DNA of 34,134 nt from Myxococcales bacterium (GTDB lineage Bacteria > Myxococcota_A > Polyangia > Polyangiales > Polyangiaceae), in contig JAAZAA010000144.1 in assembly GCA_012514535.1 (NCBI GenBank), positions 1-34,134 on the forward strand. The letters run 5' to 3'. Each line of letters opens with the position of its first letter. Position 1 is the first letter of the stretch. The notes beneath the pieces were generated by a model, which did no database searches, was not told the DNA's origin, and saw only the letters and a list, made by a program, of their open reading frames with translations. A program made the translations under genes and the position numbers. Positions 1-34,134 of this stretch are shown piece after piece.

Positions 1-250
1 AAGCCCGCCCTCCATGGAAAGCCCGTCCCCCACCGAGAGCCCCCACTGTTCGGAGCGACTCGCTCCCTCCGAGAAATGGGCGAGCGCCGCAAGTCTCCGT
101 TCGAGGCTTGACGATGACCCATGGAGCGAGCGCCTCGGATGTCGTTCATGGTCATTTTCTCCAAGGAAACCAGGGAGCCTGAAACTCTGGAAATCGGCGG
201 GTGAAATGCGTCTCGACCTTGCTTCAGCGTAGCGCTAGGTTGCCCATGCT
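1..250. other. Upstream region of first kinase, no gene seen
   Basis: No frame here gives a recognisable protein. A 72-codon open frame at 14-232 (+) is Ser/Pro/Arg-rich and has no family look, so I do not call it. The stretch presumably carries the promoter of the kinase gene that starts at 251, but no convincing -35/-10 pair was found. Confidence 0.4.
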
Positions 251-1834
251 GTGGGGGTCTCTCACTCGTCCCACGAATCGTCCCTCCCGGGTCCTCCCGA
301 TCTGGTAGGCCAGATTTTGGGAGGTGCCTACCGAGTCGTCCGGGCCCTCGACTCCGGAGGTATGGGCCAGGTCTACGAGGCCGAGCACATCCGGCTCCGC
401 CGACGTCTCGCGGTCAAGATCATGGCCGGTCACCTGGCTCAGGACGCCAACGCGCTGGCGCGCTTCCACCGGGAGGCGGAGATCGTCAGCCAGCTGGAGC
501 ATCCCCACATCGTCCAGGTGGTGGATTTCGACACCACGCCCCAGGGGCAGCCCTTCCTGGTGATGGAGTTCCTGCGGGGGACGAGCCTGGAGGCGCGCCT
601 GCACCAGGGCACCCTGCTGCCGGTGGCCGAAGCCCTGAAGATCGCCACCCAGGCGGCGGCGGGGCTCGCGGCGGCGCACATCCTCGGAGTGGTGCACCGG
701 GATCTGAAGCCCGCCAACGTGTTCCTGGTGGACGGCAAGGCCTCGGGCTGGCCGGACGAGCTCTTCGTCAAGCTGCTGGACTTCGGGATCAGCAAGCGCG
801 CCGATCAGAAGCGCGGCCTGACGGGCGAGTTCGATATCCTGGGGACCCCCGACTACATGGCGCCCGAGCAGGCGCTCGGGAAGACCGCGGCGGTCGATCA
901 CCGAGGCGACCAGTTCTCCCTCGCCGTCATCACCTACGAGATGCTCACCGGGGTCCTGCCCTTCGCCGCGGACGAGGTGATGGAGGTCTTGCAGCGGGTG
1001 ATCCGCGACACGCCGAGCGCGCCGTCGGCGCTGCGCCCCGAGCTGCCCCGGGAGATCGATGGTGTGCTGCTCCAGGCCCTCTCGAAGCGCCCGGAGGATC
1101 GCTTCCCCTCGATCATGGACTTCGCGGAGGCGCTCAACGTGGCCGGCGGCCGCTTCGGCCAGCAGAACATCCCCGCGCCGCGCCCCCTCACCTCCCCGCC
1201 GCCCCCGCGCCCGGCGGAGGCGGCCCTCACCCTCACCAGCCCTCCGGCTCCGCCCCCGAACACTCCGCCTCGGAGCACTCCGCCTCGGAGCACCCCGCCT
1301 CGGAGCACTCGGCCTTACGGGTTGAGCCAACCGCCGCCCGGGGGGTCCAAGTCCACGCCGCCGCGACCGCGACCGCGCATGACGTCCTGGGCCCACGAAG
1401 ATCCGGCGGAGACGATCCGGGAGCTCGTGGAGCGCACGCGCCAGGAGCTCGGCCTGGACAACCCCGAGATGGCCGTCCGCTACGCCGAGGCGGCCCTGAG
1501 CTTGGCGGACGAGCTGGGCTCCCGCCCGGACGTCGCGGCGGCGGCGCGAGACTCCGAGACCCTCTTCCGGCGCGTGTTCGAGCGCTACATCGGCCGCCTC
1601 GACTCGATCCTGGTCATCGGCGACATCCCCTCGGGGCAGTCGAAGCTCTCGCCGCAGCAAGCCTTCTTGCTCTCGCGCATCGAGGGGACGCTCTCCGTGG
1701 AAGAAGCGATCGACCTGTCCCCGCTGCCCCGCCTGCAGACGCTGCGACATCTGGCGGATCTCCTCAGCGCGGGCCACCTGCACCTCGATCGCACGTCGAC
1801 GGACCGGACCACGTCGCGTCGGCGGGGCCCCTGA
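251..1834 (+). CDS. Hanks-type Ser/Thr protein kinase, soluble, with C-terminal helical module
   Basis: This 527-residue protein has an N-terminal kinase domain (about 25-290) that should phosphorylate Ser/Thr in cytoplasmic targets. Seen motifs: Gly-rich loop SGGMGQVY (35-42), VAIK-type Lys56, catalytic HRDLKPAN (Asp151), DFG Asp177 and GTPDYMAPE (199-206). A Pro-rich linker follows, with TPPRS repeats near 337-352. A C-terminal helical part (about 385-515) contains LSPQQAFLLSRIEG, resembling the small winged-helix-like module found in many myxobacterial regulators; that match is inference. No membrane segment is visible. The start is GTG at 251; an ATG at 246 is out of frame. The ribosome site is weak. 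It converges on the gene at 1861, only 26 bases away. Confidence 0.93.
   Translation: MGVSHSSHESSLPGPPDLVGQILGGAYRVVRALDSGGMGQVYEAEHIRLRRRLAVKIMAGHLAQDANALARFHREAEIVSQLEHPHIVQVVDFDTTPQGQPFLVMEFLRGTSLEARLHQGTLLPVAEALKIATQAAAGLAAAHILGVVHRDLKPANVFLVDGKASGWPDELFVKLLDFGISKRADQKRGLTGEFDILGTPDYMAPEQALGKTAAVDHRGDQFSLAVITYEMLTGVLPFAADEVMEVLQRVIRDTPSAPSALRPELPREIDGVLLQALSKRPEDRFPSIMDFAEALNVAGGRFGQQNIPAPRPLTSPPPPRPAEAALTLTSPPAPPPNTPPRSTPPRSTPPRSTRPYGLSQPPPGGSKSTPPRPRPRMTSWAHEDPAETIRELVERTRQELGLDNPEMAVRYAEAALSLADELGSRPDVAAAARDSETLFRRVFERYIGRLDSILVIGDIPSGQSKLSPQQAFLLSRIEGTLSVEEAIDLSPLPRLQTLRHLADLLSAGHLHLDRTSTDRTTSRRRGP
1261..1305 (+). repeat. 15-bp tandem repeat, 3 copies, in kinase linker
   Basis: Unit CACTCCGCCTCGGAG at 1261-1275 and 1276-1290 is exact; the copy at 1291-1305 has one change (CACCCC). 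A partial fourth copy follows. It is in frame and encodes TPPRS repeats in the Pro-rich linker of the kinase. Confidence 0.95.
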
Positions 1835-1860
1835 GCGCTCGACCCTCTTACGGATACGAC

Positions 1861-2847
1861 CTACCGATAGGACCAGGTCGCGCCGACGTGGACCATGAGT
1901 CCCGCGCTCGGTATCCGCAGCTCCTCCACCTCGCGGCCGCTGTCCGACACGACGCGAAAGACGGGGCGCACCACCTGCAAATTGGCTTGGGCGCCCGCCG
2001 AGAGAGCCAGGGGCTCGACGATCCACAGCCGTCCTTCGACGCCGAGCCCCACCGCCGCCCAGGGCAGGTGGGCGCCGAGGGCGCGCACCGCGCCGCTACC
2101 TCGCCCGCTCACGTAGCCCGCCATCAGATCCGCGCACGCCTGCAGGCGCCAGGAGCGCGTCCCATCGCCCAGGCAAGGTCCCACACGGGCCGCCATCAGC
2201 CGCGTCTCGAGGCGGGCGTCGGCGACCTCCGTGAGCTCCGTCGGCAGCGCCCAGAGGCTCAGCACGCCGAGGCGGGTCCGCACGTTGGACTCCACCCCAG
2301 GTGCCCAGGGGGCGCCCAGCTCGAAGGTGAGACTGCCGCCCCAGGCGGGGCTGGTCAGGGTCGTCGGGGCGAAAGTGCCGTGGATCGTCGAAGCGAGCGG
2401 GGATCCCTGGCGCTCCCGCGGCCCCTCCGACTCGGTCGTGGACGGCTCCCCCTCGGCGCGCTCTTGCTCCACCTCCGCTCGCCGAGTCAGCAGCGCCTCC
2501 AAGGACAGACCGATGCTGGCCCCGAGCGCAGCCTCGAAGTCACGACAGTCGGGCAGATCGTCGAAGCGACGCACCGCGACGAGCTTGCCTCGCTCGAAGA
2601 TCGTAAAGTGTGCGCGCTCCCCCTCCACGGACACCACGACGCTCCACGAAGCTGGCAGGGTGTCTCGCCCCAGCCACGCCTCCACCGCCTCGACGACCAC
2701 ACGTCGTCGCACACATTCTCCTCCCCCGAACACGCGTACAGCGGTCCCCACCGACTGTTCGCCGAGATCCAGCGGGAGCGGTTGTGCGGCCGTGTATGCG
2801 GTCAGGAGACCCGCTAGCAGGACCCAGCGAGAGCGGGGCGGGGGCAC
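1861..2847 (-). CDS. Secreted envelope protein of unknown function
   Basis: I do not recognise a named family. The 328-residue product starts at GTG 2847 with a clear signal peptide (hydrophobic 8-20, likely cleavage near 21-22), so it is exported. Residues 30-115 contain two Cys (in GGGEC and LPDCRDF) and alternate short strands and helices. This layout recurs in myxobacterial secreted proteins of unknown role (from memory). After a Glu/Arg/Ser-rich stretch (120-145), the rest is strand-rich with Gly/Ala, ends in an aromatic-containing strand (ATWSYR), and could be an outer-membrane barrel. It lies divergent from the ECF sigma factor at 2988, with 140 bases between starts, so regulation by that sigma factor is possible but unproven. 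Confidence 0.7.
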   Translation of the reverse strand: MPPPRSRWVLLAGLLTAYTAAQPLPLDLGEQSVGTAVRVFGGGECVRRRVVVEAVEAWLGRDTLPASWSVVVSVEGERAHFTIFERGKLVAVRRFDDLPDCRDFEAALGASIGLSLEALLTRRAEVEQERAEGEPSTTESEGPRERQGSPLASTIHGTFAPTTLTSPAWGGSLTFELGAPWAPGVESNVRTRLGVLSLWALPTELTEVADARLETRLMAARVGPCLGDGTRSWRLQACADLMAGYVSGRGSGAVRALGAHLPWAAVGLGVEGRLWIVEPLALSAGAQANLQVVRPVFRVVSDSGREVEELRIPSAGLMVHVGATWSYR

Positions 2848-2987
2848 CGCCCGAGCCTAACCCTCCAGCCAGCCTGTAGAAAGGGCAACGCCCACCGAGC
2901 CGGACGGCAAGCTCCGCCGCGGGGGTACTTTTTTAGAAGCGTTTTGAGGAGCCCGACCATGCATTCCACGGGTACAACGGATGGGCC

Positions 2988-3536
2988 ATGAGTAACGGGC
3001 CCGAGCAACGACTGGACGCCGGAGAGCTCTTCCGGCGCCACGCCGTCTATGTCGCGCGGTTTCTTTGGCGACTCGGGGCTCGTGGGCCAGAAGTGGATGA
3101 TCTCGTGCAAGAGGTGTTCGTAGTAGCGCATCGGAGAGGTGGCTTCGTGCCCGAGCGGGCCAAGGCGACCACCTGGCTCGCGGAGATCGCGGTGCGCGTC
3201 GCCTCGGCCCACCGGCGCAAGAACAAGCGGAGCCGCGACGAGATCGAGCTCGAAGAGAAGCTCGATCTGACGAGCCCCGAGCCGGACGCGAGCTCCGCCA
3301 CGGAGACGCGGGAGCGGCTGGATCGGGTGCAGCGCGCCCTCGACGCCCTGGACGTCCATCAGCGAGCCGTCTTCGTGCTCTTCGAGCTCGAGGGCGAGAG
3401 CTGTGAAGAGATCGCCCAGGGTCTCGGGATCCCCCTGGGGACGGTCCATTCTCGTCTCCACACGGCCCGCAAGAACTTCCAGCGGATGCACGCCCGGCTG
3501 TGCGTGCTCGATGAAGCCCAGCGGAGGTCCGCGTGA
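2988..3536 (+). CDS. ECF-type RNA polymerase sigma factor
   Basis: This 182-residue sigma-70 family protein directs RNA polymerase to a dedicated set of promoters. Region 2 (about 13-80) carries the core-binding motif DDLVQEVF (37-44). Region 4 (about 111-168) has the helix-turn-helix EEIAQGLGIPLGTVHSRL. The linker is short and there is no sigma-1.1 or region 3, as in ECF proteins. The start is ATG at 2988; upstream ATGs at 2959 and 2981 are out of frame. The stop overlaps the start of the next gene (GTGA at 3533-3536), so the two are translationally coupled. That arrangement is typical of a sigma factor and its anti-sigma partner. The exact ECF group cannot be assigned by eye. Confidence 0.93.
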   Translation: MSNGPEQRLDAGELFRRHAVYVARFLWRLGARGPEVDDLVQEVFVVAHRRGGFVPERAKATTWLAEIAVRVASAHRRKNKRSRDEIELEEKLDLTSPEPDASSATETRERLDRVQRALDALDVHQRAVFVLFELEGESCEEIAQGLGIPLGTVHSRLHTARKNFQRMHARLCVLDEAQRRSA

Positions 3537-4480
3537 CGACGCCCGTACGTTTGCTGGACGATCCCGAGACATCCGCCGATCTGCAGGCGGATCTGACCGC
3601 GTGGCAGCAGCACGAGGTCCCCTTCGAGCTCGAGGCTTCCCTGGCGCAGTTCCAGGCGCGCATCGAGAGCGGGGCCTGGGAAGCGGATCTGGATCCCGGC
3701 CCCGCGGAGCCCGTCGAGCCGAGCGGTGTGATCCCCAAGGGAAGCACCGAGGGGGCAACGACTTCTGGCGCAGGCAGCGTCGGCGCCGGCAAACTCGGCG
3801 CGGGCAAGCTGCTCGGGTTGCTGGTCGTCGGAGCAGGGGTCGGCATCGGAGCCCTGCAGCTGGCGCGGACCGACGCCTCCACGGAGGCGCCCTCGGCGTC
3901 GGTGGTCGACGCTCGAGACACGGACGATCTCGGAGCAGCCTCCGAGCCCGAGTCCAGGGACGAGACCCAGCCGTCCCTTGCGGATGACGCGCGCGCGGAA
4001 GAACCGGCGGACGGGGACATGGCAGCCCCCACCGAAGCCGCACCTCCGGCGCGACCCACGCCGCGACGGCCACAGGCGTCTCCCACGAAGCAGGAGCCCG
4101 CCTCGTCTCGCGCCGACGTCGTAGGGGCCAACGCCGTCCCCACCGACCAGGTCGACGGCGCGCAGCTCGAGCAGGACGCGGCGCCCGCCGAGATCGCGCC
4201 TCAGCAGCCTCCCTCCGACGCCCTGCAGCGAGAGCTCGCGCAGCTCGGGGAGGTGCGACGTGCCCTCACCCAGGATCCGCGACGAGCGCTCGAGCTAGCC
4301 AATCGAGGCCACGCGGAGTTCCAGGGCGGCTCCCTCTACCAGGAGCGCGAGGCCCTGGCGTTGCGCGCTTTGCACGCGCTGGGAGCTCGTGACGCGCTGG
4401 AGAGCCGGGGACGAGCCTTCCTGCTGCGCTATCCGAAGAGCTCCTTCGCCCGCGAGGTCGAGCGCATGCTCACGAAGTGA
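3533..4480 (+). CDS. Single-pass membrane protein, probable anti-sigma partner
   Basis: The 315-residue product begins at GTG 3533, overlapping the sigma factor stop by four bases. Residues 1-60 are acidic and helical with no HxxxCxxC zinc motif, so it is not a classical ZAS anti-sigma factor. One membrane segment rich in Gly/Leu/Val lies at about 93-111. The outer part is a long low-complexity Ala/Pro/Glu/Thr region (112-225), then a helical C-terminus (about 230-315) with a TPR-like look, LANRGHAEFQGGSLYQEREA. A cytoplasmic sigma-binding head with a periplasmic TPR-like tail fits a membrane anti-sigma factor. The function is inferred from coupling and topology, not from a family match. Confidence 0.75.
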   Translation: MTTPVRLLDDPETSADLQADLTAWQQHEVPFELEASLAQFQARIESGAWEADLDPGPAEPVEPSGVIPKGSTEGATTSGAGSVGAGKLGAGKLLGLLVVGAGVGIGALQLARTDASTEAPSASVVDARDTDDLGAASEPESRDETQPSLADDARAEEPADGDMAAPTEAAPPARPTPRRPQASPTKQEPASSRADVVGANAVPTDQVDGAQLEQDAAPAEIAPQQPPSDALQRELAQLGEVRRALTQDPRRALELANRGHAEFQGGSLYQEREALALRALHALGARDALESRGRAFLLRYPKSSFAREVERMLTK

Positions 4481-4561
4481 GCCTGAGCCTTGGCGCGCCT
4501 CACCGATCGGGCAGGAGCGGCGTGGCGCTTGGACCGCGCGGGCGGTGCTAACCTCGTGCCG

Positions 4562-6310
4562 ATGCTCGTCCGTCAGGCACCGCGTCACCCCCCAGGCGGA
4601 TCGCCGCGGCCCCGTCGCGCCTTGCGCCTGATCGAGTTCGTCGCGGCGGGCCTGGCGAGCACGCTCTTGGCGTGCGCCCCCGAGGGCGTCGTAGGCGTGA
4701 CCACGGAGCTGCCCGCGGACGTGGCCCTCTACGAGACCTTCGAGCTCGTCGTGCAAGGGCACCGGACGCGCGACAACCCCTTCACTCGCTTCGTCGAGGC
4801 GGTCTTCGAGCTGGACGACCGCGAGATCCGGGTCGATGGATTCTACGACGGGGACCTGACCTGGCGCGTCCGCTTCGCGCCGGAGCTCCCTGGTGAGTGG
4901 CACTACACGTGGCGCCTCGGCGATCAGCGAGGCAGCGGCGTCGTGCGCGTCGGTTCGGAGCCGTGGACCACGCGGGGCGCTGGTCCCGACGGGGGGACGC
5001 TACGTCATCGCGGACACGTGCACGCCCAGGGCGACGGACGCGGCGTCCTCGTGCACGCGGACGGCTCCCCCCACTACTGGGCGGGGGCGAAGTGGCTGAG
5101 CGCGAAAAACTACGGCCCGCCGGAGCGCGCCGGGGTGGTCAACGAGCGCGAGGAGGACGGCTCCCGCCACGACGCCTACTACTCCGACGCGACCTTCTAC
5201 GAGTTCCTCGACCTCGCGGTGGACTACGGCCTCAACGGCATGCTCCTCAAGCTCGGGCTCTATCCCCTCGCGGACGACGGCGTGAGCTGGGATCTCGAGT
5301 GGGTCCGCCGCGCCGATCGGTGGCTCGCGGCCATGAACGAGCGGGGCGTGTACTGCCAGATCACGCTCTTCGAGCCCTGGTCACGTCGCCGGGGAGCGCC
5401 CTTCGAGTACTCGCTCGACAGCAGCGCTCACGTCCTCGACGCGTGGTCGCCGGGCCAGCGCGCCGAGAAGGAGAACTACATCCGCTACGCGGTCGCACGC
5501 TTCGGTGGCTACTCGAACGTCTACTGGGAGCTCGCGAACAGGATCCGCCACCCGGGCTTCGACGAGCGGACCTTCCTCGACGAAGCCAGCGCCCACTACA
5601 CCCGCTGGCTCGGCGAGCGCGATCCCTATGGCGTCGCCGTGGCCGCCTCCGATGTCGACCAGGCGCGCTCCATCCCCGAGGTCACCGTCGAGGTCCCCAG
5701 GACCAACACACATCTCCCTGCGCCCCCCGACGTCCAGAGGGCGCGCGTCGTGAACGAGCTGGTCCACGACTGCGGCCCCGTCGGCACCGGTGCGCGCGCC
5801 TATCTCGACGCCACCATCCGGACGCCCACCTACCGCTCCTGCTACCGCTCGGCGAACTGGCTTGCCTTCGTGAGCGGCGCGTACGGCTCCGCCGCCGCGA
5901 GTTGGCTCGACCTGTCACGCCCCTTGAACGGCGCCGCGCGGGCGGTCCTCCAGGACCTCGGCCGCATGAAGCGCCTCATCGAGAGCCTCCCGGTCGGTCA
6001 CCATTACCTGGCTCCCGACGGGCGCCACCTGGTCATGGGACAGGGGCACCTCGGCACGCGGAGTCGCTCCGGACACCTCTACGTCTCCTACTTCCGAGGC
6101 CCCGTCCCTGCGGGCGAGGTCACCGTCGAGCTCACGGAGGGACGCTACCTGGCGCAGTGGATCGATCCGACCTCGGGAGAGGTCCTCTCCGAGACCCGAC
6201 ACCTGCTTCGCCGCACGGGCGAGCGCGCGTTCGTCTCCCTGGAGAGCCCCCGCATCGACGAGGACGCCGTGCTCGTCATCCACAACGAAGCCGCCATCGT
6301 CGTCCGTTAG
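4562..6310 (+). CDS. Glycoside-hydrolase-like lipoprotein (DUF5060 / DUF4038 / collagen-binding-like)
   Basis: The preferred start is ATG 4562 (582 residues), not the in-frame TTG at 4490, because it gives a lipoprotein signal with lipobox LLAC (Cys38) and so a membrane-anchored protein. Domains in order: an Ig-like DUF5060 module (about 45-125), a TIM-barrel of the DUF4038/apiosidase type (about 150-480), and a strand-rich C-terminal domain like the putative collagen-binding module (about 490-582). The protein probably acts on a surface or external polysaccharide. The expected acid/base Asn-Glu on strand 4 reads Asn326-Arg327 (NVYWELANRIR), while Glu399 in VVNELVHD may be the nucleophile-like residue. 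It could be an inactive binder or use another acid. It lies 81 bases downstream of the anti-sigma-like gene, probably in the same unit. Confidence 0.85.
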   Translation: MLVRQAPRHPPGGSPRPRRALRLIEFVAAGLASTLLACAPEGVVGVTTELPADVALYETFELVVQGHRTRDNPFTRFVEAVFELDDREIRVDGFYDGDLTWRVRFAPELPGEWHYTWRLGDQRGSGVVRVGSEPWTTRGAGPDGGTLRHRGHVHAQGDGRGVLVHADGSPHYWAGAKWLSAKNYGPPERAGVVNEREEDGSRHDAYYSDATFYEFLDLAVDYGLNGMLLKLGLYPLADDGVSWDLEWVRRADRWLAAMNERGVYCQITLFEPWSRRRGAPFEYSLDSSAHVLDAWSPGQRAEKENYIRYAVARFGGYSNVYWELANRIRHPGFDERTFLDEASAHYTRWLGERDPYGVAVAASDVDQARSIPEVTVEVPRTNTHLPAPPDVQRARVVNELVHDCGPVGTGARAYLDATIRTPTYRSCYRSANWLAFVSGAYGSAAASWLDLSRPLNGAARAVLQDLGRMKRLIESLPVGHHYLAPDGRHLVMGQGHLGTRSRSGHLYVSYFRGPVPAGEVTVELTEGRYLAQWIDPTSGEVLSETRHLLRRTGERAFVSLESPRIDEDAVLVIHNEAAIVVR

Positions 6311-6370
6311 CGAACGGCACCCCAACGCCCACGAAACCACCCGAGCTGCATTCTTCTCGCTCACCTGCAC

Positions 6371-6410
6371 GCCGGCGCGGCGCCGGCCCCGCTCTCCGCG
6401 GGCCCCGCGG
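6371..6410 (+). terminator. Paired GC palindromes after glycoside-hydrolase gene
   Basis: Two adjacent inverted repeats lie 60-100 bases after the stop at 6310: GCCGGC-5-GCCGGC (6371-6387) and CCGCGG-3-CCGCGG (6396-6410). No U-tract follows, so intrinsic termination is doubtful. They may be transcript 3'-end structures. Confidence 0.25.
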
Positions 6411-6512
6411 CGCAAACCGCGGGTCGACGCTCGTGGGGCCGACGGCTATTCTTTCCACGTCGCCTGAGTCCGCGGGGCCGTCGCGCCTTGCCTCCCCGCG
6501 CCCGAGCCCATC

Positions 6513-7544
6513 ATGCGCAAGTCACTGTCGCTTCTCTTGACCCTATTGCTCGCCCACTGCAGCGTGTACGACGAGAGCCTGCTCCCCGACGGCGCCAGCG
6601 CCACCGGCGGCAACGGCAACGGCAACGGCACAGGCGGCGGCGGCAACGGCACGGGCGGCAGCGGCAGCTCCGGTGATGGGGGGACCGGGAACGACACCGG
6701 GACCGGTGGGACCGGAGGCGCGAGCGGTGGCACGACGAGCGGCGGCGGGACCGACACCTCGGGAGGCGGGACCACGGGCGGCAGCGGCGGGACCGGAGGC
6801 TCCGGAGGTGGAGACACGGGCGGCTCCGGGGGCTCCGGCGGCAGCGAGCCGGAGTACACCTACGAGTACACCCTGATCTCGAGCATGGAGGGGGTCGAGG
6901 AGGTGATCGACCTTCCGGGTGGGGGTTACTGGTTCACCGCCTGGGACGAGGTCGCGAACGAGGAGTCGTGCATCGAGCCCCACGGAGCCGGCGAGATCCT
7001 GCCCGTCCTGATCCCGGGCGAGCCGCGGTCGCTCCCTGGCATGCCGATCGAGGAGAGCATGTTCGCCATGCACTTCGTGACGACCGACTGCCAGGGCTGG
7101 GGTGCGCAGGCCGGGTTCGGGTTGAAGGTCGACACGGATCCCGACGCGGAAGAGGGAGCGCTCGCCGCCTTCGACGCGAGCGAGTACGACGGGATCGCGT
7201 TCTGGGCGAAGGCGACCGAGAGCAACAGGCTCGTACGCGTCGACGTAGCGGACGTGGCCACGAGCCCCTGGGGCGGGCAGTGCGTCGAAGGCGGCTCGTC
7301 GCAGACCGCCTGCCACGGGAACTACGGCCTCGTGCGCTCCGTCAGCTCCGAGTGGCAGCTGGTGCGAGTTCCTTTCGCCAGCATGAAGCAGCCCCCCCAC
7401 GGCAACCGGGGCGAGAACGCCTGGCCGGACACGTCCCAGCTGTACCAGGTCGTGTTCTCGTTCTCCTACAACACCAACATCGGCGACATCGACGTCCTGC
7501 TCGACGACGTCTACTTCTACAAGCAGCACCTCGTCGAGGACTGA
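6513..7544 (+). CDS. Gly-rich-linker lipoprotein with carbohydrate-binding-like domain
   Basis: The 343-residue product has a short hydrophobic signal and Cys16 in LLAHC. His at -1 departs from the usual Gly/Ala/Ser lipobox. The CSVYDESLL that follows resembles the mature start of many myxobacterial lipoproteins (from memory). Residues 29-112 are an almost pure Gly/Ser/Thr/Asn linker. The C-terminal part (about 114-343) is strand-rich with many Trp/Tyr, four Cys and a terminal DVLLDDVYFYK. It resembles the galactose-binding/CBM11 or CIA30 jelly-roll type found in cell-surface glycan-binding proteins. No catalytic residues are evident. It lies 202 bases after the glycoside-hydrolase gene on the same strand, which suggests a shared role at the surface glycan layer. 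Confidence 0.8.
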   Translation: MRKSLSLLLTLLLAHCSVYDESLLPDGASATGGNGNGNGTGGGGNGTGGSGSSGDGGTGNDTGTGGTGGASGGTTSGGGTDTSGGGTTGGSGGTGGSGGGDTGGSGGSGGSEPEYTYEYTLISSMEGVEEVIDLPGGGYWFTAWDEVANEESCIEPHGAGEILPVLIPGEPRSLPGMPIEESMFAMHFVTTDCQGWGAQAGFGLKVDTDPDAEEGALAAFDASEYDGIAFWAKATESNRLVRVDVADVATSPWGGQCVEGGSSQTACHGNYGLVRSVSSEWQLVRVPFASMKQPPHGNRGENAWPDTSQLYQVVFSFSYNTNIGDIDVLLDDVYFYKQHLVED

Positions 7545-7926
7545 GGACCCCCGCGGAGCGTCAGAGGGGGGCGCACGGCGCGGGCCGTCGACGAGCGGCC
7601 GCTGTCGCACGGCGTCGCTCTCTGTCCGTCCGTCGCCTCCGTCGGGGCCGTCGACGACCCGCGCAGCCCTGCGGGCTCACCGCGCCAGGAGTCCGTCGCA
7701 GAACGAGCACGCCGCAGAACGAGCACGCCGCAGAACGAGCACGCCGGGCGGAACCGCCGCCACGAACGCGATCCGCCCCGCCCGCCCTTCGGAGCCAACT
7801 TCCGCGTTCCCCGGGCCCTCCGAGCCCTCCGCGGTCCGCTCCCGCCCGACCCGCGGGCCCCGCTTGCGCATTCCGCCGCCCCGTGAGAGTTTTCGGCGCG
7901 CTCGGTCCCGGTGGCCGAGCGCATCA
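7545..7926. other. Gene-free region before tRNA
   Basis: No credible coding frame. It holds the 16-bp tandem repeat at 7697-7744 and two copies of CCGTCGACGA (around 7585 and 7650). The tRNA begins at its right end. No recognisable promoter box was found. Confidence 0.5.
7697..7744. repeat. 16-bp tandem repeat, 3 exact copies
   Basis: Unit CGCAGAACGAGCACGC occurs exactly at 7697-7712, 7713-7728 and 7729-7744. It is non-coding and lies about 180 bases upstream of the tRNA. The period is not a multiple of three. Confidence 0.97.
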
Positions 7927-8000
7927 GCTCCCGTAGCTCAGCTGGATAGAGCAGCGGCTTCCTAAGCCGAAGGTCGCACGTTCGAATCGTGCCGGGAGCG
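7927..8000 (+). tRNA. tRNA-Arg (anticodon CCU)
   Basis: A full cloverleaf can be drawn. The acceptor stem pairs GCTCCCG (7927-7933) with CGGGAGC (7993-7999), discriminator G8000. The D stem is GCTC/GAGC (7936-7939 / 7949-7952). The anticodon loop TTCCTAA (7959-7965) has CCT at 7961-7963. The T stem is GCACG/CGTGC around TTCGAAT. The first anticodon-stem pair is a G-A mismatch (7954/7970). The 3' CCA is not encoded. It reads AGG codons. Confidence 0.96.
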
Positions 8001-8105
8001 CCGCAGACACGCTGCTTGCCCTTCGGACAGCTGTCGCCGGAGCCAGAACGTAGGAGGGGGTATCGTCAGCAGGGTTCACCGGAAAGGAGCCCTCGCGCGC
8101 CGCGC

Positions 8106-9380
8106 TCAGCTCGGGCCGCGCGCGGCTCGCGTCGATGAGACTGCCTGGGGGTCTGTCGTGTCCTCCTCGACCGAGAGGAGCGAGTCACGCGTCGCGACCA
8201 CTTGAGGCAGGGCGAGCGGAGCGAAGGGCACGGGCTCGACCACGGGCAGCCGGCGACGCTTCACGAGCCGGATCACTGCGAGGGCGACGAGCGCCAGGTT
8301 GAAGAGCGTCAGCAGCGCAGGCAGCGTCGGCGAGCCGAAGACCTCCAGCCCCACGGAGCCGATCAGCGGCACGAAGGCGCTCCCCAGACCGTAGGCGAGC
8401 ACCAAGGTGCCGCTGGTGGCGACGACGTCGGCGCGGTCAACCAGGTCGTGGGCGTGCGCGATGGCGACCGGATAGAGCACGAAAGCGACGGCCCCGAGCG
8501 CGAAGGCGGCGGCGGTGAGCGTCGGAAAGGTGTGCGCGCTCCAGAGGAGCAGCGCGGCGCCACAGCTCGCGGTGGCGATCAGCTCGATGACGACCCGCCG
8601 ATCGATCCGATCGGCGAGCCACCCCACGGGCCACTGCAGCGCCAGCCCCCCGAGGACGGAGGACGCCATGAACACCGCCACCTGCTCGGAGGACAAGCCC
8701 TCCGCCGTACCGAAGGCGGGCCCCAGGTTGAGGAGCGAACCAGTCGTGCACCCGGCGACGAAGCAGCCACCGACCGCGACGGGCGCCCGCCGCAACACGC
8801 CCCCCAAGCTCGCGCGAAGCCCCTCGATCAAGACCGGCTGGGGCGTGCGCGTCAGGGCGATCGGCACCAGCGCGAGCACGTACAGGAGCGCCCCCAGGAT
8901 GAAGGGCCTGGAGCCCGTCGGCGGTTGCACGACGACCAGGAGCTGTCCCGCCGCGAGCGCCACCTGACACGTCGCCACGTAGACGGCGAGCATCCGCCCC
9001 CGCTCGGCGCTGCTGCTGCGCTCGCTCAGCCAGCTCTCGATCACCAAATAGTTCCCGCCGATGGCGAACCCTTGCACCACCCGAAACCCGACCCACAACG
9101 CCGGCACGTCGACCAGGGCCAGCCCCAGCGCCGCCGCGGTCGCCAGCCCGGCGAACGCCGCGAAGGTGCGGATGTGCCCCACGCGCTCCACCACCCAACG
9201 CCCTCGCCAGGAGCCGAGCACCAGGCCCACGGAGAAGGCGCTCACGACCACACCCGCAAGGCCCAAAGATTGTCCCCCGACAGCGAGACGTGTGCCGAGC
9301 ACCGTCGTGAGCAGACCGTTCGCGACGAGCACCAGCGCGGTGCCGATCAGCAGGGACAGAACGGAGCGCACGGCGCCCAT
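8106..9380 (-). CDS. Major facilitator superfamily transporter, 12 TM
   Basis: The 424-residue integral membrane protein has about 12 hydrophobic helices and a hydrophilic C-terminal tail of some 45 residues. The loop after helix 2 has GSWRGRWVVERVGHIRT, a variant of the MFS signature. The helix 4-5 region includes GFAIGGNYLVIESWLSER, which resembles the YcaD-like sugar/drug transporter group. The second half repeats the pattern with a cytoplasmic loop at WLADRIDRR. Substrate cannot be read from sequence; small-molecule export or uptake by proton antiport or symport is the family norm. Start ATG at 9380. The gene stands alone, divergent from the cupin lipoprotein at 9810 with a 429-base gap. 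Confidence 0.93.
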   Translation of the reverse strand: MGAVRSVLSLLIGTALVLVANGLLTTVLGTRLAVGGQSLGLAGVVVSAFSVGLVLGSWRGRWVVERVGHIRTFAAFAGLATAAALGLALVDVPALWVGFRVVQGFAIGGNYLVIESWLSERSSSAERGRMLAVYVATCQVALAAGQLLVVVQPPTGSRPFILGALLYVLALVPIALTRTPQPVLIEGLRASLGGVLRRAPVAVGGCFVAGCTTGSLLNLGPAFGTAEGLSSEQVAVFMASSVLGGLALQWPVGWLADRIDRRVVIELIATASCGAALLLWSAHTFPTLTAAAFALGAVAFVLYPVAIAHAHDLVDRADVVATSGTLVLAYGLGSAFVPLIGSVGLEVFGSPTLPALLTLFNLALVALAVIRLVKRRRLPVVEPVPFAPLALPQVVATRDSLLSVEEDTTDPQAVSSTRAARGPS

Positions 9381-9809
9381 GGTGCCACCCTCGACTGGTC
9401 ACGCAACCGACATTCGAGCGACTTTCGTGGAGGCGCGAGCGTCGATCGGTGCGCCCTCCTGGACTCGCTCGTTGCACCCGGCGCCGTTGCGGGAGCTCGC
9501 TGGGCGAGTCCACGGTCGAGGTCTGCTCACGGATCGCTGCGTTCGTCACGCATCTCGTCGCGACGAAGGGCGTCGCCTTCATCGAACGCGTCGCGCTAGC
9601 CTGCGTCGCCGCTCCTGCGCGGAGAACGTCTCTCCCTTCGCCGTCCTCTCCCGATCGGGCTGCCATCGCAGGTCACTCACGGCGGCTCATCGCGGCTACC
9701 GCGCCCGTCGACGTCGATCGGCTCCGCGTCATCGTCGGCCCGTGGGGCGACCAGCGCCACCGACCGTGCGCCCTCGCCAAGCCTCGCCCACCGCGGTATC
9801 GCGGAGACC
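9381..9809. other. Divergent gene-free region, 429 bp
   Basis: Lies between the transporter (-) and the cupin lipoprotein (+). Open frames cross it but read as Arg/Ser/Pro-rich noise. No strong inverted repeat or promoter box was recognised. A GGAG at 9802-9805 is the likely ribosome site for the ATG at 9810. Confidence 0.5.
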
Positions 9810-10469
9810 ATGAAATCGTCGTGTGCTGGGCCGATGGGAACTTGCAAGGAGCTCCTCACCTGGGGGTCCATGCTCCTGCTGACGGGCGTGAGCCTCGCGT
9901 GCTCGAGCGCGCGGGTTCGAGCAGAGGGGCCTCCTGCCGCCCCCTGTCTCCTGGAGTCCACCTCCGCCGCTCCTGCCGAGCCGACGCCCCCGCAGCCCAC
10001 CGCTCCAGCCCACGCCCACGCGCACGATCATCACCACCATCACGCGCACGGGGACGCCTCGGACGGACACGCGGCGGATGCCGAGGGAGCGAAGCCCGTC
10101 GTCGTCGACCACCAACGACTCACGGCCTACGAACACCGGGGCAACGAGCTCGTGGGCATCGCGACCCCGTCGCTCGGCGCTCGGGAACACGAGGTGTGGC
10201 GCTCTCGCGTCGCCGTCGGTTCGAGCACTCCGCTGCACGTCCACGGCAGCGAGGAGATCTTCGTGTTTTTGCGTGGCCGCGGGCGCGCGCGTATCGGCGA
10301 CGAGACCGTGGAGTTCGAGGCGCCCGCCACGGTGATCGCCCCCGCGGGCCTCCCGCACCAGTTCTTCAACACCGGCGACGAGCCCACCGAGGCCATCGTC
10401 ATCGTCCGTGTAGGCTCGCAGATCACCGACGCGGAGGGCGCTCCCCTCGAGCTCCCCTGGCGACGCTGA
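9810..10469 (+). CDS. Cupin-domain lipoprotein with His-rich segment
   Basis: The 219-residue product has a lipoprotein signal with lipobox SLAC (Cys31), so it is probably a membrane-anchored periplasmic or surface protein. Residues 68-80 are a His-rich run (HAHAHDHHHHHAH), a probable metal-binding tether. The C-terminal single cupin (about 112-205) keeps both consensus motifs: motif 1 HVHGSEEIFVFLRG gives His143, His145 and Glu149; motif 2 PAGLPHQFFN gives His183. A full set of metal ligands suggests a metal-dependent enzyme or a metal/small-ligand sensor; the substrate is unknown. ATG 9810 has GGAG four bases upstream; ATG 9834 is an alternative that still keeps the lipobox. A strong hairpin lies 68 bases after the stop. 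Confidence 0.88.
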   Translation: MKSSCAGPMGTCKELLTWGSMLLLTGVSLACSSARVRAEGPPAAPCLLESTSAAPAEPTPPQPTAPAHAHAHDHHHHHAHGDASDGHAADAEGAKPVVVDHQRLTAYEHRGNELVGIATPSLGAREHEVWRSRVAVGSSTPLHVHGSEEIFVFLRGRGRARIGDETVEFEAPATVIAPAGLPHQFFNTGDEPTEAIVIVRVGSQITDAEGAPLELPWRR

Positions 10470-10536
10470 ACGCTCCACCCCAGCGGGACTCGCCAGCTTC
10501 GTGAGGGAGCTCACGACGATGACGAACAAAATAAGC

Positions 10537-10562
10537 TCGGCCGGGACTTTCGTCCCGGCCGA
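10537..10562 (-). terminator. Perfect 11-bp hairpin, terminator-like on minus strand
   Basis: TCGGCCGGGAC (10537-10547), loop TTTC, GTCCCGGCCGA (10552-10562), an exact inverted repeat. Read on the minus strand, the loop is GAAA (a GNRA tetraloop) and the 3' flank is GCTTATTTTG, a short U-rich tail as in an intrinsic terminator. On the plus strand no U-tract follows, although the position 68 bases after the cupin stop would suit a 3'-end structure. Confidence 0.55.
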
Positions 10563-10609
10563 TCAAGAAATGTCCCCCAACCCACCCCTCACAGCTCGAA
10601 TCGGGCGGA

Positions 10610-10637
10610 TCCCTCGGAACCTGGTGGTTCCGGGGGA
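10610..10637 (+). other. 12-bp stem-loop
   Basis: TCCCTCGGAACC (10610-10621), loop TGGT, GGTTCCGGGGGA (10626-10637). All pairs are Watson-Crick except T10614-G10633. That is a G-U wobble if transcribed on plus but an A-C mismatch on minus, which mildly favours plus-strand RNA. Confidence 0.6.
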
Positions 10638-10673
10638 CACGGCCGCGCATCCCCCTCAGTCAACGCGGCCGTG
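10638..10673. other. Perfect 10-bp stem with 16-nt loop
   Basis: CACGGCCGCG (10638-10647) pairs exactly with CGCGGCCGTG (10664-10673). It abuts the previous hairpin with no gap. The loop includes CATCCCCCTCAG, a motif repeated in the loop of the hairpin at 10709-10733. Confidence 0.65.
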
Positions 10674-10708
10674 AATCCGCACGGAAGCTGCGGTATCCAG
10701 CGCGCCCA

Positions 10709-10733
10709 CGGCTGCATCCCCCCAGAGCAGCCG
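10709..10733. other. Perfect 7-bp stem with 11-nt C-rich loop
   Basis: CGGCTGC (10709-10715) pairs with GCAGCCG (10727-10733). The loop is ATCCCCCCAGA. GCATCCCC-type motifs recur at 10647, 10714 and 10769. A smaller 5-bp stem (10677-10693) lies between this hairpin and the previous one. Confidence 0.55.
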
Positions 10734-11269
10734 CGGGATTGCCTTATCAAGCGTGTACGATCTTCATCGCATCCCCTCGAACCGTCGATCGTCCGTCCCC
10801 ACCCTGCGGGGGCGAGCACGCCGACCAACGACTCCCCAGGCCTAGCAGCTGGGATCCGCCCAACAATGGCTCAGCTCGGCTGGCCGCCGCGCAAATCCTC
10901 GAATTCCTCGGGAAATTTCGCAAAAGAATTTCCTCGCGCCCCCGCTCTGCGCCCCGCGCGGGGCCGCGGCGCACGCTCAGCCCCCGCGGTCGCACCGATC
11001 GCTGACCCGGCAAGGCTCGCTCCGGTGCGCTCCTTTCCATCACCGTTCGCCGCCCCGTCGTCGCGCCGGTCGCCGTCGCGTCCGCGAAAGCGCGAGGCGT
11101 CTGCCCCCATCGAGCCACGCCCCATGAGCTCGCGAGGCTGCCTCTGCGCGCCGAGCCAGCCCTCTACAGCTCTCCGACGAAGAACCCTGCGATCCCCTGC
11201 CTGCGATACCCTGCGGCCTTCGGCGGAGAGGATCCGTGGGTCACCCGTGAGCGCTCCGGAAAAACCGCA

Positions 11270-11297
11270 AAGAAAGGCCCGTAAAGAAGGGCCCGTA
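11270..11297. repeat. 14-bp imperfect tandem repeat, 2 copies
   Basis: AAGAAAGGCCCGTA (11270-11283) and AAGAAGGGCCCGTA (11284-11297), one mismatch, followed by a decayed AAGCAAGG. Non-coding, upstream of the kinase gene. Confidence 0.8.
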
Positions 11298-11614
11298 AAG
11301 CAAGGCAGAGCGCGACACCAGTACCTCACAAGAGGCGTTGAACCCCGCTCCCACGAGCCTGCCGACGAACGACGACCGCTCTCCCCACGAGTCTGCCCAC
11401 AGCGACCGGCTCTGCCCACGAGCGATACCGGGCAACACCGGTGACCGCACTCGCTAGCCTCGATGCATCTTGCGCGGCGGCGGGGCGTCGTCACTCTTAT
11501 CGTCTGCGAGATCCCTGCTGCTGGACGACGCGGCAGTCGGGGGGATGCGGCGCGGGGGGGAGCGAGTTGGATCCAGCATCGACGAGACAAGGGAGCGCTC
11601 CCGATCCAGTCCCG

Positions 11615-12862
11615 ATGCGCGGCGCCGCCGCACCGGCTCACGGCGCACCACGGATGCTCGGCGTCGCTGCGACGACGCACAGCGCCGCACCGATCCTCGG
11701 CGCCGCCCAGGCCCCCGCGGGGACGGCAGATCCGACGCGCGTCGCCGAGCTGCTGCGCCAGCTCCGAGAGCACCAGCAGGAGAAAGAGCGCATCCGTCGT
11801 GCTCTGGAGCGGGTCTCCGAAGAGCTACGCGAGGTGCGTGAGGGCTCCCACCGATTGTTCGAGACGCTCTGCCAGTCGCTGCTCGGCACGACCCTCGGGG
11901 GACGCTTCGAGGTGCTCCAGCGGCTCGGCGGGGGCGGGCACGGCGTCGTCTTCCACGCCGTGGATCGTCGTACCCACCGCGACGTCGCCCTGAAGCTCTT
12001 CCGCGCGCCGGAGGCCCACCGCGGTTCGCCTCCGCTCGACCCAAGTTCTCCCCAGCTCGGCTACCTCTCTCATCCCAACATCGTCACCGTGCTCGAGGCG
12101 GGCACGCTGCCCTCCGGGCTCCCCTTCCTCGCGATGGAGCTGCTCCGGGGAAAGAACCTGAGTGACGTGTTGGTGAGCCGGCGCGCTCTGGGCCGCCCGC
12201 TGCGCGTCGAGCAGGTCGCGCGCGTCGCCCACGACGTGTGCGTCGGTCTGGCGGAGGCGCACCGCTGGGACGTGGTCCACCGGGACGTCAAACCGTCGAA
12301 CGTCTTCCTCGCGCGGCACCGCGCCGGCGTGCAGGTCAAGCTCCTCGACTTCGGGCTCGCGCGGTTCGTCCCCGAGCCCGCCCTGGACGGGGCCGCGATC
12401 GCCGGCACGCCGCGCTACATCGCCCCGGAGCGGCTCGAGCGGGAGCCCTATGACTGGCGGGTCGACGTCTACGCGGTGGGCGTCTTGCTCTACGAGCTGT
12501 TCGGGGTGCCCTTGGCGGAGCAGGGCGCTGGCGGGTGGGCGGCGGGCCCGATGGACACCCCGCCGCCGCTGCACCGGTTGTGCGCGGAGGCGCCCCGGGC
12601 TCTCTCGGAGGTGGCTTCGCAGGCCCTGCGCCGGGATCCCGCGCAGCGCCCCAGCGCGCTGGAGTTGGCGAGCGCGCTGGCTCCGCTGATGCTCCCTCCC
12701 ACGGGATCTCGCGCCGATCTCACCGGGCTTCTGGTGGGTCCCGGCGCCCGCGATCGGGAGCTCGCCGAGCGGACCCTCGAGAGCCTGGAACCCTCGAGCT
12801 GGGGTGAGCTCGACACCGTGTCCTGGCCCGGAGCTTCCAGCGACGCCCCCTTGCATGGTTGA
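11615..12862 (+). CDS. Ser/Thr protein kinase with N-terminal coiled coil
   Basis: I start this gene at ATG 11615 (415 residues) because the in-frame upstream codons (from 11441) read as Arg/Cys/Ser noise; ATG 11654 is also possible. After an Ala-rich lead comes a charged heptad-like helix (about 43-85, ELLRQLREHQQEKERIRRAL), probably a coiled coil for dimerisation. The kinase domain (about 98-360) shows GGGGHGVVF (106-113), Lys127, HRDVKPSN (Asp224), DFG Asp245 and GTPRYIAPE. The region where helix C should lie (131-152) is Pro/Ser-rich and shows no clear Glu to pair with Lys127. No membrane segment. Substrates are unknown. Confidence 0.88.
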   Translation: MRGAAAPAHGAPRMLGVAATTHSAAPILGAAQAPAGTADPTRVAELLRQLREHQQEKERIRRALERVSEELREVREGSHRLFETLCQSLLGTTLGGRFEVLQRLGGGGHGVVFHAVDRRTHRDVALKLFRAPEAHRGSPPLDPSSPQLGYLSHPNIVTVLEAGTLPSGLPFLAMELLRGKNLSDVLVSRRALGRPLRVEQVARVAHDVCVGLAEAHRWDVVHRDVKPSNVFLARHRAGVQVKLLDFGLARFVPEPALDGAAIAGTPRYIAPERLEREPYDWRVDVYAVGVLLYELFGVPLAEQGAGGWAAGPMDTPPPLHRLCAEAPRALSEVASQALRRDPAQRPSALELASALAPLMLPPTGSRADLTGLLVGPGARDRELAERTLESLEPSSWGELDTVSWPGASSDAPLHG

Positions 12863-12892
12863 TCGACCGGTTGACCGAGAAACCGGTTGACC
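12857..12892. repeat. GGTTGA-type direct repeats at kinase 3' end
   Basis: ACCGGTTGACC is exact at 12866-12876 and 12882-12892. A third GGTTGA overlaps the kinase stop codon at 12857-12862. An A-run follows (12893-12898). The role is unknown. Confidence 0.8.
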
Positions 12893-13010
12893 AAAAAACA
12901 GCCTTTCCGAGCCGCTCGACCCCTCACTCGCCCGAGCACGAAAACCAATCGACAGGCCGAGCGCCAGTCCAGAGCGACCAGCGCAGAGCGACCAGGGCCG
13001 CAACGCACGG

Positions 13011-13979
13011 TCAACACGACTGAGAACCGCCGCTCGCGGAGGCGGCGCCGATCAGACGGCGCACCACCACCGCGGCCGCCGCGAGGCCGAACGCTCCCGT
13101 GACGAAGGACGCCGTCCCATCGATGCGCGCGCGCCGATCGCAGTCGTGGAGCCCATTCTTTCCGCCCGGGCACACGCAGCGGAAGCCGACGCCCTCGTCG
13201 TAGCTCGGTGGGGTCGGCGGGATCGGCGCCTCCGTGCTGAACACCGCGTCCACCCCCGTCGGCTGACCGCGCTCGACGACGAGACCGTGCTCTTGCCGCA
13301 ATGCTTTGCGGAGCGCGCTCGCGAAGGGATCCTTGTAGGTGTCGCTCAAGTCGCTCACGCGGATCGCCGTGGGATCCATGCGCGCCGCGGCTCCCATCGA
13401 CGACACCACCGGCAGACCGCGCCGCACGCAAGTGGCGATCAGGTGAGCCTTCGCGGTGATGTTGTCGATGGCGTCCACCACGTAGCTCACGGGGCCGGCG
13501 AGGATTTGCTCGGAGGTCTCTGCGTTGTAAAATAGAGGGATCGGCTCGATGCGCGCCGTCGGGTGCACGAGCCGCAGGCGCTCGGCCATGATCTCGACCT
13601 TGCGCTTGCCGATCGTGCCCTGCATGGCGTGGAGCTGGCGGTTCGTGTTCGTGACGCAGACCCGGTCGAAGTCCACGAGCGCGAGGCCGCCTACCCCGCT
13701 GCGCGCCAACGACTCCGCCGTGAAGCTCCCGACACCACCCACCCCGACGATGACGACCCGTGCCCCCATGAGCGCGTGCAAGCCGGGCTCGGTGAACAGG
13801 CGCGCCGCGCGATCGAAGCGTCGATGGGTCCGGTAGCGGACCTCTTCCTGCGACTCTGCGGGCGCGCCAAAGGACGCCTCGACGGCGGCTCCTGGAGGCG
13901 CCTCCAGGTCGGCAGAGCGCTCTCCGGTCTCGATGGTGAGTGCGTCGCGGGTGATCGGCAGCTGCATGGCGCCCCGCAT
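13011..13979 (-). CDS. tcdA: tRNA threonylcarbamoyladenosine dehydratase (TcdA/CsdL)
   Basis: This E1-like ThiF-fold enzyme uses ATP to cyclise t6A37 to ct6A in ANN-decoding tRNAs. In 322 residues the ATP-binding motif GVGGVGS (79-85), the acidic DFD (103-105), NTNRQLHA (111-118), the KAxxMAER-like KVEIMAERL and the STEAP motif all match E. coli TcdA closely, as does the hydrophobic C-terminal helix. The protein is about 50 residues longer at the N-terminus than the E. coli enzyme, so the true start may be inside; ATG 13979 or the Met at residue 5 are visible choices. It is last in a minus-strand run 34 bases after tatD, which follows a radical SAM gene, so it probably shares their transcript. 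Confidence 0.93.
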   Translation of the reverse strand: MRGAMQLPITRDALTIETGERSADLEAPPGAAVEASFGAPAESQEEVRYRTHRRFDRAARLFTEPGLHALMGARVVIVGVGGVGSFTAESLARSGVGGLALVDFDRVCVTNTNRQLHAMQGTIGKRKVEIMAERLRLVHPTARIEPIPLFYNAETSEQILAGPVSYVVDAIDNITAKAHLIATCVRRGLPVVSSMGAAARMDPTAIRVSDLSDTYKDPFASALRKALRQEHGLVVERGQPTGVDAVFSTEAPIPPTPPSYDEGVGFRCVCPGGKNGLHDCDRRARIDGTASFVTGAFGLAAAAVVVRRLIGAASASGGSQSC

Positions 13980-14013
13980 TTAGCAGCTCGGCACCTCCGA
14001 GCCCAAGGCGCCC

Positions 14014-14835
14014 TCACACGCCAAACAGACGCCGGGCGTTCCGCGCCGTGTCCTCGGCCAACTCCGTCGTGCTGACCCGGAGCTGACGGGCGGCCTCCTC
14101 CACCACGACGACCAGGTCCGCGGGGGTCCCTCGCCGCCCCCGCTCGAAGCACCCCTCCACCGCGGGAGCCTGGTCCGGAGCGTCCGTCTCCAGGAGGAGG
14201 TGGTCGCGGGGTACGCGCTGCAACGACTCCCGCGCCCGCCGCGCCCCGGTGCCCGTGAGGCGCGCCCCGAAGCCGATGAACAGCCCGTGATCCACATACC
14301 GGTCCACGAGCTCGACGCTGCCCGAATAGCCGTGCACGACCCCTCCCCGAGGGAGCGGACCGACGCGAGCGAGGAGATCGAGCGTCGCGCCGTGCTCACC
14401 CACCACGTGCAGCACGACGGGCAGCTCCAGCTCCCGGGCGAGGGCGAGCTGCGCCTCGAAGACGACGCGCTGTCGTTCCCGCGAAGGGCCGCCCTGGAGG
14501 GCCTTGGGTCGATCGAGGCCGCACTCTCCGAGGGCCACGGCCCCCTGGGCCCGGAGCTCGGTGGCGAGCCGCTGCATGGCCTCGTCGAGGGCGCGCGCCT
14601 GCGCCCTCGGATCGTCCGACTCCGGGCACTCGACCTCGTCGACCCACCAGGGATGGACGCCGACGCTCACGGTCACCCCCTCGCGGCCGCGCACGTCGGC
14701 GAGCTGCCCCCACTGGGAGGGACCACAGCCCGGCACGTGCCAGCGCTCGACACCGCAGGCGCGCGCCGCGCGGAGGTGCTCGTCGAGGGCGCCGGCGAGC
14801 TCCGGAAAGTCCAGATGGCAGTGGGAGTCGTACAC
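14014..14835 (-). CDS. TatD-family metal-dependent hydrolase / deoxyribonuclease
   Basis: The 273-residue TIM-barrel protein belongs to the TatD family of metal-dependent DNases. Metal ligands are visible in order: DSHCHLDF (His5, His7), GECGLD (Glu104), LHVVGEH (His143), VVHGYSG (His168) and LETDAP (Asp218). The length matches the family (about 260). The start is GTG at 14835, right before TACGACTCCCAC, so the protein begins almost at its first metal motif as usual. It lies 27 bases after the radical SAM gene and 34 before tcdA. The physiological substrate in this organism is unknown; 3'-5' exonuclease and DNA-repair roles are reported for relatives. Confidence 0.93.
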   Translation of the reverse strand: MYDSHCHLDFPELAGALDEHLRAARACGVERWHVPGCGPSQWGQLADVRGREGVTVSVGVHPWWVDEVECPESDDPRAQARALDEAMQRLATELRAQGAVALGECGLDRPKALQGGPSRERQRVVFEAQLALARELELPVVLHVVGEHGATLDLLARVGPLPRGGVVHGYSGSVELVDRYVDHGLFIGFGARLTGTGARRARESLQRVPRDHLLLETDAPDQAPAVEGCFERGRRGTPADLVVVVEEAARQLRVSTTELAEDTARNARRLFGV

Positions 14836-14862
14836 GAGCCCTCAGCCCACGACCGCGCGCCC

Positions 14863-16713
14863 TCAGCCCACGACACGCAGGCGGCGGGCGGGGAACCCCT
14901 GCTTCTCGTGCCCCTCCAGCATCATCTCCTTCGAGGAGGGGATGCGCCCGGAACGCTCCGGCGGCGCGGCGGGAACCTGCCCCCAATCGGCGAAATCCTC
15001 GGGCAAAGGACCCGGCAAGGTCGGCTGCTGCGTCCTCTCCAGGAGCTGGAACTCGTGGCGCGCCGAGAGCTGGAGGGGGAGGCCGCGCTCCGGTCCGCGC
15101 TCCCGGAACCAGGCGCGCGTCCGCTCCACGTTCTGGATCAGGGCGTGGTGTTGTGGATCCGTCCGCGCCGCCGCCAGGAAGCGGTCCTGCATGCCCTGGA
15201 GATCGCCGCGAGCGAAGGCGATGCAGGCCAGGTAGTTGTACGCCAACCCGGGCGCGGGGTAGCCGAGCTCGAGGGCGCGGAGCACGTGATGCTCCGCCTG
15301 GTCCAGGTTCCCTGCGCGATAATGGGCGCCGCCGAGGTCCATGTGGGCGGCGTGGTGGTCCCCCACCTTGTCGAGGATGGCCTGCGCGGCGGGCACGTCC
15401 TCCAGGTAGGCGTTCTGGACGCCGCGGTGCTCCACGAACCAGGAGTTGAGGAGCTCGGTGACCTCCTCGTCCGCGTCGAAGGGGGTCTTCAGCTCCTGGA
15501 AGTCCTCCGTGAAGAACACCTCCGGATCGAGCCACCCCTGCTTCACGGCTTCCTGGAAGTCCAAGGTGCCCGGATAGATGGACAGGCAGGAAAAAATGTA
15601 CTGGTGCGGACGGGCCACGTCCAAGAAGGCCAGGGTCTCCCGGAAGGTCTCCTCCGTCTCGCCTCGGTTGCCCAGCATCATGTAGAAGCGCACCTGGATG
15701 CCGACGCTCTTGGCGAGGGAGCTGGCCTCGATGATCTCCTGCGCGGTGATCTTCTTGTCGATGTTCTGGAGGATCCGATCGGAGCCCGACTCCACCCCGA
15801 GGCTCAGCCGCTGACAGCCCGCCAGCCGCATTTCCAGGAGGAGCTCCTCGCTGAGCACGTCGACCCGCGTGTCACAGCTCCAGAAGAACTGCAGGCCACG
15901 CCGCCGGATCTCCCGACAGATCTGCAGCGCCCGCTTGCGGTTCGCGGTGAAGGTGTCGTCCTTGATCTGGATCATCTTCACCGGGAGCTTCTCGAGGGCG
16001 CTCTCGATGGCGTCGACGACGTACTCCACGGAGTGTCCGCGGAACCCCCGTCCCCAGGTCGTCTCCGCACCGCAGAAGGTGCACTGCCAAGGGCAGCCCC
16101 GGGAGGTCATGAGGATGTGAGTCCCGAAGTAGTCGTGCGGTGACGCGAGGCTGTCCAGGTCCCGGATCGAGGGTCGATCGGGGCCCAGCTCGATCTGGTC
16201 CCCCACCCGGAAGGCCGTGCCGGCGATGCCCGTGGTGGAGGCGCCCTGCTCGAGACGGTCGATGAGCTCGAGGAAGGTCAGCTCGCTCTCTCCGAGGCTC
16301 ACCGTGTCGATGGCGGGGTGGTGCCGGAGCAGCTCCCGGGCGAAGGGGGTCGCGTGAGGCCCGCCGACGACGATGTGCGCCGACGGGTGGACGCGCCGGA
16401 TCAGCTCCGCCGCCATGCCCACGCCCCGACGATTCGCCGTCCAGCAGGACATGCCGAACAGATCCGCGTCGAGGGCCGCCACGACGCGCTCGACCTGGCT
16501 CCATGGGTGGGCGGAGATGTTCAGGACCTTCACCTGGTGCCCCGCGCGGATCGCCTGCGCCGCCAACGAGAACAGCCCGTAGGGCGTCTGGAAAAAGTCC
16601 GCGTCGAGATCGCCGTCCCGGTACTCGACGGGGGGGCCCTCGCCGGGAGGGAACGGTGCCTGACCCGGATCCGCGATTTTCCAGGGAGGTGGGTACAGCA
16701 AGGCGATGCGCAT
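14863..16713 (-). CDS. B12-binding-domain radical SAM protein with C-terminal TPRs
   Basis: I chose ATG 16713 (616 residues) over longer forms because GGAG lies 6 bases upstream and the protein then opens with RIALLYPPPW, a typical first strand. Domain order: a cobalamin-binding Rossmann-like domain (about 1-155; FGMSCWTANRRG, VVGGPHATP, LGESELTFLEL), a radical SAM barrel (about 195-420) with CxxxCxxC at Cys207, Cys211, Cys214, a helical linker, and about two TPR repeats (455-540). The canonical B12 DxHxxG is not evident. The family does methylations, methylthiolations or ring chemistry; this substrate is unknown. It heads a minus-strand operon with tatD and tcdA, so a tRNA or nucleotide role is possible but only suggested by context. 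Confidence 0.9.
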   Translation of the reverse strand: MRIALLYPPPWKIADPGQAPFPPGEGPPVEYRDGDLDADFFQTPYGLFSLAAQAIRAGHQVKVLNISAHPWSQVERVVAALDADLFGMSCWTANRRGVGMAAELIRRVHPSAHIVVGGPHATPFARELLRHHPAIDTVSLGESELTFLELIDRLEQGASTTGIAGTAFRVGDQIELGPDRPSIRDLDSLASPHDYFGTHILMTSRGCPWQCTFCGAETTWGRGFRGHSVEYVVDAIESALEKLPVKMIQIKDDTFTANRKRALQICREIRRRGLQFFWSCDTRVDVLSEELLLEMRLAGCQRLSLGVESGSDRILQNIDKKITAQEIIEASSLAKSVGIQVRFYMMLGNRGETEETFRETLAFLDVARPHQYIFSCLSIYPGTLDFQEAVKQGWLDPEVFFTEDFQELKTPFDADEEVTELLNSWFVEHRGVQNAYLEDVPAAQAILDKVGDHHAAHMDLGGAHYRAGNLDQAEHHVLRALELGYPAPGLAYNYLACIAFARGDLQGMQDRFLAAARTDPQHHALIQNVERTRAWFRERGPERGLPLQLSARHEFQLLERTQQPTLPGPLPEDFADWGQVPAAPPERSGRIPSSKEMMLEGHEKQGFPARRLRVVG

Positions 16714-17069
16714 CGTGAGCTCCGTCGGCGCCGGCAGGGGCGACGTCGCGACCTTACCACGCGCTCCCGCGCCCCTCCGCGCACACCGGCAACCTCCCCT
16801 TCGATTCTCGGGGACTCCAATCCTCCCCTGGAGACGACGGCCTCTTCCCCACGACACACGTCCTGCGCGGCGCACTCCCCGCCCCCTTCATCACCGCACG
16901 GAGAGTGTCCAGCGAGCGAGCAAACGTCCGGTCCAGGCGGACACCTGTATCGCGCCGTCCGGACGCCTGTCGGAGCCCGAAGCGCCCGAAGCGCTCCCAC
17001 GCAGCCCAAAACCTCGCATCGACGCGTTGGCACGCCGGCTGCAGCTCGCCCCGCAGGAGGAGGCCCCGC
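16714..17069. other. Divergent gene-free region, 356 bp
   Basis: Separates the radical SAM operon (-) from the stress-protein gene (+). CGTCCGG occurs at 16925-16931 and 16956-16962, the second inside the palindrome GTCCGGAC (16957-16964). These are possible operator half-sites 31 bases apart. No clear -35/-10 was seen. Confidence 0.4.
17055..17060 (+). promoter_or_regulatory. Strong ribosome binding site
   Basis: AGGAGG, 9 bases before ATG 17070, fixes that start over the longer in-frame form beginning near 16905. Confidence 0.85.
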
Positions 17070-17636
17070 ATGCAGACAGCGCGCGTCATCGTCGTTGGAT
17101 TCGATTATTCCCCTTTGAGTGAGGCGGCCCTGCACCGGGCGCTCCGCATGACGGAGGCGGTGCCCTTCGCGACGCTGCACGCGGTCACCGTCGGCACGCG
17201 GGTCGGCGCCGACGTCCGCCTGCCCGACGGCGCGGTGATGTCCCAGTGGGCGGCCGTGGAGGCGGTGCGCATCCACCTCCGTGAGCGCGTCCGGGCGGTG
17301 CCGGACATCGGGGCGCGGAACTTGCGCGTGATCGGGCACGTGCGCGGCGGCGAGCCCTCGCAGGCCATCCTCGATCTCGCCTTCACCTGCAACGCCGAGA
17401 AGATCGTGATGGGCGCCCACAGCGCCACCGACGACCACGGCGGCACCTTGGGCCAGGTGGCCCAACGGGTGCTGGCGCAGGCGCCCATCGGTGTGCACGT
17501 GGAGACCGCCGTCGCCTCGGCCCCGACCCCGGCTCCCTTCGATCCCCTGCGGTGGGCCTTCGTGTTCGGGACGGGCAACAGGCGCTCCAAGGGCGCGCTG
17601 AGCGCGCACAGCGCCAATGTGGGTATGAAGGCGTAA
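17070..17636 (+). CDS. UspA-like universal stress protein, ATP motif degenerate
   Basis: The 188-residue protein has one Usp fold (about 4-145): the first strand VIVVGFDYSPLSEAALHRAL matches the Usp opening and the end VAQRVLAQAPIGVHV matches its last helix and strand. The ATP-binding signature GxxGx9G(S/T) reads GAHS at 115-118 and GQ at 128-129, so the second Gly and the final Ser/Thr are lost. It is probably a non-ATP-binding Usp. About 45 extra residues follow the fold, ending in a Lys/Ser/Gly-rich tail. The gene is 47 bases before the TPR-PEGA protein gene on the same strand and may be co-transcribed. Its role is presumably stress response; no partner can be named. Confidence 0.85.
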   Translation: MQTARVIVVGFDYSPLSEAALHRALRMTEAVPFATLHAVTVGTRVGADVRLPDGAVMSQWAAVEAVRIHLRERVRAVPDIGARNLRVIGHVRGGEPSQAILDLAFTCNAEKIVMGAHSATDDHGGTLGQVAQRVLAQAPIGVHVETAVASAPTPAPFDPLRWAFVFGTGNRRSKGALSAHSANVGMKA

Positions 17637-17683
17637 AGAAAAACTCGCGCTCGGCGAATTGACGACCGAGACCGAGACGCGCC

Positions 17684-18760
17684 ATGTTGCCCCTGCAAAT
17701 GGTGCCTGGCTCTAGTCGCCGCCCGCGAAGGGACCGCCCCCTCGGGACGACGTTCACGGCGGTCCTGCTCTTGCTCAGCAGGATGACCTGGGCCGACCCG
17801 AGCCAGGCAGCGCATGCCCACGACGCGCCCACGACCGCGAGCGCCACTCCGGAGCCCAGCGCCGCCGAGCTGAGCGCGGCGCGGCAGAAGTTCCAGAAGG
17901 CCCTCGCCTTGCAGACCGCGGGCGACTGGACGGGCGCCTTGGTCCTCCTCAAGGAGGTCGCCGAGGTGAAGACCACGCCGCAGGTCCTCTTCAACATCGC
18001 CCTGTGCGAGGAGAACGTGGGGCAGCTGGTGGCGGCGCTCGGCCACTACGAGTTGGCGGCCGCCGACGCCCGCGAAGCGGGGCTCCCCCTCGTCGAGCGG
18101 GAGTCCATCGAGCGTCTCTCCCAGCTGCGCGCACGGATCCCGCGCCTGCGCGTCGAGCGCGGCGCGAGCGCGGCCGCCGCCCAGGTCAGCCTCGGCGGAG
18201 TCGAGCTCGGCGACAGCGCCCTGGGCAAGGATCTCCCTCTGGATCCCGGCTCCTACCAGATCCAGGCCACCGCGCCCGGCAAGGAGCCCTTCGTGCGCGA
18301 CGTGCGCCTCACCGAAGGGGGCCACGTCACGGTGACGGTCGAGTTCGCGGCGCCTCCGCCGCCTCCGGTGGTGGTCGACGAGCCGTCGGACGGGAGCTCC
18401 GGGCAGCGCGTGCTCGCCTGGGTGAGCGGCGGCGTGGGCCTCGCGGGGTTGTCCGCGGCGGGGGTCTTCTACGGGCTCCGCTACGATGCGCAGAAGGAGC
18501 TCGACGAGCTCTGCCCGAGCCGCACCAACTGTCCGCCGTCGGCGCGGGACACCCACAACCGCGGTCGCGACTACACCACCTACGGCAACCTCGCCCTCGG
18601 CGTCGGCATCGCGGGGCTGGCGACGGCCGCCGTCCTGTGGCTCACCGATCGCCCCTCCAAGGACTCCGTCGCTCGCGACACGCCCACTCCGCCGCGCCAC
18701 GTCTTCGGCATCGGTCACGGCTCGGCGCCCCTCGGCGCGACCTGGAGCGGGACCTTCTGA
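17684..18760 (+). CDS. Secreted TPR-PEGA membrane protein
   Basis: The 358-residue product begins with a signal-type segment (hydrophobic 22-32, possible cleavage after TWA at 35-37). A helical TPR-like part (about 60-150, ending TPQVLFNIALCEENVGQLVAA) matches the N-terminal repeat of many myxobacterial envelope proteins. A PEGA-like strand domain (about 155-222, with LPLDPGSYQIQATAPGKEPF) follows. Then a Pro run and two membrane helices at about 243-264 and 302-321 flank a short loop with two Cys. PEGA domains are thought to contact surface layers. The function is unknown. Its stop is three bases from the stop of the convergent kinase, inside a shared inverted repeat. Confidence 0.85.
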   Translation: MLPLQMVPGSSRRPRRDRPLGTTFTAVLLLLSRMTWADPSQAAHAHDAPTTASATPEPSAAELSAARQKFQKALALQTAGDWTGALVLLKEVAEVKTTPQVLFNIALCEENVGQLVAALGHYELAAADAREAGLPLVERESIERLSQLRARIPRLRVERGASAAAAQVSLGGVELGDSALGKDLPLDPGSYQIQATAPGKEPFVRDVRLTEGGHVTVTVEFAAPPPPPVVVDEPSDGSSGQRVLAWVSGGVGLAGLSAAGVFYGLRYDAQKELDELCPSRTNCPPSARDTHNRGRDYTTYGNLALGVGIAGLATAAVLWLTDRPSKDSVARDTPTPPRHVFGIGHGSAPLGATWSGTF

Positions 18761-18770
18761 CCGTCAGAAG
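18754..18770. terminator. Inverted repeat spanning two convergent stop codons
   Basis: CTTCTGA (18754-18760), CCG, TCAGAAG (18764-18770), an exact 7-bp palindromic stem. The left arm ends with the TGA of the + gene and the right arm begins with the TGA complement of the - gene. No U-tract on either side, so bidirectional termination is only a possibility. Confidence 0.4.
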
Positions 18771-20392
18771 CCAGGATCGCGGACGGGGGTCACGAAGGGC
18801 TGCTCCCCTCCGCTCGTGGAGTTCGACGCGGAGGAGCCGCCCCCGTCCTTCGTCGAGGACTTCCCTCCCCGGGTACCCGATCCTCGCGACGAAGCCCCCG
18901 AGGCGAGCTGCCCGACGCCGCTCGCGGCGGGGCTCGGCCGATCCGTGGTCCCTTCGGCGCCCGTGAGCGCTGCGCCCTCGGTCCCGTCCTGCGCCTCATG
19001 GTGCTCGGTGCTCTCCGAGGCCTCCGCGAGCGCTCCGCTCGATCCGGGGGGGCGGGGCTCTTCGGGCACCGCCGCGCTCATGGACGCGACGGAGCGACTC
19101 GCCGCGCTCGGGGCCTCCTCGTCCTCCCGCCCCACGAACGTCACCAGAGCGACCCCCGTCGCGATCACCCCCCCCACCAGGGCACCGACCCCGATGGCCG
19201 AGTAGCGCAGGCGACCGCTGATCGTCGCCTGGCTGCGCGTCTGCCCCCTCACCGGGTCCGAGCCCGTCCCCTCGATGTTCCGCTCGAAGCTCGGCGCGCT
19301 GTCCAGCTCCACGTCCACCGGCGGCGGAGGCAACGTACGGTGCACCACCGTGGCCACGTCGTCCTGGGGCACCGTCATGGACAGGGTGCGATCCGTCCCC
19401 CCCAGCTCCTCGCGCTCGTCGGCGATCTCGAGGGCCGCGCGCACCGCGCGGCGTCGCTTCTCCTGGCGGTCCTGCAAGAGCGTGCGCACGTACTCCGCCA
19501 CCTCCTCGTCCGTGCTCGGTTGCATCACGCGCGTGAGGGCCTTCAGCAGATCGTTGGCGGAGGGGAAGCGTCGCGAGGGCTCCTTGGCCAGGGCCTGCGC
19601 CACCACGGCCTCCAGCGCGGGGCGGAGGCTCGGGACGTACTTGCGGATGGGGCGCGCCGGCTCGTCGGAGGTGATGTTCTCGATCGTCCGGGTCTGGTCC
19701 TCGCCGCGGAAGGGATGGACCCCGGTCAGCAGCATGTAAAGCACGATGCCGAGGGCGAACACGTCCGTGCGGCGATCCACGGGCTCCCCCCGGAGCTGCT
19801 CCGGCGACATGTAGGCGATCTTGCCCTTGAGCTGGCCCGCCTCCGTCTCCGCCGCGATCCGCGACGTGGCCTTCGCCACGCCGAAGTCCACGATTTTCAC
19901 GACGCCGTCGTAGGTGACGAGGACGTTGTGAGGGGTGATGTCCCGATGGACGAGGCCGACGAGCGCCCCCTGCTCGTCCCGCAGCTCGTGGGCCGCGTGC
20001 AGCCCACGACACGCCTGCGCCACGAGGGAGATGGCCACCCGCAGGGGCACCCCCCCCTGCTTGGCGGCGTAATTCATGAGCACGTTCAGGGGCTCACCAT
20101 CGACCCACTCCATGACCAGGTACAGGACGTTGTCCTGCTCGCCGAGATCGAGGATCTCGATCACGTGGGGATGGTGCACCTCGGAGGCCAGGGAGGCCTC
20201 GTCGAGGAACATCTTCTCGAAGTTGGGATCGTCGATCATCGCCGGCAGCATCGTCTTGATCGCCACCAGCTTCTGGAAACCGCGCGAGCCCTTGAGGCGG
20301 GCGGCCCAGACCATCGCCATGCCGCCCCGAGCTACGGGCATGAGCAGCTCGTAGCGCCCGAGCACCTGGCCGGGAACGACGTCCATCAACAT
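18764..20392 (-). CDS. Ser/Thr protein kinase with C-terminal membrane anchor
   Basis: The 542-residue protein has an N-terminal kinase domain (about 12-285), a linker with a charged helix (295-325), one membrane segment (398-420) and a Ser/Gly/Glu-rich tail (421-542) predicted outside the cytoplasm. Seen motifs: ARGGMAMVW (21-29), Lys46, helix-C Glu65, HRDITPHN (Asp151, with Thr153 where Lys is usual), DFG Asp169 and YMSPEQ. The HRDxS/TP variant is common in myxobacterial kinases (from memory) and need not mean inactivity. The tail has no PASTA repeat or other sensor domain I recognise. ATG 20392 or ATG 20386 may start it. It is divergent from the sensor kinase at 20650, with a 257-base shared upstream region. 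Confidence 0.92.
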   Translation of the reverse strand: MLMDVVPGQVLGRYELLMPVARGGMAMVWAARLKGSRGFQKLVAIKTMLPAMIDDPNFEKMFLDEASLASEVHHPHVIEILDLGEQDNVLYLVMEWVDGEPLNVLMNYAAKQGGVPLRVAISLVAQACRGLHAAHELRDEQGALVGLVHRDITPHNVLVTYDGVVKIVDFGVAKATSRIAAETEAGQLKGKIAYMSPEQLRGEPVDRRTDVFALGIVLYMLLTGVHPFRGEDQTRTIENITSDEPARPIRKYVPSLRPALEAVVAQALAKEPSRRFPSANDLLKALTRVMQPSTDEEVAEYVRTLLQDRQEKRRRAVRAALEIADEREELGGTDRTLSMTVPQDDVATVVHRTLPPPPVDVELDSAPSFERNIEGTGSDPVRGQTRSQATISGRLRYSAIGVGALVGGVIATGVALVTFVGREDEEAPSAASRSVASMSAAVPEEPRPPGSSGALAEASESTEHHEAQDGTEGAALTGAEGTTDRPSPAASGVGQLASGASSRGSGTRGGKSSTKDGGGSSASNSTSGGEQPFVTPVRDPGF

Positions 20393-20649
20393 GCGCGATT
20401 CATCTGGTTGCTGCCTCGACTCGATGGGCTCAGCGGGGGACGCGGATCCGCCCGACGCAGTCGAAACTCTCGTCGGTCCAGTATAGCCGCCGCGGTCGTG
20501 TCCCGCCGCATCCGAGCCCCCATCGAGGGTCTAGCATACAGCCTCTTCCTTTCCGGTCGTTTCTCGAAAGGTCGTTCTGGAGCAAACACCGACTCGCACT
20601 CGCGCGCCGGCCTTACGGCCCGCAACCACCTCACCACACCTGGCCGCAC

Positions 20650-22869
20650 ATGCTGCGCTTACCTCTCCGGTATCCCTTCCTCGTGCCGCTCGGGTTCGCG
20701 GTGCTCGTGCTCGGGGCGGGGTGGCTGCTGCACACGCGCGTCGACGAGCGTCTGCGGCTCGAGCTGGTGAGCGATCTCACCACGATCCGGGACAGCAACG
20801 TGGCCGCGCTCAACGAGTGGATCGCGGCCCAGGAGCGCGCCACCGCGACGGCGACCTCGGATCCCGAGGTGATCCAGACGACGGCGCGCCTCGTGCGCCA
20901 GGATCGCCGCGCGCCCGACACACCGCACCACGCTTACCTGCGCCAGGAGCTCCGACGCCTCCTCCATCCAGTCGTACTGCACAATGAGTTCGAGTCCTTT
21001 CGGCTGATCCGCGAGGGGCGGGTGCTCGCCGCGGACTCTCCGGGGCCTTGGGCGCCGCTGCCCGAGGCGGTGCTGCGCGGGGCGGAGCGCCTCGACCTCG
21101 GCGAAGCGTGGCTCTCGGCGCCGCAGCGCGGGGGGGACGGCGGCCGGGACGAGCCCATCATGTGGTCGTGCAGCCCCGTGGGCACCGGAACGCGGGGCCC
21201 CGAGGCGATCCTCTGCTTCGCGGTCGATCCGCGTCGGTCCTTCGCGCGGGTGCTGCACCTGGCCCGCTTCGGCGACACGGGCGAGACCTACGCCTTCGGC
21301 CCCGACGGCTACCTGCTCTCACGCAGCCGCTTCGAGCGCGAGCTGCGGAGCTGGGGCCTCCTCGGTCCGGAGGAGAGCTCGATGTTCCGCATCCAGATCC
21401 GGGACCCGGGCCTGGATTTGGGTCGCGATCGAGGCCCGCTCACGCCGGGAGACCGGCGCCCCCTCACGCGCATGGCCCAGTCCGCCACGCGCGGTGAGCG
21501 CGGCGTCGACGTGGACGGATACCCCGGCTACCGCGGCACTCCGGTCGTGGGCGCCTGGGTGTGGCTCGCCCCGCATCAGTTCGGCGTGGCGACGGAGATG
21601 GAGGTGAGCGAAGCCTTCGAGACGCTCCGCGTCGTGCGCGCGTCCATGTGGACGCTCTTCGGCATCCTGATCCTCGCCACCATCGGCCTCGCCTTCGGGG
21701 CGCGGATCATCAAGCGCCTCCAGGGCAGCGCGCGGCGCGCGGAGCGCCTCGGTCAGTACACCCTCGAGGAGCGCATCGGCCAGGGAGGCATGGGCACGGT
21801 GTATCGCGCGCAGCACGCCCTGCTGCGGCGACCGACCGCCGTGAAGGTGATCCGCTCCGTCGACCTCGACTCGGCGACCCGCGTGCGCTTCGAGCGGGAA
21901 GTGCAGGCCACCTCGCAGCTGACGCACCCCAACACCGTCGCCATCTACGACTACGGCCACGCCGCCGGGGGAGTCTTCTACTACGCGATGGAGTACCTGG
22001 ACGGGATCACTCTCCAGGAGCTCGTGCGCAGCGATGGACCGCAGCCCCAGGGGCGCGTGATGCACATCCTGCAACAGGTCTGCGGCTCCCTGGCGGAGGC
22101 CCACGCCGCGGGCCTGGTGCACCGCGACATCAAGCCGGCCAACATCATGCTGTGTCAGCGGGGCGGCGCCTACGACGTCGTCAAGGTCCTCGACTTCGGC
22201 CTCGTGAAGAACGTGGACACGGGGGAGTCCCTGCTCACGGCGGCGAACGCCCTGGCGGGCACCCCGCACTACATGGCGCCCGAGTACATCACGGAGCCCG
22301 CTCGCGCGGACGCGCGCGCGGACGTCTACGCCGTCGCGGCCGTCGCCTTCTATCTCCTGACGGCGCGCCTCCTCTTCGACGGCGGCAACATGATGTCCGT
22401 GCTGACCCGCCACATGACCGAGGAGCCGCCCCGGCCGAGCACCATCACGCCCTTCCCCGTGGATCCCGCGCTGGAGGCGCTGCTGCTCACGTGCCTCGAC
22501 AAGGATCCGGAGCGCCGCCCCGCGGACGCGGGCGAGCTGCTGCAGAAGTTGGAGCAGCTCGCGATCGAACACGGGATCCTCTGGTCGCAGCAGGAAGCCA
22601 AGGCCTGGTGGCGCGTGCGCGGGCGCGCGTTGCTCCCGGCGGAGCGCGCCCCCTTCACCACCGCCCCCACCCTCGCCGTGGACCTCCGCGGGCGCTTCTC
22701 CACGGGCCGCCGACCCTTCAAGGAGCGGCGACGTCACCCGGAGCGCCGCGCGGAGGATCGGGCGGCACGCGCCGAGAACGGCCCCGACACGGTCCCCACG
22801 AGGCCACCGCGGCCTCGCCCTGAATCGCCGCGGAGTGAGCCGCGGAGTGAGCCGCGCCCGGACCGCTGA
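20650..22869 (+). CDS. Ser/Thr protein kinase with N-terminal periplasmic Cache-like sensor
   Basis: The 739-residue protein has the topology of a sensor histidine kinase but a Hanks kinase output. TM1 (about 9-27) and TM2 (about 333-352) enclose some 300 periplasmic residues resembling a double Cache domain: a long first helix (DLTTIRDSNVAALNEWIAAQ), then GETYAFGPDGYLLSRSRF and a closing GAWVWLAPHQFGVATEMEV. The kinase domain (about 372-635) is intact: GQGGMGTVY, Lys399, HRDIKPAN (Asp493), DFG Asp515 and GTPHYMAPE. A basic, Arg/Pro/Glu-rich tail follows, ending in two exact copies of SEPR. A small ligand in the periplasm probably controls kinase activity; the ligand is unknown. Start ATG 20650. 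Confidence 0.93.
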   Translation: MLRLPLRYPFLVPLGFAVLVLGAGWLLHTRVDERLRLELVSDLTTIRDSNVAALNEWIAAQERATATATSDPEVIQTTARLVRQDRRAPDTPHHAYLRQELRRLLHPVVLHNEFESFRLIREGRVLAADSPGPWAPLPEAVLRGAERLDLGEAWLSAPQRGGDGGRDEPIMWSCSPVGTGTRGPEAILCFAVDPRRSFARVLHLARFGDTGETYAFGPDGYLLSRSRFERELRSWGLLGPEESSMFRIQIRDPGLDLGRDRGPLTPGDRRPLTRMAQSATRGERGVDVDGYPGYRGTPVVGAWVWLAPHQFGVATEMEVSEAFETLRVVRASMWTLFGILILATIGLAFGARIIKRLQGSARRAERLGQYTLEERIGQGGMGTVYRAQHALLRRPTAVKVIRSVDLDSATRVRFEREVQATSQLTHPNTVAIYDYGHAAGGVFYYAMEYLDGITLQELVRSDGPQPQGRVMHILQQVCGSLAEAHAAGLVHRDIKPANIMLCQRGGAYDVVKVLDFGLVKNVDTGESLLTAANALAGTPHYMAPEYITEPARADARADVYAVAAVAFYLLTARLLFDGGNMMSVLTRHMTEEPPRPSTITPFPVDPALEALLLTCLDKDPERRPADAGELLQKLEQLAIEHGILWSQQEAKAWWRVRGRALLPAERAPFTTAPTLAVDLRGRFSTGRRPFKERRRHPERRAEDRAARAENGPDTVPTRPPRPRPESPRSEPRSEPRPDR

Positions 22870-22970
22870 GCGGGCCCCTGGCTCCGCGCCTCCGTGAAGC
22901 CCGCCCTGGCCCGACGCCCGACGCGATCCAGCGTTGGTCCCCCGGGTGCGCTCGGGTAGGCTGGTGGCGC

Positions 22971-23441
22971 ATGGAGCTGCGCACCGAAATCGAGATCTCC
23001 GCTCCCCCGGCGGCCGTGTGGGAGGTGCTCACGGATTTCGCCCGCTACCCGGAGTGGAACCCGTTCCTCGTCGAGGTGCAGGGCTCGCCGAAGGTCGGCG
23101 GCGAGCTCCGCGTCGCCGTGTCTCCCCCGGACAGCCGCGAGTACCACCTGCTCGCCACGCTCGTCACCTACGAGCCCCAGCGTGAGCTCCGCTGGCGCGG
23201 CAAGTGGGGGGCTTCGTTCCTCCTGGAGGGGGAGCACTTCTTTCGGCTCGTGGCCGTGGACGTCGACCGCACGCGCGTGATCCACGGGGAGGATTTTCGG
23301 GGCGTGCTCGTCCGCTTCCTGGGGCGCAAGCTGACGCTCGTCGCCCGCGGCTTCGTCTTCATGAACCAGGCCCTCAAGCGGCGCGTGGAGTCGGGGCTTC
23401 GTTCCAGCCAGGGCGCAGCGTCAGCCGCCGCGTCTCCCTGA
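22971..23441 (+). CDS. SRPBCC (polyketide cyclase/START-like) protein
   Basis: This 156-residue protein fits the SRPBCC helix-grip fold, which binds hydrophobic ligands. The opening IEISAPPAAVWEVLTDF, the YPEWNPFLVEVQG helix-strand turn, the central beta strands (ELRWRGKWGASFLLEGEHFF) and the final long helix (RGFVFMNQALKRRVESGL) are all typical. Length is usual for a stand-alone member. The ligand or reaction cannot be told. It starts at ATG 22971, 101 bases after the sensor kinase, on the same strand; a GGTGG about 6 bases upstream is a weak ribosome site. It could be a lipid or aromatic-ligand carrier rather than an enzyme. Confidence 0.9.
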   Translation: MELRTEIEISAPPAAVWEVLTDFARYPEWNPFLVEVQGSPKVGGELRVAVSPPDSREYHLLATLVTYEPQRELRWRGKWGASFLLEGEHFFRLVAVDVDRTRVIHGEDFRGVLVRFLGRKLTLVARGFVFMNQALKRRVESGLRSSQGAASAAASP

Positions 23442-23578
23442 GCCGCGCGTCTCGTCCACCGGCACCAGAACGACGCGCCAGAATGACGCGCCGCGCCGCG
23501 CTCCCGGCACTTCCAGGCGCCCCGGCACCGTCACCCGTTTCGGGGTATCCTGGTGGAAGGAGGCTCACGTCCAAGCTC

Positions 23579-24271
23579 ATGTTGAGAGCTCCATCCCCCT
23601 TCCGATCGTCGCGCCCTCACGTCCTCGCTCGACCCCTGCGGCACCTCCCCTGGTTGCTGCTGATCCTCGGTCTGGCGACCTGCGAGAGTCCGCCCGCCGC
23701 CCCCGAGCAGGAGGTGCCCTCGGCACGGAGCGCGGCCACCAACGCCCCGACGCCGCCGAAGCGGGTCGCCGAGCCCGGCGCCCCCGAGGGCTTCCAGCTC
23801 GCGAGCGTCGTCGGGGTCACGGACACGGACCGCGGCCAGGCGATCGTGCTCCAGGCGGGGCACCGGGCGCTGCCCATCTTCGTCGGCGAGAGCGAGGGCT
23901 TCTCGATCCAGCTCCGCCTGAGCGGCGAGCGGTTCCACCGCCCCCTCACCCACGACCTGATGGACGCGGTCCTGGCGGAGCTTGGCGGATCCATCGTGAG
24001 CGTGCGCGTCGATCGGTACGAAGAGGACATCTTCTACAGCGTCATCGTGCTCGAGCACGACGCCGAGCGGCGGGAGCTGGACTCGCGCACCTCGGACGCG
24101 ATCGCCCTCGCCCTGGGGCACCAGGTGCCCATCTACGTGCGGACGAGCGTGCTGGAGTCCAGCAGCATCGATCTCCACGGCCTGTATCCCGACGGCGAGC
24201 CCACCCCGGGTGAGCGTCCGACCGACGGCGCGGACACCTCGCCCCTCGCCCCCGGCGTGGTCTCCCTCTGA
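23579..24271 (+). CDS. Bifunctional-nuclease-domain (DUF151) lipoprotein
   Basis: The 230-residue product begins at ATG 23579 with an Arg-rich lead, a hydrophobic segment (about 21-35) and Cys37 in LATC, so it is probably a lipoprotein; Thr at -1 is less usual. A low-complexity Pro/Ala linker leads to a BFN/DUF151 domain (about 75-200): LPIFVGESEGFSIQLRL, HDLMDAVLAELGGSIVSVRV and SRTSDAIALALGHQVPIYV are the family hallmarks. BFN proteins in the literature include nucleases and hormone-response proteins, mostly intracellular, so export is notable. AAGGAGG lies at 23557-23563, 15 bases upstream, which is long; no other start codon lies between. It is 31 bases from the convergent thioesterase. 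Confidence 0.85.
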   Translation: MLRAPSPFRSSRPHVLARPLRHLPWLLLILGLATCESPPAAPEQEVPSARSAATNAPTPPKRVAEPGAPEGFQLASVVGVTDTDRGQAIVLQAGHRALPIFVGESEGFSIQLRLSGERFHRPLTHDLMDAVLAELGGSIVSVRVDRYEEDIFYSVIVLEHDAERRELDSRTSDAIALALGHQVPIYVRTSVLESSSIDLHGLYPDGEPTPGERPTDGADTSPLAPGVVSL

Positions 24272-24302
24272 CCGGGAGCGGCGTCGTCTCCCCCCGGGAG
24301 GC

Positions 24303-24758
24303 TCAGGCGTGGATCTCGCCGGCCCTCAGCTCCTGGGCCAGCAACACCGCCTCGGCTTCCCGCGGCATCCGACAGGGCGCGTGATCGTCTCCCACGCAAG
24401 CGAGCAGGGTCGCCCCGGTGGCGAGCAGCTGCTCCCCCTCCGGACCGTCCCTCAGCACGCGATAATCGAACCCCACCTTCACGCGCGAGAGGGTCGTGAG
24501 GCGCGCCTCGACCGTGAGCAAGTCGTCGAGGTAGGCCGGCTTCTTGTAGCGGACGTCGACCTCGATGACGGGGAGGTGAAAGCCCATTTTCACCCAGGAC
24601 GAATAGTCGAGCCCCCGCTTGCGCAGGTACTCGATCCTCGCCAGCTCGAAGTACACGATGTAATTCGAGTGGTGCACCACACCCATCATGTCGGTGTCGC
24701 AGAAGCGCACGCGGACCTTGGAGCGGGTCACGCAGTGTTCAGGCACAGGGGTGGTCAC
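24303..24758 (-). CDS. Acyl-CoA thioesterase, 4HBT (YbgC-like) family
   Basis: The 151-residue single hotdog-fold protein hydrolyses acyl-CoA thioesters. The signature DTDMMGVVHHSNYIVYFELAR contains the catalytic Asp (Asp23 by alignment with 4HBT Asp17) and the His-His-x-x-Tyr that follows. The long helix and later strands (RVKVGFDYRVLRD) match YbgC/FadM-type enzymes, with a short C-terminal tail. The start is GTG 24758; no clear ribosome site. Chain-length preference is unknown; relatives act on short or medium acyl-CoA or on envelope-lipid precursors. It stands alone, convergent with the BFN lipoprotein and divergent from malQ. Confidence 0.92.
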   Translation of the reverse strand: MTTPVPEHCVTRSKVRVRFCDTDMMGVVHHSNYIVYFELARIEYLRKRGLDYSSWVKMGFHLPVIEVDVRYKKPAYLDDLLTVEARLTTLSRVKVGFDYRVLRDGPEGEQLLATGATLLACVGDDHAPCRMPREAEAVLLAQELRAGEIHA

Positions 24759-25169
24759 GGCGGCTGCACGATAGTGACGACCTGGTCACACGAGCAAGGA
24801 ACTTTTTCCCAGACTCGTGCACCGCGGTTCCTCCGCCCTCCAAGGCGACACCATCGATCGATCCCGTAAGAGCCCGCGGACGCTTCCTCGGAACGCGCAC
24901 TTCAGGAAGTGCACGGCCGACGCGCCTCCGAATGACCGCGCCCCCTCGGCGGCGGCGCCGAGCGGCCGTTCCCCTCGCACGTGGTCCGTCCCGTCGTCCC
25001 AGACCTCGCCCACGCCGAGGCTCCGGCCGTTGCTCACTCCGTCCCCCCGGGAATTCCACCGCCGGCCGATCCGGAGGCGTCTCCGGGCTCCGCTCACGAT
25101 CTTGGCGCTGCGCTGGACCTTGCCAGACCACCACGGGGGTTGTCTCATCCCGGAGCCCTGCTTTCCGTC
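24759..25169. other. Divergent regulatory region, 411 bp
   Basis: Between the thioesterase (-) and malQ (+). Upstream codons in the malQ frame (24981-25169) read as Pro/Ala/His noise, so malQ starts at ATG 25170. Contains two inverted repeats: GTGAC-6-GTCAC (24774-24789) and a 7-2-7 repeat at 24897-24912. Confidence 0.5.
24897..24912. promoter_or_regulatory. Operator-like inverted repeat
   Basis: GCACTTC AG GAAGTGC, a 7-2-7 perfect inverted repeat between divergent genes, 139 bases from the thioesterase start and 258 from malQ. The small spacer suits a dimeric repressor site; the regulator is unknown. Confidence 0.4.
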
Positions 25170-26765
25170 ATGCACTCGTCTCCGCTCCATCAGCGCTCCA
25201 GCGGCCTCCTGCTCCACCCGACGTCCCTGCCGGGCCCCTATGCCCTGGGCGACATCGGTCCAGCGGCGAGGCGCTTCGTCGAGTACCTCGCCCGCGCCGG
25301 TCAAGGCTGGTGGCAGATGCTGCCGATCGGCCCCCTCGGCGGCGGCGACTCTCCGTACGACAGCCCCTCGGCCTTCGCCGGCAGTCCGCTCTTGATCAGC
25401 CTCGAGGGGCTCGTCGAGGAGGGGCTGCTCAACGGCGCGGAGCTCGAGGAGCTACCGCCGGTGGCGGCGGCGCACCGCGCGGACTACGTCGCGGCCGCCG
25501 CCAACCGTGAGCCGTTGCTGAGACGCGCCCACGAGCGCTTCGCGGCCGGAGCGACGCCGCACCTCGGGCAACCCTACGACGCCTTCGTCGCCGAACACTC
25601 CGGTTGGGTGCGGGACTACGCGCTGTTCAGCGCGCTCAAGCGCGCCACGGGCTTCCGCCCCTGGTCGGAGTGGGACGAGGGGCTCCGGCGGCGTGATCCC
25701 GGCGCCCTGGAGGCGGCCCATCGGGAGCACCACCTGGAGGTCTCCTATCGGCTCTTCCTCCAGTTCCTGTTCCACCATCAGTGGGAGCGGCTGCGAGCGC
25801 ACGCGGCCGCGCGTGGCGTGCGCCTCATGGGCGATCTGCCGATGTTCGTCTCCTACGACTCGGTGGACGTCTGGGCGAACCAGCACATGTTCTTCCTCGA
25901 CGCCGCCGGACGTCAGACGGTGCTCGCCGGCGTGCCTCCGGACTACTTCAGCGAGACGGGGCAGCTCTGGGGCAACCCGCTCTATCGCTGGGACGTGATG
26001 CGGCAGGACGGCTTCGGTTGGTGGATGGCACGTCTGCGCAGCACCCTGCGGCGCTTCGACGCCGTGCGCCTCGACCACTTCATCGCGTTCACGCGTTACT
26101 GGGAGGTCCCCGTCGGATCCAAGACCGCTCAGGTGGGACGCTACGTGCCCGTGCCGGGGCACGAGTTCTTCGAGACCGCGCGTGAGCAGCTCGGGCGGCT
26201 CCCCTTCGTGGCGGAGGATCTGGGCATCGTCACCGACGAGGTGCACGAGCTGCGGGATCGCTTCGGACTGCCCGGGATGAAGATCCTCCAGTTCGCCTTC
26301 AACCCCGGCGCCGAGACCTACCTGCCCCACAGGTATCCCCAGAACGCGGTCGTCTACACGGGGACCCACGACAACGACACTCTCCTGGGCTGGTATCGGA
26401 GCGTGTGCCAGCGCGCCGAGGCTGCCCCCACGTCGTCGACGCCGAGCAGCCACCTGAGCCCGGAGGATCGCGAGCGCCTGACGGCCGCCGCCGCGGCGCG
26501 CCTGGAGCTGACCCGCGCGCGCACCTACTGCGGGATCGACGATCGGGAACCGCACTGGAGCTTCATCCGCACCGTCCTGCAGTCGGTGGCGAACACCGCC
26601 ATCCTCCCCATCCAGGACGTGCTGGGCCTCGGCACGGACGCACGCATGAACGTCCCGGGGACGGCGGAGGGCAACTGGTGCTGGCGCCTCACGGGCGACC
26701 AGCTCGACGAGGCCGCCGCCGAGCGTCTCCGCGACCTCTGCGAGCTCACCGAGCGGATCGGCTGA
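25170..26765 (+). CDS. malQ: 4-alpha-glucanotransferase (amylomaltase, GH77)
   Basis: MalQ transfers alpha-1,4-glucan segments between maltodextrins in glycogen/maltodextrin metabolism in the cytoplasm. The 531-residue protein opens with RSSGLLLHPTSLPGPYALGD, the standard GH77 start, and continues with WWQMLPIGPLGGGDSPYDSPS. Catalytic residues: nucleophile Asp302 in VRLDHF, acid/base Glu349 in VAEDLG, and Asp401 in THDNDT. These fall where Thermus MalQ has Asp293, Glu340 and Asp395. A Ser/Thr/Pro-rich insert (about 417-430) is the only variable part. Length matches the short bacterial form. A hairpin cluster begins right after its stop. Confidence 0.97.
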   Translation: MHSSPLHQRSSGLLLHPTSLPGPYALGDIGPAARRFVEYLARAGQGWWQMLPIGPLGGGDSPYDSPSAFAGSPLLISLEGLVEEGLLNGAELEELPPVAAAHRADYVAAAANREPLLRRAHERFAAGATPHLGQPYDAFVAEHSGWVRDYALFSALKRATGFRPWSEWDEGLRRRDPGALEAAHREHHLEVSYRLFLQFLFHHQWERLRAHAAARGVRLMGDLPMFVSYDSVDVWANQHMFFLDAAGRQTVLAGVPPDYFSETGQLWGNPLYRWDVMRQDGFGWWMARLRSTLRRFDAVRLDHFIAFTRYWEVPVGSKTAQVGRYVPVPGHEFFETAREQLGRLPFVAEDLGIVTDEVHELRDRFGLPGMKILQFAFNPGAETYLPHRYPQNAVVYTGTHDNDTLLGWYRSVCQRAEAAPTSSTPSSHLSPEDRERLTAAAAARLELTRARTYCGIDDREPHWSFIRTVLQSVANTAILPIQDVLGLGTDARMNVPGTAEGNWCWRLTGDQLDEAAAERLRDLCELTERIG

Positions 26766-26818
26766 AGGGCGCGTCCGGAGAGGGCAGCCAGCGCGCCCTC
26801 CGGGCAGTGGGCGCGCCC
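26766..26818 (+). terminator. Hairpin cluster after malQ
   Basis: An AGGGCGCG (26766-26773) / CGCGCCCT (26792-26799) stem begins at the base after the malQ stop. A nested alternative, CCGG + AGGGC (26775-26785) against GCCCT + CCGG (26795-26803), and a GGGCGCGCCC palindrome (26809-26818) follow. No U-tract; a Rho-type or processed 3' end is possible. Confidence 0.35.
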
Positions 26819-26978
26819 CTCCGGATGGCGAGGCGCGGAAGACCGCCGCAGCGGGCCGGCGCGGAGGGGCGACGCCGCCCCACACCCGGGGATCCTCCGT
26901 TCGGGCTGGGCCACCCACGCCCCCGGACCGCGGGTCCAGCGCTAAAGGTGGCCGCCTTTGTGCTGTAGGCTGGCCCCC

Positions 26979-28595
26979 GTGCCGCCTCACCCCCGCCCCC
27001 GTCGCCCGCTCCGCGCCGTCGCGCTGCCGTGGGTCCTGATGTGGGTCGCCTCGGCGTCGCCCCGCATCGCGGAGGCTCAGGAGGCGCCGCTCCCGCCCGA
27101 CGCCACGTCCATCGCGCCGGTCACCCAGGAGGCGCCGCTCCCGCCCGACGCCGCGACCGTCGCACCCGACGCCTCCGCCAGCGGCGACGGGGTGTCGGGC
27201 GGTCATTCGGCTCCCCTCGTCTACACCCTCGAGCGCATCGAGGTGCGGGGCAACACACGCACCCGAGAGAGCGTGGTGCGCCGCTACGTGCCGTTCCGCG
27301 TGGGGCACGTCATCGATGCGGAGGACGAGGAGCTCGCCCTGGTGCGTTACCGGCTCCTCGGCACCGGCTACTTCCGCGACGCCCAGCTCTCCCTCGAGAA
27401 GGGCAGCCACCCGGGCAACGTCGTGTTGGTGGTCGAGGTCGTCGAGCGCAACACGATCGTCGTCAACGACGTCTGGATGGGCCTCGCCGCCGACGCCGAC
27501 AACCAGGGCAACGCCCGCCCCCTGACGGCCTTCGCCGGCGCGGACGTCGCCGAGACGAACCTCTTCGGGACGGGCATCACTCTCGGCGGCGCCATGGCCG
27601 TCGCCCACGAGCAGCTCGCGCTTCGCCTCAACGTGCTCGATCCGGCGCTGGTCGGGAACGAGTGGCGTGGCCGCGCGACCCTGCTGTTCAACGACGCCAA
27701 GGACTTCTTCGGCAACGCGCAGACCAATTACAGCGACCCCAACGACGCCGGGCCGCGCAAGGACTACGCGGTGGTGCGCTACGAGCGCTTCGGCGGCGTC
27801 GTCGGTATCGGGCGCGACCTCAGCGTGCCCGCCCACCTCTGGCTCAACTACCGCCTCGAGGCCATCGATGCGTCCTTGCCGCTGCAGGCCTCGCACCTGC
27901 GGGGCGTGGACAACGTGGAGCCCATCGATTTCGGGATCCAGCGGGGCAGGAGCCACCTGTCCACCCTCGGCGCGGCGCTCCGCTTCGACACCCGCGACCA
28001 CCCGTTCCTGCCGACCCGCGGCTGGCTCGTGGACGCGAGCACCGAGTTCGGCTTGCTCGCTTTGGGCAGCGACTACGACTACCAGCGCGTCGATCTGCGC
28101 GCCTCACGCTGGTGGCAGCTCAACGGCTCCGGGCACGTGCTGCGGCTCGAGCTCCTCGGCGGGGCGATCGCCGGGGACGCGCCCTTCTTCGAGCGCTACT
28201 TCGTCGGGGACTACAGCGACTTTCTGCCCTCCCGCATCCTGGGCGTGAATTTCGATCGACGCCCGCCGCCCAACTTCCTGGGGACGCAGATCGTCGAGGT
28301 CCGCTACGGAGCATACGCCGGGCGCATCGGCGCGGAGTATCGGATCCCCCTGTATCGCGGCAGCCGATCCATCTACGGCATCGATCTGTTCGCGGGGGGC
28401 GGCTTGTACGCCGTCGCCGACGAAGCCAGCCTGCTGCGCCCCGCGCCGGGCTACTCGGGCCTGGCTCGGATCCCCCTCGACCTCACGGCGAATTTCGGCG
28501 TGCGCCTCGACACCAGCGCGGGCGGCTTCGTCTTCGCCCTGTCGAACGTCCTCTACTTCATCCCGGTGCGTGGGGAGGGACCCGCCGGTGAGTAG
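26979..28595 (+). CDS. Omp85/BamA-like outer membrane protein with one POTRA
   Basis: I place the start at GTG 26979 (538 residues) because it gives a good signal peptide (Arg-rich lead, hydrophobic 11-27, cleavage near AEA); an in-frame TTG lies at 26958. A duplicated Pro-rich segment (QEAPLPPDA twice) leads to one POTRA domain (YTLERIEVRGNTRTRE and the strand-helix pattern that follows), then a 16-strand-type barrel with LRFDTRDHPFLPTRGW. The expected (V/I)RG(F/Y) loop motif reads RILGVNF. The C-terminus runs past the last strand (NVLYFIP) by VRGEGPAGE instead of ending in an aromatic residue. It probably inserts or exports outer-membrane proteins or lipids. The following gene overlaps it. 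Confidence 0.9.
   Translation: MPPHPRPRRPLRAVALPWVLMWVASASPRIAEAQEAPLPPDATSIAPVTQEAPLPPDAATVAPDASASGDGVSGGHSAPLVYTLERIEVRGNTRTRESVVRRYVPFRVGHVIDAEDEELALVRYRLLGTGYFRDAQLSLEKGSHPGNVVLVVEVVERNTIVVNDVWMGLAADADNQGNARPLTAFAGADVAETNLFGTGITLGGAMAVAHEQLALRLNVLDPALVGNEWRGRATLLFNDAKDFFGNAQTNYSDPNDAGPRKDYAVVRYERFGGVVGIGRDLSVPAHLWLNYRLEAIDASLPLQASHLRGVDNVEPIDFGIQRGRSHLSTLGAALRFDTRDHPFLPTRGWLVDASTEFGLLALGSDYDYQRVDLRASRWWQLNGSGHVLRLELLGGAIAGDAPFFERYFVGDYSDFLPSRILGVNFDRRPPPNFLGTQIVEVRYGAYAGRIGAEYRIPLYRGSRSIYGIDLFAGGGLYAVADEASLLRPAPGYSGLARIPLDLTANFGVRLDTSAGGFVFALSNVLYFIPVRGEGPAGE
27078..27152 (+). repeat. 27-bp direct repeat inside Omp85 gene
   Basis: CAGGAGGCGCCGCTCCCGCC... is exact at 27078-27104 and 27126-27152 (period 48). 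It encodes QEAPLPPDA twice, just after the signal peptide. Confidence 0.95.
28574..28578 (+). promoter_or_regulatory. Ribosome site deciding start 28588
   Basis: GGAGG lies 9 bases before GTG 28588, inside the end of the Omp85 gene. It favours 28588 over the in-frame GTG at 28570. Confidence 0.75.
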
Positions 28596-29265
28596 GTTCG
28601 TCCTCTGGCCGTGGCTGCTGCTCGTGCCCCTGCTGCTCTGGGTCCCGACGATCGCGCGGGCCGACGACGCGGACGAGCCCCCTCCTCCGCGCTGGGCGAG
28701 CTACGAGTGGGACTCGGAGGAGCGCTTCCTCTACGCCACCCTGTCCTATCGGGACGTGATGGACGCCGGCCTGCGCCAGAAGCTGCGCAAGGGCCTGCCC
28801 ACCACCATCCTCTTCTCGGCTGCCGTCTACCTCCCCGCGAAGGAGACGCCCGTGGCCACGACGGTGCAGAGCTGCAAGGTCACCTGGCACGTCTGGGAGG
28901 AGGCATACCGCATCGACCTCACCCAGCCGGGTACGCAGAACACCACCTGGACGACCACCGTCGACGGCGTGCTGCGGCGCTGCGCCGACGCTCGCCAGCT
29001 GCTGATCGCCAGTCGCCTGCAAGCGCCCCCCGGGCAACCGGTCTATCTCCAGGCCAAGGTCCAGGTGAACCCCGTGAGCCCGCAGCTCCTCGAGCGCATC
29101 AAGCGCTGGGTCAGCCGCCCCAGCGCCACGGACACGGCCGCCCCGGGAGACGCGCTCTTCGGCACCTTCACGGGGCTGTTCCTGCAGCGGATCGGAGAAG
29201 CCGAGCGGGTGCTCGAGTTCACCACCGTCGTCGCCGTACCCCGCGTTCGCCCGAAGCGCCGCTGA
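28588..29265 (+). CDS. Periplasmic protein, DUF4390-like, coupled to Omp85 gene
   Basis: The start GTG 28588 overlaps the Omp85 stop by 8 bases and has GGAGG 9 bases upstream, so translation is coupled. The 225-residue product has a signal peptide (hydrophobic 3-21, cleavage near ARA). The mature part resembles the DUF4390 pattern: an early amphipathic helix DAGLRQKLRKGLPTTILFSA, a strand KVTWHVWEEAYRIDL, and a later helix with a Cys pair. This match is loose. The end is basic. A stable pairing with Omp85 in the envelope is the natural inference; the function is unknown. Confidence 0.75.
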   Translation: MSRFVLWPWLLLVPLLLWVPTIARADDADEPPPPRWASYEWDSEERFLYATLSYRDVMDAGLRQKLRKGLPTTILFSAAVYLPAKETPVATTVQSCKVTWHVWEEAYRIDLTQPGTQNTTWTTTVDGVLRRCADARQLLIASRLQAPPGQPVYLQAKVQVNPVSPQLLERIKRWVSRPSATDTAAPGDALFGTFTGLFLQRIGEAERVLEFTTVVAVPRVRPKRR

Positions 29266-29396
29266 GAGCGCCAGCGCCGGAGGCTGTCGGCGAGCGCACG
29301 GAACCGCCAGCGGGGAGCCGCCCACTCTCGAACGGGGGCGTCGCTCGAGCAGGAACCGGACCGGAACCGCACTCGATCGGAGGGCCCACGAGGGCC

Positions 29397-30047
29397 TCAC
29401 TCGAACAGCGGCGTGCCCGTCGGCGCCGGCGGCGCGTAGGTGGTCATGATCGCGATCTCGTAATAGCGATACTGGTGGTGCTGCGTGTCCCAGTTCGGCG
29501 TCGCCAGCGCCTGCTTCACGCAGTTGGTGGCGCGCCGTGCCTGGGGTCCCTTCCAGCTCCCACTCGCCCCGGGGAACACGTGCATCGAGCGACGGGTGAA
29601 GTCGAGCTGCAGCACGTAGTTGATGGTGCCCCCGCTGGCGGTGCTCGGCGCGCAGTCGATGGTCTGGCGGATCGCCGCGGCGAGCGCGCTCTCGAAGAAG
29701 GGCAGCTGATCACAGAGGACTCCCCGCTGGCTCGCCCCCTTCGGTGACGCCCCGCACTTCACCCGCACCGGGTCCGCCAAGGTGAGTCGATCGTCCTTCG
29801 GAGGTGCCTCGGCCACGGGCACCGTGGGCGCGAACACGCTCGGCGCCGGCTCCGCCTCGGGCACCTCCACCGCAGGGCGCCGCAGGAGATAGAGCGGCAC
29901 GGCCAACAGGATGAGCACCGCGACCAGGGCCACCACGACCTGCGCCCGGATCGGCCGATCGCCGGCGCTGCTCCCCCCGACTCCGAGGCGACGCAGGCTG
30001 GGCTCGCTCGGTGCAGACGGGAAGGAGGGACGGGGGGGACCAGGCAT
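29397..30047 (-). CDS. Single-pass membrane protein, AgmX/PglI C-terminal-like
   Basis: The 216-residue product has a Pro/Ser-rich cytoplasmic start, one membrane helix (35-55), a Pro/Ala linker and a periplasmic domain (about 95-210) with three Cys. The pattern NYVLQLDFTRRSMHVF followed by RRATNCVKQALA and a final strand EIAIMTTY resembles the small C-terminal domain shared by AgmX/PglI-type myxobacterial proteins; this is moderate. AgmX acts in gliding motility in Myxococcus. It lies 18 bases downstream of the kinase-FHA-GGDEF gene on the same strand, so the two are probably one operon, and the kinase could phosphorylate its Ser/Thr-rich cytoplasmic lead. Confidence 0.75.
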   Translation of the reverse strand: MPGPPRPSFPSAPSEPSLRRLGVGGSSAGDRPIRAQVVVALVAVLILLAVPLYLLRRPAVEVPEAEPAPSVFAPTVPVAEAPPKDDRLTLADPVRVKCGASPKGASQRGVLCDQLPFFESALAAAIRQTIDCAPSTASGGTINYVLQLDFTRRSMHVFPGASGSWKGPQARRATNCVKQALATPNWDTQHHQYRYYEIAIMTTYAPPAPTGTPLFE

Positions 30048-30065
30048 CAGGACTACGCGGAGAGA

Positions 30066-31757
30066 TCAGAAATCGAGCAGAGATTCGACGGGTTCGCTCG
30101 GATCTGCGCGGACGACGGAGGCGACCAGATCGAGGGAGTCGGGCATCAACCCCTGCACCTGGGCCACCACCTGCTCGACCACGTGGCGCGCCTCCTCGAT
30201 GCCGGGACCCGTCATGCCCACCGCGAACTTCAGGCTGCCAGAGCGACCGGCCGTGGCTGGAACCATGCTGATCATCATCATCTCGGTGAGCTCCACCACG
30301 CGCTGAGCGACCCGCCGCAGGGCGAGCATCTCGAGGATCGTCGGGCGATCGCTCACGTGACGGTTGGGCCCGCGGATGTGGTAGCGAGCCACCGAGAGCG
30401 GTGTACCGGTCCATTTGGCGAAGGCAAGCTCTTCGCGGAAGGATTTGAGGAGCTGCTCCCGATGAAGCAACCCCGTGAGGCCATCGTGACGAGCCAGGTA
30501 GGCCTGGGCGCGCTCGTCGTGCGGCGACTTCGCCCCGAAGCTGACTAGCTTCACCCGGCACTCGCCGAGCTGCGCTTCGCCTCCGTGCAGCAAGCTGAAG
30601 GTCTTCTTGCGTTCGTAGCTGTGGTCCGCGTAGGTGCCGTTGGTGCTCCCGACGTCCTCGACGGCCCACGTCCCCGCCTGCCATTTGACGATGGCGTGGG
30701 CGCCGGAGACCGTCGCCTCCGGCAGGACGATGTCTTGATCGGTGCGACGCCCCACGCGCAACGACGGCCGCGTGAGCGGGAAGATCTTCCCCACGGACTC
30801 CGTCGCGTTGGTGCAGTACGTCACCAGCAGGTACTGGGCCCCCGGCTGGAACGACTCCGTCGCCAGGCGCCCGAGGGGCGGCCCCGGCGCGAGGCGCTCC
30901 CGCGGGATCTGCTGGCTCGTCGTGAGCTGGACGGGATTGAAGAAGCGCAGACGCCGCGCCGGCAGACGCATCTCGGCGTCGTCGCTCAAGCACCGGAATA
31001 CCTGCTTGATCTCGTCGACCGAGAGCCCCGCGGGAACGTCGAACATGATCTGGGAGCGCATGGGCTTCGCCCGAGGTTTGTATCCGGGCTCCGGAACGCG
31101 GCACGTCCACATCTCCCAGAGCGTGAGGCCGAGCGCGTACAGATCGTCCTCGGGGCTCGCGCCGCCGGAGCGGAGGCGCTCGGGCGCCATGTAGTTCGGG
31201 GTGCCGCCATCGGGGGGCGCGCCCGGCCGTCGCGCGCTCAGGCGTGCGCGCTCCTGGGCGAAGCCGAAGTCGAGGATCACCGCGCGATCCTTCGTGACCA
31301 TCACGTTGCCCGGCTTCAGGTCGCCGTGCACGAGCCCTTGGGCATGGATGGCGGCGAGCCCCGCGCAGGTCTCGCTCGCGATCTTCCGGAACTCGTCGGC
31401 GGTGTAGCCCCCCTGAGCCTTGCGACGGCGGATGTGCGTGTGCAGCGTCTGCCCGTTGATGTGCTCCATCACGAGGATCGGGCCCCAGGGGCTCGGAGCG
31501 AGATCGTGGACCCGGCACACGTTGGGATGACTCACGGATCGCGCGAGGAGGAGCTCCTGCCGCAACGCCTCGTCATCACCGGGCATTCGGGACTCCTCAC
31601 GGACCACTTTCAGCGCGACGGGCTCCTGGGTGCTCCGGTCGTAGGCCAGGAACACTTCGCCCATGCCGCCCTTGCCCAAGCTCTGCCGGATCTCGTACCG
31701 GTCGTTCACGAGGGTGCCGGCGGCCAGCGGGGGTACGTTTCGGGGAGACTGCGGCAT
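30066..31757 (-). CDS. Ser/Thr kinase - FHA - degenerate GGDEF fusion protein
   Basis: The 563-residue protein joins three signalling modules. Kinase domain (about 20-270): GKGGMGEVF (28-36), Lys50, catalytic loop HGDLKPGN (Asp146; Arg of HRD is Gly145), DFG Asp163, GTPNYMAPE. FHA domain (about 330-400): LRVGRRTDQDIVL, SGAHAIVKW and GSTNGTY match phosphothreonine-binding residues. GGDEF-like domain (about 418-540): the hallmark opening DGLTGLLHREQLL is present, but the GG(D/E)EF motif is replaced near 503-511 by AGRSGSLKF. Diguanylate cyclase activity is thus unlikely. No membrane segment. It may bind nucleotide or act as a scaffold. It heads an operon with the AgmX-like gene. Confidence 0.93.
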   Translation of the reverse strand: MPQSPRNVPPLAAGTLVNDRYEIRQSLGKGGMGEVFLAYDRSTQEPVALKVVREESRMPGDDEALRQELLLARSVSHPNVCRVHDLAPSPWGPILVMEHINGQTLHTHIRRRKAQGGYTADEFRKIASETCAGLAAIHAQGLVHGDLKPGNVMVTKDRAVILDFGFAQERARLSARRPGAPPDGGTPNYMAPERLRSGGASPEDDLYALGLTLWEMWTCRVPEPGYKPRAKPMRSQIMFDVPAGLSVDEIKQVFRCLSDDAEMRLPARRLRFFNPVQLTTSQQIPRERLAPGPPLGRLATESFQPGAQYLLVTYCTNATESVGKIFPLTRPSLRVGRRTDQDIVLPEATVSGAHAIVKWQAGTWAVEDVGSTNGTYADHSYERKKTFSLLHGGEAQLGECRVKLVSFGAKSPHDERAQAYLARHDGLTGLLHREQLLKSFREELAFAKWTGTPLSVARYHIRGPNRHVSDRPTILEMLALRRVAQRVVELTEMMMISMVPATAGRSGSLKFAVGMTGPGIEEARHVVEQVVAQVQGLMPDSLDLVASVVRADPSEPVESLLDF

Positions 31758-32125
31758 CTCGATGGCAGGTTACGCCGAGGACAATGGGTGGAAATTGCCC
31801 GACGCAGGGCCGGGTCTAGCGTCGTTCATTTGTGCCTCGGCTGCAACGTGATGATATTTCAAGCACCGTCCAAATTCGCCGGCGTTGGCCGGTTGGGCGG
31901 ACGCCCCCCCGGCCACCCCCACGGCCCCCGAACGAAGCACTCCGGACGCCCTCCAGGCGTCCGTGAGACTCGGCGAGAGCGGCCCCCGGCGCCCCACCGG
32001 AGGGCCCTCCCAGCCCCAGCCAGAGCCCCCGGCCAGGGCCCTTGGAGTCCCACCCCCGGAGCCCCCGGAGTCTTACCCCCGCAAACCACGGCGCCCGCCC
32101 CTGCGCGAATCCGACCTCCTCCTGG
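31758..32125. other. Gene-free region with one hairpin
   Basis: Between sppA (ends 32126) and the kinase (starts 31757). Contains CGGACGCC-5-GGCGTCCG (31943-31963). Short open frames here are Gly/Arg/Pro-rich and not credible. The AT-richer part (31815-31875) is the likely kinase promoter area, with no clear boxes. Confidence 0.45.
31943..31963 (-). terminator. 8-bp hairpin downstream of sppA
   Basis: CGGACGCC (31943-31950), loop CTCCA, GGCGTCCG (31956-31963). About 160 bases after the sppA stop on its strand. No U-tract, so a weak terminator call. Confidence 0.3.
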
Positions 32126-34024
32126 TCAAGAAGCAACCTCGACATCGCAGTGAGCGGCGATCCGACACCCCTCCTCGGCCAGCAACCAGGTTTCGAGCCA
32201 AGGGAGGCCTCCCCGGCCCAGCGCTCCGCGCCCGAGCAGGGATTCGATCCATCCCACGGCCACCCCCGCTCCGGACAAGCCCCGCCCTGACAACCCCATC
32301 CAAGAGAGGCCCATCCAAGAAAGACCCATCCAAGAACGACCCATCCAAGAACGACCCATCCAAGAACGACCCAGCGCGCCGAGCACCGCGCCGCCCCAGG
32401 GCACCCCCTGGAGGAGCCTCGGCTCCAGCTCCGCTCCCCGCTCCACCAGGGCACGCGCCTCCTCCAGCGCGTCTCGGAAGCCGCCGAGCCGATCGATGAG
32501 TCCCTCCCGGAGCGCCGCGCGCCCCGACCAGACGCGGCCCTCGGCCACCCGTCGGATCTCCTCGTCCCCACGGCCCCGCCCCTCCGCCACCACACGGATG
32601 AAGTCGTCGTAGACGAGCTCGAGCTCCCGCTCGAACGCCTCCCGCTCGTCGAGGCGCAAGGCCCTCGCTGGAGAGAACATGTCCACGCGCTCCCCCCGCC
32701 GGATCGTCTCGAGGTGCACCCCCAGCCGCTTGAGCAGCTCGCCCGCGACGGGCTTGGCGGCGACGACGCCGATCGAACCCGTCAGGGTGACGGGCTGAGC
32801 CACGATGCGCTGCGCGCCCACGCCGATCATGTAGCCGCCGCTCGCGGCGACGTCGCAGAAGTAGGCCACCACCGGCTTCACGGCGCGGACCTGTCGCACC
32901 GCTCGTAGGATGCGAGCCGATGCCAACGCGCTGCCTCCCCGCGAGTCCACGTGGAGCAGGACGGCACGAGCTCGAGGATCCTTGCGGGCCCGCTCGAGCG
33001 CGTGCACCAGAGGGCGCTCCGCAGCGACGACCACCCCGGGGCGAGCCTCGGAGACGATGGCGCCGTGCACGTCGATCACGGCGACGTAGTCGCGAGGCCG
33101 CCAGGAGACGAACCGAACTCGGCGGCGGCGCGCGTAGGTCCCGATGCCGACGGGCTCCGTCCGCGTGGGGACCCGGTGTCCACGCGCCCTCCCCGCGGGC
33201 GGCGCGTCTCCCGGCGCTCGGGGCTCCGGCGGTACCCCCGGCCAGGCGAGGAGCCGCTCCGTGAGCTCCTGGTCGGTCACGAGCGCGTCCACGATACCGC
33301 GCTCCAAAGCGTCCCGCGCCGCGCAGGGGCTCTGCTCGATCCACTCCAGCACCCGCTCGCGCTCGACACGGCGTCCCGCGCAGAGGGCCGCCACCCCGTC
33401 TTCGAAGAGGTCGTCGAGGAGCTCGCCGAGCTGCTGTCGCTGCGGCTCACTCATGGTGGCGCGGGCCAGGTTCTCCGCGGCGGTCTTGTAGCGCCCCCGC
33501 GCGTACACCTCCGCCTCGACGCCGACCCGATCGAGGGCGTCCTTGACGTAGGGCACCGACGCCGCGACGCCCAGGGGCGCGATGGACGCCGCAGGGTCCA
33601 TCCACAGCGCGTCCGCGCAGGCGGCCAGTGTGAGCTCTCGAAGAGAGGCGCCCTGGGGCAGATGGACGATCACGTGCTTGCCCTGGGCCCGCAGCCCCTC
33701 GAGCAGCTCTCGCAGCGAGCGGAGCCGCGCCGCTCCACCCCCCACCGACGCCAGGGTCACCAGCAGCCCCCGCGCCCGCTCGTCGGTCGCGAGATCATCG
33801 AGCACCTCCGCGAGCCGATGGAGGTTCAGCTCCTGCTTCTGCCCGCGGGACTTCAGGAGCTCCGTCCAGTGTTTGCGGGGCCGCGGCAGATCGAGCAGCG
33901 GTCCGTCGACGCGCAGGTGCACCCACCCCGTCCGCCCCACCGCACGACGTCGCCGCCAGTGCCGCAACGGGAAGAACAGCAACAAGAAGGTGTTCACCAC
34001 CAGCGCGAAGATGAGCCGCAGCAC
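32126..34024 (-). CDS. sppA: Signal peptide peptidase SppA, tandem S49 type
   Basis: SppA degrades leftover signal peptides at the inner membrane. I choose GTG 34024 (632 residues) since it puts the membrane anchor (3-20, LRLIFALVVNTFLLLFFP) at the N-terminus. A longer frame to 34117 begins inside a 14-bp tandem repeat. Two S49 domains follow. The catalytic Lys180 lies in GRYKTAAENL (E. coli Lys209) and Ser395 in VAASGGYMIG (E. coli Ser409), both intact, with the TLTGSIGV strand after it. Length and order match the 67K-type enzyme. After the second domain a tail of about 45 residues carries (R/L)SWMG repeats not known to me in SppA. Confidence 0.95.
   Translation of the reverse strand: MLRLIFALVVNTFLLLFFPLRHWRRRRAVGRTGWVHLRVDGPLLDLPRPRKHWTELLKSRGQKQELNLHRLAEVLDDLATDERARGLLVTLASVGGGAARLRSLRELLEGLRAQGKHVIVHLPQGASLRELTLAACADALWMDPAASIAPLGVAASVPYVKDALDRVGVEAEVYARGRYKTAAENLARATMSEPQRQQLGELLDDLFEDGVAALCAGRRVERERVLEWIEQSPCAARDALERGIVDALVTDQELTERLLAWPGVPPEPRAPGDAPPAGRARGHRVPTRTEPVGIGTYARRRRVRFVSWRPRDYVAVIDVHGAIVSEARPGVVVAAERPLVHALERARKDPRARAVLLHVDSRGGSALASARILRAVRQVRAVKPVVAYFCDVAASGGYMIGVGAQRIVAQPVTLTGSIGVVAAKPVAGELLKRLGVHLETIRRGERVDMFSPARALRLDEREAFERELELVYDDFIRVVAEGRGRGDEEIRRVAEGRVWSGRAALREGLIDRLGGFRDALEEARALVERGAELEPRLLQGVPWGGAVLGALGRSWMGRSWMGRSWMGLSWMGLSWMGLSGRGLSGAGVAVGWIESLLGRGALGRGGLPWLETWLLAEEGCRIAAHCDVEVAS
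32295..32369 (-). repeat. 15-bp tandem repeat, 5 copies, in sppA 3' end
   Basis: Units of CCCATCCAAGAACGA type at 32295, 32310, 32325, 32340 and 32355; the last three are identical, the first two diverge by one to three bases. In frame, it encodes (R/L)SWMG repeats at the C-terminus of SppA. Confidence 0.97.
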
Positions 34025-34106
34025 GGGCCCATTACAGCCGGCCCGGAGAGGCCCGGCAAACCCCGCGCGGCCCGCCCATCCCCGCGCGGACCAACGAGCT
34101 CCGCTC

Positions 34107-34134
34107 TCCAGCCGCACCCTTCCAGCCGCACCCT
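34107..34134. repeat. 14-bp tandem repeat at window edge
   Basis: TCCAGCCGCACCCT is exact at 34107-34120 and 34121-34134 and may continue beyond the window. Confidence 0.9.

Follow-up and report, generated by a model that had tools for sequence, protein, structure and literature searches.

Introduction

Fusions of FHA domains to Ser/Thr kinases have been known for a long time (PMC1262709). In DgcB (Bd0742) of Bdellovibrio bacteriovorus (PDB 6hbz), an FHA domain leads directly into an active GGDEF domain with an I-site, and the protein is activated when its own FHA domain takes up its own phosphorylated tail (PMC6733907). DgcB carries no kinase. Meek et al. (2019) pointed to a 974-aa protein of Sorangium cellulosum, BE21_29150, in which a kinase, a tail, an FHA domain and a GGDEF domain follow one another, as a hint that a kinase acting on DgcB exists (PMC6733907). 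In GarA and OdhI, the phospho-Thr motif sits in an N-terminal tail before the FHA domain, and neither a kinase nor a GGDEF domain is fused to it.

Here we describe P1, a kinase-FHA-pseudoGGDEF protein, and P2, the single-pass membrane protein encoded beside it, from a Myxococcales bacterium (assembly GCA_012514535.1) of the GTDB family Polyangiaceae. Both genes lie on contig JAAZAA010000144.1, of which positions 1 to 34,134 were analysed and are called the window below. P1 resembles DgcB in having an FHA domain with an intact pThr pocket followed directly by a GGDEF fold with a D-x-LT turn, but a kinase is fused to it and its GGDEF domain appears dead. The domain order as such is already known from the one Sorangium protein, which comes from the same bacterial family (PMC6733907). 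P1 would be a clean example, provided by nature, of an enzyme for a second messenger that became joined to a kinase, lost its activity early and has since been maintained by selection in almost every Polyangiaceae genome. The conserved combination of kinase, FHA domain and dead GGDEF domain, with P2 as its usual neighbour, is more suggestive of a specialised phosphorylation switch at the envelope than of an enzyme that makes c-di-GMP.

Results

The gene for P1 occupies positions 30066..31757 of the minus strand and encodes 563 aa from an ATG start. The gene for P2 (29397..30047, minus strand, 216 aa) lies downstream, with exactly 18 nt between the P1 stop and the P2 start, and both reading frames and the gap between them are where the original prediction, made from the DNA letters, had put them. 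A scan for sigma-70 promoters found nothing. Upstream of P1 is a gene for an SppA-like S49 peptidase, and a 15-bp repeat that occurs five times at positions 32295-32373 of the window (95% matches) gives this peptidase RSWMG/LSWMG repeats close to its C-terminus.

Residues 21-272 of P1 (30942..31697, minus strand) form a Ser/Thr kinase domain (Pfam Pkinase, 1.9e-43) with GKGGMG, HGDLKPGN, DFG and APE motifs. The kinase core had been described as intact-looking, and across 57 aligned sequences the residues that define a Hanks-type Ser/Thr kinase are indeed invariant: the VAIK Lys (K50), the alpha-C Glu (E68), the Asp of HxD (D146), N151, D163 of DFG, P192-E193 of APE and the distal Arg (R264). 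Judged by these residues, the kinase is probably active. Its closest solved relatives are structures of PknB. Unlike PknB-type kinases, P1 has no transmembrane helix and no PASTA domain, it is non-RD, with HGD instead of HRD in all 57 sequences, and its activation loop has no phosphorylatable Thr: none precedes the P+1 residue T186, and S174 is present in just 61 of 75 sequences. The signs of an RD kinase with activation-loop phosphorylation are therefore missing. Non-RD kinases do not as a rule need loop phosphorylation, and the HGD motif together with the Thr-less loop indicates that P1 is probably not switched in this way.

A linker (residues 273-312; 30822..30941, minus strand) joins the kinase to the FHA domain. 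It is poorly predicted by AlphaFold, with pLDDT below 50 at residues 278-282, and contains a candidate phospho-site, TT[SN], in which T279 is invariant (75/75) and T280 is found in 65 of 75 sequences. In placing a nearly invariant Thr motif before its FHA domain, P1 recalls the TTS of GarA and OdhI and the tail of DgcB, but it does not match the consensus around their motif. The consensus of DgcB, GarA and OdhI asks for hydrophobic residues at -3, +2 and +3, Glu at -2 and Ser at +1; in the TT[SN][PQ]Q of P1, Ser or Asn does follow the Thr pair, and the other positions misfit, including +2 and +3. Since the invariant T279 sits between kinase and FHA domain, it may be bound in cis by the P1 FHA domain, as the original prediction supposed for autophosphorylation; we treat this as a possibility only, because the linker fails the hydrophobic +2/+3 rule. 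Given the misfit to the consensus, T279 may instead be conserved for other reasons.

The FHA domain itself (residues 313-404, Pfam core 334-380; 30546..30821, minus strand; Pfam FHA, 3.1e-12) looks functional. As had been noticed at the outset, it has the phosphothreonine-binding motifs, and GR (G336-R337), SxxH (S351/H354) and NG (N373-G374) are invariant in the 57 aligned sequences.

The C-terminal stretch (residues 405-563; 30069..30545, minus strand) is recognised by no Pfam model, with only one match, at E 0.059, among 39 relatives, and searching it by sequence against the PDB gave nothing significant. Comparison of a profile of the 39 relatives with 13 GGDEF domains of the same genome by hhalign gave 96% probability (E 1.6e-9 in one comparison), where unrelated comparisons run as controls gave 0.2-0.8%. 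The register of these alignments was consistent, also when repeated with 75 relatives, and places DGLTGL (residues 425-430; 30468..30485, minus strand), the retained D-x-LT wide-turn motif, on DxLTGL, and GSLKF (residues 507-511; 30225..30239, minus strand) on G-G-E-E-F. AlphaFold (AF2) models the isolated domain with pLDDT 90, and equally well in the full chain, and in the model a beta-hairpin (502-507/510-516) lies at the signature position. Most of the 50 Foldseek matches listed for the model carry GGDEF protein or diguanylate cyclase in their titles, and Bdellovibrio DgcB is one of the matches; the remaining ones listed (e.g. 3bre, PA3702) we take to be GGDEF proteins too. VIA-align gave Z values up to 15.2 over 152 residues. 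On these predictions, the C-terminal domain of P1 has a GGDEF fold, in keeping with the GGDEF-type opening DGLTGLLHRE from which such a fold had been proposed for residues 415-545.

The active-site motif had been reported lost, and it is lost throughout the family. The GG[DE]EF signature is missing from all 75 aligned relatives, whose consensus is GPL[KR]F; residue 509 is Leu in every one, and residue 510 is Lys or Arg in 73 of 75. Position 460, which in cyclases is a metal-binding Asp, is Glu in 57 (E460) and His in 14 of the 75, and it is aromatic in the sister family, whose members also have no GGDEF motif. GHxxGD is absent from the tail in the 75 aligned sequences, and the alignments contain no RxxD I-site five residues before the hairpin motif. 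The tail accordingly has the features neither of an active diguanylate cyclase nor of an I-site c-di-GMP receptor, and with signature, GHxxGD and I-site all gone, cyclase activity is very unlikely. Of the "cyclic-nucleotide-like module" in the original prediction, the GGDEF fold stands; the nucleotide side is weakened, since the motifs for catalysis, for substrate binding and of the I-site are all missing, and what remains for the pseudo-GGDEF domain is mainly a part in structure or docking.

Mean pairwise identity is 84% for the kinase, 67% for the tail and 64% for the FHA domain, and rough Nei-Gojobori estimates of dN/dS are 0.17 for the kinase, a median of about 0.35 for the tail and 0.44 for the FHA domain, placing the tail under purifying selection. 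Because the tail is conserved like the FHA domain despite its lost motifs, it appears to be kept for another role; most simply, its enzymatic activity would have been lost before the family began to diversify. As to its origin, of 15 weak outer matches that the tail profile gave, 10 join an FHA domain to a GGDEF domain whose signature is intact, compared with 5 of 15 for the GGDEF genes of the same genome. This excess hints at a DgcB-like ancestor that became joined to a kinase.

P1 occurs in almost all Polyangiaceae: orthologues, detected by the tail, occur in 104 of the 108 genomes of this GTDB family, including Sorangium, Polyangium, Labilithrix and Byssovorax. One sister family has the tail too, in five genomes, and a sample of 377 genomes of the phylum yielded no further family with the P1 architecture. 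Some genomes, Sorangium among them, have a second copy of P1.

P2 had been described as a single-pass protein resembling AgmX/PglI. The topology is supported by a hydropathy peak of 1.9-3.2 in each of 69 orthologues (69/69), which predicts one transmembrane helix per protein; in P2 it spans residues 37-55 (29883..29939, minus strand) and has a conserved VAVPLYLWRRP end. Before it lies a short, Ser-rich cytoplasmic tail (PSEPxxRRLG) that is conserved, drifts in sequence in more distant members, and contains Ser only, with no Thr for an FHA domain to read. The C-terminal domain (residues 88-216; 29400..29786, minus strand), with invariant C98, C112, C132, H191 and Y196, is probably periplasmic. 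In a divergent family of P2-like proteins, the C-terminus holds a bacterial SH3 domain (SH3b), which fits an outward-facing P2 domain.

The proposed likeness to AgmX/PglI did not survive. AgmX/PglI C-terminal domain proteins (NF033768) share with P2 an envelope location and a small Cys-containing C-terminal domain, but there is no significant sequence relation: none of 29 P2 relatives matched NF033768 in an NCBIfam scan, and two hhalign profile comparisons gave 0.5-1%, against the 96% of the GGDEF comparison. A search of the same genome with NF033768 found 14 other places, P2 not among them. For P2 itself, neither NCBIfam nor the PDB gave a significant family, and Pfam gave none that is credible. 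P2, by sequence, is an undescribed family, now defined, of putative envelope partners.

The original prediction would have been refuted by the lack of a GGDEF fold in residues 415-545 or of any relative that keeps the gene pair; the fold is predicted, and the pairing is conserved. Of 80 P1 loci, two are cut by contig ends, and P2 lies directly downstream of P1 on the same strand in 69 of the 78 that are testable; at one further locus it is just downstream but convergent, and at another it is about 9 kb away. The other neighbours of P1 vary across genera (the neighbour clustering output used here covers 3722 of 3805 queries). Strong P2 matches are found in the same two families as P1, with weaker matches in a third. 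The pairing is not obligate, which speaks against P1 and P2 as one system: the genes are unlinked in the sister family, the second P1 copies inspected have no P2, and in some genomes only P1 or only P2 occurs.

Discussion

We propose that P1 is a lineage-specific soluble Ser/Thr kinase with a DgcB-like FHA-GGDEF unit behind its kinase domain, and that cyclase activity was lost ahead of the family's radiation. The kinase would be active without activation-loop phosphorylation, and the FHA domain would bind phospho-Thr, whether of its own linker (T279/T280) in cis or of a partner protein. The pseudo-GGDEF domain may then act as a surface for dimerisation and docking through which the state of the FHA domain, occupied or empty, is passed to the kinase or to a client. 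P2 is the best candidate for this client, or for an anchor, and would tie the switch to the envelope, as the original prediction also supposed. We hold this kinase-scaffold account tentatively, with a likelihood close to but short of even. A self-contained form of it, in which the linker is autophosphorylated and then clamped by the FHA domain, and the retired cyclase domain converts the clamp into docking of the envelope protein, is unlikely; were it true, a c-di-GMP enzyme would have been turned into a pure kinase scaffold and fixed in a whole bacterial family.

Three other accounts bear on these roles. P1 may be an ordinary FHA-kinase, of the long-known type (PMC1262709), that recruits in trans substrates phosphorylated by itself or by other kinases, with a pseudo-GGDEF domain that only dimerises and P2 as nothing but a co-transcribed envelope protein. 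The Thr-less cytosolic part of P2 and the non-obligate pairing of the genes agree with this, but adjacency in most loci across genera whose other neighbours have changed, along with the distribution shared over two families, does not, and we consider the trans account somewhat unlikely. A role in nucleotide binding would put the kinase under allosteric control by a second messenger, the pseudo-GGDEF domain being a receptor for c-di-GMP or another nucleotide. Degenerate GGDEF domains can act as nucleotide effectors, BcsE being one example, and the fold and the Glu that most relatives have in place of the metal Asp are compatible with such a receptor; however, the I-site and GHxxGD are gone, the hairpin has no acidic residue, and position 460 is not conserved, which makes a receptor quite improbable. 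Least probable of the accounts considered here is inside-out signalling, in which P1 phosphorylates Ser in the cytoplasmic tail of P2 to control a periplasmic P2 activity and the FHA domain is only autoregulatory. The conserved Ser-rich tail, the single helix, the Cys-containing outer domain and the SH3b domains of P2-like proteins are what such a system might look like, but the drift of the tail in more distant members argues against it.

The loss of the cyclase motifs also bears on BE21_29150, which is probably a member of the P1 family, given its domain order and host. At 974 aa it is longer than the open frames of the Sorangium P1 members inspected here (620-798 aa), and the part of PMC6733907 that deals with it is silent on the GGDEF degeneracy seen in P1. 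If it does belong to the P1 family, it does not synthesise c-di-GMP, and the meaning of the comparison drawn by Meek et al., that of kinase control over DgcB, changes.

Other GGDEF frames, and further copies and relatives of P1 and P2

A 975-aa GGDEF frame of Sorangium was considered as a possible match to the 974-aa protein of Meek et al., but it has GAF-like regions, and no kinase or FHA domain was seen in it. Pfam detects GGDEF genes in two Sorangium genomes; in one of them the four longer frames were inspected as well, and none is an intact kinase-FHA-GGDEF protein. At one Sorangium locus (L248; G020 C3:1460909-1461319), a separate kinase runs straight into a degenerate GGDEF-like domain, with no FHA domain, and a second Sorangium genome has a match of similar range. 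Four further loci (L098, L101, L102 and L103) belong to the P1 family as second copies or as divergent members, and none has a P2 gene next to it.

One genome (G016) has three unlinked P2-like genes (L111 on C31, L115 on C98 and L116 on C18), and its own P1 gene (L080) has no adjacent P2. In the genome of the window, a P2-like protein with an SH3_3 domain is encoded elsewhere (L265:5890-6768, contig C191), and similar proteins occur in other Polyangiaceae. One same-strand ORF, for a DNA adenine methylase-like protein, separates its gene from that of a kinase-GAF-sigma54 activator; its neighbour in the other direction is a DUF4340 gene.
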